A stretch of DNA of 64,000 nucleotides from assembly GCF_000245015.1 (NCBI RefSeq), contig NZ_JH600070.1, positions 2,605,588 to 2,669,587 on the forward strand, written 5' to 3'. The DNA comes from Beggiatoa alba B18LD (GTDB taxonomy: Bacteria > Pseudomonadota > Gammaproteobacteria > Beggiatoales > Beggiatoaceae). Of this stretch, positions 1 to 64,000 are shown one piece after another; position 1 is the first letter of the stretch; each line of letters begins with the position of its first letter. The notes beneath the pieces are model-generated. The model had not been told where the DNA came from, did no database searches, and worked only from the letters and a program-made list of their open reading frames with translations. A program made the position numbers and the translations under genes.

Positions 1-1421
1 TCTTCTCCTTTATCAACCGCCGCGACGAGGGCGAGAAAAAGACGAAGTTTAGCGATTTCAGTTGCCTCCTCCATGATGTCCACACCAAAAAGATTATGGG
101 TGATAATTTTCTTTTTGATTTCGTAAAGACTGTGGGAGTCACTATGGGCAGTGATAGCGCGATAAATATCGACGAGGGTTTTCATTGCCGCGACGAGAAA
201 CGCGCCTGACCCACAAGCGGGGTCTAACAATTTTAGACTGGGCAATATTTCATTAAGCAACTGATGCACTAAAGATTTATCGAGCTTGCCTAACAACTCA
301 TCCAGCGTTTCAAAGTGTCGGGCTTCACAAACGTTGGGAATAGCGGGCTGTTGAACTTTATCGAGGATTAAGCGGTGAATAGTGCGTTCACACAAATACT
401 CAGTAATTTCCTTGCGCGTGTAATACGCACCGAAGGCTTTTTGATTGATATATTTCTCAAAGATATAGCCTAAAACATCGGGATTAATCTCGTTATCATC
501 ACCTGTGGGCGAATCATCCAAACTCCATGAATAACCTTGAAAAAGCTCAAACAATCGACTAAAAGCGACATCAGCAATTTGAATTTGATAGGTTTCCTCC
601 AAATGATGCGGAAGAAATAAACCACCGTTTAAATAAGGAATTTTGCCTAAAATTTCGGCATTTTCGCGCTCATGTTCAGGTTTAGCGAAACCTTCAAAAA
701 ACAGACGTTGGAGAAAACCTTGATAAAAATTATCGGTTTTTTGTTTTTGGCTGTCTGCGAGTTTATCGAGTAAATACTCTCGATTACCGTTGTCTAAAAA
801 GCCTTTTTTCTGCAAAAACCAGATAAACATCAACCGATTAAGCAACACCGAAGCATACCAACGACGCGCCCGCTCGTCATTAATCCCTTCAATATCAATA
901 ACAAAGTTTTCTAAAAAACTCGCAAATTCGGCATAAAACTTTTTCGTCACAGGCTCGATATCGAGAGCTTTTCTCAACCGCTCGAGAACTTCGACGAGCG
1001 GTAAATTACCCGAATCATCCAACTCAGAAAAATCGACCATCAGCGGAACGAGCTTATTCACCAGCGCGTCGCCTGACTGTCCGCGAAAATAAGCATGTTC
1101 ACGCGGTAACAATCTATTTTTTTCACGTTTAGCCCAGAAAAAAATCGCTTGTGTTTCCTTATCGGTAAAAATCAACACATGCTCGACGCTATAATTCTCC
1201 GTGATTTCCTGCGCGATAGCTTGACGTTGTTTCGCGGATGGTAAGGCTTGCACGGTATAAACGGTGACTTTCCCCAAATAAGCGATGGCTTGGCAGGGAT
1301 AAATTTGCGTTTCAATCTCCAACTCAAAAACTTTCCGTGCCCGATTCCAGCCGAGTTCCTCAAACAGCGCATTAAAATTGAATTGTTGAATAGCTTGGCG
1401 TAGCGGGGGAATATTGAGCAT
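1..1421 (-). CDS. Eco57I-like (type IIG) restriction-modification enzyme, N-terminal part
   Basis: This reading frame is open from an ATG at 1421 to the window edge (473 codons), so only the N-terminal part is present. The first ~390 residues lack an obvious catalytic motif but include a helical region typical of the N-terminal half of fused R-M enzymes. Around residues 397-407 is the adenine methyltransferase SAM-binding motif I, LDPACGSGAFL. It is followed by NLFGVDIMEEATEIAKLRL, the usual motif II/III region. The catalytic NPPY motif would lie beyond the window. The family cuts and methylates DNA with one polypeptide. A plain adenine methyltransferase or a phage-defence enzyme of the PglX or DrmMI type has the same core and cannot be excluded. 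A MITE-like repeat cluster lies directly upstream. Confidence 0.8.
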   Translation of the reverse strand, partial: MLNIPPLRQAIQQFNFNALFEELGWNRARKVFELEIETQIYPCQAIAYLGKVTVYTVQALPSAKQRQAIAQEITENYSVEHVLIFTDKETQAIFFWAKREKNRLLPREHAYFRGQSGDALVNKLVPLMVDFSELDDSGNLPLVEVLERLRKALDIEPVTKKFYAEFASFLENFVIDIEGINDERARRWYASVLLNRLMFIWFLQKKGFLDNGNREYLLDKLADSQKQKTDNFYQGFLQRLFFEGFAKPEHERENAEILGKIPYLNGGLFLPHHLEETYQIQIADVAFSRLFELFQGYSWSLDDSPTGDDNEINPDVLGYIFEKYINQKAFGAYYTRKEITEYLCERTIHRLILDKVQQPAIPNVCEARHFETLDELLGKLDKSLVHQLLNEILPSLKLLDPACGSGAFLVAAMKTLVDIYRAITAHSDSHSLYEIKKKIITHNLFGVDIMEEATEIAKLRLFLALVAAVDKGE

Positions 1422-1469
1422 GATAGACTTCTGTAGGTTATGGATTTAAGGGGATTTTAACCTAATTAA

Positions 1470-1748
1470 AAGATTGTCTGAATCAGAATTTTCAGGATTA
1501 AAAGATTGTCTGAATCAGAATTTTCAGAATTAACAGAATTTTCAGAATTAAAAAGACAAGAAAATTAAAAGAATAAAAAATTATGTTTTTAATTGTTTTT
1601 AATTCTGCTAATTCTGAAAATTCTGTGAATTCTGATTCAGACAGTGTTTAATTCTGTTAATTCTGATTCAGACAAAAAAAGACCTGCTAGATTTTGAAAA
1701 CCTAGCAGATCTCTGTTTTGTTTTATAAAACTCGCCGAACTCAAGTTA
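1470..1748. repeat. MITE-like dispersed repeat, copy 1
   Basis: Fills the gap between the R-M gene and the SDR gene. It contains several TCTGAATCAG and AATTCTGAAAATTCTG blocks in inverted orientation that can fold back on each other. These are followed by a 31-bp near-palindrome (GACCTGCTAG...CTAGCAGATC) and the right terminal sequence CTCGCCGAACTCAAGTT. The left terminus is not recognisable. The same modules recur at 4989, 7592, 14401, 25140, 36156, 41463, 50751 and 60445. Confidence 0.85.
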
Positions 1749-1843
1749 ACCCATTTTTACGGGGTTTCATGATGGAAACGGTGGAATACGGCTTGCGCCT
1801 ATTCCACCCTACGATAATAATTTTATTCACCAAAGGATTTATT

Positions 1844-2608
1844 ATGCAAATTCAAGGTAATATTGCTCTTGTTACAGGCGCAGGTTCTGGAATGGGTGCA
1901 GCAACGGCGCGTTATTTAGCAAACGCAGGGGCAAAAGTCGCTCTGTTTGATATCAATTTATCCGCAGCCCAACAAGTTGCTGAGGAAATCGGCGGGTTGG
2001 CGGTTCAATGTGATGTCAGCAGTGCAGAAAGTGCAGAAAAAGCGTTTCAGCAAGTCCGTGAGCAGTTAGGAATTGCAAGAATTTGTGTAAATTGTGCGGG
2101 CGTTTTACTCGCTGCTCGTATTGTGGGAAAAAATGGCGCGTTACCCCTTGCCGATTTTAGTCGCGTGATTAATATCAATTTAGTGGGTACATTTAATATC
2201 ATGCGATTAGCAGCGGAAGCAATGATGACGACTGAAGTCGTTAACGTTACAGGTGAGCGTGGCATTATTATTAATACAGCTTCTGTTGCCGCCTTTGAGG
2301 GACAAATTGGGCAAGCGGCTTATAGCGCGTCTAAAGGTGGCGTTGTTTCTTTAGGACTTCCTGCTGCGCGAGAATTTGCAAAATATGGTATCCGTGTGAT
2401 GACTATTGCACCTGGTTTGGTTGAAACGCCAATGCTTGGGTCTTTATCAGAAGAGGCACAGGCTAGTTTAGCCGCTTCAGTGCCTTTTCCTGCACGTTTA
2501 TGTCGCCCTGATGAATATGCGCAGTTAGTCGCTTGTATTGTGCAAAATGAAATGTTGAATGGAGAAGTTATCCGTTTAGACGGCGCGATTCGTTTACAGG
2601 TCAAATAA
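1844..2608 (+). CDS. SDR-family dehydrogenase, 3-hydroxyacyl-CoA dehydrogenase type-2 like
   Basis: A classical 254-residue short-chain dehydrogenase. The NAD(P)-binding motif TGAGSGMG lies near residues 12-19, NCAG near 84, a catalytic Ser in INTASVAA, and YSASKGG with the catalytic Tyr and Lys. An Asp follows beta-2 (ALFDIN), which favours NAD over NADP. The closest family by pattern is the HSD10-type 3-hydroxyacyl-CoA dehydrogenase of fatty-acid degradation. The frame is open further upstream to 1718, but that part lies in the repeat. The ATG at 1844 has AAAGGA 7 nt upstream and gives the family's usual length. It stands alone, followed by its own terminator hairpin. Confidence 0.85.
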   Translation: MQIQGNIALVTGAGSGMGAATARYLANAGAKVALFDINLSAAQQVAEEIGGLAVQCDVSSAESAEKAFQQVREQLGIARICVNCAGVLLAARIVGKNGALPLADFSRVININLVGTFNIMRLAAEAMMTTEVVNVTGERGIIINTASVAAFEGQIGQAAYSASKGGVVSLGLPAAREFAKYGIRVMTIAPGLVETPMLGSLSEEAQASLAASVPFPARLCRPDEYAQLVACIVQNEMLNGEVIRLDGAIRLQVK

Positions 2609-2628
2609 TGTATTAAATAAATCGGTTA

Positions 2629-2672
2629 AAAAATCTGCTGGGTTAATGTTGCTTAAGCCAGTGGATTTTTTT
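2629..2672 (+). terminator. Rho-independent terminator after SDR gene
   Basis: The stem AAAAATCtgCTGG pairs with CCAGtgGATTTTT, with a 14-nt loop and a run of T's. It begins about 20 nt after the SDR stop codon. Confidence 0.6.
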
Positions 2673-2839
2673 TAAATGCGCATGTCAATAAAACAGTATT
2701 GTTATTTAATCAGTTGATTTCACCATTTGAATAATAGGGAATATAACGGATAGTAAATTATGCGTGAATTTAAAATAATTTACTAAAAAAGTGGGTTATT
2801 AAATAATGCTAAAAATATATTTTTGATTATCAAAATTTT

Positions 2840-3613
2840 TTATTCAGAATGAGACGGGTTTTTTTGTGGGACAGTGTTAATATTAATCATTTCTAAGCGA
2901 AAATTTTTAAACCAACCATCACGCGGTAAAAAATGCGTGGCAATGTTCTGATATGATTTTTGGCTGAACCAAATATCTAAAAAACGGGAAGAATCTGGCG
3001 TTAGCATAAACAAAATAATCACTATACTTATCATGATGCCTGATGTTTGATAATTATTATAATCAACTAATTTAAAAGCTGTTCCTGATGATTTTTTTAG
3101 TCGTTTATTCATTAAGTCAACGCTATATAGTTCATCTAATAATAAATGAACGAGAAAACCAACAAAAATAAAAAAACCGATAGACCATGCTAATAAAGCA
3201 TCGATAAAGAAAAAGTGATAACACATTGCTGTTGTGCCGTACCAGAAAAATAAGCCTGCAACAACGGAATGAAAAACACCACGGTGGACACTGAAGTCTT
3301 TAAAAATTTCCATCAGTACATAACGAATGCAGAGATATGTTAGCCACCAGATTACCCATAGTTCAACAATGGAGTAGTAGGGAGCTTGGCTGAACATGAC
3401 AATAAACGAGAATATCACGGCATAAGCGGTGAATATAATTTTAATCGCGGTTGAATTGTCCGAATCGATATCAGGCAGAATGCCACCGAGTGTGCCTGCT
3501 AACCAAAGTAGCATAACTTCTTGCGGTGCAACTGCTCCCGCGCCTAAATAGGTGGTTGCTAATAAGCCACTGCAAACGGTGGCAACAGAAACATGTGTAT
3601 TAAAATTAGCCAT
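2840..3613 (-). CDS. YdjM-like membrane-bound metal-dependent hydrolase
   Basis: A 257-residue integral membrane protein with about five hydrophobic segments. Near the N-terminus (residues 5-55) it has NTHVSV and GGILPDIDSDNS. Further on is VHRGVFHSVV (around 110-120) and HLLLDELYSVD (around 160). This His/Asp pattern defines the YdjM/DUF457 family of putative inner-membrane metal-dependent hydrolases, whose substrate is unknown. E. coli ydjM is an SOS gene, but no LexA box is visible here. It is divergent from msrQ with a 51-bp gap that must hold both promoters. Confidence 0.75.
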   Translation of the reverse strand: MANFNTHVSVATVCSGLLATTYLGAGAVAPQEVMLLWLAGTLGGILPDIDSDNSTAIKIIFTAYAVIFSFIVMFSQAPYYSIVELWVIWWLTYLCIRYVLMEIFKDFSVHRGVFHSVVAGLFFWYGTTAMCYHFFFIDALLAWSIGFFIFVGFLVHLLLDELYSVDLMNKRLKKSSGTAFKLVDYNNYQTSGIMISIVIILFMLTPDSSRFLDIWFSQKSYQNIATHFLPRDGWFKNFRLEMININTVPQKNPSHSE

Positions 3614-3664
3614 TCTTAAAACAAAGTAAATGCAGTATTGGTTGCAATTAGGAGATTATCATTT

Positions 3665-4276
3665 ATGGGATTAGCCCCTTCTTTCGCAAGCGTCGACAAG
3701 ATAATTAAGCCTATTTTGTTTGTGCTGTGCTTAATCCCTTTATTTTTTATCGTCTTCATTGCTGTACAGCATGTGAATCCCATCGAATATTTTTTAGACC
3801 AAACAGGATTATGGGCATTACGTTTTTTATTGATTACGTTATGTATTACCCCATTAAGAAAGCTTAGTAAATGGTATGAAATGATTCGTTTTCGGCGGAT
3901 GTTGGGCTTGTATAGCTTTTTCTATGCCGTGTTACATGTCAGTACGTATATTATATTTGACCAATCATTAGATATATCTTCTATTATCAAGGATATTGAA
4001 GAGCGTCCTTTTATTATGGTAGGTTTTTTTGCATTTATCCTACTGATTCCACTAGCAATAACCTCAACCAATGCGATGATGAGACGCTTGGGCGGTAAAC
4101 GTTGGCAGGCTTTGCACCGTTTAGTTTACTTAATTGGCATTGCGGGTGTTTTACATTTTTGGTGGTTAGCACAATCGAAGGTCAAATTAGGCGAACCTTT
4201 TATTTATGCCATCTGCTTGGCGTTACTTTTATTGGTGCGTTATCCCCCTATCATGGCGCGATTGGCTAAATTATAG
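3665..4276 (+). CDS. msrQ: MsrQ haem-binding subunit of the periplasmic methionine sulfoxide reductase
   Basis: A 203-residue membrane protein with six hydrophobic helices. It belongs to the MsrQ/YedZ family, a b-type cytochrome that feeds electrons to the molybdoenzyme MsrP for repair of oxidised methionine in the periplasm. Conserved His residues lie in YAVLHVSTY and in QALHRLVYLIGIAGVLHFWW (haem ligands in the family). A TTG-started extension to 3638 is possible, but the ATG at 3665 has AGGAG 11 nt upstream and is preferred. No msrP lies next to it, so the catalytic subunit must be encoded elsewhere or MsrQ serves another partner. Confidence 0.85.
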   Translation: MGLAPSFASVDKIIKPILFVLCLIPLFFIVFIAVQHVNPIEYFLDQTGLWALRFLLITLCITPLRKLSKWYEMIRFRRMLGLYSFFYAVLHVSTYIIFDQSLDISSIIKDIEERPFIMVGFFAFILLIPLAITSTNAMMRRLGGKRWQALHRLVYLIGIAGVLHFWWLAQSKVKLGEPFIYAICLALLLLVRYPPIMARLAKL

Positions 4277-4299
4277 AACGTGGTCATAGCATAATTTTT

Positions 4300-4947
4300 A
4301 TGAATCAAACCCTTTCCCCCCATCAAGCAACGGTTCTTGTCGTTGATGATGCGCCAGAAAATTTAGGCGTTTTATCGGCTTATTTAGAAGCGACAGGTTT
4401 AGATGTTATGACGGCACTCAGTGGTAATGAGGCATTATCATTAATCACACGGGTTAAACCCGATTTAATCTTGCTCGATGTCATGATGCCTAATATGGAT
4501 GGTTATGAAACCTGTCGGCAGTTAAAAAGTAATTTAGAAACGTCAGATATTCCCGTTATTTTTGTAACGGCATTGATGGATATGGAAAGCAAAATTAAAT
4601 GCTTCTCGCTAGGTGCAGTAGATTATTTAGTAAAACCGATTCAACAAGGCGAAATTTTAGCCCGTGTACATACGCATATTATTATCAGTGCATTGCAAAA
4701 ACAGTTAGTTGCTCAAAATCGGCAGTTGCAAGAACAGCATGAAACCTTAGATAACTTTACCCGCATGGCAGCACATGAACTATTTCCACCACTTGTAAAT
4801 ATTGCGAGTGCTATTAGTGAATTACAAGTTTATCGCCGTATTACTAACACAGAAACCGAACATTGTTTAATGATGTTAGAGGATGCACATAAACAAGTAT
4901 TGCAAGTTGTTGATAATCTTTTAAATAAAAAGCCTTACCTTCATTGA
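4300..4947 (+). CDS. Receiver domain fused to a lone HisKA-like helix (kinase fragment)
   Basis: Residues 10-125 form a complete response-regulator receiver: acidic pair VVDDAPEN, phosphoacceptor Asp in LLDVMMPNMDG, Thr in VTAL and Lys in VKPI. A coiled linker follows (about 135-155). Then comes a dimerisation helix with MAAHELFPPLV, which resembles the H-box of histidine kinases. The protein ends at 215 residues without any ATPase domain. Hybrid sensor kinases that start with a receiver are normally much longer. Either this is a 3'-truncated kinase or a phosphoacceptor protein that uses another kinase's ATPase domain. A MITE-like repeat begins 42 bp after the stop. It starts 23 bp after msrQ and may be cotranscribed with it. 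Confidence 0.8.
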   Translation: MNQTLSPHQATVLVVDDAPENLGVLSAYLEATGLDVMTALSGNEALSLITRVKPDLILLDVMMPNMDGYETCRQLKSNLETSDIPVIFVTALMDMESKIKCFSLGAVDYLVKPIQQGEILARVHTHIIISALQKQLVAQNRQLQEQHETLDNFTRMAAHELFPPLVNIASAISELQVYRRITNTETEHCLMMLEDAHKQVLQVVDNLLNKKPYLH

Positions 4948-4988
4948 TACCTTTTGATAGTCAATAGACTGTTTTATTCCTTATAAAC

Positions 4989-5156
4989 AGACAAGAGTTT
5001 GTCTGAATCAGAATTCACAGAATTTTCAGAATTAGCAGAATTAAAAAGCGTGATTCACCTTAATTTTTTGGTTTTAGGGTTTAAATTCTGTGAATTCTGA
5101 AAATCCTGATTCAGACAAATGCTTGTCTTTTTAAAAAATCTCGCCGAACTCAGGTT
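4989..5156. repeat. MITE-like dispersed repeat, copy 2
   Basis: Fold-back block. GTCTGAATCAG and AGAATTTTCAGAATTAGCAG on the left are complementary to AATTCTGAAAATCCTGATTC on the right. The block ends in the terminal sequence CTCGCCGAACTCAGGTT. It lacks the CTAGGTTTT palindrome module. The remaining ~150 bp before the next gene would hold that gene's promoter; I see no clear site in it. Confidence 0.85.
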
Positions 5157-5306
5157 ATTTACGTACAAATTAAAGGGACAATTTTCACATTTTCCTCAAA
5201 GTTTCCCCATATTTGTTTGTCATCCTTTATTTCAAATAAGGGGAGATTTTTAACCACTTTATAAATACGGTTATCTCCCGCTCAACAGTACCTTGAGGAA
5301 ACTATC

Positions 5307-6428
5307 ATGTTTGATGCACTGAGAACCGCTCTCCCAAATACGACACGGCGCAATCTCTTACGAACTTTAGGCGTATTAAGTGCCTTACCCCTAACAGGGT
5401 ATGGGTTACGTCATTTCCTAACGGATTCACAAGCCGCAGATGCAAATCCGCTCTGTCTTCTCTCTGCAACAAAAACAGAAGGGCCTTATTGGATAGATGA
5501 ACATTTAAATCGTTCCGATTTAACCACTGATACCACCCGTAGCACTGTCTTGCAAGGATTACCGCTGACTTTAACCTTGAGTGTGATTAATGCTAGCTCT
5601 AGTGCTTGCTCCGTTGCTCGTAATGTACAAATAGACGTGTGGCACGCAGATGCAGCGGGAGAATATTCAGATGTGTCTGGCAATGGGCAAACCAGTACTG
5701 TTGGGCAAACTTTTTTACGGGGGTATCAACTCACTGATTCGACTGGAACGGTTACGTTTAAAACCATTTATCCGGGATGGTATCGCGGCAGAACCGCACA
5801 TATTCATGTACGAGCGCGGGTTTTTGATGCACAAGGGAACACAACCTATAATTTTACTACCCAACTCTTTTTTGATGATGTTATCACTGATAGCGTGTAT
5901 GCAAACGCCCCTTATAACAGCCGTGGCACACGTGATACGCTCAATTCAACGGATATGCATTACCTTGACGGGGATAGCTCCAACTTGTTATTAAACTTAA
6001 CTTCTCAAGAAACAGGGGGTTATGTTGCGGTTGGTTCGGTGGGATTAGTGGGATTACCCGATAGTATCGAAACAGAGAATGCCTTTGATATTACAACCAC
6101 GACGACAGGCAATCTTGATAATTTATCGCTGACAGGCACATTAACCGTTGCGACTAACGATGTTGGTACTTATGGCAGTTTGTACGTCGCTGCACAAATA
6201 GGGGAAATTTGGTATATCAATGATGGGAATGGTTGGTTACCCTATACCGATGATTTTCCCGCTTATTCTAGCGGTATGCTCACCGATACCCATCAATTAA
6301 AAATATTGAATAGTGTCAACGTCAGTACCTTATGCGGGGCGAATGTTTATGCGGGCTATGGGCAAAATGTACAAGATATGTTGCAGAAAAATCAGTATAA
6401 AAAGGTTTACACTGTTCCTTGCCAATGA
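5307..6428 (+). CDS. Tat-exported intradiol ring-cleavage dioxygenase-like protein
   Basis: A 373-residue protein. The N-terminus carries TTRRNLLRTLG followed by a hydrophobic stretch, a twin-arginine signal, so it is folded before export. Residues ~50-240 match the intradiol (catechol/protocatechuate) dioxygenase fold. TEGPYW, VDVWHADAAGEYS, the Fe-ligand region YPGWYRGRTAHIHVR (Tyr and two His) and TTQLFF are all present. The C-terminal ~120 residues are extra and look beta-rich, possibly a binding domain. Exported members of this family are poorly characterised; a role in aromatic degradation is not certain. No other catechol genes are nearby. An ATG with TTGAGGAAA upstream supports the start. 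Confidence 0.8.
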   Translation: MFDALRTALPNTTRRNLLRTLGVLSALPLTGYGLRHFLTDSQAADANPLCLLSATKTEGPYWIDEHLNRSDLTTDTTRSTVLQGLPLTLTLSVINASSSACSVARNVQIDVWHADAAGEYSDVSGNGQTSTVGQTFLRGYQLTDSTGTVTFKTIYPGWYRGRTAHIHVRARVFDAQGNTTYNFTTQLFFDDVITDSVYANAPYNSRGTRDTLNSTDMHYLDGDSSNLLLNLTSQETGGYVAVGSVGLVGLPDSIETENAFDITTTTTGNLDNLSLTGTLTVATNDVGTYGSLYVAAQIGEIWYINDGNGWLPYTDDFPAYSSGMLTDTHQLKILNSVNVSTLCGANVYAGYGQNVQDMLQKNQYKKVYTVPCQ

Positions 6429-6474
6429 GGCAATATAGGTTTCTTTAAGTTCTAAACAACTAACTCCCCCATTA

Positions 6475-6548
6475 GGGGTAAGCCTAGTATCCATTTAGTG
6501 TATTAATATCTGATACGCTTAATCATACGAGTCTTACCCCGTTTTTTT
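6475..6548 (+). terminator. Extended hairpin and T-run after the dioxygenase gene
   Basis: GGGGTAAG pairs with CTTACCCC about 50 nt later, with an internal GTGTAT/ATACGC pairing. GTTTTTTT follows directly. It lies between convergent genes and would terminate the plus-strand transcript. Confidence 0.5.
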
Positions 6549-6566
6549 ATCTAAAAACGAACTGTT

Positions 6567-7436
6567 TTACTGACAAAATGAAGGATTGTAGGTATATACA
6601 AAATTCGTTTTTGTCATGCTATTAGTTGCTAACCACGCACTCATGGTTTGCATAGCCATAAATAATGTTTTAGCCCGCGTGACTACATTTTGAGAATAAT
6701 CTGCATTTGAATCTGCGTATTTGTAAGAGATTTCAGCCGTTACAGGTGTCGTACTATTTGCAGATAAGTACCAAAGGGTTAAATCAAAAGTCGCAACTTT
6801 ACTGCCTAAATCGACACTAGCCCCACTATAAACCACTTCGCTGATGCTTAAACCACCAACCAACGTAATGCTTTCATTGGGATTAAATTGATACGCGCTC
6901 AACCCTGAGAATAAACCAATAGGGTCATCCATATTATTCAAATTTTTACCACTGCCAATACTTTGCTTGGTTGAATGAGAATAGCTCACCACAAAAGGCG
7001 TACTGATATCGTCTTCAAACTTCGTTTCTGCATCGCTACCAGTGCCCTGCATGTCTTGATATCCAGAGACATAACGGTCAGGAGAGCGATATTTTAATGT
7101 CACTTCTCGCTGTCCATTTTCTACCCGTTCCCGAAAAATAAAATCATTGGCCCGTAAACGGCAAGTGCTTGGTGTATCGTAAAATTTAACAGTCCGTACT
7201 TTATCCAGCGTAAAACTGCCACTACGACTGCGATTAATGCTGGATTGAATCACGGCTTGTAAATCCGTCCAGTACGAAGCAATCGCAATTTCAGGATTTG
7301 CCCCATTAAATAAACTGGGATTTAACAATATTTTATATTCACGTGCGCTGGTATCAGGTAATGCAGAAACCAGCGCAGAACTGGCTAATAAGCCCATGAG
7401 AAAAAGACTTTTAAACAACAATTGTATATTCATCAT
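6567..7436 (-). CDS. Secreted CYTH-like domain protein, function unknown
   Basis: A 289-residue protein with a Sec signal peptide (hydrophobic h-region LFLMGLLASSALVSA, cleavage near residue 26). The mature start has REYKILL. Further on are KFYDTPSTCRLRAND, FRERV and REVTLKYR. This is the strand order of the CYTH/triphosphate-tunnel fold (YDT..LR..R..TLK), although the first Glu of the ExExK signature is missing. The C-terminal half is Ser/Thr-rich and ends in Cys. CYTH enzymes are usually cytoplasmic and act on triphosphates, so an exported form would be unusual. The fold assignment is by eye. Confidence 0.55.
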   Translation of the reverse strand: MMNIQLLFKSLFLMGLLASSALVSALPDTSAREYKILLNPSLFNGANPEIAIASYWTDLQAVIQSSINRSRSGSFTLDKVRTVKFYDTPSTCRLRANDFIFRERVENGQREVTLKYRSPDRYVSGYQDMQGTGSDAETKFEDDISTPFVVSYSHSTKQSIGSGKNLNNMDDPIGLFSGLSAYQFNPNESITLVGGLSISEVVYSGASVDLGSKVATFDLTLWYLSANSTTPVTAEISYKYADSNADYSQNVVTRAKTLFMAMQTMSAWLATNSMTKTNFVYTYNPSFCQ

Positions 7437-7591
7437 GCCTCAAAAAATGCGTGATAATTCAAAATAATATCTATGTTTTTTGAAATAAAGAACATAGATA
7501 CCTGACTGTAATTTGCAATAAATACATGACGCATTACATCGTGCGTTATAGTAAGCGGTCGCAATGACAAGGCAGTGTCATGAAAAAAAAA

Positions 7592-7658
7592 GACCTGCTA
7601 GGTTTTCAAAACCTAGCAGGTCTCTGTTTTGTTTTATAAAACTCGCCGAACTCAGGTT
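7592..7658. repeat. MITE-like dispersed repeat, copy 3 (palindrome half)
   Basis: A perfect palindrome of two 15-bp arms (GACCTGCTAGGTTTT) around a single central base, then TCTCTGTTTTGTTTTATAAA and the terminal sequence CTCGCCGAACTCAGGTT. The other half of the element is absent. It lies between the CYTH-like and TerD-like genes. Confidence 0.9.
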
Positions 7659-7713
7659 AAATCTAGCAAGTCTCTATGGAACTAATCAGGCATTATCAAT
7701 CGAGATAACGCAC

Positions 7714-8256
7714 TTATGTCTTTAAAACACCTAATAACTGTTCTAATTTAGATAAACCGCGCAATGTGCCAACTTTACTGACATTAATCAGTTTTGTTCC
7801 AACTACTTGGCTATTATCTAACGTGGCGATACAGCATACATTGCCTGTTTCGCTGGTATCGACCTTGACTTGAATAGTCGCCTCGTTATCATCAATCACG
7901 TGTAAACTAATATCGCAATCTTGAAAACGCCCACGGCTACCGCTCTGTACCATGCCGTAATCCCAGCAAAAAATCCAAACATATGCCATATCATTTAGCG
8001 CGTTAATCCATAAGGTTTCCTCATTATTACCGCTTCTGTCTCCGCGCCCTTGGTCACCGCTGAGTTTGATAAAGGGAAAATGCTCAAGACTTCCCAAATC
8101 AGCATAATGCACCAAACCTTGCTTGCCTGTTTTAGTTTGATAGGCAGCGGCTAAATCGAGGTCGGCGGCACTTGTCCAACGCATTTTAATCATTAACGAC
8201 TTAACGGGAATAAACGCTTCTGTGCCTTGACTGGCTAAAGATGATAAATACTGCAT
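7714..8256 (-). CDS. TerD-family protein (tellurite/stress resistance fold)
   Basis: A 180-residue protein with the TerD core. DLDLAAAYQTKTGK is followed by GRGDRSGNNEETLWINAL, the position of the Ca-binding acidic loop in TerD, and by the conserved YVWIFCWDYG region. TerD proteins are cytoplasmic, bind calcium and are linked to tellurite, phage and oxidative stress. The specific role here is unknown. No other ter genes are nearby. The frame extends upstream to 8319, but the ATG at 8256 starts the recognisable domain. Confidence 0.75.
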   Translation of the reverse strand: MQYLSSLASQGTEAFIPVKSLMIKMRWTSAADLDLAAAYQTKTGKQGLVHYADLGSLEHFPFIKLSGDQGRGDRSGNNEETLWINALNDMAYVWIFCWDYGMVQSGSRGRFQDCDISLHVIDDNEATIQVKVDTSETGNVCCIATLDNSQVVGTKLINVSKVGTLRGLSKLEQLLGVLKT

Positions 8257-8417
8257 ATTTATTCTGACTCGTGATTCATAAAAAAAATTAAATTTTGTGG
8301 CTATTGTAACGAAGAACAATACTACCTGCTGTTAGGTCATTACCAATATTTACCTTAACGATGAAATATGATTGAAAAAGAAATCGCTTATTGTGTCGCT
8401 TCTATATGCGAGTTATT

Positions 8418-8451
8418 TTGTCATTAATATGTCACACATTGCTTAGATAAT
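8418..8451 (+). promoter_or_regulatory. Pho box and promoter of pstS
   Basis: TTGTCATTAATATGTCAC at 8418-8435 has two TGTCA direct repeats 11 bp apart and fits the PhoB consensus CTGTCATAWAWCTGTCAC at nearly every position. GATAAT at 8446-8451 is a good -10 at the distance expected when a Pho box replaces the -35. Confidence 0.8.
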
Positions 8452-8489
8452 AGTAATTGCTTCAAAACTTACCATAGGAGTTGTATTTG

Positions 8490-9470
8490 ATGAAAAAGCT
8501 ACTGACGGCTGCGTTATTCAGCGTTAGCTTTATGATGACCACCCCTGTTTCTGCAATCGATGATTTGCAAGATTACAAAGGGGGAGCCAGTGGGGTTTCT
8601 GGTAATCTGTCCAGCATTGGTTCTGATACCATGAATAACCTCATGACGCTGTGGGCAGAAGAGTACAAAAAGTTTTATCCTAACGTAAACATTCAAGTAC
8701 AAGGGGCAGGTTCATCTACCGCGCCACCCGCTTTAACTGAAGGAACAGCCCATACTGGTCCTATGAGTCGCCCTATGAAACCCGGCGAGATTGAAGCGTT
8801 TGAGAAAAAATTCGGCTATCCTCCGACTGAAATTCGCGTTGCGATTGATGCATTAGCTGTGTATGTCCATAAAGACAACCCGCTTGATGGTTTAACTATC
8901 CAACAAGTTGATGCGATTTTCTCCTCTACAAGAAAATGTGGCGGTGCTGAAGACATCACTAAATGGGGTCAAGTAGGTTTAAAAGGCTCTTTAGCTGAAC
9001 AAAGCATTCAATTATTCGGTCGTAACTCTGTTTCTGGTACTTACGGCTATTTTAAAGAACACGCTTTATGCAAAGGCGACTTTAAAAACAACGTCAACGA
9101 ACAACCCGGTTCTGCGTCTGTCGTGCAATCAATCAGTGCTTCTTTAAACGGCATTGGCTATTCAGGCATTGGCTACTTAACCTCTGGGGTTAAAATTTTA
9201 GCCATCTCTCCCAAAACGGGAGCTTCTACCGTGCCTGCTTTAGTTGGTGATGGTGCTGACAAATATAAAAACGTCATTAGTGGTGAATACCCCTTATCCC
9301 GTTTCTTATACGTCTATGTCAACAAAGACCCAAGCAAACCACTTTCTCCTTTAGTTAAAGAATTTTTAACCATGATTCTGAGCAAACAAGGTCAAGAAGT
9401 GGTGAAAAAAGACGGTTATGTACCGTTGCCTCACGCACTGATTGAGAAAGAGTTAGCAAAATTAAAATAA
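8490..9470 (+). CDS. pstS: Periplasmic phosphate-binding protein PstS
   Basis: A 326-residue substrate-binding protein of the phosphate ABC importer. It has a Sec signal ([18 protein letters not shown], cleavage near VSA). The ligand loops include [10 protein letters not shown] near residue 45, [20 protein letters not shown] and [12 protein letters not shown]. The ATG at 8490 has TAGGAG 9 nt upstream and is preferred over a TTG at 8481. A Pho box lies upstream and a terminator follows. No pstCAB or phoU lies next to it, so this is a stand-alone copy. Confidence 0.9.
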
Positions 9471-9493
9471 TCCTTTTTAATCTTGCTTAACCT

Positions 9494-9524
9494 TAAAAAC
9501 CCTGCTAAAAAGCGGGGTTTTTTT
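9494..9524 (+). terminator. Rho-independent terminator after pstS
   Basis: AAAAACCCTGC pairs with GCGGGGTTTTT around a short A-rich loop, followed by a T-run, about 25 nt after the stop codon. Confidence 0.85.
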
Positions 9525-9632
9525 ATGCCTGCTTCCTGCTACCCTTTTCATCACTTTCCCCACTAAACCCAAGAAACCCGTAAAACAATTCTGTTAAAAT
9601 AGTTTATTTACACGCTAAACCAAGAGGCGACC

Positions 9633-12600
9633 ATGTTTTATACGGGTGATTCCGCGCTTTCTCCTTTCCGTTGCGAAAAATTACTGCATACCGCAAGAGC
9701 TTTTCTCCCCACATTGCAATCTATACAAGCCAATTATCTCTATTTGCTCGATTGCGCTCGTCCATTAACTGATGAGGAAAGCCACCATTTACAACAGTTA
9801 TTACATGGGAAAAACACCCCGCCCATTTTACCCCATGGACAACAACTGATTGTTATTCCTCGTATTGGCACTATTTCGCCTTGGTCTAGTAAAGCCACAG
9901 AAATCATGACGATTTGTGGCTTAAACAGCATTAAACGCATTGAGCATGGTACGATTTGGACAGTAACCGCTAGCACACCATTAGATAACGCCGAACTTGA
10001 GCAACTCATGCCCCTCTTACATGACCGCATGACCGAAACCGTCGTTTTAAATTTAGCCGATGCCGAACAATTATTTAACACAGCTGAACCCCGCCAATTG
10101 CGCGTAATTCCTGTTTTAAGCGAAGGACGGAATGCCTTAGTTACCGCCAATAAAGCGCGAGGGTTAGCCCTTTCTGAAGACGAAATCGATTATTTATGTG
10201 AAAACTTCATTGCCTTAAAACGCAATCCAACCGATGTCGAATTAATGATGTTTGCACAAGCTAACTCAGAACACTGTCGACACAAGATTTTTAATGCTGA
10301 TTGGGTTATCGACGGACAAGCACAAACTCAGTCGTTATTCAACATGATACGCTACACCCATCAGCAACATTCAGGTAAAGTGCTCTCTGCTTATAAAGAC
10401 AATGCCGCCGTACTGACAGGCTTTACAATTCCGCGTTTCATCTGCGACCCCAATACCCACGAATATCACTACCTCACTGAAGAAACTAATATTTTAATGA
10501 AGGTAGAAACCCATAACCACCCAACGGCTATTTCTCCCTTCTCTGGTGCATCAACAGGCTCAGGCGGAGAAATCCGTGACGAAGGCGCGACAGGACGCGG
10601 GGCAAAACCAAAAGCAGGATTAACAGGCTTTTCCGTCTCACAACTCCATATTCCTGACGCGCCCCAAATTTACGAAACGGAATACGGCACACCGCAACGC
10701 CTCGCAACAGCCCTGCAAATCATGCTAGAAGCCCCACTTGGCGCGAGTGCATTTAATAATGAATTTGGTCGCCCCGCTATTTGTGGCTACTTTCGCAGTT
10801 TTGAACAAACCGTGAACGGCAAACGCCGTGGTTATCACAAACCGATTATGATAGCGGGTGGACTCGGCAATATTCGTGCAGAACACGTACAAAAGCAGGA
10901 AATCGCTGAGGAAAATCTTTTAATCGCACTCGGTGGAGCTGCAATGCTCATCGGCTTAGGGGGCGGGGCTGCCTCCTCCGTCTCCGCAGGACACAGCAAC
11001 GCTGAGTTAGATTTTGCCTCCGTCCAACGGGGCAACCCCGAAATGCAACGCCGTTGCCAAGAAGTCATCGACGCTTGCTGGAGTCTTGGCGACAACAACC
11101 CCATCGTATCCATTCACGATGTTGGCGCGGGCGGACTTTCCAACGCCTTTCCCGAATTAGTCAACGACAGCGAAAAAGGCGCGATATTCGACCTCAACGC
11201 CATTCCCCGCGCAGACCCCGCCCTCTCCCCGATGGAACTCTGGAGCAATGAAGCTCAAGAACGCTATGTATTAGCCATTGCCCCCAGCAGTCTGCCCCTG
11301 TTTACCCAACTTTGTGAGCGTGAACGCTGTCCCTTTGCTGTAATTGGCAAAGCCACCAGCCAACGACAGCTCCAACTATTCAAAGAACAAGAAGCCATCA
11401 TCGACATGCCCTTATCTGTCCTACTGGGTAAACCGCCGAAAATGCGCCGAGATGTGCAACGGGTAAAAACAAATGGCAAACCCTTCAAACTCGATGACCC
11501 CTATTTCACCCTAGAAGAAGCTATTCTCCGCGTCCTGCGTCATCCCACCGTTGCCAACAAAAACTTTTTAATCACCATCGGCGACCGCTCCGTCGGTGGC
11601 TTAGTCACCCGTGACCAAATGGTTGGTGCGTGGCAAACCCCTGTTGCCGACTGCGCTGTCACCGCCAGCGGATTCCAAGGCATCACAGGCGAAGCCATGT
11701 CTATGGGCGAACGTACCCCCATTGCCGTACTCGATGCCCCCGCTTCAGGACGCATGGCTGTTGGCGAAGCCATTACCAACCTTGCCGCCGCTTCGATTGC
11801 CGACTTCAGCGACATCGTTCTATCCGCTAATTGGATGGCAGCTTGCGGACAAGCGGGCGAAGATGCCGCCCTGTTCGACACCGTCCAAGCCGTCGCCCTA
11901 GACCTTTGTCCCGCGCTGGGGCTTGTCATTCCTGTCGGCAAAGACTCCCTGTCTATGCACACCGTCTGGGACGACAAAGCTGTTACCGCGCCCCTCTCGC
12001 TTATCGTCTCCGCCTTTGCCCGCGTGAATAATATTCACAAAACCCTAACCCCTGTTCTCCGTGCAGAAAACAGCCTATTACTTTACATAGACTTAGGACA
12101 AGGCAAAGACCGACTTGGTGGCTCAATTCTCACCCAAGTTTATCAACAGCTTGGCGATGTTACGCCCAACGTCGACAACCCCAAAGACTTAAAAGATTTC
12201 TTCTACGCCATCCAAATCCTTAACCAACAAGGCAAACTCCTCGCCTATCATGACCGCTCCGACGGTGGCTTATTAACCACCCTCTGTGAAATGATGTTCG
12301 CCAGCCACAAAGGCATCGATATCCAACTCGACGGCTTAAACCCCGACGTACTCGCTTTATTATTCAGCGAAGAACTGGGCGCAGTTATCGAAGTGAATCA
12401 AAGTCACATCGACGAAGTACAACACTGGTTCGCCCAATACACACAACTGCCCGTCCACATTATCGGCACTGTCAACCACAGCGACAGCCTTAATATTTAT
12501 CAACAAGACACGCTCCTACTCAGTCTGCCCCGCACGACCCTACAACAAGCTTGGAACGAAACCACTTACCAACTACAAAAACGCCGCGATAACCCCGTTT

Positions 12601-13469
12601 GTGTAGAGGAAGAATTTACTTTAAATCCAAAAGATACAGGATTATTCTTAAAAACGACCTTCCCGCTCCAAGCACCTGCTGTCCATAGCCAACGCCCACG
12701 CATGGCAATTCTGCGCGAACAAGGCGTAAATGGACATGTTGAAATGGCAGCCGCCTTTGATAAAGCAGGCTTTACCAGCGTTGACGTACATTTAAGCGAT
12801 ATTTTAGCGGGACGAGTCAGCCTCAAAGACTTTCAAGGCTTTGCCGCCTGCGGTGGCTTCTCCTATGGCGACGTACTTGGCGCGGGCGGTGGCTGGGCAA
12901 AATCCATCCTCTTCAACCCGCGTGCTTACGACGAGTTTTCCGCCTTCTTCCAACGTACTGATAGTTTCGCGCTGGGTATTTGCAACGGCTGTCAAATGAT
13001 GGCGCAATTACGCGACATGATTGATGGTGCACAACACTGGGCGCAATTTGTCCGCAACAAATCCGAACAATTCGAAGCCCGCTTTGTTATGACTGAAATC
13101 CTTGACTCACCCTCACTGTTTTTACAAGGCATGGAAGGCTCGATGATACCTGTTGTGGTTTCCCATGGCGAAGGACGCGCCCAATTCGACAACACCAGCC
13201 ATTTAGACCGTGCTTTACGCGATGGACTGATAGCCCTACGCTACGTTGACCACAGCGGACACATGAGCGAACGCTATCCCAGCAATCCCAACGGCTCACC
13301 GCAAGGCGTTACAGGCTTAACCACGCCAGACGGACGTTTCACCATCATGATGCCCCATCCTGAACGGATTTTCTTAACCAGCCGTTGGTCATGGAAACCC
13401 GACAACTGGCAACATGAAGAAAGCCCTTGGATGCAGATGTTTTATAACGCTCGGCGGTGGGTGGGGTAG
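9633..13469 (+). CDS. purL: Phosphoribosylformylglycinamidine synthase
   Basis: The large single-chain PurL (1278 residues) converts FGAR, glutamine and ATP to FGAM in purine synthesis. Domains are in the proteobacterial order: N-terminal PurS-like domain (1-150), linker, two AIR-synthase-like halves, and a class I glutaminase domain at the C-terminus. [16 protein letters not shown] (~205) and [17 protein letters not shown] (~295) are the signature sequences. The glutaminase nucleophile Cys lies in GICNGCQMM (~1117) and the His/Glu pair in PHPERIF near the end. The length is normal and no frame break is seen. Codon use in the middle is more GC-rich than in neighbours, which is common for this gene. 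Confidence 0.97.
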
Positions 13470-13480
13470 TAGTAAGTAGA

Positions 13481-13506
13481 AATTCCTCCCTGTAAGGGGG
13501 GAATAT
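13481..13506 (+). terminator. Hairpin after purL
   Basis: AATTCCTCCC pairs with GGGGGGAATATT around a short loop, 11 nt after the purL stop, with a moderately T-rich tail. Confidence 0.5.
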
Positions 13507-13552
13507 TTCCATTTTACAATTCAAGAGAAAATATTTTTTCTCATTTGCTATT

Positions 13553-14407
13553 AACCCGAGTACGGCGAGATAATAGATATAAAACAGAGGATTAATGATA
13601 AAAGCGGAATGGAAGAAATAAAAAGTTGTACCCAAAGGAAAAGTAGGAATAATGGAACATCACTAAACGTCCACCTCCACTTTCCAAAGGTACAACCATG
13701 GATATGATAACAATCCTGTTCTGCTCAATCGATGACTTTTGTAAATGGTTTATACCCTTATGGGAACAAATGTTGTTAGAAGAAGGAAATCTCAAGAAAA
13801 GTCAGCGAGATGGGACAATGTCCCCGTCGGAAGTGATGACCTTACTCGTGTTGTTTCATCAATCTAATCAACGCCATTTCAAAGGATTTTATACCCACTA
13901 TGTTCCGCATGTTCTCGGGGGGGGCGTTTCCGAAACGGGTCAGTTATCAACGGTTTGTTGAGTTATCCCAATCAGTGATGATACCGCTCAGTGCCTACTT
14001 GCACAGTCGGCGGGTAAACTCTCGCGGGATTGCCTTCATTGACTCCGCCCCGTTAAAGGTTTGCCACAATCGGCGAATTTCACACCATAAAACCTTTGCA
14101 AACCTCGCACAACGGGGGGAAGAACTCTATTGGGTGGTATTTTGGCTTTAAATTGCATTTAGTCATTGATGATACAGGGGAATTAATCTCCTTTTTTCTC
14201 ACCGCCGCGAATTTTGATGACCGCAAGGGCTTAAGGGCGATGACGCAATTTATTCAAGGCAAGTTATACGGTGACAAGGGCTATATTTCTAAAGCATTAA
14301 AGGCAACTTTGAAAACGCAAGGCATTGAATTAATCACGGGTGTCCGTAAAAACATGAAAAAAGGGCCGCTCAGTGAATTTGATACGATAATGCTAAAAAA
14401 AACCTGA
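13553..14407 (+). mobile_element. Decayed IS982-family insertion sequence, left end intact
   Basis: The left terminus AACCCGAGTACGGCGAG is followed by a 145-bp leader and a transposase reading frame with two frame breaks. The right end is lost: at 14401 the sequence passes directly into a MITE-like repeat. The first 100 bp recur at 36365-36464 with two mismatches, so a second copy once existed. The terminus differs at only two positions from the MITE consensus AACCTGAGTTCGGCGAG. Confidence 0.75.
13698..14407 (+). pseudogene. IS982-family transposase, twice frameshifted and 3'-truncated
   Basis: Three overlapping frames together spell one IS982-type DDE transposase: 13698 to ~13920, ~13920 to ~14117, and ~14117 to 14407. 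The joins lie at an 8-G run (13917-13924) and a 6-G run (14114-14119). Each shift equals one extra G. The joined product begins MDMITILFCSIDDF and includes SPSEVMTLLVLFH, RFVELSQSVMIPL, GIAFIDSAPLKVCHNRR (catalytic Asp), KLHLVIDDTGEL (second Asp region) and GDKGYISKAL. About 235 of the ~290 residues usual for the family remain. The TGA stop is supplied by the terminal repeat of the following MITE. It cannot make an active transposase as written. Confidence 0.8.
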
Positions 14408-14670
14408 GTTTGGCGAGTTTCTTTTAAAAAGACAACAGCTTGTCTGAATCAGGATTCACAGAATTTTCAGAATTAGCAGAATTAAAAAGCGTTATTCACC
14501 TTAAATTTTTGGTTTTAGGGTTTTAAATTCTGTTAATTCTGAAAATCCTGATTCAGACAATTTTTTAATCTTCTCTGGTGAATTCTTTTCGCGTGTTCCG
14601 ACAGATCTACTAGGTTTTGAAAACCTAGCAGGTCTCTGTTTTATTTTATAAAACTCGCCGAACTCAGGTT
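14401..14670. repeat. MITE-like dispersed repeat, copy 4 (complete, 270 bp)
   Basis: Bounded by the inverted ends AACCTGAGTTTGGCGAG and CTCGCCGAACTCAGGTT. Inside are a fold-back block (TTGTCTGAATCAGGATTC... against ...AATCCTGATTCAGACAA) and, near the right end, a palindrome CTAGGTTTTGAAAACCTAG. It has no coding capacity. It replaces the 3' end of the IS982-type transposase and stops 3 bp short of the dapB stop codon. Confidence 0.9.
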
Positions 14671-14673
14671 ATT

Positions 14674-15579
<906 letters not shown>

Positions 15580-15608
15580 TTAACGCACCGACATTGAGTG
15601 AGAGAAAC

Positions 15609-16739
15609 TTACAGTTTCATATCGTCAAAAAACTTTTTAACACGGTCTAACCATGATGTTTCTTGTGGACGATGATGATTTGATTCTAAAGTTTTGCCGA
15701 ATTCTTCCAATAATTCTTTTTGACGACTGGTTAAACTCACGGGAGTTTCTATCATAACGCGACAATGTAAGTCGCCAACACTGCCACCGCGTACAGGTTT
15801 TACGCCTTTGCCACGAATGCGGAATGTTTGCCCTGTTTGCGTTCCTGGGGGAATTTTGAGCATGACACGCCCGTCTAAAGTTGGGGCTTCTAATTCGCCA
15901 CCGAGTGCGGCTGTGACAATACTAATCGGCACTTCACAAAATAAATTACTGCCTTCACGGGTAAAAATAGGGTGTTGGCGGACGTTAATTTGTACATATA
16001 AATCGCCTGAAGGTCCCCCATTTACGCCCGCCTCGCCTTCACCTGATAAGCGAATGCGGTCGCCTGTATCCACCCCAGCGGGAACTTTAACGGATAAGGT
16101 TTTTGTATCTTTTGTCCGTCCTGCACCGTGGCAAGTAGGGCAAGGGGTTTCGACAATTTTGCCAACGCCACGACAATAGGGGCAGGTTTGTTGTACGGAG
16201 AAAAAGCCCGATGTCATGCGCACTTGTCCTGCACCACCACAATGGCTACAAGTTACAGGACTCGTGCCAGGTTTTGCGCCTGAGCCGTGGCAGGTTTCGC
16301 ATTCGACTTGTGTCGGAATCCGAATTTTAACGTCGGTGCCGTTGACAGCTTCTTCTAGGGTAATGGTTAAGTCGTAACGTAAATCAGAACCGCGATAAAC
16401 GCGATTACCACCAGCCCCACCATTACGCCCTCCACCACCGAACACGCTTTCGAAAATATCGCCAAAGTCAAAACCACCGCCAAAGCCACCACCGCCCCCG
16501 CCACCCATGGAAGCATCAACGCCTGCATGACCAAATTGGTCATAAGCCGCTCGTTTTTGGGGGTCGGATAAAATTTCGTAAGCTTCTTTTGCTTCTTTAA
16601 ATTTTTCTTCCGCATCCGCACTGTCGGGGTTGCGGTCAGGATGGTGTTTCATCGCTAGGCGACGATAGGACTTTTTCAGTTCGTCTTCACTGGCGTTTTT
16701 TTGTACGCCCAGCACTTCGTAATAATCTCGTTTTGACAT
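15609..16739 (-). CDS. dnaJ: Chaperone DnaJ (Hsp40)
   Basis: A type I J-protein of 376 residues that stimulates the DnaK ATPase and delivers substrates. The order is J-domain (1-70, with HHPDRNPD carrying the HPD loop), Gly/Phe-rich linker (72-115), four CxxCxGxG zinc repeats (about 143-208: [32 protein letters not shown]) and the C-terminal beta-sandwich domains. It lies downstream of dnaK, separated by a strong hairpin in the 124-bp gap. No clear Shine-Dalgarno sequence precedes the ATG. Confidence 0.97.
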
Positions 16740-16804
16740 GGTAGCGCGTTGTTTGGCAAGGGGTAAATGGGATTTGCAAAATCACGTGACAACGGAAATA
16801 ACAA

Positions 16805-16840
16805 AGCGCACTACTTAATTTTTAGGCTAAGTAATGCGCT
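16805..16840 (-). promoter_or_regulatory. Inverted repeat between dnaK and dnaJ
   Basis: Two 13-bp arms (AGCGCACTACTTA and TAAGTAATGCGCT, one mismatch) surround a 10-nt loop, 24 nt after the dnaK stop. On the minus strand a T-rich stretch follows. It could attenuate dnaJ transcription, stabilise the dnaK mRNA 3' end, or be an operator. It is not a CIRCE element. Confidence 0.55.
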
Positions 16841-16863
16841 CAACAGTCATAAAATGACGGCAA

Positions 16864-18792
16864 TTATTTCTTGTCGCCTTTGACTTCTTCAAACTCAGCG
16901 TCGACTACGCCATCGTTAGATTTGGCTGCATTTTCTGCCGCTTTGGTGAAGCCTTCACCGCCTTCAGCCCCGCCTGCTTGTTGGTAGGCTTTTTCGGCTA
17001 ACTTGCCAGATAATTCGGCAAGGGTTTGGGTTTTGGCTTCAATATCTTCTTTATTATCGCCTTTCATGGCTTCTTTAACCGCTTCCACCGCTGCTTCAAT
17101 CGCGGTTTTTTCGTTGGTGTCGACTTTGCCATCTAAGTCTTTTAAGGTCTTAGTGACAGAATGCACCATGTTGTCCGCTTGGTTACGGGCGTTGACTAGG
17201 TCATGGAACTTACGGTCTTCTGCGGCGTGTGCTTCCGCATCTTTGACCATGCGTTGAATTTCGTCTTCACTTAAACCGCTAGAGGCTTTGATTTGAATGG
17301 ATTGCGCTTTGCCTGTTGCTTTGTCTTTAGCGGACACATGCAGAATCCCGTTAGCATCAATATCAAAGGTTACTTCGATTTGTGGCACGCCACGAGGTGC
17401 TAAAGGAATATCTTTTAAATCAAATTTTTCTAGCGATTTATTCGCGGAAGCCATTTCCCGCTCGCCTTGTAAAACATGAACCGTTACGGCGGATTGATTG
17501 TCGTCAGCGGTTGAGAAGACTTGTGATGCTTTGGTTGGGATGGTGGTGTTTTTCGGGATGATTTTGGTCATCACACCGCCCATGGTTTCAATCCCTAATG
17601 ATAAGGGGGTTACGTCTAACAGTAATACGTCTTTCACTTCGCCCGCTAACACAGCACCTTGCACGGCTGCCCCAATCGCAACGGCTTCGTCAGGGTTGAC
17701 ATCTTTACGCGGTTCTTTGCCGAATAAATCTTTCACCCGTTCTTGCACTTTCGGCATACGGGTTTGTCCACCAACGAGAATGACTTCATCGATTTGGCTA
17801 GCACTTAAGCCAGAATCTTTTAGCGCGATTTTGCAGGGTTCTACAGTGCGTTCGATTAAGTCTTCGACTAAGGCTTCTAATTTCGCACGGGTCAATTTTA
17901 AATTCAGGTGTTTAGGACCTGAAGCATCAGCCGTGATATAGGGTAAGTTGACATCGGTTTGTTGGCTAGAAGACAATTCGATTTTTGCCTTTTCAGCGGC
18001 TTCTTTTAAGCGTTGTAAGGCTAAGGGGTCATTTTTTAAATTAATCCCTGTATCGCGTTTAAATTCGTCAACTAAGAAGTCGATAATCCGTAAGTCAAAA
18101 TCTTCCCCACCGAGGAAAGTATCACCGTTAGTAGATAACACTTCGAACTGTTGTTCGCCATCTACTTCAGCAATTTCGATGATGGAAATATCAAACGTCC
18201 CTCCCCCTAAGTCATAAACAGCGATTTTTGCATCACCGCGTTTTTTATCCATTCCATAAGCAAGTGCGGCGGCGGTGGGTTCGTTAATAATCCGTTTAAC
18301 ATCTAAGCCTGCAATCCGTCCTGCATCTTTCGTGGCTTGACGTTGGGAGTCATTAAAGTAAGCGGGGACGGTAATCACGGCTTCTTTAACGGTTTCGCCT
18401 AAATAATCTTCGGCGGTTTTTTTCATTTTCATCAACACCCGCGCAGAAATTTCAGGCGGTGCCATTTTTTTGCCTTTTGCTTCAATCCATGCGTCGCCGT
18501 TGTCGGCTTCCATGATTTTGTAAGGAACGATGTCTAAATCGCGTTGTACGACTTTGTCTTTAAACTTACGTCCGATTAAGCGTTTAACGGCATATAATGT
18601 ATTTTGTGGATTGGTAACTGCTTGACGTTTCGCAGATTGTCCAACTAAAACTTCGCTATCATCGGCATAAGCGATAATAGAAGGGGTTGTGCGTGCACCT
18701 TCGCTGTTTTCAATCACACGAACGCTTTTACCTTCCATCACGGCAACGCAAGAGTTAGTTGTACCTAAGTCAATCCCAATAATTTTACCCAT
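16864..18792 (-). CDS. dnaK: Chaperone DnaK (Hsp70)
   Basis: A 642-residue Hsp70. The nucleotide-binding domain occupies residues 1-385 ([16 protein letters not shown] at the start, [13 protein letters not shown] near 197, VGGQTRMP near 342). The conserved linker [13 protein letters not shown] is near 390. The substrate-binding domain and helical lid follow, and the acidic C-terminus ends in [13 protein letters not shown]. It works with DnaJ and GrpE on unfolded proteins in the cytoplasm. AGGAGAT precedes the start. A sigma-32-like promoter lies upstream in the 175-bp gap after grpE. Confidence 0.98.
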
Positions 18793-18848
18793 GATTCTGT
18801 CATCTCCTGTTAATTCTTTGAGTAATAATTGTTTTTTACTGTTATCCG

Positions 18849-18876
18849 ATATAAGGGCATGGCGTTTTTTTTCAAG
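18849..18876 (-). promoter_or_regulatory. Sigma-32-like heat-shock promoter of dnaK
   Basis: On the minus strand CTTGAA is followed after 13 nt by CCCTTATAT, against the consensus CTTGAA-N13/14-CCCCATNT. It starts ~60-80 bp upstream of the dnaK ATG. Confidence 0.75.
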
Positions 18877-18967
18877 AAAAAAGCGTTTTTTTATAAAAAG
18901 CCATTAAGCCCATTTTTTATGAAAGCGGATGAAGCCAATAACAATATGAAGTCTTGCTATTTCTTGG

Positions 18968-19564
18968 TTATTTTGGCGTTTTAGCAACGACAACACGAGC
19001 AGGACGTAATAAACGCTCGTTTAATTGATAACCTTTTTGATGAACGAAAAGGACTGTATTATCTTCAACATTGGGCACAGGTTGCATTGCCATCGCTTCG
19101 TGGAATTGGGGGTTAAACTTCTCGTTTTGCGGGTCGATTACTTGTACGCCGAATTTTTCTAAGGTGCTGGCTAGCATTTTTAGGGTTAATGCCATGCCTT
19201 CAGCAACCGTGGTTAAGCTCGTGTCTGCGTTCTTTGTGGCTTCTATGCCTAACTCCATACTGTCTTTGATGGGGAGTAATTCTGTTGCGAATTTTTCTAA
19301 GGCATATTTACGTGCATTTTCAAGGTCGCGTTCCATGCGTTTATGCATGTTTTCAAATTCGGCTTTTTGTCTTAATAAGGCATCCCAATTTTCATCCGCC
19401 CTACGGGTTGCCTCAATCAGTTGACGATTAAGCTCTTCTACTGAAATCGGCGTTGACTCTGTCTCAACGGCTGGGGCTTCTAATAATTCTTCATTTTCAA
19501 TAACAGCGTTGGTAACTTCTGGATTTTCTGGCGGGGTTGTCTTGTCATTTACTGTGCTTGTCAT
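18968..19564 (-). CDS. grpE: Nucleotide exchange factor GrpE
   Basis: A 198-residue GrpE that releases ADP from DnaK. An acidic, disordered N-terminus (1-50) precedes a long dimerising coiled coil (about 50-110, including RADENWDALLRQKAEFEN and RKYALEKFATELL). The C-terminal beta domain has GVQVIDPQNEKFNPQFHEAM and ends in LLRPARVVVAKTPK, as in the family. It lies between hrcA and dnaK on the same strand, 136 bp after hrcA. No separate heat-shock promoter is obvious in that gap, so it is probably expressed with hrcA. Confidence 0.95.
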   Translation of the reverse strand: MTSTVNDKTTPPENPEVTNAVIENEELLEAPAVETESTPISVEELNRQLIEATRRADENWDALLRQKAEFENMHKRMERDLENARKYALEKFATELLPIKDSMELGIEATKNADTSLTTVAEGMALTLKMLASTLEKFGVQVIDPQNEKFNPQFHEAMAMQPVPNVEDNTVLFVHQKGYQLNERLLRPARVVVAKTPK

Positions 19565-19700
19565 TCGTTACTCCAAAAATAGTGAGCAAGTTTTTATTGC
19601 TAATAAACCATGAAAAAAAGGGGGGTAGCGGGTACAGGATAAATTGCGCCCGAATCCATGAAAAGTCGTAATTAATCGCAATAAGTAGGGATAAATCTGT

Positions 19701-20756
19701 TTACTTCAAGGCGGAACTAAGCAGTTTTGCTGTTAAGTCGACAATGGGGATGACGCGCTCATACGCCATGCGGGTAGGGCCAATGACACCTAACACACCA
19801 ATGACAGAGCCATCTACTTTATAAGGTGAGGTAATCACGCTGCAGTCGTCGAAAACTTCGTAACCTGATTCTTCACCGATAAAAATTTGAATTCCCTGTG
19901 CATTAATGGCTTGGTCTAAAAGATGGAGAATATCGCATTTTTGATTAAATGCGCTGAATAAGTGGCGAAGTTTGTCGATATTGGTTGACAGTTCAGCAAT
20001 ATCCATTAAATGGGTTTGCCCTGCAACGACAAAATCGGGTTTATCTTCTTCTTGATTGGTAAAAGTTTTATCTGCCATTTCGAGGGCAGTTTCCATTAAA
20101 TTATCTAAGTCTTGGCGAGCTTTGCGCATTTCGCCGACTAAATCTTGACGCACGCGGTGAATATCTTTACCAGCAAAGGCGGCATTTAAATAATTGGCGG
20201 CGTGTTCTAATTCTGTGGAGCTATAAGCGCGACTGGTGTGAATAATTCGATTTTGAACTTCATGTTCATTAATAACGAGAATAGCCAATACCCGTTGTTT
20301 TGAAAGGGATAAAAATTCGACGTGACGGAGTGCTTGGGTTTTACGACGGGGGAGCATAATCACGCTGGTTAAATGCGTGACTTCAGAGAGGAGATTCGAG
20401 GCTTTTTCGAACAAGCGTTGATTATCAAAACTTATTGCATCATTGCGGAACATTCGTCTTAATAGACTTTCTTCATCGTTACTGAGTTGTTTAACTTGTA
20501 ATAAGCTGTCGACGAAAACGCGATAACCGCGAACGGTTGGAATTCGTCCTGCAGAGGTATGTGGCGAAAAAATTAAGCCCATTTCTTCTAAATCAGCCAT
20601 CACATTGCGAATGGTTGCGGGGCTTAAATCTAAGTCGCTTTCTTTGGATAACGTGCGAGAGCCGACGGGTTGACCGTCTCGAATATAACGGTCAATCAAG
20701 ATTTTTAAGAGTCGTTGTGCACGCTCGTTAATCTGCTCATGCGTAGCCTTTAACAT
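19701..20756 (-). CDS. hrcA: Heat-inducible transcription repressor HrcA
   Basis: A 351-residue HrcA. The N-terminal winged helix (1-75) includes GQPVGSRTLSKESDLDLSPATIRNVMADLEE in two adjoining parts, and the family signature SPHTSAGRIPT follows near 83-93. The rest is the GAF-like dimerisation domain, ending with VIGPTRMAYERVIPIVD. HrcA normally represses chaperone genes by binding CIRCE with the help of GroEL. I find no CIRCE (TTAGCACTC-N9-GAGTGCTAA) upstream of any gene in this cluster, so its targets may be elsewhere (for example groESL) or its site may differ. Confidence 0.95.
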   Translation of the reverse strand: MLKATHEQINERAQRLLKILIDRYIRDGQPVGSRTLSKESDLDLSPATIRNVMADLEEMGLIFSPHTSAGRIPTVRGYRVFVDSLLQVKQLSNDEESLLRRMFRNDAISFDNQRLFEKASNLLSEVTHLTSVIMLPRRKTQALRHVEFLSLSKQRVLAILVINEHEVQNRIIHTSRAYSSTELEHAANYLNAAFAGKDIHRVRQDLVGEMRKARQDLDNLMETALEMADKTFTNQEEDKPDFVVAGQTHLMDIAELSTNIDKLRHLFSAFNQKCDILHLLDQAINAQGIQIFIGEESGYEVFDDCSVITSPYKVDGSVIGVLGVIGPTRMAYERVIPIVDLTAKLLSSALK

Positions 20757-20823
20757 GATGTTAATAACTTATCTAGTTGAATTTGCTTGTTGTTTGTGAT
20801 TTTATGGTAAGGGAAAACCCCTA

Positions 20824-20851
20824 TACTTTTTTAATGATAGTTAAAAAAGTA
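20824..20851 (-). promoter_or_regulatory. Perfect inverted repeat overlapping the hrcA promoter
   Basis: TACTTTTTTAA and TTAAAAAAGTA are separated by 6 bp. The repeat abuts the -10 of the heat-shock-like promoter at 20847-20874, where a repressor would block initiation. It could instead be an mRNA leader hairpin. Confidence 0.45.
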
Positions 20852-20874
20852 AGGGTAAAGCTTACAACTTCAAT
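20847..20874 (-). promoter_or_regulatory. Sigma-32-like promoter of hrcA
   Basis: On the minus strand ATTGAA is followed after 13 nt by CCCTTACTT. Spacing and the CCCTTA core are the same as in the dnaK promoter. It lies ~95-120 bp upstream of the hrcA ATG. Confidence 0.55.
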
Positions 20875-20907
20875 AGGCAAGTTATTATCGTTTTTTAGGG
20901 AGTAATA

Positions 20908-20970
20908 TCCACGAAAAACACGAAAGGCACGAACACTACTTTTTTTCGTGTTTTTCGTGCCTTTCGTGGA
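20908..20970. repeat. CACGAAA-module repeat pair
   Basis: CCACGAAAAACACGAAAGGC is present on one side and, after a short spacer, the same modules appear inverted and in swapped order (TTCGTGTTTTTCGTGCCTTT). The two sides can pair over most of their length and lie just after the ccoG stop, so the structure may also end that transcript. Confidence 0.7.
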
Positions 20971-20973
20971 CAA

Positions 20974-22401
20974 TTAACGGGGTAACTGAATCGGCCCTAA
21001 AAAGCGAGCATCTTCTGTCACTTTCCATTCAGGGTTATCTTTTGCCGTCATGGTAAATTCAATCTCGTTACTTTGTGCAGGAATGTTAGCACGCTCAACA
21101 TTGACGCGAGCAGGTAAATCTAAAACAGACCCACTTTCTACCTCAATCACCGCTTTGTCCGTTTCAAACTGCGCATCCTTTAAGCCAGTCACCGTAATTT
21201 CATATACATGCGGATGTACATCTTTATTGATAACTTTCAAAATATACACGTTTTGAATTAAGCCTTCGTTATTTTCACGATATAAAACATTACGGTCACG
21301 AATCACATCCAGTTGTAACGGTTGGCGGATGGAAATGGAATAAATTAATAATCCAAACAGAATAATTAATAACGTGCCATAAATAAACACACGGGGTCTG
21401 AAGATATGTGTCGGCTTACCATTCATCGCATTATCTGTCGTATAACGGATTAAACCTTTTGGATAGTCCATTTTATCCATCACATCATCGCAAACATCAA
21501 TACAGGCAGAACAGCCAATGCATTGATATTGCAAGCCATCCCGAATATCGATACCCGTCGGACAGACTTGCACGCACATCGTACAGTTGATGCACTCCCC
21601 TAAATTTTTAGCCTGATAATCCTCGCCTTTCTTCCGCGACCCACGTGGCTCACCGCGATTTGTATCATAAGCAATGATTAACGTGTCTTTATCAAACATC
21701 GCACTCTGGAAACGCGCATAAGGACACATATACGTACAGACTTGTTCCCGCATAAAGCCCGCATTGCCATACGTTGCAAAGCTATAGAAGAAAAACCAGA
21801 AGGTTTCCCAACCCGATAAATCAAAACTGCTTAAACTGCCTGTTAATTCCCGTATAGGGGTGAAATATCCAACAAATGTAAAGCCTGTGATTAAAGAAAA
21901 AATAATCCAGATACTATGTTTCGTCGCTTTAATTCGAAATTTATATGCTGAAAATGACTCTTTATCTAACTTCATTTGTTTTGCACGGTCGCCTTCAACT
22001 AAACGCTCCATCCATAAAAAGGTTTCCGTCCAAACCGTTTGCGGACAGGCATAACCACACCATAACCGCCCCGCTAACGTCGTGAAAAAAAACAGACTAA
22101 AGCCTGCAATAATCAATAAAAAAGCCAGATAAATAAAATCCTGAGGCCAGAAAACCCAGCCAAAAATGTAAAATTGTCGCGCGGGTAAATCAAATAAAAC
22201 AGCTTGTCGTCCATCCCACTGAAGCCAAGGAAAAATATAGTAAATACCTAATAACACCAAGACACTCGTCACCCGTAAACGGGCAAATAACCCATGCACT
22301 TGGCGAGGGTAAATTTTCTGCCGTTTGGCATATAAGCCTTGTTGCACCTCATCAAGAGGAATGGCAGTCGTTGATTTAATTTTGTTGTTTTCTGCGTTCA
22401 T
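20974..22401 (-). CDS. ccoG: Cytochrome c oxidase accessory protein CcoG
   Basis: CcoG/FixG (475 residues) is a membrane iron-sulfur protein needed for copper loading of cbb3-type oxidases. Five hydrophobic segments are seen. The 4Fe-4S ligands lie in CINCTMCVQVCPTGIDIR (near 255) and CIGCSACIDVCDDVMD. Upstream Cys motifs are WCGYACPQTVW (~110) and CTYMCPYARFQ (~217). The C-terminal ~120 residues form the Ig-like periplasmic domain. No ccoNOP genes are in the window. An FNR-like palindrome ~120 bp upstream fits microaerobic control. Confidence 0.93.
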   Translation of the reverse strand: MNAENNKIKSTTAIPLDEVQQGLYAKRQKIYPRQVHGLFARLRVTSVLVLLGIYYIFPWLQWDGRQAVLFDLPARQFYIFGWVFWPQDFIYLAFLLIIAGFSLFFFTTLAGRLWCGYACPQTVWTETFLWMERLVEGDRAKQMKLDKESFSAYKFRIKATKHSIWIIFSLITGFTFVGYFTPIRELTGSLSSFDLSGWETFWFFFYSFATYGNAGFMREQVCTYMCPYARFQSAMFDKDTLIIAYDTNRGEPRGSRKKGEDYQAKNLGECINCTMCVQVCPTGIDIRDGLQYQCIGCSACIDVCDDVMDKMDYPKGLIRYTTDNAMNGKPTHIFRPRVFIYGTLLIILFGLLIYSISIRQPLQLDVIRDRNVLYRENNEGLIQNVYILKVINKDVHPHVYEITVTGLKDAQFETDKAVIEVESGSVLDLPARVNVERANIPAQSNEIEFTMTAKDNPEWKVTEDARFLGPIQLPR

Positions 22402-22514
22402 GGTAATTCCTGCTTATCGCCAAAAGTCTTAAACACTGGTTAAAGAGCAAATAAAGTACCAATTAATTAATTATTTAAAAAATAAATAGTTAAGCGATAT
22501 TATTCACCATTATT

Positions 22515-22530
22515 CGTGATTTAAATCACG
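22515..22530. promoter_or_regulatory. FNR-like palindrome upstream of ccoG
   Basis: CGTGATTTAAATCACG is a perfect 16-bp palindrome that fits the FNR/FixK core TTGAT-N4-ATCAA apart from G for T in each arm. It overlaps a second palindrome CACGATATATCGTG (22527-22540) and a third imperfect one (22533-22553). The site lies between ccoG (minus) and the coiled-coil gene (plus). The rest of the 414-bp gap holds no gene. Confidence 0.5.
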
Positions 22531-22815
22531 ATATATCGTGAGGGTTACGATATTTCGTTTTTTCATTCGCTGTTCATTTAATGACTATCTGTTTTTACAA
22601 TCTATCTGTTTTAAAATAAGCCTCCCTGACAATTAAAAATAAGAGAAAAAATTTATATTAATGAAGTCAGTTAATTATAATTGCTAATAACATTAAATAC
22701 CAAAAGGAACAATTTTCGCATTACCGAAAATACTTCCTGACGCAGTGCAGTGAACCCTTTATAATGACTTAAACGGTTGACTGCACATGTCATCTACAGA
22801 CAAGGAATAAGAATA

Positions 22816-24927
22816 ATGCAAATTAAACGCTTGATTATGATTGCTGTCGCCGTCTGTTTTGTCATCTTAATCAGTATGACAATTCAGGCGTGGCATACAG
22901 TTGAAGACGCTAAACAACAAGCTCAAGAAACAATTGGCACTTTGGAAAAAAAACAGGCTGAACTAGAGAAAAACTATCAGCAACAAAAAGAAGAAACAAT
23001 AAAATCCCTACAAAAAATCAATAGCTTAGAAACCGATAATCAAAACTTACAAACGCAACAAACCACGTTAAAAACGGCATATGAGCAAAAACTGCAAACA
23101 CTACAAACAAATCAAGCGCAAACGCTTAAACAATTAGAAACAGAACACGCGGAAATAATGGCAGGTTTAGAAAAAGAATTGCGCAGTGCGCGTGATGCTC
23201 AAGACTTATTAAAAGTTGAACAAGTCCGTCAATTACGCCAACAACAAGAAGAATCCGCCCGTTTACAATCCATTGTTAAACGAGAATTTGACGAAAAACT
23301 GCACCAACAACAGGAAGAATGTCAAATCATTCGCCGTGCATTAATCACGAATTTGCAACAAAGCCAAGCAGAAGGGCAAAACCTCCGCGCTGATTTACAA
23401 AAATGTCTAGCCAGCACAGGTCATGCAGAAAATTCAGATGGGAATACAGGCAATGCATTAGAAATTGCAGTCACACCCGCCACATTGGCAAATGTTGATT
23501 TAGATACGTTACGCCAAGTCTTAAAAGAAGAATACACCCAACAATTGCAAACGGTGACACAACAGGCACAACAACAACAGCAGACATTAACACAAGAATT
23601 ACAACAAGCTCGTATTGCTGAAACCAATGCCAAGCAAGAAACAGAAAAATTACAAGCAACAATCCAAAGCCTGCAACAAGAAACAACTCGTTTAAAAGCT
23701 GAATATGGGCAACAATTGCAAATCGCCCAACAAACCACTTTAACGATTCAGCAAGCCTTGCAAAAAGCTCAAGTAACCATCGAAGAAATTCAAAAGTCAC
23801 AACAGGCTATCATGGCAGAGTGTCAGCGGAATTTGCAGGAGTCAGAGGATAAACGCTTACGTGCAGAACAAGCACAAGAAAGCTTACAGCATGAATTAAC
23901 AAGCTTAAAAACAGAGCAAGAGAAAGTAGCGCAGAAAAATCAAGCCTTAACCCAAGCCTTACAAAGCAGTGAGGTCAGCCAACAACAAGTTGCAAGCCTA
24001 CAAACAGAGTTACAAAGCCTACAAGCGCAATACGCTCAGTTAAACAGCACGCATCAAACGCAACTAGAGCAAGTCAACCGCGAGTTACAAGCCGCTATTC
24101 AAGCCCGCGATGCACTTCGTGCTCAATACGAAACACAATTACAACAAGCACAAACCGCTTTAGCAGAGACAAAAACCACGCAAGAAAAGTTGTTAAAAAC
24201 CCAAGCCGCGTTAAGCAATACCCAGCAACAACAAGCGGAAAGAGTGCAAGCGCATGAGCAACATTTGCAAGCCTTGCAGACGGAAAATAATGAAGCGGTC
24301 TCTCGTTTAAAAACGGCATTACAACAAGCGGAACAAGCACAAGCGACATTGAAACAAAATTATGAACAACAAGTTCAAGTCGCACAAAAAAACTTAAGTC
24401 AAGTTCAACAAGCCTTAACCCTTAAAACCCAAGAAGTTGTAGATTTACAAACACGTTTAACGACTTTGACCGAAGAAAAAACCGTTGCAAATACCGAACA
24501 AGCTCGTTTAGAACAAGCCTTGCAAACCGCAATACAAACGCAACAAACCATGAAAGCCAGTTATGAACAACAATTGCAAATTGCACAGCAAAATTTAACC
24601 GCGACCAGTCAGCAATTACAGCAGTTACAACAAACACAAACAGAGCTGTTACAACGCTACGAATCACAGTTACAACAACTTACTGTACAGTTAGAAACAA
24701 CACAAAAGAGTCAGCAACAAGTAGAAACAAGCTATAATCAACAAATTCAACAAATGCAAACAGATTTGCAAGCAGCAAAAACAACGTTAGAAACTAATCT
24801 AAATCAATTAGCAACGTTACAAGAACAGGATGCTTATCATGTGCAAGAAATTGCACGGGCAGAATATTTAAATAAACAGTGTGAAGATAAATTACAAGCG
24901 TTATCAAAGCCAAAGCGTAAACATTAA
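22816..24927 (+). CDS. Gln-rich coiled-coil membrane-anchored protein
   Basis: A 703-residue protein of unknown function. Residues 1-25 form one hydrophobic helix (LIMIAVAVCFVILISM), so it is anchored in the inner membrane with most of the chain on one side. The remainder is an almost unbroken coiled coil rich in Gln, Thr and Ala. A motif close to YEQQLQIAQ recurs at about residues 88, 238, 295, 436, 514, 581, 613 and 638, which points to internal duplication. The ATG at 22816 has CAAGGAA upstream; an earlier TTG at 22777 is less likely. It stands alone, followed by a tRNA gene. SMC-like similarity would reflect composition only; no ATPase motif is present. Confidence 0.8.
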   Translation: MQIKRLIMIAVAVCFVILISMTIQAWHTVEDAKQQAQETIGTLEKKQAELEKNYQQQKEETIKSLQKINSLETDNQNLQTQQTTLKTAYEQKLQTLQTNQAQTLKQLETEHAEIMAGLEKELRSARDAQDLLKVEQVRQLRQQQEESARLQSIVKREFDEKLHQQQEECQIIRRALITNLQQSQAEGQNLRADLQKCLASTGHAENSDGNTGNALEIAVTPATLANVDLDTLRQVLKEEYTQQLQTVTQQAQQQQQTLTQELQQARIAETNAKQETEKLQATIQSLQQETTRLKAEYGQQLQIAQQTTLTIQQALQKAQVTIEEIQKSQQAIMAECQRNLQESEDKRLRAEQAQESLQHELTSLKTEQEKVAQKNQALTQALQSSEVSQQQVASLQTELQSLQAQYAQLNSTHQTQLEQVNRELQAAIQARDALRAQYETQLQQAQTALAETKTTQEKLLKTQAALSNTQQQQAERVQAHEQHLQALQTENNEAVSRLKTALQQAEQAQATLKQNYEQQVQVAQKNLSQVQQALTLKTQEVVDLQTRLTTLTEEKTVANTEQARLEQALQTAIQTQQTMKASYEQQLQIAQQNLTATSQQLQQLQQTQTELLQRYESQLQQLTVQLETTQKSQQQVETSYNQQIQQMQTDLQAAKTTLETNLNQLATLQEQDAYHVQEIARAEYLNKQCEDKLQALSKPKRKH

Positions 24928-24983
24928 TCAACAGGGATATTGCAAATAAGTGTAAAAAACAGTATCCTCACTGGTTCTTAATC

Positions 24984-25060
24984 GGGCCTATAGCTCAGTT
25001 GGTTAGAGCTGCGGACTCATAATCCGTCGGTCGCAGGTTCGAGTCCTGCTGGGCCCACCA
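24984..25060 (+). tRNA. tRNA with CAU anticodon (Ile2 or elongator Met)
   Basis: A 77-nt cloverleaf with encoded CCA. GGGCCTA pairs with TGGGCCC, the D-arm is GCTCAGTTGGTTAGAGC, the anticodon loop is CTCATAA, and the T-arm is GCAGGTTCGAGTCCTGC. The body resembles E. coli ileX more than metT, so tRNA-Ile2 (lysidine-modified) is slightly favoured; elongator tRNA-Met is the alternative. Confidence 0.95.
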
Positions 25061-25070
25061 TGAATTTATC

Positions 25071-25106
25071 AAGGGATTAGATGCATTGCATCTAATCCCT
25101 TTTTTA
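25071..25106 (+). terminator. Rho-independent terminator after the tRNA
   Basis: The perfect arms AAGGGATTAGATGCA and TGCATCTAATCCCTT sit around a single T, followed by a T-run, 10 nt after the tRNA CCA. Confidence 0.92.
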
Positions 25107-25139
25107 TTGACGGTCTTTCATTTCTATCAATGCTTTTTT

Positions 25140-25355
25140 AACTTGAGTTCGGCAAGTTTCTTTTAAAAAAGATAACAGCTTGTCTGAATCAGGATTCAGA
25201 CAATGTTTTAATCTTGCTGGATGAATCCCGATGAAAAACAAGAAAATAATCTCTGTCAGCCCTTGAAACCTTTTCGCGTGTTCCGACAGACCTGCTAGGT
25301 TTTGAAAACCTAGCAGGTCTCTGGTTTATTTTATAAAAATCGCCGAACTCAGGTT
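25140..25355. repeat. MITE-like dispersed repeat, copy 5 (complete, 216 bp)
   Basis: Bounded by AACTTGAGTTCGGCAAG and TCGCCGAACTCAGGTT. It contains TTGTCTGAATCAGGATTC, the segment TTTTCGCGTGTTCCGACAGA (also at 14586 and 41516) and the perfect CTAGGTTTTGAAAACCTAG palindrome. Confidence 0.9.
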
Positions 25356-25453
25356 TTTTTACCACAATATCCTGTCAAGAATGTTCTCACTCAGACAGAA
25401 AAACTGATATTGTCATCATCATTTATCGTGTCAAATAATTTTCCTGATTGAAT

Positions 25454-26233
25454 ATGCAAACAACGATTGTGGCAGTTGGCTGGTTAGAAATTGGTTTAGC
25501 AACCCTGTTTATTTGTGTTGCGGGCATTATTTCGGTTGTAATGGCGTTGGGCGTAGCACAAAGTTTAATCTTTGCCGTTGTGCGGACTTATGCACAATTG
25601 ATTGCGTTAGGTTTTGCTTTCACGTGGATATTTAAACACGCTAATATGTGGATAGTGTTGGGTATTTTGCTATGTATGATTATGATGACAACCCATATTG
25701 CTATTCAACGGATTAATAAACGTCCAACGGGTTTATTTATGCCTGTCACGGCGGCGATTTTCCTCTCAAATATTACGGTTACCTTTACCCTTACCTCATT
25801 GATTTTACAAATAGACCCATGGTATGACCCCCGTTATGTTTTAACCAGTGCAGGCATGGTTTTAGGCAATACCATGACGAGTATTGCTGTTTCAATTGAA
25901 CGTTTATTAGATGATTTACGCAAGCGTACTGCGGAAGTTAATCAAGCCCTTGCTTTCGGTGGAACATTGTGGGAAGTGGCATTGCCTAGCATACGGACAG
26001 CGTTGTTAGCAGGATTAATGCCGATGATTAATTCAATGAATGCCGTCGGATTAGTCTTTATCCCTGGCATGATGACGGGACAATTATTAGCAGGGGCAGA
26101 CCCGTTGCAAGCTGCCCGTTATCAAATCGTCTTTATTCTCATGCTCTCAGCGGCAACCGCGATAGGAACAATGGCAAGTGTTTATCTTGTTTATCAACGG
26201 GTTTTTGATAAAGAATGGCGTTTATGTTTGTAA
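25454..26233 (+). CDS. fetB: FetB-type iron export ABC permease
   Basis: A 259-residue membrane protein of the UPF0014/FetB family with about seven helices. Family signatures are RTYAQLIALGFAFTWIF, GMVLGNTMTSIAVSIERL and LMPMINSMNAVGLVFIPGMMTGQ (given in overlapping parts). In E. coli FetA (ATPase) and FetB export iron and protect against peroxide. No fetA-like ATPase is next to it. The ATG at 25454 is preferred to a TTG two codons earlier; neither has a strong ribosome site. Confidence 0.8.
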   Translation: MQTTIVAVGWLEIGLATLFICVAGIISVVMALGVAQSLIFAVVRTYAQLIALGFAFTWIFKHANMWIVLGILLCMIMMTTHIAIQRINKRPTGLFMPVTAAIFLSNITVTFTLTSLILQIDPWYDPRYVLTSAGMVLGNTMTSIAVSIERLLDDLRKRTAEVNQALAFGGTLWEVALPSIRTALLAGLMPMINSMNAVGLVFIPGMMTGQLLAGADPLQAARYQIVFILMLSAATAIGTMASVYLVYQRVFDKEWRLCL

Positions 26234-26255
26234 CTTGCCAGATTATCTACCGTGA

Positions 26256-27050
26256 TTAAGCATCAAAGTGTCCGTTTTTAGGCGTATCAATATGATTAAC
26301 CGTCGGTTGTGTTATTGCTTGTCTGAGTTTTAAATCATAGAGCAGCAGTAAAATAACTCCGTCTAAAAATGGGCTTAATAAGGCATTTATCAAACCATAA
26401 GCAAATTTCAAAATAGCTAAAAGGCTCGTTTCTTCTATGGGCATAATTAAATAGAGCAAGGCTTCTAATAACATAAGCAGTAATTGCCCCAGCACAGAAG
26501 ACATAAAAAACGCCAGTAATAGCACTAAGGCTGTGTGAAACCACCGCCCCCAAACCAGCTGAAAACTCTGACGTAGCCCGCTAAAAATGCCTTTATCTTC
26601 AAATAGAATCAAGGGAATGTAGAAAATTAACGCTATTCCTAAAATAATGCCTGGTATGACCATAAAGAAAAAGCCTAAGCTCAAGATAAAGGCATAAATC
26701 CACGTAGCCATAAATAAAACAGGCAATTTTTCTATACTCGCCCGCACAATTTCACGATAACTCACTTGAATGCCACGAATAACGGTACTGAGTTGATAAA
26801 AAAGAATGCTGTATAACACCAACATAATGCCCATATAAAACGGCATATAGGGGGTGAAATCTAACATGGCTTGCATCACATCGTCTAAATTCTCAGAGGA
26901 AAACGCCGCCGAGCTTAAACTCGGTAACATAGACAGAATGCCAACGGCCAAAGCGACGGGATAAGTAGTAGGAAAGGCTTGAATAAAGAGACGAATCCCA
27001 TTTTCAAGCAACTGATTTGGCGTTTGTGGAGTAGTGGATAGTGGTAACAT
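26256..27050 (-). CDS. Multi-pass membrane protein, YciC/UPF0259-like
   Basis: A 264-residue protein with about six hydrophobic helices. A soluble N-terminus with NQLLENGIRLF precedes them. FFFMVIPGIILGIALIFYIPLILFED is the conserved stretch (seen as two adjoining parts) in the YciC and glycerophosphodiesterase-membrane-domain superfamily, followed by GLRQSFQLVWGRW. The function of the family is unknown. The gene is convergent with fetB (22-bp gap) and lies 59 bp beyond the tlpA stop on the same strand. Confidence 0.65.
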   Translation of the reverse strand: MLPLSTTPQTPNQLLENGIRLFIQAFPTTYPVALAVGILSMLPSLSSAAFSSENLDDVMQAMLDFTPYMPFYMGIMLVLYSILFYQLSTVIRGIQVSYREIVRASIEKLPVLFMATWIYAFILSLGFFFMVIPGIILGIALIFYIPLILFEDKGIFSGLRQSFQLVWGRWFHTALVLLLAFFMSSVLGQLLLMLLEALLYLIMPIEETSLLAILKFAYGLINALLSPFLDGVILLLLYDLKLRQAITQPTVNHIDTPKNGHFDA

Positions 27051-27109
27051 GTCTGTTAAATAAAGTGTTTTGCCATTTTTGATTAATTATCAATGGCATT
27101 ACAACTTGT

Positions 27110-27757
27110 TTAGGATTGTAGTTGAGTGGGAAGCGTGTCTGACTGTGGGGGGAGCGGGTTCACTGGGGTTAAAAAAGGTTGAATGACTTTTAATAACTGT
27201 GTTTCGTCTAACTCGCCTGCATAACTGGTAATAATATTGCCTTTGGGGTCAATGAAAACGCTAAATGGTAATGCACCAACACGATTGCCTAAGTTTTTAG
27301 ACAAACTAATTCCTGCATCTTCACCCAATAAAATGGGGTAATTAAATTTAATGTCTTGATGAAATGCCTTCACCGCGTCGATATCATCAATGGCAATACC
27401 CACAATTTGCAAGCCTTGCGTGCCATAAGTCCGCTGAAAGTGCATTAACATGGGAATTTCACGCACACAAGGGGCGCACCATGTCGCCCAGAAATTAATA
27501 ACCACCAGTTTACCATCCCACTCCCGATTTTCTCTGATTATCCCTTGTAAATCGGGCAAACTGAAGTCAGGGCGACGTGTTACGCTGGTCGGTGTTGTCA
27601 ATTTTGCCTGTTGCAAACGCACTTCTTCTGCTGTTTGCAGGTCGGTTTGCATTTGATTTTCCGCATTGGCTTGATGAATTAAATATTGATAAGAGATATA
27701 ACTACTCAGTCCTGTCACACCGATAGCCAAGAAAAATAAAAAGAAAAATTTTTTCAT
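27110..27757 (-). CDS. TlpA/ResA-type thiol-disulfide oxidoreductase
   Basis: A 215-residue membrane-anchored thioredoxin-like protein. An N-terminal helix (residues 3-20) is followed by a periplasmic domain with the redox motif WCAPC in NFWATWCAPCVREIPML (~85-100). The cis-Pro is in ALPFSVFIDPKG. Such proteins reduce disulfides in apocytochrome c or other periplasmic targets. The start codon overlaps the dsbD stop by 4 bp, so the two are translationally coupled and DsbD is the likely electron source. Confidence 0.88.
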   Translation of the reverse strand: MKKFFFLFFLAIGVTGLSSYISYQYLIHQANAENQMQTDLQTAEEVRLQQAKLTTPTSVTRRPDFSLPDLQGIIRENREWDGKLVVINFWATWCAPCVREIPMLMHFQRTYGTQGLQIVGIAIDDIDAVKAFHQDIKFNYPILLGEDAGISLSKNLGNRVGALPFSVFIDPKGNIITSYAGELDETQLLKVIQPFLTPVNPLPPQSDTLPTQLQS

Positions 27758-29754
27758 AATGATTGTTGAAACGTCGCAATATGTTGAGAAAACTTGTCGG
27801 CTGAGGTAAATCCAACGACACGGTAAGCTATTTGCTCAATCCCTTGAGTGTTATAAAACATAATGGCAGGCGGTCCAAAAATACCGAAGTGCTTATATAA
27901 CGCCTTATCCTGTTCATCGTTTGCCGTCACATCGACTTGTAATAAGACAAAAGATTGCAATTGTTGCTGAACTTGCTGATTGGTAAAAGTGAAAACTTCC
28001 ATTTCTTTGCAGGCAACGCACCAATCGGCATAAAAATCTAACATCACAGCTTTTCCCGCTTGCTTTGCGCGGGCAATTGCCTGATTTAACCCTTCCAACC
28101 CCTTTACTTTTTGAAAGGTTAGTTCTGTTTTAACGGTTTCACCGTTTGCCGCGTTGCCTAACAATTGCAGGGGATATAAAACTGCTTTGCCCCCCTGACT
28201 TGCGGTAATAATCAGCAAAATACCATAGATAAATAAGACCGCGCCGACCCCTTTCCATAAACGTCGCCAATGGGACACCCCAACTTGTAACGGCTCTAAA
28301 ACGCCCATGTAAACGGCAGACACAATAAACAAAGTCGCCCACCCCATTAAAACAACAAAGTCAGGCAGTAAACGGGCTAATAGCCACCACGCAACTGCAA
28401 GTAGCAACACGCCAAAGACTTGTTTAACGGTTTCCATCCATAATCCTGCTTTCGGGAGAAATCGCCCTGCGGATGTGCCAATTAATAGCAAAGGTACGCC
28501 CATGCCTAAACTGAGCGAAAATAACGCCATTCCACCAAATACCGCATCTTTTGTCTGGCTGATATAAATTAAAATTCCCGCTAACGGTGCAGCAACGCAA
28601 GGTCCTACAATTAACGCAGATAAAAAGCCCATGATGGCAACGCCAATCCATGTGCCACCTTTTTGCTGATTGCTGACATCGGTTAATTTGCTTTGTAACA
28701 CATTAGGCATTTGTAAGTTGTAAAAACCGAACATAGACAAAGCAAGGGCGAGAAAAATCAAGCTAAAGACAATAATAACAATCGGTTCTTGAAAACTGGC
28801 TTGCAGATTTTCTCCCACTAAACCCGCAAAAACGCCTGCAACGGTATAAGTCAATGCCATAGAGAGCACATAAACAAGCGAGAGGGAAAATGCAGAATAG
28901 GTCGATAATTGTTTCCCTTGTCCCACAATAATGCTGGATAAAATCGGAATCATGGGAAAAACGCAGGGCGTAAATGCAAGCAGTAAACCAAAGCCAAAGA
29001 ATAACAGTAAGGTGTAAAAAATATTATCCTGCATCAAGGCTTGCGCAATCGCATCTTGTTCAGAAATCAACACAGGGGCGGGCGTTGTTGCGGGAACAAC
29101 GGCAGGTTGTACGAGATTATTTTCAATCGGTAATGCACTGACTTCGCTTGATACAGGCGGGACACTGCTTGCATTAGTGTGTGGCATCGTCAGCGTAATA
29201 GTTTTTGCCATTGGCGGATAACACAAGCCCGCACTGGCACACCCCTGATAATGAACGGTTAAAACAATTGTCTCTGTTTGTACCGCACCGAAGATAATTG
29301 TTGCAACCACTTCAGGCTGTTCAAATACTTGAACGTTGCCAAACAACGGATCATCTTTCATCTGACTGCTGGGCAAGATTATTTTTTGAATCTTGGCATT
29401 ATCTGCGGAAAACTGCATTTTATTTTCATAAAGATAATAACCTTCAGCAACGAGCCAAGTAACTTGAACGGTTTGCGCATCGATGACTTGTGTGCTAAGA
29501 AAAAATGCTTTTTCTGGGTCTAAAAACTCATCTTCCACATTGACTGGAGCTTGTTGCGCTGTGGTTTCTGCGGTAGTCGTTGTTGCTGGAGGAATCGTGT
29601 TTGCGAGTGGTTGCAACCCATTATCTTCTAACGATTGATTGCCATGCCTGCCAGATTGCAACATATCCGTTAAATTTGGCGGAGTTGCAAACGCAATCCC
29701 CATATAAAGGCTAAGACAGAAATAAATCAAGCAGGTAAAAAGATAGTTACGCAT
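27754..29754 (-). CDS. dsbD: Thiol:disulfide interchange protein DsbD
   Basis: A full-length DsbD (666 residues) moves electrons from cytoplasmic thioredoxin to periplasmic thiol proteins. A signal peptide (1-23) and a Thr/Ala-rich linker are followed by the N-terminal beta domain with Cys pair CASAGLCYPP (~175). Eight membrane helices follow, with TPCVFPMIPILSS (~260) and GPCVAAPLAG (~380). The C-terminal thioredoxin domain has DWCVACKEME (~575). It lies upstream of and overlaps the tlpA-like gene. Confidence 0.95.
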   Translation of the reverse strand: MRNYLFTCLIYFCLSLYMGIAFATPPNLTDMLQSGRHGNQSLEDNGLQPLANTIPPATTTTAETTAQQAPVNVEDEFLDPEKAFFLSTQVIDAQTVQVTWLVAEGYYLYENKMQFSADNAKIQKIILPSSQMKDDPLFGNVQVFEQPEVVATIIFGAVQTETIVLTVHYQGCASAGLCYPPMAKTITLTMPHTNASSVPPVSSEVSALPIENNLVQPAVVPATTPAPVLISEQDAIAQALMQDNIFYTLLLFFGFGLLLAFTPCVFPMIPILSSIIVGQGKQLSTYSAFSLSLVYVLSMALTYTVAGVFAGLVGENLQASFQEPIVIIVFSLIFLALALSMFGFYNLQMPNVLQSKLTDVSNQQKGGTWIGVAIMGFLSALIVGPCVAAPLAGILIYISQTKDAVFGGMALFSLSLGMGVPLLLIGTSAGRFLPKAGLWMETVKQVFGVLLLAVAWWLLARLLPDFVVLMGWATLFIVSAVYMGVLEPLQVGVSHWRRLWKGVGAVLFIYGILLIITASQGGKAVLYPLQLLGNAANGETVKTELTFQKVKGLEGLNQAIARAKQAGKAVMLDFYADWCVACKEMEVFTFTNQQVQQQLQSFVLLQVDVTANDEQDKALYKHFGIFGPPAIMFYNTQGIEQIAYRVVGFTSADKFSQHIATFQQSL

Positions 29755-29877
29755 AAGCGGATGAGATAGAAAAGTGAGAAATTACTCTCAATATGGAGGA
29801 CAAGTGTTTATCCTTCAATTTGTCTGGATTGAGATTTTCAGAATGATTAATAAAAAAACATAAGGCGGTGAGGCGAT

Positions 29878-31566
29878 TTAATTCGTTTTTGCCGTGATAC
29901 GGCGTACTTGCCCACTAAAATGCTCTTGTACTGCCTGCACAAAAGGGTCGTTATAAATATCCTCGTGCATCTGTTTTTCTGTCTCAGACTGCTGACGTTT
30001 TTGTTGCTGTGCAGGTGTATCCGCAATGAATTCACCGACTCGAACATGTAGCCGTAAATGGGCATTTTGATAATACTGCTGTAATGCCTGCTCCAATTTA
30101 CCAGACTGATTAATAAGAACTTTATTTTCACCCGCTAAAATTAAGTTAATTAAATGACCTTCCTGTTTTTCAAACGCACAATTGACTGCAAGCTGTTTCA
30201 CGACTCCCCCTAATGGCAAAACCTGCAATAAAGTTGTCCAATCTTCTGCCGTATTTAACGCGATTGTCTGGGAGACAGTTGGCGCGACCATTGAATCTAA
30301 AACGGGATTAGTCGCCACATTTTCAGGGCTTGCAGGATTTATAGGGGATGATGTGACTGTTGCGGGTTGCGTTGCTGTCGACGTAATGGGGGCAGGTGTG
30401 GGGCGTGTATTAGGCTGGCTAGGCGGAGCGGGATTACTTGGGCGAGGTTGTGGCGGTGTTTGTTGCAAACGGCTGGGATTATCAGGACGAAACGCCAACA
30501 TTCGCAAGGCAATCATTTCAAAGCCACTGCGTGCTTCAGGTGCAAGTGGTAAATCCCGCCGTCCGACCAGCGCAATTTGATAAAACAGTTGAACATCTTC
30601 AGGACTAAGCTGTTGTGCTAATTCTAAAATAGTCGAACTATCCGCTTGCATTTTATCCACTGCATCAGGGGCAACTTGGGCAATCGCAATGCGTTGCAAA
30701 AACGATAGCATATCCGCTAACAAGCTCATAAAATCAGGATTTTGCTCGGCAACTTGGGCTATTTGCTGTAATAAACCAAGCGCATCATGATTCGCAAGGG
30801 CTTGAATAATCCCAACCACAATATGCTGGTCTAACGTGCCCAACATACTGCGTACTTCCTCCGCATGAACTCGCCCCCCGCCATAAGCAATAGACTGGTC
30901 TAGTAAACTGAGTGCGTCGCGTAAACTACCATCAGCCGCAATGGCTAATTGTTGCAAGGCACTTAGTTCAAAAGGAATTGTTTCTATAGTGAGAATTTTT
31001 TCTAAATGCTGGGCAATATGTTCTGCGGGTAAGCGTTTTAAATTGAATTGCAAACAACGAGACAGGACAGTTGCAGGTAATTTTTGCGGGTCAGTGGTGG
31101 CAAGTAAAAATTTAACATGTGGCGGGGGTTCTTCTAAGGTCTTTAACAGCGCGTTAAAACTGCCTGTACTAAGCATATGCACTTCGTCAATTAAATAGAC
31201 TTTATAACGTCCGCGTGTGGGGGCATACTGCACGTTTTCCAAAATTTCCCGCGTATCCTCTACCCGTGTTCGTGAGGCTGCGTCAACTTCAATTAAATCG
31301 ACAAAACGCCCTTCGTCCACTTCACGACAAGTAGGACAAGTGCCACAAGGATGCGAGCTTACGCCATGCGTTTCACAATTTAATGATTTAGCAAAAATCC
31401 GCGCAATCGTCGTTTTTCCCACACCGCGCGTGCCTGTGAATAAATAGGCATGGTGTAAACGGTCATTATCAAGCGCGTTGGTTAACGCCCGCACAACATG
31501 CGTTTGTCCCACCATTTCAGGAAAAATATGTGGTCGCCATTTACGGGCAAGAACTTGATAAGCCAT
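29878..31566 (-). CDS. dnaX: DNA polymerase III subunit tau/gamma
   Basis: A 562-residue clamp-loader ATPase. Walker A is GTRGVGKTT (~45). The zinc site is CETHGVSSHPCGTCPTC (~64-80). DEVHML is Walker B, and the sensor region is LATTDPQKLP. Residues ~365-425 are a Pro/Ala/Thr-rich linker, followed by the C-terminal tau domain. No A-rich slippery site was seen in the linker. The usual ybaB-recR neighbours are absent downstream, where dsbD follows. SRP RNA and tRNA-Ser lie just upstream, as in many gammaproteobacteria. Confidence 0.95.
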   Translation of the reverse strand: MAYQVLARKWRPHIFPEMVGQTHVVRALTNALDNDRLHHAYLFTGTRGVGKTTIARIFAKSLNCETHGVSSHPCGTCPTCREVDEGRFVDLIEVDAASRTRVEDTREILENVQYAPTRGRYKVYLIDEVHMLSTGSFNALLKTLEEPPPHVKFLLATTDPQKLPATVLSRCLQFNLKRLPAEHIAQHLEKILTIETIPFELSALQQLAIAADGSLRDALSLLDQSIAYGGGRVHAEEVRSMLGTLDQHIVVGIIQALANHDALGLLQQIAQVAEQNPDFMSLLADMLSFLQRIAIAQVAPDAVDKMQADSSTILELAQQLSPEDVQLFYQIALVGRRDLPLAPEARSGFEMIALRMLAFRPDNPSRLQQTPPQPRPSNPAPPSQPNTRPTPAPITSTATQPATVTSSPINPASPENVATNPVLDSMVAPTVSQTIALNTAEDWTTLLQVLPLGGVVKQLAVNCAFEKQEGHLINLILAGENKVLINQSGKLEQALQQYYQNAHLRLHVRVGEFIADTPAQQQKRQQSETEKQMHEDIYNDPFVQAVQEHFSGQVRRITAKTN

Positions 31567-31690
31567 TGTTTATCCTTAGTAACTAAATTACAAACTCAGC
31601 ACAATATTGAGAATAGCGCGAATCGTTACAGGATAAGTGTTGAGGGAAGCAAAGACAAGGGCAGATGGGGATACAAACAGGCTAATTAAG

Positions 31691-31802
31691 GGTGGCAACC
31701 ACGCCAGCTACACCACGGCACTCACTAGATTACTACTGCTGCTTCCTTCCGGACCTGACAGGGTTTATAACTTCATGATGCGAGGGAACCAACGTGGCTA
31801 CC
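31691..31802 (-). ncRNA. ffs: Signal recognition particle 4.5S RNA
   Basis: The minus strand has the universal SRP domain IV core GTCAGGTCCGGAAGGAAGCA, including the GGAA tetraloop and asymmetric loop. Complementary flanks begin GGTAGCCACG and end with CGTGGTTGCCACC. The length of ~112 nt is that of 4.5S RNA. It lies between tRNA-Ser and dnaX. Confidence 0.95.
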
Positions 31803-31810
31803 ATAGAAAC

Positions 31811-31901
31811 TGGCGGAGAAGGAGGGATTCGAACCCTCGGTACGCTATAAACGTACACACACTTTCCAGGCGTGCTCCTTAAACCGCTCGGACACCTCTC
31901 C
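31811..31901 (-). tRNA. tRNA-Ser (GGA)
   Basis: A 91-nt class II tRNA with CCA. The acceptor GGAGAGG pairs with CCTTCTCC, the anticodon loop is CTGGAAA, and the long variable arm is GTACGTTTATAGCGTAC. The T-arm contains GGGTTCGAATCCC. Confidence 0.96.
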
Positions 31902-32135
31902 GTAATGGACTATCAATTGATACAAGCACCAAATGCTTGCTAATGAATTGAGCGAAAAATTATAGCAAGGTCTTTGCGAGCTTGTAAAGTAGTACATCGT
32001 ATTTTACCGTCTGCGCAGTTACGAAAAAGACAATAACTATAACTCGCAAAATCATACAAATCCCTTTATCATACTTTATCTTATTGCGATTTATTAAAAA
32101 ATATTCCCCCTTACTCCGCATAATTTAATTTTGCT

Positions 32136-35100
32136 ATGTTGCATATTTATACCAGTAATCAACTTGAGTGCCTGCGCGATGAACTCGTACAAGTTTTGCA
32201 AAATCCCTTAGAAAATCCTTTAGAAAAAGAAACCATTGTTGTACAAAGTAAAGGGATGGAACGCTGGTTATCTTTACAACTCGCTGAACAATTAGGCGTA
32301 TGGACAAATGCAGAATTTCCCTTTCCTGATAAAATATTATGGCGTATTTTTCGCCGTACTATCCGCGAATTGCCCGACGTTTCCCTGTTTGAACGAGAAG
32401 TCATGACATGGACATTATTTGAATTATTACCCCAATATTTAGATAAACCTGAATTTCAAGATTTAAAACACTATTTACACGGTGAAAGCCATCGTTTAAA
32501 AACCTATCAACTAGCCAATCGAATTGCTAACCTATTCGACCAATACGTTGTTTTCCGTCCTTTAATGATAGCCGACTGGGAAAACGGCAAATTATCCCTA
32601 GATTGGGCAAAAGAGGACCCTTCTGAAAAATGGCAATCGATATTATGGCGGGCTTTAATTGCAAAACATGGCAAACAACACCGCGCCGCCGTGCGAGCCG
32701 CTTTTTTTCAAAGTCTCACCCCACAACTGAGCAACCGTTTACCAAAACGCCTATCTATTTTCGGCGTTGCCGCTTTACCACCGTTTTTTCTCGATGTCTT
32801 AATCCAACTCGGCGCATATTTAGACGTACATATCTTTTTACTCAATCCCTGCCAAGAATATTGGGGGCATATCGCTTCTGACAGCGAAATTGCTAGAAAA
32901 ACTATTAAGCTACGCGGTCAAATTGTCGCGCCAGAAAGCCTATATTTAGAAAAAGGCAACAGTTTGTTAGCCTCATGGGGACGCTTAGGGCGAGAATTTA
33001 TCGACTCATTGAACGATTACTACTATGAAAATCATGATATTTTTATAGACCCGCTCACCGAAACTTCACAACCGACTTTATTAGCGCATGTACAATCGGA
33101 CATTCTCAACTTAATCGACCGTGGTGAAAACACACCAACCGCGCCCCCCGCATTATCATTACCCGCTTTGGACAAATCCCTACAAATTCACGCCTGTCAT
33201 AGCCTAATGCGTGAAGTAGAGATATTACACGACCAACTATTAGCCCTCTTTACCAGCGACCCCGACTTAAAAGCCCGTGATATTTTGGTCATGATGCCCG
33301 ATATCGAACTTTATACCCCCTATATTCAAGCTGTTTTTGCCACCACCCCAGAAAATCGACGCATTCCTTACAGCCTTGCCGATAGACAATTGCGCGGTGA
33401 AAGTGCATTAGTCGATAGTTTTCTAGCCATTATTGAACTACAACACAGCCGTTTTACCAGTAGCGACGTATTGCGCTTACTAGAAACCCCTGCGATTCAA
33501 AGACGTTTCCAACTGACAGAAGAAGATATCGACCGTATTCGTGACTGGATAGAAAAAACAGGAATTCGTTGGGGTATCGATGGACAAAATCGCGCCAATT
33601 TAGAACTGCCTGATTTTATAGAAAATACATGGCGTGCAGGCTTAGACCGCTTACTATTAGGCTATGCCCTACCTAAACATCCACTTTCTATACCTAACGC
33701 GCCAGAAACGCTATTCGCAGGGATTTTGCCCTATGACGAAGTAGAAGGCAGTGACACAATTGCATTAGGTAAACTACTAGATTTCAGCGAAAAATTATTC
33801 GCAACGATTGGCGAATTACAACACGCACGCACGGCAGAAGGCTGGGGCATTTTTCTCAACGCCTTATTAGATGAATTTCTGGATATTAATGACGAAAACG
33901 AAGCCGAAGCGCAAGCCATTCGTAACAGTTTTGAAAAACTTCGCGCCAGTACACAATTGGCAAACTTTGAACAAATCTTACCGTTTGAAATTGTACTGAC
34001 TTTTTTAAACAACTTGCTCGGTGTAGAACCACAAACAACCAATTTTTTAACAGGACAAGTCACTTTCTGCGCCATGCTTCCCATGCGTAGCATTCCTTTT
34101 AAAGTCGTGTGTTTGCTGGGAATGAACGACAACGCTTTTCCACGTGTTGATAAAGCCTTAGGCTTTGATTTATTGGTAAAAGTGCCAGAGCGGGGCGACC
34201 GTTCCCGCCGTGGAAATGACCGTTATTTATTCTTAGAATCCTTACTATCTGCCAGAAACTGCTTTTATATCAGTTATCAAGGGCGGAATATTCGTGACAA
34301 TACCGAAATGCCACCATCTGTCTTAGTCGCGGAATTATTGGATTATCTCGACAAAGCCTTTGTATTGCCAGAAAATGACCGCCCTATCAGTCAACAACTA
34401 GTTATTCATCATCCATTACAAGGCTTTAGCCCGCGTTATTTTTCAGGTGAAAACCCGACCTTATTCAGCTATGCAGAAGAATATTGTCACGCCAGCCGTA
34501 TCTTGCAACAAACGCCTCAAACCCTGCCCCCATTTATTCGCCATTCCTTACCCGAACCACCCAGCGAATTACTAAATATTACCCTCAACGATTTTATTCA
34601 GTTTTTTATCAATCCTACGCGCTTTCTACTGCGCAAACGCTTAGGGATTTACTTTGAAACAGGTATCGGTCATTTACCAGAAGTTGAACCGTTTCAACTC
34701 TCCAATTTAGAAAGTTATCAATTTAATCAAAATTTAGTAGAGCGTGCACTGGCAGGACAAACCCCTGATACTTATTTTGAAATTGCCAAAGCCAGCGGAC
34801 AACTGCCCCATGGGGAAATTGGTCATTGTGTTTACCAACAACTCACAGAAGAAATTAATGATTTTGTGATTAAAGTGAAAAAAAACACGGATAACAACCA
34901 ACGTTTAGCCCCTGCTTTTATTGACCTTAAAATTGGACGTTTGCACATAATAGGCAGCATCGACCATCTTTGGACAAAACACTTAATCCGTTATCGTTAT
35001 GCCAACTTAAAAGCAAAAGATTATCTTGGCTTATGGATAGAACACTTATGCTTAAATACACTGAAATCAACGCATTATCCAAAAACTAGCCACTTGATTG

Positions 35101-35465
35101 GTAAAGATAACATTCATCAATTTAATGCCGTCGACAACGCGCTTGAACTACTAGAAGACTTAAGCACGTTATACTATCAAGGACTACAAAAACCCCTGCC
35201 TTTTTTTGCTGAAACAGCATGGAAATATATGGAAAAAGGGTTAAAAATAGGGCAAGAATTTGATGAAGTAGGAGCTTTTAAAGAAGCTAATAAGGAATGG
35301 CAAGGGAGCAAAAGTGCTAACTACGAATCAAAAGGCGAACAAGAAAACGAATACTATCAACTCTGTTTCCGCGAAGAACAAGGCAATCCTTTAAATCAAG
35401 AATTTAAAGACCTCGCAAAACGGATTTATCAACCATTAATACAAGCAAAAAACGAATTAAAATAG
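32136..35465 (+). CDS. recC: Exodeoxyribonuclease V subunit RecC
   Basis: A 1109-residue RecC. The N-terminal signature LHIYTSNQLECLRDEL is followed by VVQSKGMERWLSLQLAEQLG and NAEFPFPDKILWRIF. The inactivated helicase-like body includes AHCHSLMREVEILHDQLL-type sequence near 350 (here starting IHACHSLMREVEI) and ending with CLLGMNDNAFPR near 665. RecC recognises Chi and splits the duplex for RecB and RecD. The usual recB and recD partners do not follow; a HAD phosphatase starts 10 bp after the stop instead. Confidence 0.93.
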   Translation: MLHIYTSNQLECLRDELVQVLQNPLENPLEKETIVVQSKGMERWLSLQLAEQLGVWTNAEFPFPDKILWRIFRRTIRELPDVSLFEREVMTWTLFELLPQYLDKPEFQDLKHYLHGESHRLKTYQLANRIANLFDQYVVFRPLMIADWENGKLSLDWAKEDPSEKWQSILWRALIAKHGKQHRAAVRAAFFQSLTPQLSNRLPKRLSIFGVAALPPFFLDVLIQLGAYLDVHIFLLNPCQEYWGHIASDSEIARKTIKLRGQIVAPESLYLEKGNSLLASWGRLGREFIDSLNDYYYENHDIFIDPLTETSQPTLLAHVQSDILNLIDRGENTPTAPPALSLPALDKSLQIHACHSLMREVEILHDQLLALFTSDPDLKARDILVMMPDIELYTPYIQAVFATTPENRRIPYSLADRQLRGESALVDSFLAIIELQHSRFTSSDVLRLLETPAIQRRFQLTEEDIDRIRDWIEKTGIRWGIDGQNRANLELPDFIENTWRAGLDRLLLGYALPKHPLSIPNAPETLFAGILPYDEVEGSDTIALGKLLDFSEKLFATIGELQHARTAEGWGIFLNALLDEFLDINDENEAEAQAIRNSFEKLRASTQLANFEQILPFEIVLTFLNNLLGVEPQTTNFLTGQVTFCAMLPMRSIPFKVVCLLGMNDNAFPRVDKALGFDLLVKVPERGDRSRRGNDRYLFLESLLSARNCFYISYQGRNIRDNTEMPPSVLVAELLDYLDKAFVLPENDRPISQQLVIHHPLQGFSPRYFSGENPTLFSYAEEYCHASRILQQTPQTLPPFIRHSLPEPPSELLNITLNDFIQFFINPTRFLLRKRLGIYFETGIGHLPEVEPFQLSNLESYQFNQNLVERALAGQTPDTYFEIAKASGQLPHGEIGHCVYQQLTEEINDFVIKVKKNTDNNQRLAPAFIDLKIGRLHIIGSIDHLWTKHLIRYRYANLKAKDYLGLWIEHLCLNTLKSTHYPKTSHLIGKDNIHQFNAVDNALELLEDLSTLYYQGLQKPLPFFAETAWKYMEKGLKIGQEFDEVGAFKEANKEWQGSKSANYESKGEQENEYYQLCFREEQGNPLNQEFKDLAKRIYQPLIQAKNELK

Positions 35466-35475
35466 GGAACTTGCC

Positions 35476-36153
35476 GTGACTTTAGCAACAAAAAAAATAA
35501 CCCATGTTATCTATGACATGGACGGCGTACTACTAGATACAGAACCGTTTTACACCACTGTGACCCAACACATTGCCCAACAATACGGTAAAAATTTTAC
35601 ATGGGCGTTAAAGTCGCAAATGATGGGACGTAAACAACTCGATGCTGCACAAATTCTGGTGTCATCATTAGCATTACCGATTACCGCTGAAGAATATTTA
35701 CAACAACGCGAACCCTTACTCGACGCGCTTTTTTTAACGGCTCAACCCTTACGCGGTGCAAAAGCCTTAACCCAACATTTGCATCAACAAGGCATCCCGC
35801 AAGCCGTCGCAACCAGTACCCCAAAATCTAAATTTGCGCTAAAAACGCAAGCCCATCAAACATGGTTTAACGTCTTTCAAGCAATTATTACAGGCGATAA
35901 TCCTGTGGTGAAAAAAGGCAAACCCGCGCCCGATATTTTTCTCGCTGCCGCTCACGCGCTCAATGCAGACCCAGCGCATTGTTTAGTCTTTGAAGATGCC
36001 CTTGTTGGCGTCGAAGCGGCAAAAGCAGCGGGCATGTCGGTTGTTGCGATTCCGCCCGCTGAATTAGACAAAGCGCAATTTGCCAAAGCCGACGCGGTTT
36101 TAAACGCAATGGATGAATTTACGCCCGAAAGTTGGGGCTTGCCTGCGTTTTAA
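35476..36153 (+). CDS. HAD-superfamily phosphatase (subfamily IA)
   Basis: A 225-residue HAD hydrolase. Motif I is YDMDGVLLDTEPF (nucleophile Asp and acid/base Asp), motif II ATSTPK, motif III Lys in KKGKPAPDIF, and motif IV VFEDALVGVEAA. A helical cap lies between residues 20 and 90. The sequence resembles pseudouridine-5'-phosphatase and beta-phosphoglucomutase-like enzymes; the substrate cannot be fixed. It starts with GTG 10 bp after recC and is probably cotranscribed. Its stop codon abuts the left end of a repeat cluster. Confidence 0.85.
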   Translation: MTLATKKITHVIYDMDGVLLDTEPFYTTVTQHIAQQYGKNFTWALKSQMMGRKQLDAAQILVSSLALPITAEEYLQQREPLLDALFLTAQPLRGAKALTQHLHQQGIPQAVATSTPKSKFALKTQAHQTWFNVFQAIITGDNPVVKKGKPAPDIFLAAAHALNADPAHCLVFEDALVGVEAAKAAGMSVVAIPPAELDKAQFAKADAVLNAMDEFTPESWGLPAF

Positions 36154-36155
36154 AT

Positions 36156-36796
36156 AAGCTGAGTTTGGCGAGATTCTTTTAAAAAGATAAAAGATTGTCT
36201 GAATCAGAACTTTCAGAATTAACAGGATTTAAACCTCTTAAACCAAGAAATTAATGCGAATCACGCTTTTTAATTTTGCTAACGCAAGTACGGCGAAAAA
36301 TGACTTAAATAAAAATAGGTTGAGAAGGATTTAACAAATTAAAGTGCTCATCAAGTTTAGGATTAACGCGAGTACGGCGAGATAATAGATATAAAACAGA
36401 GGATTAATGATAAAAGCGGAATGGAAGAAATAAAAAGTTGTACCTAAAGGAAAAGTAGGAATAACTTGAGTTCGGCGAGTTTTATAAAACAAAACAGAGA
36501 CCTGCTAGGTTTTCAAAACCTAGCAGGTCTTTTTTTGTCTGAATCAGAATTCACAGAATTTTCAGAATTAAAAACAATTAAAAACATAATTTTTTATTCT
36601 TTTAATTTTCTTGTCTTTTTAATTCTGAAAATTCTGATTCAGACAATCTTTTAATCCTGAAAATCCTGATTCAAACAAGCTATTGTCTTTTTAAAAGAAA
36701 CTCGCCGTACTCGCATTTTGCTAATTCTGAAAATTCTGTGAATTCTGATTCAGACAATCTTTTATCTTTTTAAAGGAAACCCGCCGAACTCAAGTT
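36156..36796. repeat. Nested MITE/IS-remnant cluster, copy 6
   Basis: A 640-bp non-coding mosaic between convergent genes. From left to right: a terminal repeat AAGCTGAGTTTGGCGAG with TCTGAATCAG blocks (36156-36280); a fragment starting AACGCAAGTACGGCGA (~36280); the IS982-type left end (36365-36464); an inverted palindrome module starting AACTTGAGTTCGGCGAG (36463-36533); two fold-back blocks of AATTCTGAAAATTCTG type; and a right end CCGCCGAACTCAAGTT that overlaps the stop codon of the next gene. A short open frame at 36466-36654 is only repeat sequence. Confidence 0.88.
36365..36464 (+). mobile_element. Left-end remnant of an IS982-family element
   Basis: These 100 bp match the left end of the element at 13553-13652 with two mismatches. 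The match stops exactly where a MITE terminus (AACTTGAG) begins, so the MITE appears to have inserted into, or recombined with, the IS copy. Confidence 0.85.
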
Positions 36797-37253
36797 AATT
36801 AGTGCTGGTTTGTTGCCAGTGCGTCATGATATTACGCACATATTGCTGAGTTTCTGGGTAGGGAGGGCACGCGCCAAAACGGCGCACACGGCTTGCCCCT
36901 GCATTGTAGGCACATAAGGCTTTTTCTACGCTTTTAAATTCTTGGTAGTGTTTTGCCAAATGCCACGCACCACAGTTGAGATTGTAATAAGGGGAATACC
37001 GTTCTTGTTGTTCTAATCCGCAATCTTGCGCCGCAGCGGGCATTAACTGGGCAAGACCAACTGCACCTTTTGGCGAAATTGCCATCGAATTCCAATTAGA
37101 TTCTTGACGAATAACGGCGCGAAATAATTTAGGGTCTAGCCCGTGCTTTTTAGCGGCTTGGTCAGCAATAAAAGTAACGGGTATATCGATGAATGCTAAT
37201 GCGTAAAGCAGGGTAAATAAGAGCGTGACGATAATCGCTTTTATAGAAGGCAT
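36795..37253 (-). CDS. Small SLT-type lytic transglycosylase
   Basis: A 152-residue protein with an N-terminal signal or anchor helix (residues 5-24) and one SLT domain. The catalytic Glu lies in IRQESNWNSMAIS, followed by PKGAVGLAQLMPAAA and CAYNAGASRV. Such enzymes cleave peptidoglycan between MurNAc and GlcNAc; small ones often serve secretion or pilus assembly. It is at the short end for the family, with no extra domains. Its stop codon TAA is formed within the right terminus of the adjacent MITE. Confidence 0.88.
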   Translation of the reverse strand: MPSIKAIIVTLLFTLLYALAFIDIPVTFIADQAAKKHGLDPKLFRAVIRQESNWNSMAISPKGAVGLAQLMPAAAQDCGLEQQERYSPYYNLNCGAWHLAKHYQEFKSVEKALCAYNAGASRVRRFGACPPYPETQQYVRNIMTHWQQTSTN

Positions 37254-37306
37254 AGGATAACAAGACTAAAAAATGGGTCTAACAGTGAATCATAATATTG
37301 CCCAAT

Positions 37307-38176
37307 TTATTCCGTTTCGGCATGAATGGCTTTTACTTTCGCAGTACCTTGTGGATGTGCAATATCAAATTTATCTTGTTGAATCAGCAGTTGTAAGGTT
37401 TGTCCATCGTTAAACGTTAGCAAGACGCTATAACTGGGGATGACTTTTTTATCTTTTTCCTGCGTTGCATCTAATACTAATAAGTTTTGTGTTTGTTTGC
37501 CTGCAACGAGCTGAACTTGTGGCGTATTGATTTCATAATTTTCATTATTGGAGAGTAAAATAATTTTATCTTCCACGCCCTTGTCTGAACTGAGTGTTAA
37601 TGTGCCAATTGCATCGGCTGCATTTTCATCAAAGCCTAAACTTGCCGCACTAGATAAATATGCAATTAAGCGGGTTGTTTCTGTTTCTGCCACGCCTAAA
37701 ACAGTTAAACGTGCTAACTCGCCTGTAAAGAGTGTGAGTAATCGCCCTGTTTTTAAATCAAATAATTTATACGTTGTTTCTTGTGCACAACATCCATATT
37801 TGATGGTTTTATAAAACTCTTCCCATAAAATGCCTTCTTCTGCTTCATCTTCAATGCTCCATAACAAATGGTCGTAATGTCCCTTGTCAGAAGTAAAGGC
37901 ACTGACTTTAACGCCAGAGGCGGCAATCGCTTCCATATCTTCCCGTTCAACACGGGTAAAACTTTGCGCCAGCAAGATTTCTGTCACGCTGTCTTTATTA
38001 AAAAAACGGGAAAAGTCAAAACGCTGATTATCGATTTTTCGAACTCTGACTGTTTTATCAAATGTTTCTGAAACGCTAGAACTAGCTTGTTTATTAAAGC
38101 CTTTATTAGATTCTGCGTGTACAGATAACGTATTTAAACAAAGGCAAACAAGGGCAGGAATAACGAGATATTTCAT
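37307..38176 (-). CDS. Secreted protein of unknown function
   Basis: A 289-residue protein with a clear Sec signal (MKYLVIPALVCLCLNTLSVHA). No known domain was recognised. The mature part has mixed alpha/beta character, a CC pair near residue 129 (YGCCAQ), and a beta-rich C-terminus with a YSVLLTFNDGQTLQLLIQQ stretch. It is upstream of the lytic transglycosylase gene on the same strand with a 53-bp gap, which suggests cotranscription and a cell-envelope role. Confidence 0.7.
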   Translation of the reverse strand: MKYLVIPALVCLCLNTLSVHAESNKGFNKQASSSVSETFDKTVRVRKIDNQRFDFSRFFNKDSVTEILLAQSFTRVEREDMEAIAASGVKVSAFTSDKGHYDHLLWSIEDEAEEGILWEEFYKTIKYGCCAQETTYKLFDLKTGRLLTLFTGELARLTVLGVAETETTRLIAYLSSAASLGFDENAADAIGTLTLSSDKGVEDKIILLSNNENYEINTPQVQLVAGKQTQNLLVLDATQEKDKKVIPSYSVLLTFNDGQTLQLLIQQDKFDIAHPQGTAKVKAIHAETE

Positions 38177-38360
38177 AACAATTCACTGGGTGATATTAAC
38201 GTTCACTAGCATAGTACAGGTTTACCACAAAGAAAAAAATGATATTGTAATAACGTCTCTGGGTTTTAACGACATCTCAAGATGTTGGTCATCATTCCTA
38301 AAAATCGTTGTCTATAATATACTGAAAATAGACTCTAACATTCACAATTCATTAACGATT

Positions 38361-38951
38361 ATGACAATACAAAACCGCCGTCTTGTTAATAATGATACCT
38401 ATGACCCTAAACAACGCTTTGTTGGGGGCATTGTATTATTTCTGCTCATGTTGATTATTTACTTCTTTCTCAAATTAGTGTTAAGCGTTGGTATGAGCGA
38501 TATAGAAGGCACTTATCAATTACGTGAAGCGTTGCCTGATGAGGTTGTCACAGGTAGCAATGCAAGTTTGCCCACGAGTCATACGACAGTTTCACCAGTG
38601 GTTACACACGCGCTCCCGTCTCACTTTGTATTTTTAGGATTAGATGGCTCGCCAATTACGAAAGAAGATAGCCAACAAGCCGCCACACAGTCTGCTGAAA
38701 CTATTTCCGCTGAACCCCCCAAAACAGGGTATTTTTATGTACAAGCGGCAAGTTTTCGTGAAGAAAAACAGGCACAAGCTTTGGTTGATAAATTAAAAGA
38801 ACGTACTTTAGAATCCGAAGTGGTTAAAGTGGGTGATTGGTACACCGTGCGTCTATTACCCCAAGAAAATAGACGGGTTGCAGAGCAACAACTGCGTCAA
38901 TTACGCGACCGTCCTTTAAGCATTAAGGGACAAATTAAACAAATTGAATAA
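38361..38951 (+). CDS. SPOR-domain membrane protein
   Basis: A 196-residue bitopic protein. A basic cytoplasmic tail (1-22) precedes a single membrane helix (GIVLFLLMLIIYFFLKLVL). A Ser/Thr-rich linker leads to a C-terminal SPOR domain (~120-196) with YFYVQAASFREEKQAQALVD and VVKVGDWYTVRLLP. SPOR domains bind denuded glycan strands at division sites, as in FtsN and DedD. The frame is open upstream to 38190, but the ATG at 38361 gives the typical N-in topology. It is alone between a divergent gene and serS. Confidence 0.82.
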   Translation: MTIQNRRLVNNDTYDPKQRFVGGIVLFLLMLIIYFFLKLVLSVGMSDIEGTYQLREALPDEVVTGSNASLPTSHTTVSPVVTHALPSHFVFLGLDGSPITKEDSQQAATQSAETISAEPPKTGYFYVQAASFREEKQAQALVDKLKERTLESEVVKVGDWYTVRLLPQENRRVAEQQLRQLRDRPLSIKGQIKQIE

Positions 38952-39051
38952 TAACTGCATGTTTTTTAATTACGCTTCTTTCCCCTTAATTGCTCACACT
39001 TTTCAACAGTTATCACCTCTGTTATCTATGCAGTGATAATAGATGTGATAA

Positions 39052-40359
<1,308 letters not shown>

Positions 40360-40507
40360 CATCTCATCAAACGTTATTCGCCAGTCTTAAAAACAAGGTA
40401 AATTTTGGCATTCTTTAACTGGTTAATTTAAAGTAATTGTCTTAATTTACCTTATATTATTTATCCTGCACAATAATGAAACAAACATTATAAATGGTGG
40501 GATATCT

Positions 40508-41464
40508 ATGCTAAAAATACTTATATTGCTACTACTAGCTTGTTCCTCCTTCTCCCCATGGGTTTTGGCAGCCTCTAACTATACAGGCAAAAAAGTCCTG
40601 CACGTTGCCTCTTATCATTCCTCTTTTGAATGGGTAACGGGACTTAATCACAGTATAGAAACCGTTTTTAAAGATAAAGGCATTGATTTCCAAGTTTTCT
40701 ACATGGATACCAAAAATCATCCAACAGAAGCATGGAAACAAGAAATTGCTTTAAAAGCAAAAGATTTCATTGAAACCTTTAAACCGAATATCGTGATTGC
40801 CTCTGATGATGATGCGGCTAAATATTTAATTGTTCCTTATTATAAAGAAAGCAATTTGCCATTTATTTTTTGTGGAATTAATGAGGATATTAAAGTTTAT
40901 GGTTTTCCCACTAAAAACATGACAGGCATGTTAGAGGTTGATTTAGCGGATGTTGTCGTTGCGCACTTGCGCAAATATGCGAAAGGCAATCGAGTTGCAA
41001 TACTAACTGTTGATGGAATGAGCGAACGAAAATTAGTACAAAATTATATCGATGTTTTAAAACTTCCCATTAGTCATGCATATTTTGTAAAAACCTTTGA
41101 GGAATGGAAAACTGCCTTTTTAATGACCGATGCTGATATGTTACTGCTTATCAATTATGTTGGACTTGAAGGATGGGACACACAAACCGCTATCCAATTT
41201 GTTGAACAAAATGCGCATATTCCTATCGGTGCAAATTTTTCTTGGTTAAAGCCTTTTGCATTGTTAGGCATCACCAAATTAGCAGAAGAGCAAGGAACAT
41301 GGTCAGCACAAGCAGCATTAAAAATTATGGATGGGGTGCAACCCAATGATATACCTATTGCAAAAAACAAAGATGGTCGACTGTTTATTAATTTGCGAAT
41401 TGCCAATAAATTAGGCGTTGTTTTTAATAAAGCATTATTACAAACAGCAGAGATTATTAATTAA
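40508..41464 (+). CDS. Periplasmic binding protein of the ABC_sub_bind type
   Basis: A 318-residue secreted protein (signal MLKILILLLLACSSFSPWVLA). The rest fits the type 1 periplasmic-binding fold: KVLHVASYHSSFEWV at the start of the first lobe, IVIASDDDAAKYLI near 95, FIFCGINED, and AILTVDGMSERKLV near 170. Proteins of this kind are often encoded near, or fused to, sensor kinases or ABC permeases, but none lies here. The ligand is unknown. Its TAA stop overlaps the left terminus of a MITE-like repeat. Confidence 0.75.
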   Translation: MLKILILLLLACSSFSPWVLAASNYTGKKVLHVASYHSSFEWVTGLNHSIETVFKDKGIDFQVFYMDTKNHPTEAWKQEIALKAKDFIETFKPNIVIASDDDAAKYLIVPYYKESNLPFIFCGINEDIKVYGFPTKNMTGMLEVDLADVVVAHLRKYAKGNRVAILTVDGMSERKLVQNYIDVLKLPISHAYFVKTFEEWKTAFLMTDADMLLLINYVGLEGWDTQTAIQFVEQNAHIPIGANFSWLKPFALLGITKLAEEQGTWSAQAALKIMDGVQPNDIPIAKNKDGRLFINLRIANKLGVVFNKALLQTAEIIN

Positions 41465-41600
41465 CCTGAGTTCGGCGAGATTTTTTAAAAAGACAACAGC
41501 TTGTCTGGTGAATCCTTTTCGCGTGTTCCGACAGACCGACTAGGTTTTCAAAACCTAGCAGGTCTGTGCTTTGCTTATAAAATCTCGTCGAACTCAAATT
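41463..41600. repeat. MITE-like dispersed repeat, copy 7 (138 bp)
   Basis: Ends AACCTGAGTTCGGCGAG and CTCGTCGAACTCAAATT. It is a deleted version: the fold-back block is reduced to GACAACAGCTTGTC, while TTTTCGCGTGTTCCGACAGA and the palindrome CTAGGTTTTCAAAACCTAG remain. It fills the gap between two convergent genes. Confidence 0.88.
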
Positions 41601-41608
41601 CTTTAAAA

Positions 41609-43348
41609 TTACGCTGATTCTACCTGCTCCTGCACACGGTACAAATTTGCATAAGTGCCTTGCTGACCTAATAATTGCGTATGCGTACCAATTTCAACAA
41701 TTTTACCCTTATCCATCACAATAATACGGTCAGCTTGCGCGATAGTCGATAAACGGTGCGCGATAATAATCATCGTGCGTCCTCGTTTTAAATAATCTAA
41801 CGAATCCTGTACATGACGCTCTGATTGCGTATCTAATGCTGACGTTGCCTCGTCAAAAATTAAAATTGGTGCATCTTTTAATAATGCCCGCGCAATAGCA
41901 AGTCGTTGCCGTTGTCCACCTGATAATTTAACGCCACGTTCCCCAATTATCGTCTCTAACCCGTTAGGCATTTGCTCAATGAATTCCATTGCATGAGCGG
42001 CTTTAGCTGCAGCAATAATTTTCTCTCGTGGTGTATTTGCCATTGCTCCATAAGCGATATTCGCCGCGACCGTATCATTAAATAACACCACTTCCTGACT
42101 GACTAAGGCAATTTTTTCCCGCAAAATGCTTAAAGGTAATTCATTGATATTAACCCCATCTAATAAAATTTGTCCCTGCGTCACGCTATAAAAGCGCGGG
42201 ATTAAATTTGCCAGCGTTGTCTTGCCACTGCCCGACGCGCCGACTAACGCGATAGTTTCCCCCGCCCGAATGGTTAATGACAAATCATAAATAGCAGGAT
42301 GCGATTCCGTATGATACGCAAACGTTAATTGTTTAAAATCAATCTCACCGACTAACTGGGGTAAGGTTTGCTTACCATTATCTTGCTCAGAATCTTGGTC
42401 GATTAAAGCAAAAATACTTTGTGCCGCAGCAAGCCCTTGTTGTAACTGTTCATTAACTTTAGTTAAGTGTTTAATTGGCGTAAACATCATGCCCATAGCC
42501 GTGAATAAAGACACGAAACCACCAACCGTAATCGAATTCGCTTGTGCTTCTTGCGCAGCAATATAAATGATTAATGCAAGGACAAACGCCGTTAGCATCT
42601 GCACAATGGCAATACTGACTGCTGAGGTTGTTTGTGATTTTACCGTTGCCTCTAAAACAGCATGACAAGAACCAGAAAACCGATTTTTTTCATACTGTTG
42701 ACCGCCAAAAATTTTAACTAATTTATGACCGCTAATGGTTTCTTCTAAAATTCGAGTCATATTTCCCATCGCATCTTGCGTCGATATATTCATACCGCGC
42801 AAGCGTTTACTGACAACGCGCATAGTAACAACCACAACAGGCGCGACTAAAAATACAATTAATGTTAATCGCCAATTTAAATAAAACATCCATGCTAATA
42901 AACCTAAAACCGTTAAACTATCACGGGTTATAACGACTAAAGATTCTGTAGAGGCTGCCATCACACGGCTTACGTCATAGGTCACTTTAGACAGTAAAAC
43001 ACCTGACGACGTGTTATCAAAAGCGGTAGTTGGTAATGACAAGATTTTTTCAAACATCGCTTGACGTAAATCAGTCACAACATGTGTTGCCACTTTTGCA
43101 AGACAAGTCGTGCTGATAATCATCGCAACCCCTTTAATTAACATCACTAAGAGCAATAACAAAGGAATGAGGCGAATAATATCAGGATTTTGTTGGACAA
43201 AGCCTTCATCTAACAAGGGCTGTAATAAAGCGGGCAGTGCAGGTTCAGTCAATGCCATAATAATCATGCTAATAATGGCAATTGAAAATAAACGTCGATG
43301 GGGTTTTACATAGCGTAAGAGGCGTAAATAAAGGGTTGAGCTGGTCAT
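41609..43348 (-). CDS. msbA: Lipid A export ABC transporter MsbA
   Basis: A 579-residue half-transporter that flips lipid A-core across the inner membrane. Six membrane helices (residues 15-300) are followed by one ATPase domain with Walker A GASGSGKTTL (~370), signature LSGGQRQRLAIARALL (~475), Walker B PILIFDEATSALD and the switch His in IIAHRLST. lpxK, which often follows, is not present. The tmRNA gene lies on the opposite strand 42 bp upstream. Confidence 0.92.
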   Translation of the reverse strand: MTSSTLYLRLLRYVKPHRRLFSIAIISMIIMALTEPALPALLQPLLDEGFVQQNPDIIRLIPLLLLLVMLIKGVAMIISTTCLAKVATHVVTDLRQAMFEKILSLPTTAFDNTSSGVLLSKVTYDVSRVMAASTESLVVITRDSLTVLGLLAWMFYLNWRLTLIVFLVAPVVVVTMRVVSKRLRGMNISTQDAMGNMTRILEETISGHKLVKIFGGQQYEKNRFSGSCHAVLEATVKSQTTSAVSIAIVQMLTAFVLALIIYIAAQEAQANSITVGGFVSLFTAMGMMFTPIKHLTKVNEQLQQGLAAAQSIFALIDQDSEQDNGKQTLPQLVGEIDFKQLTFAYHTESHPAIYDLSLTIRAGETIALVGASGSGKTTLANLIPRFYSVTQGQILLDGVNINELPLSILREKIALVSQEVVLFNDTVAANIAYGAMANTPREKIIAAAKAAHAMEFIEQMPNGLETIIGERGVKLSGGQRQRLAIARALLKDAPILIFDEATSALDTQSERHVQDSLDYLKRGRTMIIIAHRLSTIAQADRIIVMDKGKIVEIGTHTQLLGQQGTYANLYRVQEQVESA

Positions 43349-43390
43349 CTGGTAAATTCACGTTAATGGTTCTATACTATTCTATCACTT

Positions 43391-43742
43391 GGGGGCGACT
43401 TGGTTTCGACGTGGGTTGCAAAACCTAAGGGGCATGTCGAGGGGCAGATACCTCGTAAATACTCTGCAAAACAATCTAGTTGCGAACGACGACAACTACG
43501 CTTTAGCTGCTTAGGCGGCTAAACTGTTACCCAGATAAGCCTGCGTGTTTGGAGTAGCAGTCACTTTAGTAGGATCGTGAATTCATGCGTCTAGGGTGGA
43601 TTCATTAAACTTTACTTGGACTCACTGCTGTATTTTCCTGCCCGTCGGAGAATCAGTGGCTAAATTGAAGACTAGGGCTAAACATGTAGTCCCAAGGGCG
43701 GAGGATTTACGGACGCGAGTTCGATTCTCGCCGCCTCCACCA
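43391..43742 (+). ncRNA. ssrA: Transfer-messenger RNA (tmRNA)
   Basis: A 352-nt one-piece tmRNA. The 5' GGGGGCGACTTGG and 3' CGCCTCCACCA form the acceptor of the tRNA-like part, which has a T-arm GCGAGTTCGATTCTCGC. The tag frame at 43482-43514 encodes ANDDNYALAA and ends in TAG. It rescues stalled ribosomes together with SmpB and marks the products for proteolysis. Confidence 0.97.
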
Positions 43743-43751
43743 AATTTCTAA

Positions 43752-43785
43752 AGCCTCAACCGTTTTTTCGGTTGGGGTTTTTTTA
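43752..43785 (+). terminator. Rho-independent terminator of ssrA
   Basis: CCTCAACCG and CGGTTGGGG flank a T-rich loop, followed by TTTTTTT, 10 nt after the tmRNA CCA. Confidence 0.92.
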
Positions 43786-44374
43786 TTGCCTGCAATTTCT
43801 CCTTTCATGATAATACCGCTATTCGTTGATTAGATTTCTTATCAACGCTTTTTTTATCTATCCTAATTTGGGATAACAAAAAATTTTAAATAATTTTTAA
43901 TCAGTTATGAAGTTAATTTATATTGATTTTCTAGCGTAAATAGCACAATAACGGTAAGCAATATTTTTATTTGCTAATTCTATAATATTACTTATTTTTT
44001 GTTAATTGATTGAGCGTTATTCTGTAAGTAAGTAATAAAAGGGTCGTTATTTAGTTAAATAATAGGTTTTTTTAAAAAAATGGATTTTAAAAAAATTTGA
44101 AATATTTTCGTTATTATTTAAATAATAATGATTTGCTACATCAATTTTAATATTTAATTTTATTAATATAAATCATTACATTAAGTTTTAAAAGTGTTGT
44201 TAATAATACTATATCTCGGTATAAATATTTAAGCATTAGTTTAATTAATCAATGTAATTAATTGATTTAAAATAGTTTAAAATGATAATTATTTTTATAT
44301 TGTATTTATTTTGATATTTGATGTTTTATAAAATTGAAGGTAGTATTTATCACAACTGCAACGGAGCTAATTCA
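43786..44374. other. Very AT-rich intergenic region without a gene
   Basis: About 590 bp that are strongly A+T rich, with many TTATTTAA-type runs and no ATG frame of useful length. It carries the promoter of the ModE gene, but no site could be fixed; ACTATATCTCGGTATAAAT near 44210 is only loosely ModE-like. Confidence 0.6.
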
Positions 44375-45172
44375 GTGACAACAAAAATACAGGGTTTCAT
44401 TTGGCTATACCGTGATGATCGTAATTTTGCAGGACCGGGGCGAATTCAGCTTTTAGAGAAAATCGGCGAGTTCGGTTCTATTTCTAAAGCGGCTAAAGCG
44501 ATGGGAATGAGTTATAAAGGGGCTTGGGATTCTATTGATTTAATGAATAATCTCGCGCCAGAGTTGTTAGTAACTCGAGTTGCAGGGGGTAAAGGGGGCG
44601 GTGGTTCTCAATTAACTGAGTATGCGCATCGTTTAATTAAGGCGTTTCATGAGTTTGAACGCGAGCATCAGCAGTTTTTGGAACAGTTAAACCAAAAAAT
44701 TGAGAATTTCGACCAGCTTTATCAGTTTATGCATCGTCTTAACATGCAAACCAGTGCGAGAAATCAGTTTGCAGGGACGATTACCAGTATTACGCAGGGC
44801 ATTGTTAATGCTGAAGTGACGTTGAAGTTAAAAGGTGGGCTGGAAATTGTTGCAACGATTACTTTGGATAGTATTAATCAGTTGGGTTTGTGTGTGGGAC
44901 GAACTGCGGTTGCATTGGTGAAGTCACCTCAAATCGTGTTAGCCAATGCGGACACAACCTTAAAATTTAGTGCTAGAAATCAGTTGTATGGAAAAATTTC
45001 TGATATAGAACAAGGCTCTGTCAATATCGCGGTTACAATTGATCTAGCAGGTGGTAATACGCTGAAGGCAGTTGTCACGGAAGAGGCATTAACAGATTTG
45101 GGTGTTAAAGAGGGTGATCCAATCTGTGCAATTTTTAAATCTAGTAGCGTTATCATTGCGGTAGAGGCATAA
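44375..45172 (+). CDS. modE: Molybdate-responsive regulator ModE
   Basis: A 265-residue ModE. The N-terminal winged helix (1-110) contains GRIQLLEKIGEFGSISKAA, AMGMSYKGAWDSIDLMNN and GGKGGGGSQLTEYA, all typical of ModE. Two molybdate-binding Mop domains follow (about 125-190 and 195-262), each starting SARNQ. ModE with molybdate bound usually represses molybdate uptake and controls molybdoenzyme genes. The GTG at 44375 has GGAG 8 nt upstream and starts close to the domain; upstream ATGs lie in the AT-rich leader. No modABC genes are in the window. Confidence 0.9.
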   Translation: MTTKIQGFIWLYRDDRNFAGPGRIQLLEKIGEFGSISKAAKAMGMSYKGAWDSIDLMNNLAPELLVTRVAGGKGGGGSQLTEYAHRLIKAFHEFEREHQQFLEQLNQKIENFDQLYQFMHRLNMQTSARNQFAGTITSITQGIVNAEVTLKLKGGLEIVATITLDSINQLGLCVGRTAVALVKSPQIVLANADTTLKFSARNQLYGKISDIEQGSVNIAVTIDLAGGNTLKAVVTEEALTDLGVKEGDPICAIFKSSSVIIAVEA

Positions 45173-45241
45173 CGTTAAATAATAAGTTGCTAGTTTATTT
45201 CAATTTTATTCTTTGATAGTGACCAAAACAAGAGGAATACT

Positions 45242-45667
45242 ATGTACACCAGTGCAAGAAATCAATTCAAAGGGACTGTTGCTAAGATTGCTAAAGGGGC
45301 AGTTAATGCCGAAGTGACGTTAAAATTAGCGGGTGATGTTGAAGTTGTCGCCTCTATCACGGTGTCTAGTTTAGACCGTTTAGGTTTAAAAGAAGGGCAA
45401 TCTGCGATTGCTTTAATCAAAGCCCCGCAGGTTATTCTGGTCAGTGCCGATACTAAGTTGAAATTTAGTGCTAGAAATCATTTAGCGGGCAAAGTTGCCA
45501 GTATCGAAAAAGGGGCTGTCAATACCATTGTTAGCGTTACGTTAGCGGGTGGTGCTGTTCTGAAATCTGTCATTACTGAGGATGCTTTAAGTGATTTAGG
45601 TCTGAAAGAAGGCGTAGCTGTTGCCGCTGTCTTCAAATCTAGTAGTGTTATCCTCGCTGTAGAATAA
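45242..45667 (+). CDS. Di-Mop molybdate-binding protein (molbindin)
   Basis: A 141-residue cytoplasmic protein made only of two Mop domains (4-68 and 73-140). Each starts SARN and ends in a VILxxxDT or SSSVILAVE strand. It closely resembles the C-terminal half of the preceding ModE protein, so the pair probably arose by duplication. Molbindins store or buffer molybdate/tungstate as oligomers. AGAGGAATACT precedes the ATG. The 69-bp spacing after modE suggests cotranscription. Confidence 0.9.
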   Translation: MYTSARNQFKGTVAKIAKGAVNAEVTLKLAGDVEVVASITVSSLDRLGLKEGQSAIALIKAPQVILVSADTKLKFSARNHLAGKVASIEKGAVNTIVSVTLAGGAVLKSVITEDALSDLGLKEGVAVAAVFKSSSVILAVE

Positions 45668-45755
45668 GTACAAAAATAAGCATTGTGACATTAGAAAGGA
45701 ACTAGCCTAAAATGATTAGTTCCTTTTTTTATTGTTCGCGGATTTAGGTGCGCTT

Positions 45756-46316
45756 ATGATTTATGAGTCCATTGTCACAACGTGTAATCCTGATGGCAGT
45801 ATGCACCCTGCGCCGTTAGGCATTCATTGGCAAGTAGATACATTAATTATCGCGCCTTTTTGTCCTTGTCGAACCTTGGATAATTTAACGCACACTTCAC
45901 AAGCTGTGATTAATTTTTGTGATGATGTTCGTCTATTTGCGGGTTGTTTGACGGGGCGACGTGATTGGTCGAGTCGTTCTGCAACGACTATTCAAGGGTA
46001 TGTACTTTCTGTTGCGTTAAGTCATTTAGAAGTACAGGTCGTTAAGGTAGAAGCGGATGAAGTTCGTCCACGTTTTTATTGTAAAGTGGTTCATGAAGCG
46101 ACTCATGCGCCTTTTCGTGGTTTTAACCGTGCACAAGCTGCTGTGATTGAAGGGGCTATTTTAATCAGCCGTTTGGCATTTCTGCCCCTCAATAAAGTAC
46201 AACAAGAATTAGACTATTTAAAAATAGCGATTGAGAAAACCGCTGGAGAGAGAGAGCAAGAAGCATGGCAGTGGTTGATGGAAAAATATAATGCTTTTTT
46301 GATGGAAAATGTTTAG
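45756..46316 (+). CDS. DUF447-family protein of the H4MPT/methanofuran cofactor group
   Basis: A 186-residue protein that begins MIYESIVTTCNPDGSMHPAPLG, seen here in overlapping parts, the start of DUF447 proteins with a flavin-reductase-like split-barrel fold. VINFCDDVRLFAGCLTGRRDW follows. The family is found in methanogens and in methylotrophs with tetrahydromethanopterin-linked C1 genes; its reaction is not established to my knowledge. The TTG-started extension to 45732 is not needed. The stop codon is directly followed by the mfnB ATG. Confidence 0.78.
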   Translation: MIYESIVTTCNPDGSMHPAPLGIHWQVDTLIIAPFCPCRTLDNLTHTSQAVINFCDDVRLFAGCLTGRRDWSSRSATTIQGYVLSVALSHLEVQVVKVEADEVRPRFYCKVVHEATHAPFRGFNRAQAAVIEGAILISRLAFLPLNKVQQELDYLKIAIEKTAGEREQEAWQWLMEKYNAFLMENV

Positions 46317-47018
46317 ATGACGCAATTATTAGCCAGTGTAATGAATGTAGCAGAAGCCGACCAAGCCTTGCAGGGTGGTGCTGATATTATTGATTTAAAA
46401 AATCCTTTGGCAGGGGCTTTAGGCGCTTTACCTAGTGCAACGATTCGTGCTGTCACGCAATTTGTTAATCATCGTGCGCCAGTCAGTGCAACCGTTGGTG
46501 ATTTACCGATGCAAGCCGAGATGATTTATCGAGCAGTGGCAAAAACGATGGATGATGGGGTTGATTACGTTAAAATTGGTTTTTGGGGGGCAACGCCTGC
46601 ATTGGATTGTATGAAAGCCTTAGAACCCTTAACTCAACGGGGTGGCAAATTAATCGCGGTCTTATTTGCAGACCAACAACCTAATTTAGCAACTCTTTTT
46701 GAATTTGCTCAAGCAGGATTTACTGGGGTTATGTTGGATACGGCAAATAAACAAAAAGGCAATTTAACACATTATCTGAATAATAGTGAATTAGGTTTTT
46801 TTGTTAAGCAAACTCAGTCGCTTGGTTTAATAAATGGGTTGGCTGGTTCAATAGGGCTTGCAAATATCCCTCAACTAATGATATTATCCCCTTTCTATTT
46901 AGGGTTTCGCGGTGCGTTATGTGTTGCACAGCAACGGCAAGCAGTTTTGCAGGCTCATGCCGTAAAGCAAATCCGTGAAGCAATGTTAAATTGTAAAAAA
47001 GATTTAAAAATTGCTTGA
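46317..47018 (+). CDS. mfnB: (5-formylfuran-3-yl)methyl phosphate synthase
   Basis: A 233-residue TIM-barrel enzyme of the MfnB/DUF556 family. MfnB makes the furan ring precursor of methanofuran from two glyceraldehyde-3-phosphate molecules. Key regions are LLASVMNVAEADQAL, GADIIDLKNPLAGALGALP (Lys for the Schiff base), VSATVGDLP, DYVKIGFWG and GVMLDTANK. Immediate coupling to the DUF447 gene supports a role in C1 transfer with H4MPT and methanofuran analogues, as in methylotrophs. Confidence 0.88.
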   Translation: MTQLLASVMNVAEADQALQGGADIIDLKNPLAGALGALPSATIRAVTQFVNHRAPVSATVGDLPMQAEMIYRAVAKTMDDGVDYVKIGFWGATPALDCMKALEPLTQRGGKLIAVLFADQQPNLATLFEFAQAGFTGVMLDTANKQKGNLTHYLNNSELGFFVKQTQSLGLINGLAGSIGLANIPQLMILSPFYLGFRGALCVAQQRQAVLQAHAVKQIREAMLNCKKDLKIA

Positions 47019-47062
47019 CAGTATTGATAGAGCTGCTATAATATTGGCTTCATTATGACGAT

Positions 47063-47138
<76 letters not shown>

Positions 47139-47186
47139 AATTAGATTTTTAGAAATCTAAAGATTGAACCGTCAAACTGTTTTTTA

Positions 47187-47260
47187 GGCTGATTGGCAGA
47201 GTGGTGATGCAGCGGCCTGCAAAGCCGTGTACGTCGGTTCGATTCCGTCATCAGCCTCCA
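47187..47260 (+). tRNA. tRNA-Cys (GCA)
   Basis: A 74-nt cloverleaf with CCA. GGCTGAT pairs with ATCAGCC, the anticodon loop is CTGCAAA, and the T-arm contains GGTTCGATTCC. Confidence 0.96.
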
Positions 47261-47316
47261 TGTATTGTTAATTTGTGTTTTGTTGTAAAGACTTATCTTT
47301 TTGGTAACGTGTCCTC

Positions 47317-47408
47317 GCCCGGGTGGCGAAATTGGTAGACGCAAGGGACTTAAAATCCCTCGGTTGGCTGAACCCACCGTGCCGGTTCGAGTCCGGCCCC
47401 GGGCACCA
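47317..47408 (+). tRNA. tRNA-Leu (TAA)
   Basis: A 92-nt class II tRNA with CCA. GCCCGGG pairs with CCCGGGC, the anticodon loop is CTTAAAA, and the long variable arm is CGGTTGGCTGAACCCACCG. The T-arm contains CCGGTTCGAGTCCGG. Confidence 0.97.
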
Positions 47409-47504
47409 TATCCATACTAGCAATGACTTAACACCATTCGTCATGCCGTTTATTTTTAAATTGGTATAATGAGTGATAAATTAATAGTTCATTGTCGATA
47501 GCTC

Positions 47505-49346
47505 ATGTACACCACTCATTTCGGATTAACTGCAACCCCTTTTTCTCTCACTCCAGACCCACATTATCTTTATCTCAGTGAGCGTCACCGTGAAGCATTA
47601 GCCCATTTACTTTATGGTGTTAATGAAAATGCAGGTTTTATTCTGCTTTCTGGAGAGGTTGGCACAGGTAAAACAACGCTTTGCCGTTGTCTCATTGAGC
47701 AATTACCTAAAAATGTTGATGTCGCCCTTCTACTAAATCCACGAGTTTCCCCCTTAGAATTATTAGCATCGCTATTCGATGAATTACGAATTAGCTATGA
47801 TCGTTCTTTTTCACTAAAAAATTTTATTGATACATTAAATAATTACTTACTCACTGCCCATGCAGTGGGGCGTAAAACGATTTTAATTTTAGATGAAGCT
47901 CAAAATTTAAGCCCTGATGTGTTAGAACAGGTTCGCTTATTAACGAATTTAGAAACCAATAGCCAAAAATTATTGCAAATTATTTTAGTTGGACAACCAG
48001 AATTAAATCAAATTCTTAAACGGAACAATCTGCGCCAATTAGCGCAACGAATTACTGCCCGTTACCATTTATTACCGCTTTCATTAAAAGATACACAAGC
48101 CTATATTAACCATCGTTTGGCAATCAGTGGTGCACGCCGTCCGCTTTTTAACCGTCCTGCAATTCATTATATTTATCAACGTACAGGCGGAATTCCTCGT
48201 TTAATTAATATTATTTGTGACCGCTCTCTATTGGGTGGATATGTCAATAATAAAACGATTGTTGATTTAAGCGTGGTACGTAAAGCCGTGCGTGAGGTGC
48301 GAGGCGAGCATTTTAATCCTTATGTTTCCCCCCAGTGGGTTGGTGGGATTGCTGTTTTATTAGTCGTGAGTGCTTTAAGTGGTTGGGCAGTTTATCAATA
48401 CCCTAATATCCATAATTTTTTTCAGTCTTCTGAACAGACAACGGCAGAAACACCTAAAACGCCGACACTTCCTGCTGAAAATACGCTTGTTTCAAAACCA
48501 TCATTGCCTGCTGTGACAACAACATCCTCAGCATTACCTATTGTCACTAGTCATTTATCACCTATTCACCGTGCTGTTGATGCTAGCCAACCAATTGCGA
48601 CAACGCCCCCAGTCGTAACACCTCCGCCCACGGTGACAACAACAGCACCGCAGGTTAATACGGACGTAACAACATCCACGCCAGCATCAGATGATATTTT
48701 AAGCACATTGAAGAATGCAAATACGCTCAGTGATACTAAAACAGCGTTTGATACGTTGTTTGCATTATGGGGTATGGAGTATGAAAAATTAGCGGGAACA
48801 ACAGCTTGTGACAAAGCAGCTAGCCAAGGCTGGGCATGTTTTTATAAAGCAGGGACGTGGGATGATATACGTCGTTTAAATAGTCCAACAGTGATAGAGC
48901 TCAATACAGAAGATGGTAAACAATATCATGTTGTTGTCACTCGTTTAGATCAAACAACTGCCACTTTAAATTTTGGTGGTCAATCATTGACTTATATGAC
49001 AAAAACGATTGATCGTTTTTGGGCAGGACAGTTATTAACTTTATGGAAGCCTCCTCGCTTACCCGTGACGGTATTAAAACGCGGGATGTCTGGTGATGAT
49101 GTACTTTGGTTGCGTGAACGCTTGAATCGTATTCAAAATTTGCCCGCAGAACCAAATCCTTCCGCCACGTTTGACAGTACACTGAAACAAAAGGTACTGA
49201 CATTTCAAAGACAATACGGTCTTTCTGCCGATGGTGTTGTTGGGGAAACTACCTTTTTAAAAATCAATGCGTTGCTGAATGAAAAACCGTTATTCACCCT
49301 CAGTAACAACTCAACTCAAGCCGCTTCTCCTTCTGAGAATCCTTAA
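47505..49346 (+). CDS. ExeA/GspA-type AAA ATPase with peptidoglycan-binding domain
   Basis: A 613-residue inner-membrane protein. The N-terminal ATPase begins MYTTHFGLTATPFSLTPDP, with Walker A GEVGTGKTTL (~50) and Walker B ILILDEAQNL (~128). A membrane helix lies near residue 285 (GGIAVLLVVSALSGWAVY), then a Thr/Pro-rich periplasmic linker, a beta domain, and a C-terminal peptidoglycan-binding domain (GMSGDDVLWLRERL to FQRQYGLSADGVVGETTF). ExeA with ExeB inserts the type II secretin through the wall. No exeB-like gene follows, so the partner is elsewhere or the role differs. Confidence 0.87.
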   Translation: MYTTHFGLTATPFSLTPDPHYLYLSERHREALAHLLYGVNENAGFILLSGEVGTGKTTLCRCLIEQLPKNVDVALLLNPRVSPLELLASLFDELRISYDRSFSLKNFIDTLNNYLLTAHAVGRKTILILDEAQNLSPDVLEQVRLLTNLETNSQKLLQIILVGQPELNQILKRNNLRQLAQRITARYHLLPLSLKDTQAYINHRLAISGARRPLFNRPAIHYIYQRTGGIPRLINIICDRSLLGGYVNNKTIVDLSVVRKAVREVRGEHFNPYVSPQWVGGIAVLLVVSALSGWAVYQYPNIHNFFQSSEQTTAETPKTPTLPAENTLVSKPSLPAVTTTSSALPIVTSHLSPIHRAVDASQPIATTPPVVTPPPTVTTTAPQVNTDVTTSTPASDDILSTLKNANTLSDTKTAFDTLFALWGMEYEKLAGTTACDKAASQGWACFYKAGTWDDIRRLNSPTVIELNTEDGKQYHVVVTRLDQTTATLNFGGQSLTYMTKTIDRFWAGQLLTLWKPPRLPVTVLKRGMSGDDVLWLRERLNRIQNLPAEPNPSATFDSTLKQKVLTFQRQYGLSADGVVGETTFLKINALLNEKPLFTLSNNSTQAASPSENP

Positions 49347-49397
49347 TTTATCGGTACACTGTTAAATTGTACCCTCATCAAATCATACTAAATCCTC

Positions 49398-50729
49398 ATG
49401 ACCCGCCGTAGAAAATCTATTCCTCAAACACCTGTTGCCGCAACCATTGAAAATCTTTCCCATGATGGACGAGGTGTTGCTCATATTGACGGTAAAACCG
49501 TTTTTATTTTTGGGGCATTACCTACCGAAAAAGTAATGTTTCGCTATTTATCACAACAAAGTCGTTATGATGAAGGAATTGCCGTCGAAATCTTGGAAGC
49601 CTCGCCTCAACGTGTTACGCCACGCTGCGCACATTTCGGCGTTTGTGGTGGGTGTAACTTACAGCATTTAGAACCATTCGCCCAAATACAACATAAACAG
49701 GCTACCTTATTAGAGCATTTTCAGCATATTGGCAAAGTTGAGCCTGAGGAAGTTGTTTCCCCGCTACGCGCAGATATTTGGGGGTATCGTCGTAAAGCGC
49801 GATTAGGCGTTAAATTTGTACGCGCAAAGCAATTGGTTTTTGTTGGATTTAGAGAACATCAAAGCGGTTTTTTAACGGATATTCGTCATTGTGATGTTTT
49901 ACATCCGCTAGTTGGAGAAAAAATTAGCGCATTACGTGAGTTGATAGAGCAACTTGAGGCAAAAGAGCAGATTGCTCAATTTGAAGTCGCAATTGATGAC
50001 CAACACGCCGCGATTATTATTCGCAATTTAGTGCCGTTATCAGAAGTTGATCGGCAAAAACTCATAGATTTTGCAAAAAAACAGAATTTTTATTTCTATT
50101 TGCAATCAGGAAAAATTAATACGGTTGCCGCGCTATATCCGCCCGACTTACCCTTAACCAGTCTGCATTATCAGTTACCCACAGAGTCATTAAGTTTTAA
50201 CTTTGCACCCTATGATTTTACACAGGTTAATACTGCAATTAATGAGCAAATGATACCGCAAGCACTTGATTGGTTGGCAGTAACATCAACAGAAACCGTT
50301 TTAGATTTATTTTGTGGGTTGGGTAACTTTACGCTACCGCTTGCACGGCGAGCAGCTCAAGTCATTGGCGTGGAAGGCGATGCCGATTTATTATTGCGTG
50401 CAGAAACCAATGCACATCAGCAAGATATTCATAATGTCAGTTATCATACGGCTAACTTAGCAGATAAGCAGTTACAACAGCCGTGGATGCAAATTGCTTA
50501 TGATAAGATTTTACTGGACCCTCCTAGAAGTGGCGCATTGGAAATTATTCAAAATTTGCCCATGACACACACCAAAAATATTGTTTATGTCTCTTGTAAT
50601 CCTGCCACATTAGCCCGTGATGCAGGTGTGCTAGTGCATGAGAAAGGATTTCGCCTTGTTAAAGCGGGGGTAATGGATATGTTTCCGCATACGGCACATG
50701 TTGAGTCTATGGCATTATTTACGCGCTAA
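49398..50729 (+). CDS. rlmD: 23S rRNA (uracil-1939 C5)-methyltransferase
   Basis: A 443-residue RlmD (RumA). A TRAM domain (15-70) is followed by the 4Fe-4S cluster Cys residues in RCAHFGVCGGC (~75-88) and RHCDVL (~165). The SAM-binding region is VLDLFCGLGNFTLPLA (~300), with DPPRSGA (~375) and the catalytic Cys in VYVSCNPATLARD (~400). The length is as in E. coli. It lies 51 bp after the ExeA-type gene. Confidence 0.95.
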   Translation: MTRRRKSIPQTPVAATIENLSHDGRGVAHIDGKTVFIFGALPTEKVMFRYLSQQSRYDEGIAVEILEASPQRVTPRCAHFGVCGGCNLQHLEPFAQIQHKQATLLEHFQHIGKVEPEEVVSPLRADIWGYRRKARLGVKFVRAKQLVFVGFREHQSGFLTDIRHCDVLHPLVGEKISALRELIEQLEAKEQIAQFEVAIDDQHAAIIIRNLVPLSEVDRQKLIDFAKKQNFYFYLQSGKINTVAALYPPDLPLTSLHYQLPTESLSFNFAPYDFTQVNTAINEQMIPQALDWLAVTSTETVLDLFCGLGNFTLPLARRAAQVIGVEGDADLLLRAETNAHQQDIHNVSYHTANLADKQLQQPWMQIAYDKILLDPPRSGALEIIQNLPMTHTKNIVYVSCNPATLARDAGVLVHEKGFRLVKAGVMDMFPHTAHVESMALFTR

Positions 50730-50750
50730 ATCAAAATTCAGAAAAGCAAA

Positions 50751-50803
50751 GACCTGCTAGATTTTAAAAATCTAGCAGGTCTTTATTTTTTCGCTGAACT
50801 TAA
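50751..50803. repeat. MITE-like repeat, copy 8 (palindrome half)
   Basis: The palindrome GACCTGCTAGATTT / AAATCTAGCAGGTC is followed by CTTTATTTTTTCGCTGAACTTAA, a degenerate form of the right terminus. It lies just after rlmD and, with T's following, could serve as its terminator. Confidence 0.8.
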
Positions 50804-50836
50804 AAGATGGCATAAAACTTCTTTTTTCAGGCAATA

Positions 50837-50874
50837 AAAAACCCACTATTTAGATTTTTAGATAGTGGGTTTTC
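50837..50874. terminator. Bidirectional terminator between rlmD and the lipoprotein gene
   Basis: AAAACCCACTAT pairs with ATAGTGGGTTTT around an AT-rich loop. A's on the left and T's on the right would allow termination from both sides. Confidence 0.75.
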
Positions 50875-50889
50875 AATTTTAGAGGTTAT

Positions 50890-51060
50890 TTATTCACAAT
50901 TACCAACACAGATTGCACCTTTTTCACCTGTAAATAACCCAGGTCCTTCAGGCGGCGCGCCTGCTGTATGATTACCATGAAGTGGCTCACCACCAATTGC
51001 ACAGCCTGATAACGTTGCGATAATTGCCAACAGGCTCAGGAAATAATTTCCTTTGCTCAT
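50890..51060 (-). CDS. Small lipoprotein (56 residues)
   Basis: A short gene of 56 codons plus stop. The product begins MSKGNYFLSLLAIIATLSGC, a lipoprotein signal with lipobox LSGC, so the mature chain has only 37 residues. It is Gly/Pro-rich (GEPLHGNHTAGAPPEGPG) and ends in CVGNCE with two Cys four apart. AGAGG stands before the ATG. It starts 23 bp after the porin stop on the same strand and is probably cotranscribed with it. No known family was recognised. Confidence 0.75.
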   Translation of the reverse strand: MSKGNYFLSLLAIIATLSGCAIGGEPLHGNHTAGAPPEGPGLFTGEKGAICVGNCE

Positions 51061-51083
51061 ATTACTAACCTCTATGTACTAAA

Positions 51084-52286
51084 TTAGAACTTGACGCGCG
51101 CGCCACCCATGATGGCGAAAATGTCTTCCACATTGGTACCAGTACGGTCTAAAGAGAAACCTTGGTATTGGAAGAATACTTCGGTTGCAGCTTTGTCGAT
51201 ATTTTGAACTAAGCCTAAGCCCCAGCTGGAAAGCTCGTCATCAACTTTATTGTAGTCTTCGGTAATACCATAAGAAAGGGCGATAGCAGTTTTACCTACA
51301 TCAGAGCCTTTGAATTGGTAGCCTAATTTACCATAATAAGAAGTTGCTTCATCATCACGGGTAGATTTGCTTAAGTCATAGCTTTCTTGACCATATGCTA
51401 AGGTTAAGCTGATACCGATGGGTTCATATAAGAAAGAAGCAGAACCACCGTAACGGCTTTCATAGGTTTTCAGGTCTTGAGGGTCAGCATAGAAACCAGC
51501 AGCAGCAACTTTCACAGGACCGAAAGAACGTGCTAAATAAGCAGCAGCATCCCATGCCCCACCAGTTGTCGCACTGGCGGATAACATTAAACCACCTAAG
51601 CTGGGTGTGTCGTAACGAACACGGTCATCACGGCTTAAACCATCAAAGTTGGTGGTGACTTGAGTAATGGTAGCTACGTTAGGATTGTTAACAGCATCAG
51701 AATCACGGAAAGATAACGCACCACCGAGACCATTCAGTAAGGAGTAACCAGCAATTGAAGTGCCAGAGAGGTCTTGTTCTGTGGTCGTATTAGAAGCCAT
51801 GTCGCCTTGACCTAACCATAAACGACCTAAGGTTTTGCTATCAAAGTACAGTTCGATCTTACGTTCTTTGAAGAAAGTCTCGGAGCTGTTGCTAGCAGTT
51901 TGATTCATAACAACGGTATTGCTGGCATTAGATTGATATTCTAATTCCCAAGCCACACCAACAGTTACGTCATCGCTAACCGCTGCTTTGCCATCGATAT
52001 TTAAACGGCTGGAGGAGTTATCATTGTCCACAAAGAATGTATCGCTATCGACACCATCATCAGCGTACATAACGGCACGGTTAACGTGACCTTTTAAAGT
52101 TAAGCCATATTTAGGCTTAGGTGCGGTGATGATTGCACCTGAAGAACCAGTGGATTCTAAGGTGTTAATGCGTTTTTGCAATTGTTCGATTTGCGCTTTC
52201 ATGTCAGACATGTCATCAGCTAACACGAAAGGAGAAACAGCTAACAGAGCGGCTGTTACGCTAGATACTAAAGTCTTTTGCTTCAT
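51084..52286 (-). CDS. Outer-membrane porin
   Basis: A 400-residue general porin. The signal peptide (MKQKTLVSSVTAALLAVSPFVLA) is followed by a short coiled coil (DDMSDMKAQIEQLQKRINTLE) like that of some periplasm-spanning or trimeric porins. After that come alternating amphipathic strands of a 16-strand-type barrel. The sequence ends in MGGARVKF with the C-terminal Phe needed for outer-membrane assembly. The ATG at 52286 follows GGAGAAA. Selectivity cannot be judged. Confidence 0.88.
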   Translation of the reverse strand: MKQKTLVSSVTAALLAVSPFVLADDMSDMKAQIEQLQKRINTLESTGSSGAIITAPKPKYGLTLKGHVNRAVMYADDGVDSDTFFVDNDNSSSRLNIDGKAAVSDDVTVGVAWELEYQSNASNTVVMNQTASNSSETFFKERKIELYFDSKTLGRLWLGQGDMASNTTTEQDLSGTSIAGYSLLNGLGGALSFRDSDAVNNPNVATITQVTTNFDGLSRDDRVRYDTPSLGGLMLSASATTGGAWDAAAYLARSFGPVKVAAAGFYADPQDLKTYESRYGGSASFLYEPIGISLTLAYGQESYDLSKSTRDDEATSYYGKLGYQFKGSDVGKTAIALSYGITEDYNKVDDELSSWGLGLVQNIDKAATEVFFQYQGFSLDRTGTNVEDIFAIMGGARVKF

Positions 52287-52566
52287 CAAATTTCTCCACT
52301 TGCTTGATTTACTTTACAAAATTTGTCCCTATAATGTTAGCTAAAACACATATAGAGGAATGTTATTCTTTGGATTAGATACAGTCTTACAAAAACGGCA
52401 CTATGTTAATTCGGCTACAAGTACTGAATCAAGTCAGCATACAATGAGAACCTTAACGCAGATGACGAAAAAATGCAACAAATTTTTTGTAAAAAAACCA
52501 CAAATACGATTTTGTTGCTAAAATGATACATCTAGTGACTGAGTTTTAGCTGAGTCCTAAAATAGG

Positions 52567-54087
52567 CTATTCAAAAACCAGTTGTATATTGACATCTTGT
52601 AAATAATCGCGCTCTTGCTCTAAATCTGTCTGGGTAAGCGGATGTTGCTCTAACCAGCTAGGCGGGAAGCGTAATATTAACATATTCTCGTTTGAATGTA
52701 GGTGCATTGTTGGTAAAACGTTAGAGTTACGACTACGGTGCAAAAGTACGGATAAACGTAACAAAACACCTAAACGAATGAGCGTGGTTTTTTCCACATG
52801 ACTACAACGTAGATGAATATCGCTGGGAAATTTACGTCGATGAACACGAACAAGCGTTGCTAATAGAGCTAGTTCTTGCTTTGAAAATCCAGATAAATCT
52901 GAGTGACTTAGAATATAATCACCATGTTTATGGTAGTTTTCATGCTCCATACTTAACCCAACTTCATGCAGACGTGCTGCCCAACTTAACATCTGTGCGT
53001 ATTCTTCATGGACAAGATGCCATTCTCTCGCAACATCTGATAAAAATTGTAGGGTTGTTGCCTCTACTCGTTCAGCTTGTTGCAAATCTACACCATAACG
53101 TTGGCTTAGTGTGCGAATTGTGCGCTCTCGCACATCTTCGTGCACAATTCGTCCCAATAAGTCATAAACTAAGCCTTCGCGTAATGCGCCATCTGAAATC
53201 TGCATCCGCTTTAAGCCAAACCCTTCAAAAATCCCCAGTAGGATAGCAACGCCGCCTGAAAAAACGGCTGTACGTTTGGGGTTTAAGCCTTTTAATTGAC
53301 TCAATCGTTCTGTTGTACCTATGTCTAATAACGCTTGGCGTAACTTTTGAAGGCTCTCGGCAGTAATTTCCGTACCCCAGCCCATTTCGATAATCACACG
53401 TTCAATATTACGTAAAGTGCCTGATGAACCAATAACCTCAGCCCAGCCCGTTGTTCTAAACATCGCTTCAATGGGTTGTAATTCTAATAAGGCGGCAATT
53501 TCTGCTCGACGGAGATTTTTAGGGCGAATATTGCCATCTTCGAAATAATGTTCACTCATATCAACACACCCCATCCGCAGACTTTCTCGACGAAGTGGTT
53601 CGAAACCTTCTCCAATAATAAATTCTGTACTTCCACCACCAATATCAATCACTAATCGTTTTTCTTTACTACTAGATAGCGTGTGAGCAACGCCTAAGTA
53701 AATGAGCCGTGCTTCTTCACGTCCTGCAATAATTTCTATGGGATGACCAACGGCTTGTTCTGCTTTGATTAAAAAATCATTCGCGTTTTTTGCAACCCGT
53801 AATGCATTAGTGCCAACAATACGAACACTATCAACAGGCATATCACGCAAACGTTGTCCGAAGCGGGCTAAACAATCTAATGCACGCTGTTGGGCTTCAG
53901 GGGAAATCATTTGGGTGGCATCCAAGCCAGTTGCAAGCCGTACCATTTCACGTAATCTATCTAAGACTCGCACTTGTCCGTCATTGATACGAGCAACTAT
54001 CATATGAAAACTGTTTGACCCTAGGTCAACCGCAGCGACAACTTCAGGGGTAGGATGTTCCGTAAAAAAAGCGGGTAACTTCAACAT
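52567..54087 (-). CDS. ppx: Exopolyphosphatase (Ppx/GppA family)
   Basis: A 506-residue enzyme of the ASKHA phosphatase group that hydrolyses polyphosphate or pppGpp. The first phosphate-binding loop is AVDLGSNSFHMIV (~20) and the second is IDIGGGSTEFIIG (~145). Further motifs are GREEARLIYLGV and SSGTLRN. The C-terminal half is the HD-like helical domain (residues 320-500). Its length and HD domain fit Ppx of Pseudomonas or E. coli; GppA cannot be excluded. The ATG at 54087 is preferred to a TTG at 54105. Confidence 0.9.
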   Translation of the reverse strand: MLKLPAFFTEHPTPEVVAAVDLGSNSFHMIVARINDGQVRVLDRLREMVRLATGLDATQMISPEAQQRALDCLARFGQRLRDMPVDSVRIVGTNALRVAKNANDFLIKAEQAVGHPIEIIAGREEARLIYLGVAHTLSSSKEKRLVIDIGGGSTEFIIGEGFEPLRRESLRMGCVDMSEHYFEDGNIRPKNLRRAEIAALLELQPIEAMFRTTGWAEVIGSSGTLRNIERVIIEMGWGTEITAESLQKLRQALLDIGTTERLSQLKGLNPKRTAVFSGGVAILLGIFEGFGLKRMQISDGALREGLVYDLLGRIVHEDVRERTIRTLSQRYGVDLQQAERVEATTLQFLSDVAREWHLVHEEYAQMLSWAARLHEVGLSMEHENYHKHGDYILSHSDLSGFSKQELALLATLVRVHRRKFPSDIHLRCSHVEKTTLIRLGVLLRLSVLLHRSRNSNVLPTMHLHSNENMLILRFPPSWLEQHPLTQTDLEQERDYLQDVNIQLVFE

Positions 54088-54247
54088 TCTGTTAACGGGT
54101 GTCAATTAAGGGCTGATTTAGAAGATATACATGGTAACAGAGGATAAGTAATGGCAATAGTTTTTTTACGGTACTATTCTGTTCTTTTTTGATTCTTAAA
54201 GGCAATCATATGAATCAGTTTAATCTTAAACGCAGGGTTTATTCACA

Positions 54248-56317
54248 ATGAGATATTCACTTATCTTATTAGCTCATTTACTCGTGTCGTTCTGGGTGAT
54301 TATTTTTACCAATATCTATTGGAGCTACATAAGTGATAGTTCTATTACAACCGTATTACTTGGAGTCACCTGTTTTATCAGCCTAGTTTTACCTTATCAA
54401 ATACGACAATGTCTTAAAAAATCAGAACAACAGATTAATGACTGTCAATTTATCAACCAACTCATTGCACAAGTCCCTTACCATTTTTTCCAATACCAAA
54501 TTACTGAACAAGGTATCGGCAATTTTTATTATTTAAATCAAAAAAATAGCTCGCAACAATCCATTCAACGACAAAAACTTTCTATAGATGAGGTGCTTTC
54601 ATGGATTAGTGATGAAGATAAAGAAAAAGTAAAAACCTTATTAGCTAATATTCCTAAGAAAAATACAAATATCCTGACAACTGAATTTAGAGTTAAAAAA
54701 AACAATATATTACAGTGGGTAAAAGTAAATGCTTATATTCATATAGAAAATAATATTCATATTGTAACGGGCGTTATAGAAAGTATTAATGAACAAAAAC
54801 AAGTAGAAATTGCATTAAAGAAAAGTGAAGAACGCTTTGAACTTGCCGTATTAGGGACAAGCTGTGGCTTATGGGATTGGGGAAATACGTTTGAAGATCG
54901 AGCATGGTGGTCATCTCGATTTTTTGAACTACTAGGCTACACAGAAAATGAAATAGAGCCGAGTTTATCGCGCTTAACAAATCTACTCCATCCTGAAGAT
55001 CACCCCTTAGTCACTGAAGCACTCACACAACATTTACAAGCACAAAAACCTTTCGATATTGACTGTCGTTTAAGAATGAAAACAGGGGAGTATCGCTGGT
55101 TTCATCTCTTAGGGCAAGCCGTCTGGAATAATGCAGGCAATGCAACCCGCATGGCAGGGTCTCTCACAGACATCACGGAAAGAAAACTCACCGAATTAGC
55201 CTTGCATAAAAGCATGGAACAATTTCGTACACTTGTAGAAAACGGTAGCGATTGGGTTTGGGAGTTTAATCAACATCTTGTAATTACGATGATTAGTGAT
55301 AATGTTCGTAAAGTTCTAGGGTATGAACCTGTAGAATTGATGGGACGGCATTTTTTTACCCTTATTCCCCAACATGAACTTAAAAAGTTTCACACAATTT
55401 TTAATATTGATAAAAAGATTTACCTTCCACTTAAACATGAAGAAATTCAATTTCGTAGAAAAGATGGTGTTTCCTTATTAATAGAAATCACGGCAGTTCC
55501 CTTTTTTGATACACATCACCAATTTCTAGGCTATTTTGGTATGGGACGCGATATCACATTACAACGGCAAAACTATGAATTAAGCATTGAGAATAAGGAG
55601 CTTGCTAAAACGACACGCTTAAAAGATGAGTTTCTTGCGACCATGAGTCATGAACTTCGGACACCGCTCAATGCTATTTTAGGTATGGCAGAAGCCTTAC
55701 AAGAAAATGTTTATGGCACGCTAGAACCAAGACAAGTGAAATCTATCCAAATCATAGAATCTAGTGGAAAACATTTATTAAGTTTAATCAATGATATTTT
55801 AGACTTATCTAAAATTGAAGCAGGAAAAATGCATTTAACCTTTGGAGATGTTGTTCTTGATAGTTTATGCCAACAATGTATTGATTTTATTCGTCCTCAA
55901 GCAATGAAAAAGAATATCCGCTTAAAATTAAACATCAATAGCAGCATAATGACCATTCAAGCAGATAGGCAACGGTTACGCCAGATTATCATTAATTTAC
56001 TCAACAATGCCGTTAAATTTACCCCTGATAATGGTGAGGTCGGATTAGAATTAAAAAATGATGATGCGAATAAACAAGTACATATCAGCGTTTGGGACAC
56101 AGGCATAGGTATTGCCGAAGCAGACCGCATTAAATTATTTAAACCATTCAGCCAGATAGATAGCCGCTTATCACGACAATATGAAGGAACAGGATTAGGA
56201 CTCGCATTGATTTATCGCCTGACATTATTACACGGTGGTTATGTCAGTGTTGAAAGTGAATTTGGTAAAGGCAGTCGATTTATCATTAGCTTATATGAGA
56301 CTCCACCACTCTTATAA
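54248..56317 (+). CDS. PAS-domain sensor histidine kinase (orphan)
   Basis: A 689-residue membrane kinase. Two N-terminal helices (5-25 and 34-55) with almost no periplasmic loop are followed by three PAS-type domains (about 75-185, 195-315 and 320-440, with GYTENEIEPS and GYEPVELMGRH). The HisKA domain has SHELRTPLNAILGM (~470), and the HATPase domain has N-box NLLNNAVKFTPDNG, G1 DTGIGI, and GTGLGLALIY. It has no receiver and no response regulator beside it. Input is likely intracellular redox or a small ligand through the PAS domains. Confidence 0.9.
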   Translation: MRYSLILLAHLLVSFWVIIFTNIYWSYISDSSITTVLLGVTCFISLVLPYQIRQCLKKSEQQINDCQFINQLIAQVPYHFFQYQITEQGIGNFYYLNQKNSSQQSIQRQKLSIDEVLSWISDEDKEKVKTLLANIPKKNTNILTTEFRVKKNNILQWVKVNAYIHIENNIHIVTGVIESINEQKQVEIALKKSEERFELAVLGTSCGLWDWGNTFEDRAWWSSRFFELLGYTENEIEPSLSRLTNLLHPEDHPLVTEALTQHLQAQKPFDIDCRLRMKTGEYRWFHLLGQAVWNNAGNATRMAGSLTDITERKLTELALHKSMEQFRTLVENGSDWVWEFNQHLVITMISDNVRKVLGYEPVELMGRHFFTLIPQHELKKFHTIFNIDKKIYLPLKHEEIQFRRKDGVSLLIEITAVPFFDTHHQFLGYFGMGRDITLQRQNYELSIENKELAKTTRLKDEFLATMSHELRTPLNAILGMAEALQENVYGTLEPRQVKSIQIIESSGKHLLSLINDILDLSKIEAGKMHLTFGDVVLDSLCQQCIDFIRPQAMKKNIRLKLNINSSIMTIQADRQRLRQIIINLLNNAVKFTPDNGEVGLELKNDDANKQVHISVWDTGIGIAEADRIKLFKPFSQIDSRLSRQYEGTGLGLALIYRLTLLHGGYVSVESEFGKGSRFIISLYETPPLL

Positions 56318-56337
56318 ACTTGATATAGCCCAATAAA

Positions 56338-56368
56338 AAAACCAAGTTCCATTGCAGAACTTGGTTTT
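56338..56368. terminator. Bidirectional terminator between the kinase and ompW
   Basis: AAAACCAAGTTC pairs with GAACTTGGTTTT around a 7-nt loop. It lies 20 bp after the kinase stop and before the convergent ompW end. Confidence 0.85.
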
Positions 56369-56441
56369 GAGAATAGACATTAACTATTTATGTTTTGGGA
56401 AGACAATCCATTGTCAAACAGATAAACAAATTCCTAAAAAC

Positions 56442-57143
56442 TTAGAACTTAGTACCAACCCCAAAACCGATAACCCACGGATTGATATCTACGTCAGTGC
56501 TAACATGACCTAAAGCACCAGAATCAAATTCTGCAGTTGTGCTGATGTCCATATATTTCACGTCAGCATTTAAGAACACATTTTCGTTGATGTCATAGTC
56601 AACACCTAACTGAGCGACCCAACCAAAAGAAGAGTCTAAGCTCAAGCCAGACACACCACCTAAACCATTATCTAAAGAACTAGTTACTTTCTCATCAAAG
56701 AAATAGGTGTAGTTAAAGCCGAAACCTGCATAAGGACGCACAGGACCATCAGGTAATAAATGATATTGTAAAATTAAAGCAGGGGGTAACACACGGGTTT
56801 CAATAATGTCACCAGGCGCGAGTGTATTTAAGGTTTCGCCTTTAGAAGAGACATTATGTTGAGAACTTAAGTCTAATAACAGCTCAACACCCACATATTT
56901 GGTTAACATATAGGTAAAGTCAATGTCTAATGTCCAAGCATCATCGACATCAACACTTGTGCCAGCCACATTACCACCAACCGCGCTAGAATAAACATCG
57001 CCACTATCTGCATCAGGACTGATATTAATAATACGACCACGTACTAAAATATCACCTTGATCAATGGCTAAAGCAGGCGCACTTGCAATCATGCCTAAAC
57101 TACCAGCAATGAGTAATGGTAAAACTTGTTTTTTAATGTTCAT
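56442..57143 (-). CDS. ompW: OmpW-family outer-membrane protein
   Basis: A 233-residue eight-strand barrel. A signal peptide (MNIKKQVLPLLIAGSLGM to about residue 26) precedes GDILVRGRIINISPDADSG, the OmpW start. Then follow VGVELLLDLSSQHNVS, LPPALILQYHLLPDGPVRPYAGFGFNYTYFF (in parts) and the terminal VIGFGVGTKF. OmpW barrels pass small hydrophobic molecules; in E. coli the gene is under FNR control. It is divergent from the Crp/Fnr regulator here with a 355-bp AT-rich gap. TTAGGAGATAA precedes the ATG. Confidence 0.93.
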   Translation of the reverse strand: MNIKKQVLPLLIAGSLGMIASAPALAIDQGDILVRGRIINISPDADSGDVYSSAVGGNVAGTSVDVDDAWTLDIDFTYMLTKYVGVELLLDLSSQHNVSSKGETLNTLAPGDIIETRVLPPALILQYHLLPDGPVRPYAGFGFNYTYFFDEKVTSSLDNGLGGVSGLSLDSSFGWVAQLGVDYDINENVFLNADVKYMDISTTAEFDSGALGHVSTDVDINPWVIGFGVGTKF

Positions 57144-57498
57144 CTAACTTTATCTCCTAATATTGGTTTTTTTAAGGAAAATATTTTAATAATTGCAACC
57201 TTATAATAGTCCAACACATTATTATATTTAAAACAAATATGACGAATGCTTAGGTCAGTTTTATAAAACTTTTAAATGTTTAGAAAAATAGTATGAAATA
57301 TAAATTAATAATGATTTCAAAGTTGTTTTATTTGGAATGCTATAAAAACCGTGATTTTATCATAAAAACAAATAAATTTACATCACTTAACAATTTGTTT
57401 TAAAAAAATAAATTTAAATACTTAAAAATCTTTTTTTTCACCAAAATAAATCATAAACTATGGATTGACATTAACCTAAGTTAATTTGCGTCTGTACC
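57144..57498. other. AT-rich divergent regulatory region
   Basis: 355 bp with no gene, strongly A+T rich. Near the regulator's start is the palindrome TTAACCTAAGTTAA (57471-57484), preceded by TTGACA (57465-57470). No convincing FNR site (TTGAT-N4-ATCAA) was seen. Confidence 0.5.
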
Positions 57499-58257
57499 AT
57501 GACAAACCGTTCCAAAAAAAGCGAACAAACTGTTCCTTGTCACGCCTGCCCTGTTCGTAAACTCAACCGATTCCAACCTCTCCCAGAATCACAACAAGCC
57601 GTTGTTCAACAATATCGGGCAGGACAAACCACTATCCCCGCAAAGCAATATTTATATCGAGAAGGGGAACTGCACGGTAATATTTACACCGTGTTTAGTG
57701 GCTGGATCATGTTGTATAAAACCCTGAGCAATGGCGGACGGCAGATTTTACGCTATGTCCTACCAGGGGATTTCATCGGTTTTCAAGCAGATTTACAATT
57801 TCCCATGAATCACTCCGCGCAAACGCTGACAGACTGCACGCTTTGCGTGTTTCCACGTCCCAATTTCCTGCAAATGCTACAGACTAATCCTGAATTAGGG
57901 TTGCAAATTGCGTGGATAACTGCGCGAGATATGACACTAGGGCAAGAATACTTAGTCAACATTGGACGGAAAAATGCAAAAGAACGGCTCGCTTTTCTGT
58001 TTCTCGAACTGTATCAACGTCTGCGCTTACGTAATCCCAAAATTACCGATAGTATTCCCTTCCCCATGACGCAAGAGGACATTGCTGACACACTAGGCTT
58101 GACCCTCGTACATGTCAATCGCACCCTGCGCAGTTTACGCGAAGAAGGCTTAGTCAATCTATCACACCACACCCTCACCATTTTGGATTACGACCAACTG
58201 TCAGACATTACAGGCTTTAATAACAGTACGTTAGCAACAGACCAACCTTTATTATAA
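57499..58257 (+). CDS. Crp/Fnr-family transcription regulator
   Basis: A 252-residue regulator. The N-terminus has a CHACPVRKL Cys pair (residues 14 and 17). The cyclic-nucleotide-type beta roll follows (35-130) with YREGELHGNIYTVFSGW, and a second Cys pair lies at DCTLCVF (~115). The C-terminal winged helix has MTQEDIADTLGLTLVHVNRTL. The Cys spacing differs from E. coli FNR, which has three N-terminal Cys, so oxygen sensing through an iron-sulfur cluster is possible but unproven. Position beside ompW fits a role in redox control. Confidence 0.85.
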   Translation: MTNRSKKSEQTVPCHACPVRKLNRFQPLPESQQAVVQQYRAGQTTIPAKQYLYREGELHGNIYTVFSGWIMLYKTLSNGGRQILRYVLPGDFIGFQADLQFPMNHSAQTLTDCTLCVFPRPNFLQMLQTNPELGLQIAWITARDMTLGQEYLVNIGRKNAKERLAFLFLELYQRLRLRNPKITDSIPFPMTQEDIADTLGLTLVHVNRTLRSLREEGLVNLSHHTLTILDYDQLSDITGFNNSTLATDQPLL

Positions 58258-58414
58258 ATAAACAAAGTCCTCCTAAATGTGTTACCTATCTATCCAATGT
58301 CGTAACACATTTTTCCCCTGTTTTCACCCTTCCCCCTAGCACATAACTCATTCTATGATTATATTTACAGTATCTCATTGGATACTATAAAGCGTGCTAC
58401 GTGTGAACATAAAC

Positions 58415-60424
58415 ATGTCTAATGCCTTTAAATTACAAACTACTTACACCCCAAGCGGTGACCAACCGACTGCAATTCGTCAACTAATCACAGGATTAGA
58501 ACAACAATACCGCCATCAAGTCCTGCTCGGTGTTACAGGCTCAGGCAAAACCTTTACCATTGCCAACGTGATTCAAACCCTACAACGCCCAACCCTGATT
58601 CTTGCGCAAAATAAAACCCTTGCAGCCCAACTATACAGCGAGATGCGCGAATTTTTCCCCAATAATGCGGTTGAATACTTCGTTTCTTATTACGACTACT
58701 ACCAACCAGAAGCCTATGTCCCCTCATCCGACACCTATATAGAAAAAGATGCCTCGATTAACGAACATATCGAACAAATGCGCCTTTCTGCCACAAAAGC
58801 CATGTTAGAGCGTCCCGACGCGATTATTGTCGCCTCTGTTTCCGCTATTTATGGACTCGGCGACCCTGAATGGTATATGCAAATGGTTTTACACCTCATT
58901 CAAGGAGAAAAGATTGAACAACGCTTTATTCTCCGTCGTTTAACCGAATTACAATACGCCCGCAACGATATTGCTTTAGAACGCGGTACATATCGAGTCC
59001 GTGGCGACATCATTGATATTTATCCCGCAGAATCAGAACGCGATGCGATACGGGTAGAACTTTTTGACGATGACATTGAACGTTTAAGCTATTTTGACCC
59101 ACTAACGGGCAAAGTCTCGCGCATCGTTTCCCGCTTAACCATTTATCCAAAAACCCACTATGTCACCCCGCGCCATATCCTACTAAACGCAATTGATAAA
59201 ATTAAAGATGAATTAAAAGAACGGCTTGAATCATTACGTGACAAGGGCAAACTGGTCGAAGCGCAACGCTTAGAACAGCGCACGCTTTACGATTTAGAAA
59301 TGATTGTTGAATTAGGCTATTGCTCAGGTATAGAAAATTATTCGCGCTACTTATCCCAACGCGATGCAGGCGAACCGCCCCCCACTTTATTCGACTACTT
59401 ACCCGAAAACGGCTTATTAATCATTGATGAAAGTCATGTAACCGTGCCACAAATTGGCGGCATGTATCGTGGCGACCGCGCCCGTAAAGAAACGCTGGTC
59501 GAATACGGCTTTCGTTTACCCTCTGCGTTAGATAATCGCCCTTTAAAATTTGAAGAATTTGAAAAGCTTGCCCCACAAACTATCTATGTTTCTGCAACGC
59601 CCAGCCAATACGAACTTGAACACGCGCAACAAGTGGTTGAACAAGTTGTCCGTCCGACAGGTTTAGTTGACCCGACGGTTGAAATTCGTCCTGTAGCGAT
59701 ACAAGTTGATGATATTTTATCTGAAATTAGACAACGGGTTAAAATCAATGAGCGCGTCTTAATCACCACCTTAACCAAACGCATGGCGGAAGATTTAACC
59801 GATTATTTAGCCGATAACGGCGTAAAAGTACGTTATTTACATTCCGATATAGAAACGGTGGAACGGGTGGAAATCATCCGCGATTTACGCCTTGGGGTTT
59901 TTGATGTCTTAGTCGGGATTAACCTACTGCGCGAAGGCTTAGACATGCCCGAAGTATCACTGGTTGCCATCTTTGATGCGGATAAAGAAGGCTTTTTGCG
60001 CTCCGATAAATCACTGATTCAAACAGTCGGACGTGCTGCCCGTCATGTTAATGGTAAAGCGATTTTATATGCGGATAAAATCACAGGTTCTATGCAACGC
60101 GCCATTGCGGAAATGGATAGACGACGCGAGAAACAATTAGAACATAATCAAAAGTATGGGATTGTGCCACGTAAAATTGAAAAAGCCATTCGTGACATTA
60201 TCAACGGTGTATCCGTCGCGCCAAGTGCATCACAAGCAAATGTCTATGCAGTTGCAGAAGAAGTCGGCACTTATTTACGATTAACGCCTGCACAACAAAC
60301 GAAAAAAATCAAACAACTACAACAACAAATGTACAAACATGCAGAAAATTTAGAATTTGAACAAGCCGCCGCATTGCGTGACCAAATCAAACAACTACAA
60401 TGCAATGCCTTAGAAGTACCTTAA
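58415..60424 (+). CDS. uvrB: Excinuclease ABC subunit UvrB
   Basis: A 669-residue damage-verification helicase of nucleotide excision repair. Walker A is [10 protein letters not shown] (~40). The beta-hairpin region is [16 protein letters not shown] (~95), and DESHVT is Walker B (~340). Helicase motifs V and VI lie in [17 protein letters not shown] and TVGRAARH (~545). The C-terminal UVR motif ends in [11 protein letters not shown]. The ATG at 58415 gives [11 protein letters not shown], aligned with the family start, rather than the GTG at 58394. Confidence 0.97.
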
Positions 60425-60444
60425 TTTGATACAGAACTTTAACT

Positions 60445-60599
60445 AACCTGAGTTCTACGGACTTCTTTTAAAAAATTGTCCGAATCAGGATTTAAAACCC
60501 TCAAATAAAAGACTTAATGTGAACGAATGTTTTAAATCCTGAAAATCCTGATTCAGACAAGCTATTGTCTTTTTAACAGAAACTCGCAGAACTCGGATT
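60445..60599. repeat. MITE-like dispersed repeat, copy 9 (155 bp)
   Basis: Degenerate ends AACCTGAGTTCTACGGAC and CTCGCAGAACTCGGATT surround fold-back arms TTGTCCGAATCAGGATTTAAA and TTTAAATCCTGAAAATCCTG...CAGACAA, with each run shortened here. It fills the gap between convergent uvrB and the TauE/SafE gene and overlaps the latter's stop codon. Confidence 0.85.
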
Positions 60600-61419
60600 A
60601 ATGTAGAAAAATCTTAATTGCTGAAATTATTAAAATAATACCTAATAAAATTTTTAACAGTGTAGGGGCGATAACACCAACTAAAATTCCACCTATCATT
60701 GCGCCAATGACAGAACCGATACTCATCGGTACAAGGGTATTTGTAAAAACCTTAGAAGATTGATATGCGCCATGCTTAAGATGACGAATAACACCCGTCA
60801 TCACAATAGGTAAAGAAATTAACAAACTTGCTGTACCTGCCCATTTTATATCCATTCCATACCCCAAAATTAATGTTGGAATAATTAATTCTCCGCCTGC
60901 AATCCCCAATAGACTACTCGCTAATCCAATACCAATCCCTAACAAGATGCCAGCAACTACATGCCATAACCAACTATTTGGTAGTAAGACAACAGAACTT
61001 TCTGGCATAAAACCTTCTATTATTAATAATAAGCCAATAAAGCTTAGTAACCACATAATAAGCCTTTCCAATTGTTCTTTTGATAAAGAGGTAACTAACC
61101 TCCCACCAAAAAAGGCGGCGAAAACTCCTCCAGATGTTAACGCCAACATTGCAGGTATAAAATGCAATAAAGGTTCTAAAGACAGAACACTTTTTCTTGC
61201 AAAAAAGGCTATTAATAATGTGACTAAACTGATGAACAAATTAATCGAAATAGCTTGACTGATATTGTAACGTAGAACACCCACCAGAACAGGCAAGCGG
61301 AACTCAGCCCCTCCTAAACCAATCAATCCACCTAAAGTGCTTATAGGTACAGCATACATAAATGCTAATATGGTGTGAGTGCGAGCAGAAAAATCTATAA
61401 CATCCTGTTTTTCAGACAT
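60598..61419 (-). CDS. TauE/SafE-family anion exporter
   Basis: A 273-residue membrane protein with about eight hydrophobic helices. The repeated family motif is seen twice: STLGGLIGLGGAEFRLPVLV near residue 22 and LASSLLGIAGGELIIPTLIL near 165. Members move sulfite, sulfonates, thiosulfate or related anions. In a sulfur bacterium sulfite is an obvious candidate. However, a ModE operator 37 bp upstream links this copy to molybdate status, so an oxyanion such as molybdate, tungstate or sulfite handled by molybdoenzymes should be considered. The substrate is not determined by the sequence. Confidence 0.85.
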   Translation of the reverse strand: MSEKQDVIDFSARTHTILAFMYAVPISTLGGLIGLGGAEFRLPVLVGVLRYNISQAISINLFISLVTLLIAFFARKSVLSLEPLLHFIPAMLALTSGGVFAAFFGGRLVTSLSKEQLERLIMWLLSFIGLLLIIEGFMPESSVVLLPNSWLWHVVAGILLGIGIGLASSLLGIAGGELIIPTLILGYGMDIKWAGTASLLISLPIVMTGVIRHLKHGAYQSSKVFTNTLVPMSIGSVIGAMIGGILVGVIAPTLLKILLGIILIISAIKIFLH

Positions 61420-61439
61420 TTATAACTATTACCCTAAAT

Positions 61440-61450
61440 GATTTATAACA
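61440..61450 (-). promoter_or_regulatory. -10 region of the TauE/SafE gene
   Basis: TTATAAAT on the minus strand lies about 8-10 bp downstream of the ModE box, so the box covers the -35 region. AGGGT near 61430 may be the ribosome site. Confidence 0.4.
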
Positions 61451-61455
61451 CAAAC

Positions 61456-61479
61456 CGTTATATTAATTAATATATAACG
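61456..61479. promoter_or_regulatory. ModE operator upstream of the TauE/SafE gene
   Basis: CGTTATAT and ATATAACG are perfect 8-bp inverted arms separated by 8 bp. As I recall it, the E. coli modA operator has the same arrangement (CGTTATAT-N8-ACATAACG). The box lies 37-60 bp upstream of the start codon, where a repressor would block transcription. Confidence 0.7.
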
Positions 61480-61866
61480 ACAAGTAAAGCGATATGTAAT
61501 TTACCCCCAGTTCTGCGAGATTTTATAAATTAAACCGTGAGTTCAGGCGTAAAATCGTTTTAGCTATTTTACAAAGATGATGAAGAAAAAAAGCAATCGC
61601 GGAAGCACAGGATTTTCAGGATTAGCACTGGGTTTATTGTAAACGCACTATAAAACGATGCGGAGGACTGCCAGTCCTAAAAATCACTTTATGGTACGTT
61701 TACGATAAAAGAGGCAGATTCAGGCGGTTCAATCGTTTCGGCAAGTTAAAGATGAAAAAACTGATTTAACAGTATCGTCATTTTTACTCGCTAGAATACT
61801 CAGTTGCTGGATAATAAGGATTAACTCTTTGATAGATAAAATTTTCTATAACTGGACGCGAGACAA
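61480..61866. other. Intergenic region with worn repeat fragments
   Basis: No gene seen. TTCTGCGAGATTTTATAAA (61511-61529) resembles a decayed MITE terminus, and CAGGATTTTCAGGATTAGCA (~61609) a fold-back block. GTTTATTGTAAACG and GTACGTTTACGATAAA near 61630 and 61695 form loose inverted copies. Confidence 0.45.
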
Positions 61867-62661
61867 ATGTTATACCTACTATGTTTTATCATTGTGACGT
61901 TAGCGGGCTTTTATGCCTTCCTATTTTTTAGCCAAAAATCGCGCTATAAAAAAGTACAAGTTTTACAACAAGACATCTTGAAACGCTACCCAGTCAGCTT
62001 CTCTTATCCTCGCCAAGATTTACCCACATTTGACCAGCATATTGCGCAAATCCCTCAATTTTTACCTGATGAGTTGTTTAAACAGCTTCACGATGTGGCT
62101 GTACGTTCTCTTTATACTGAACGCTCTTACTTACCAACCCATAAAAAAGGTGGAACGGTTTCTTATGAAGCCTTACACAAGTTAGCCCCTGAATTAATTG
62201 CTTTTTATCACTCAGCTACGTTGCAACAAATTTGCTCGGCAGTGGTTGGTAGTTTAGTTGTACCAACGCCGTTACATGACCAAAGTTCTTGTTCATTACT
62301 CGTCTATGAACGGGTGGGCGACCATATTAATTGGCATTACGACCACAATTTTTATACAGGCAAGCACTACACCGTTTTATTGCCACTGGTTAACGAAAAT
62401 TATCTTAAACACGAATTATCATCCGCCCAATTGTGGATTAAACAAAAAGAGCAAGCGATAATGATTCCGACCCCGCCTAACACGTTGGTTATTTTTGAAG
62501 GTGCGAAAGTGTTACACAAGGCGACGAAACTTGGGGAAAATGAACGGCGAATTTTATTAAGCATGACCTTTTGCATCAACCCACAAGCCCCTGTTCTCAA
62601 AAGTGTTGCGCGTCGGATGAAAGATACTGCATTTTTTGGCATTCGTGCCTTATGGACATAA
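61867..62661 (+). CDS. Membrane-anchored 2-oxoglutarate/Fe(II) oxygenase-like protein
   Basis: A 264-residue protein with one N-terminal helix (LLCFIIVTLAGFYAFLFF). The rest fits the prolyl-hydroxylase-type double-stranded beta helix. The iron ligands appear as HYDHNFYTGKHYTVLLPL (HxD, ~158-160) and HKATKLGENERRILLSM (distal His with the 2-oxoglutarate-binding Arg, ~215-230). The substrate is unknown, and a lipid or protein target at the membrane is possible. It is isolated, with no partner gene nearby. Confidence 0.72.
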   Translation: MLYLLCFIIVTLAGFYAFLFFSQKSRYKKVQVLQQDILKRYPVSFSYPRQDLPTFDQHIAQIPQFLPDELFKQLHDVAVRSLYTERSYLPTHKKGGTVSYEALHKLAPELIAFYHSATLQQICSAVVGSLVVPTPLHDQSSCSLLVYERVGDHINWHYDHNFYTGKHYTVLLPLVNENYLKHELSSAQLWIKQKEQAIMIPTPPNTLVIFEGAKVLHKATKLGENERRILLSMTFCINPQAPVLKSVARRMKDTAFFGIRALWT

Positions 62662-62998
62662 AAAATCTAGCTATCTCGGTAGGAAATCCAGAGAGATTAT
62701 TATCTAGGTAATCATCGGAATAGGATGTTTACATAAAAAAACGCTACCATTTAACAATTGGGTGATAGCGTTATAAAACAGTTTTTAGGTTAGGAAGAGG
62801 TTTGTTGACATCTCTTGATAAAACTGCACTGAGTTAGATAATTATTATCTGATAAAACAAGCATAACGACTGCATTTTGTTGTAAAAAGCCTTTGACCAC
62901 ACGCTATCTTTAAGATACCTCTAAAATATATTGCAGTGCGTTAAACTCGCTAAATTGCATTCTCTCGTTTTATTTTTTCCTACTTGGATAGAAAACTC
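62662..62998. other. Intergenic region with a terminator-like hairpin
   Basis: AACGCTA (62740) pairs with TAGCGTT (62767) around a ~20-nt loop, probably ending the oxygenase transcript. The remaining ~220 bp would carry the promoter of the next gene. No further structure was recognised. Confidence 0.5.
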
Positions 62999-64000
62999 AT
63001 GTTATCAGCACGCTTACTCTCCTTTTTATGGGGAGCGTTCTTTCTTTGCTACCCATTTCTAACCATTCACGCAATTGAACGCGGTCTCCCCTCTCCTTTT
63101 TTTATCAATAACACAATACAAAGTGATGATAAACCCATTGAAATTAATGCCGAAACGATAGTTATTAACGCGCCCTTAATTTCTTCTCAAGCCATTCGCT
63201 TACGGGCTAAAGCGCAAATTATTATTAATGCTCCCCTACGTAGCCCCGAAATTTATTTACAATCAGAACATAATTTAAAAATTAATCAAGAAATTAACGC
63301 CAGCACGCAATCTGAAACAGGCGGAAAAATTTATGTTTTAGCACGGGAAATTGAATTATTTGCCCCTGCGGTTTTAGAGGCTTCGGGCTTGGTGCAAGGG
63401 GGAGAAATTTTTATCGGAGGTGATTTTAAAGGCTTAGGTAAGTTAAGCACGGCAAAGCAAACAACCATTTATCCAACGGTGATTGTGCGTAGTAATGGCG
63501 CAGAATTAGGTGGAAAAGTGATTGTTTGGTCAGATGAAGACACACAATTTCACGGACATATTCAAGCAACAGGTCACACACAAGGCGGGTTTGTCGAAGT
63601 TTCTAGTAAGAATAAACTCACTTTTCAGGGAAATGTCGATGTTGCTGCTTTAGCACCGACAGGTCAGCAGGGGACTATTTTACTTGACCCGACGGATTTA
63701 ATTATCGGTGCCGTAGATTCGCCAGCAGGGACATTGAGCGATAATCAAATTTTACAATCAGATACGCCGACTACAATCACCGTCAGTGCCACAACATTGG
63801 GCAGTTTATCAGGTTCAATTATTTTACAAGCGTCTCACGATATTATTTTCAATCAATCCGTGAATTTTTTGAATGCAGGCACAGTATTACAAGCAATAGC
63901 AGGAAACCAAGTACAAGTGAATACTGCTATTACAACAAGTCAGGATGTGACTATCAATTTTAAGGCAGGCATGGGGATTGTGGGTGGTGGCGATATTACC
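62999..64000 (+). CDS. Filamentous-haemagglutinin-like exoprotein, 5' part
   Basis: The frame is open for 334 codons to the window edge. A signal peptide (LLSFLWGAFFLCYPFLTIHA) is followed by beta-helix-type repeats rich in Ile, Asn and Gly. Stretches typical of large haemagglutinin-like proteins are GGKIYVLAREIELFAP, GGEIFIGGDFKG, GGKVIVWSDEDTQFHGHIQA, GGFVEVSSK and GTILLDPTDLIIG. The usual N-terminal TPS domain with its NGxNFxINP signature is not present before these, so export by a two-partner system is uncertain. Confidence 0.8.
   Translation, partial: MLSARLLSFLWGAFFLCYPFLTIHAIERGLPSPFFINNTIQSDDKPIEINAETIVINAPLISSQAIRLRAKAQIIINAPLRSPEIYLQSEHNLKINQEINASTQSETGGKIYVLAREIELFAPAVLEASGLVQGGEIFIGGDFKGLGKLSTAKQTTIYPTVIVRSNGAELGGKVIVWSDEDTQFHGHIQATGHTQGGFVEVSSKNKLTFQGNVDVAALAPTGQQGTILLDPTDLIIGAVDSPAGTLSDNQILQSDTPTTITVSATTLGSLSGSIILQASHDIIFNQSVNFLNAGTVLQAIAGNQVQVNTAITTSQDVTINFKAGMGIVGGGDIT

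What the first reader, a model, noticed from the sequence alone, without database searches (positions are those of the whole stretch)
61456..61479. A ModE operator in front of a TauE/SafE anion carrier gene
The sequence shows CGTTATAT-N8-ATATAACG, perfect arms in the spacing of the E. coli modA operator as I recall it, 37 bp upstream of a TauE/SafE start codon and next to a -10-like TTATAAAT. A ModE gene and a molbindin gene lie 17 kb away. Molybdate-repressed expression of a TauE/SafE protein is not something I know to be described. It suggests either molybdate/tungstate uptake by this family or sulfite export tied to molybdoenzyme activity.
Basis: partly seen in the sequence, partly recalled or inferred. 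Interest (0 to 1): 0.75.

Follow-up and report, generated by a model that had tools for sequence, protein, structure and literature searches.

The report
A molybdate-linked branch of TauE carriers
The DNA switch in front of this membrane-carrier gene is almost certainly a molybdenum-controlled one, and relatives of the carrier sit inside molybdate-uptake operons in at least eight bacterial phyla, so a protein family labelled 'sulfite exporter' appears to include an overlooked branch that helps cells obtain molybdenum or tungsten.

Summary
The box is real: CGTTATAT-N8-ATATAACG at 61456-61479, 36 bp before a TauE/SafE start codon. The genome holds 3 perfect copies where 0.003 are expected. Other boxes (0-2 mismatches) stand before modBAC, a tupABC operon and two molybdopterin-domain genes. 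It is very probably a ModE operator.

The larger result is the carrier. It has no orthologue in its own family (best relatives are Chloroflexota and Cyanobacteria, 58% identity) and belongs to one well-supported clade of PF01925 with its own motifs (GLGGAEFRLP, GVAGGELIIP). In 35 of 80 fetched members, a modA, modB, modE or mop gene lies within 1.5 kb; for other PF01925 genes the count is 0 of 40 (relatives) and 0 of 29 (same genomes). In at least five genomes the gene lies between modA and modB. Three stand-alone members beside modE have ModE-like palindromes. Four Moco-making genomes carry the gene without detectable ModA, ModB or TupA.

Best explanation: an inner-membrane oxyanion carrier made under molybdenum shortage, most likely importing molybdate or tungstate. 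Substrate, direction and ModE binding are inferred. I found no description of it in the open library searched. Not tested: WtpABC, MOT1, any experiment.

The parts
61456..61479 (.). ModE-type operator CGTTATAT-N8-ATATAACG upstream of the TauE-family gene
   Evidence: exact match; 3 perfect copies in the genome against 0.0033 expected; 17/20 to published consensus
60598..61419 (-). TauE/SafE (PF01925, TSUP) carrier, 273 aa, member of the GGAEFRLP/GVAGGELIIP subfamily
   Evidence: predicted 10-helix membrane fold
44318..45172 (+). modE: ModE DNA-binding domain plus two Mop/TOBE domains (start codon unsure, likely internal)
45242..45667 (+). di-Mop molbindin
   Evidence: TIGR00638, E=1.6e-44
61440..61449 (-). 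possible -10 (TTATAAAT) between operator and start codon; not supported by the promoter scan
   Evidence: sequence; negative scan

Best explanation
The gene encodes a secondary oxyanion carrier of the TSUP (TauE/SafE) fold that belongs to a molybdate-linked subfamily. When molybdate is plentiful, Mo-bound ModE binds the operator at 61456-61479 and shuts off transcription. When molybdate is scarce the carrier is made alongside ModABC and TupABC and brings molybdate (or tungstate) into the cell, probably at lower cost or affinity than the ABC pumps. Shown here: the box, the ModE regulon around it, the subfamily as one clade, its repeated placement in mod operons, and its invariant charged residues E39, R41 and E177. 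Inferred: that ModE binds and represses; that the substrate is molybdate/tungstate; that transport is inward and ion-coupled; that R41 and the two re-entrant helix ends hold the oxyanion.
For: Regulon: boxes with 0-2 mismatches before modBAC, SUOX gene plus tupABC, MsrP and globin-SUOX in the same genome and before modE-modA operons, mod/Mop genes and TonB receptors in the family. Linkage: 35 of 80 subfamily loci have ModA/ModB/ModE/Mop within 1.5 kb against 0 of 40 other TSUP genes (Fisher 2.8e-8) and 0 of 29 other TSUP genes in the same genomes, after leaving out one row that was the subfamily gene itself; 35 loci have same-strand mod genes within 3.2 kb, in orders such as modE-modA-tauE-modB-modC, modABC-tauE and modA-modB-tauE; neighbour identities confirmed by NCBIfam. 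A complete modE-modA-modB-modC-tauE run exists in L059. Stand-alone members beside modE carry ModE-like dyads in L106, L107 and L120; all 7 dyad matches in 982 kb fall in loci that hold modE. One clade, SH-aLRT 100. E39 and R41 are invariant in 63 sequences though outside the search seeds. Four genomes with MoaA and this carrier show no ModB, ModA or TupA.
Against: No binding, expression or transport data. Half of the fetched members are not next to mod genes, so some may have other substrates. Most genomes that carry it also have ModB (52 of 60 examined), including those where modA-tauE stands without modBC, so it does not generally replace ModABC. TSUP proteins studied so far move sulfur anions, and direction differs between them.
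Confidence: 0.68

Rival explanations
1. The carrier exports an anion that accumulates when ModABC is active or when molybdoenzymes lack cofactor (sulfite, sulfate, or excess tungstate), and is therefore co-regulated with mod genes without carrying molybdate inward.
For: Family name and known members: TauE of Cupriavidus necator is described as a sulfite exporter (cited in PMC3949148). Three ModE-box genes here are SUOX-fold proteins, one of them MsrP. The organism oxidises sulfur if it is Beggiatoa (inference).
Against: Neighbours across phyla are modABC, modE and mop, not sulfite enzymes. The box position (36 bp from the ATG, like modB with 29 bp) suits repression by molybdate, whereas an exporter of excess oxyanion should be induced (inference).
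Confidence: 0.17
2. The carrier is an accessory or regulatory subunit of ModABC rather than a transporter, for example stabilising ModB or tuning it.
For: It often lies between modA and modB or directly after modB, with overlapping reading frames in L071 and L083; most genomes with it have ModB.
Against: Stand-alone copies occur far from mod genes, including the one in this window; four genomes have the gene with no ModB or ModA found. The predicted fold is a full 5+5 helix carrier.
Confidence: 0.1
3. The box is a real ModE site but the TauE gene is an incidental or recent acquisition whose regulation has no physiological meaning.
For: No orthologue in the family, so the gene was probably gained horizontally.
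Against: Its homologues carry the molybdate link by a different route (operon membership) in lineages far from this one, so two independent lines point the same way.
Confidence: 0.04
4. The palindrome is a chance or structural repeat unrelated to ModE.
For: It is AT-rich, and a dispersed repeat of unknown function lies 30 bp away.
Against: 3 perfect copies against 0.0033 expected; reversed control 0 at one mismatch. The dispersed repeat does not contain the box.
Confidence: 0.02

Closest known systems
ModE operators of Proteobacteria (E. coli modA, consensus ATCGNTATATA-N6-TATATANCGAT)
   Same: Core arms, spacing and AT content; 17 of 20 consensus positions; same genome has ModE and boxed modBAC
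   Different: Target gene is a TSUP carrier, not an ABC transporter or Moco gene; I found no report of such a target
TSUP family (TauE, SafE, CysZ of C. glutamicum; PF01925; TC 2.A.102)
   Same: Pfam family, length, membrane topology
   Different: A separate clade with GLGGAEFRLP/GVAGGELIIP in place of the common GxGGGxxxVP motifs, and placement in mod operons
ModABC, TupABC and WtpABC oxyanion ABC transporters
   Same: Gene neighbourhood and control by molybdate regulators
   Different: No ATPase or binding protein; a single-chain secondary carrier
Non-ABC molybdate carriers (MOT1 of the SulP superfamily; PerO of Rhodobacter capsulatus)
   Same: Proposed role: secondary oxyanion carrier for molybdate
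   Different: Different protein family; relation to MOT1 or PerO not tested
BacA/UppP undecaprenyl-pyrophosphate phosphatase (5OON, 6FMT)
   Same: Predicted fold: Z 16.2 over 243 residues, next unrelated match Z 5.9
   Different: 15% identity; an enzyme, not a carrier

Membership tests
ModE operator | Dyad matching CGNTATAT-N8-ATATANCG | tested here: met
   0 mismatches in the core, 17/20 of the full consensus
ModE operator | ModE with DNA-binding and Mop domains in the genome | tested here: met
   window 44318-45172; TIGR00637 98.1 bits, just under the 98.5 cut-off
ModE operator | Same dyad before known molybdate genes of this genome | tested here: met
   modBAC and SUOX+tupABC with 2 mismatches, MsrP with 1, globin-SUOX with 0
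ModE operator | Bound by Mo-ModE, affects transcription | not testable with these tools
   needs gel shift and transcript measurement
ModE operator | Conserved before orthologues in close relatives | tested here: inconclusive
   no orthologue in the family or genus mate; dyads before distant stand-alone members L106, L107, L120
TSUP / TauE-SafE (PF01925) | Match above Pfam gathering score | tested here: met
   88.6 bits against 32.6
TSUP / TauE-SafE (PF01925) | Common GxGGGxxxVP motifs (typical, not required by the Pfam model) | tested here: not met
   replaced by GLGGAEFRLP and GIAGGELIIP; common motifs seen in most control TSUPs
TauE sulfite exporter (function) | Linkage to sulfonate or sulfite genes | tested here: not met
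   recurrent neighbours are mod genes, no sulfonate or sulfite cluster among the recurrent ones
TauE sulfite exporter (function) | Exports sulfite | not testable with these tools
   needs efflux assay
Molybdate transporter | Recurrent co-location with modABC/modE/mop | tested here: met
   35/80 against 0/40 and 0/29
Molybdate transporter | Moves molybdate across the membrane | not testable with these tools
   needs uptake assay

The most novel reading that the evidence does not exclude
This subfamily is a new, widespread class of secondary molybdate/tungstate importer, able to serve as the only dedicated route in organisms that make Moco but lack ModABC and TupABC (candidates: Bellilinea caldifistulae, a Thermanaerothrix MAG, another Chloroflexota MAG, a Nitrososphaerales MAG).
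Probability: 0.4. Interest if true: 0.85.

Novelty: new variant of a known kind. Interest (0 to 1): 0.7.

Why it matters
Molybdenum uptake in prokaryotes is usually described through ABC transporters plus a few secondary carriers. A TSUP clade in mod operons of at least eight phyla would add a transporter class, correct the automatic label 'sulfite exporter' on many proteins, and give a candidate answer to how some Moco-making bacteria and archaea without ModABC obtain the metal. It would also give TSUP proteins a substrate outside sulfur anions and point to two acidic residues and one arginine to test.

Tried and rejected
TSUP replaces ModBC where modA-tauE stands alone: rejected for L132 and L133, whose genomes encode ModB elsewhere. 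Orthologue footprinting in the same family: not possible, no orthologues. Solved homologue by sequence: none in PDB; by fold only BacA. Moco riboswitch or other RNA near the box: nothing above Rfam gathering score; matches near the orphan box are low-scoring hairpins. Sigma-70 promoter overlapping the box: no match of 9/12 or better. Thiomolybdate as substrate in sulfidic habitats: considered, disfavoured because members also occur in genera such as Duganella, Paenibacillus and Nostoc, which are not tied to sulfidic places (inference). Literature: searches for ModE/molybdate/molybdenum with TauE/TSUP/sulfite exporter found no paper proposing this link; subscription papers and supplements were not searched, and Studholme and Pau 2003 on ModE sites was not held.

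Full report
1. The observation. The window holds CGTTATATTAATTAATATATAACG at 61456-61479. The TauE-family ORF runs 61419..60598 on the minus strand, so 36 bp separate the box from the ATG. The protein matches PF01925 at 6.7e-25. ModE and a di-Mop molbindin lie at 44318-45172 and 45242-45667, about 16 kb away. The window is part of a 4.27 Mb gammaproteobacterial genome; size and gene content suggest Beggiatoa, which I did not test.

2. Chance. With the window's base composition, 0.0033 perfect cores and 0.15 cores with at most one mismatch are expected in the genome. Three and four are found; the reversed pattern gives none. The published ModE consensus is ATCGNTATATA-N6-TATATANCGAT (PMC545781; the same pattern is used in PMC2700814). 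The box matches 17 of its 20 fixed positions, as does the box before modBAC.

3. The regulon. Perfect boxes: the TauE gene; a globin-molybdopterin-domain fusion (L012); and an orphan site between a YgaP-type gene and mfd (L011). One mismatch: MsrP (L013). Two mismatches: modBAC (L015) and a small molybdopterin-domain gene followed by tupABC (L014). About three sites with at most 2 mismatches are expected by chance, so the last two rest on their gene context. In the same family, boxes with 0-1 mismatch stand before modE-modA operons, molybdopterin-domain genes, a Mop gene and TonB-dependent receptors. The site before TauE is therefore very probably a working ModE operator. Its distance from the start codon resembles modB (29 bp) more than MsrP (280 bp) or the tup operon (209 bp), which fits repression; this is inference from few genes.

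4. The carrier. Searching 40 relatives (25 of them in the same family) gave only partial matches of 24-41% identity; the genus mate has no orthologue. Seven of 369 gammaproteobacterial genomes, this one included, have a match at 1e-15 or better. In three of these loci (L055, L057, L059) the gene lies beside mod genes; L059 reads modE-modA-modB-modC-tauE. A scan of 84,980 species genomes with the alignment of seven members returned the best 80 of 354 relatives, 58% to 35% identical, the nearest from Chloroflexota and Cyanobacteria. The gene was probably acquired from outside.

5. Molybdate linkage. Clustering all neighbouring ORFs without prior labels put ModC-like, ModA, ModB and Mop families at the top. 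With profiles built from these clusters, same-strand mod genes lie within 3.2 kb in 35 loci: modA-modB-tauE (8), modABC-tauE (4), modE-modABC-tauE (2), modA-tauE-modB-modC variants (5), tauE-modB-modC (4), and others. The bare 'ModC only' loci (4) are weak evidence because ABC ATPases are alike. NCBIfam confirms representative ModA, ModB, ModC, ModE and Mop assignments. Within 1.5 kb, 35 of 80 subfamily loci have ModA, ModB, ModE or Mop; of 40 other TSUP genes from relatives none has (Fisher 2.8e-8; a few control loci hold the same gene twice, so the control is somewhat smaller than 40 independent genes); of 29 other TSUP genes in the same genomes none has (the thirtieth row, L190, is the subfamily gene of L087 itself). 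The linked loci come from Pseudomonadota, Cyanobacteriota, Chloroflexota, Thermomicrobiota, Armatimonadota, Bacillota, Campylobacterota, Bacteroidota and Actinomycetota. The 80 loci are the best-scoring ones and near relatives are not independent, so the counts describe a pattern rather than an exact rate.

6. One clade with its own motifs. In a tree of 117 TSUP proteins the subfamily is one side of a branch with SH-aLRT 100, and molybdate-linked members are spread across it (quick method). Other TSUPs show GxGGGxxxVP, often twice; this clade has GLGGAEFRLP and GVAGGELIIP. E39 and R41 are invariant in 63 sequences and lie outside the search seeds; E177 lies in a seed, so its invariance is partly by construction. 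AlphaFold2 gives ten helices, pLDDT 89.8, with each motif at the start of a short helix in each half. The only clear fold match is BacA/UppP, Z 16.2.

7. ModE-like sites elsewhere. A loose dyad pattern has 7 matches in 982 kb of fetched loci, and all 7 lie in loci that contain modE (13 of 80 loci). In L106, L107 and L120 the dyad stands directly before a tauE gene that neighbours modE without modABC. The arrangement in the window is thus not unique.

8. Is ModABC needed? All 21 genomes first examined have ModB. Of 39 others, 31 have it above the cut-off. Among the eight without, Bellilinea caldifistulae, a Thermanaerothrix MAG, a Chloroflexota MAG and a Nitrososphaerales MAG encode MoaA but show no ModA or TupA. 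WtpABC, sulfate ABC systems, MOT1 and PerO were not excluded: the thresholds could miss WtpABC, and three of the four are MAGs.

9. Interpretation. The two lines of evidence are independent: a ModE operator in this genome and operon membership elsewhere. Together they make a role in molybdate or tungstate supply the best reading. Uptake is preferred because the gene is switched on with the uptake genes when molybdenum is short. Transport, direction and ModE binding remain untested. Searches of the open literature found no description of this link; a description in a subscription paper or a database note cannot be ruled out.

Noticed in passing
L035:1554-3023, L041:1613-3022, L044:3-1481 (other genomes of the family): TonB-dependent receptor genes directly behind ModE boxes with 0-1 mismatch (19-29 bp from the start in L035 and L044), suggesting ModE-controlled outer-membrane uptake of molybdate or a molybdophore.
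   Followed up: partly
L011:7463-7486 (own genome, C2:649462-649485): A perfect ModE box with no gene directly downstream, between a YgaP-type membrane gene and mfd; a sigma-54-like GGCACAGCTTTTGC lies about 90 bp further on. Possibly a small RNA or a remnant of a lost receptor gene.
   Followed up: partly
window 61510-61534: Dispersed repeat GTTCNGCGAGNTTTTATAAANTAAA: 23 copies with up to 3 mismatches in the genome, none for the reversed pattern.
   Followed up: partly
window 45732-47018 and L015:6788-8846: Both the modE-mop genes and modBAC adjoin genes of methylofuran/H4MPT-type one-carbon metabolism (DUF447, 4HFCP synthase, MfnD-like ligase, H4MPT-linked C1 protein), the second pair divergent from modB across a ModE box.
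   Followed up: partly
L012:6518-7633 and L033:288-1379: A protein with an N-terminal bacterial globin domain and a C-terminal molybdopterin-binding (SUOX-type) domain, behind a perfect ModE box in both species of the genus.
   Followed up: partly
L090:2992-3945, L087, L093, L113, L114: A regulator made of HTH_17 and a periplasmic-binding-protein-like domain (PF12727) recurs beside the carrier or mod genes in Bacillota, Armatimonadota and others; a possible ModE substitute.
   Followed up: partly
predicted structure of window 60598-61419: The TSUP model matches the BacA/UppP phosphatase fold far better than any transporter (Z 16.2 against 5.9), hinting at a shared ancestry of TSUP and UppP.
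   Followed up: partly
L071, L083, L085, L086, L092, L093, L109, L113: Eight loci read modA-modB-tauE with no same-strand modC near by, so the ATPase must be elsewhere or shared.
   Followed up: no
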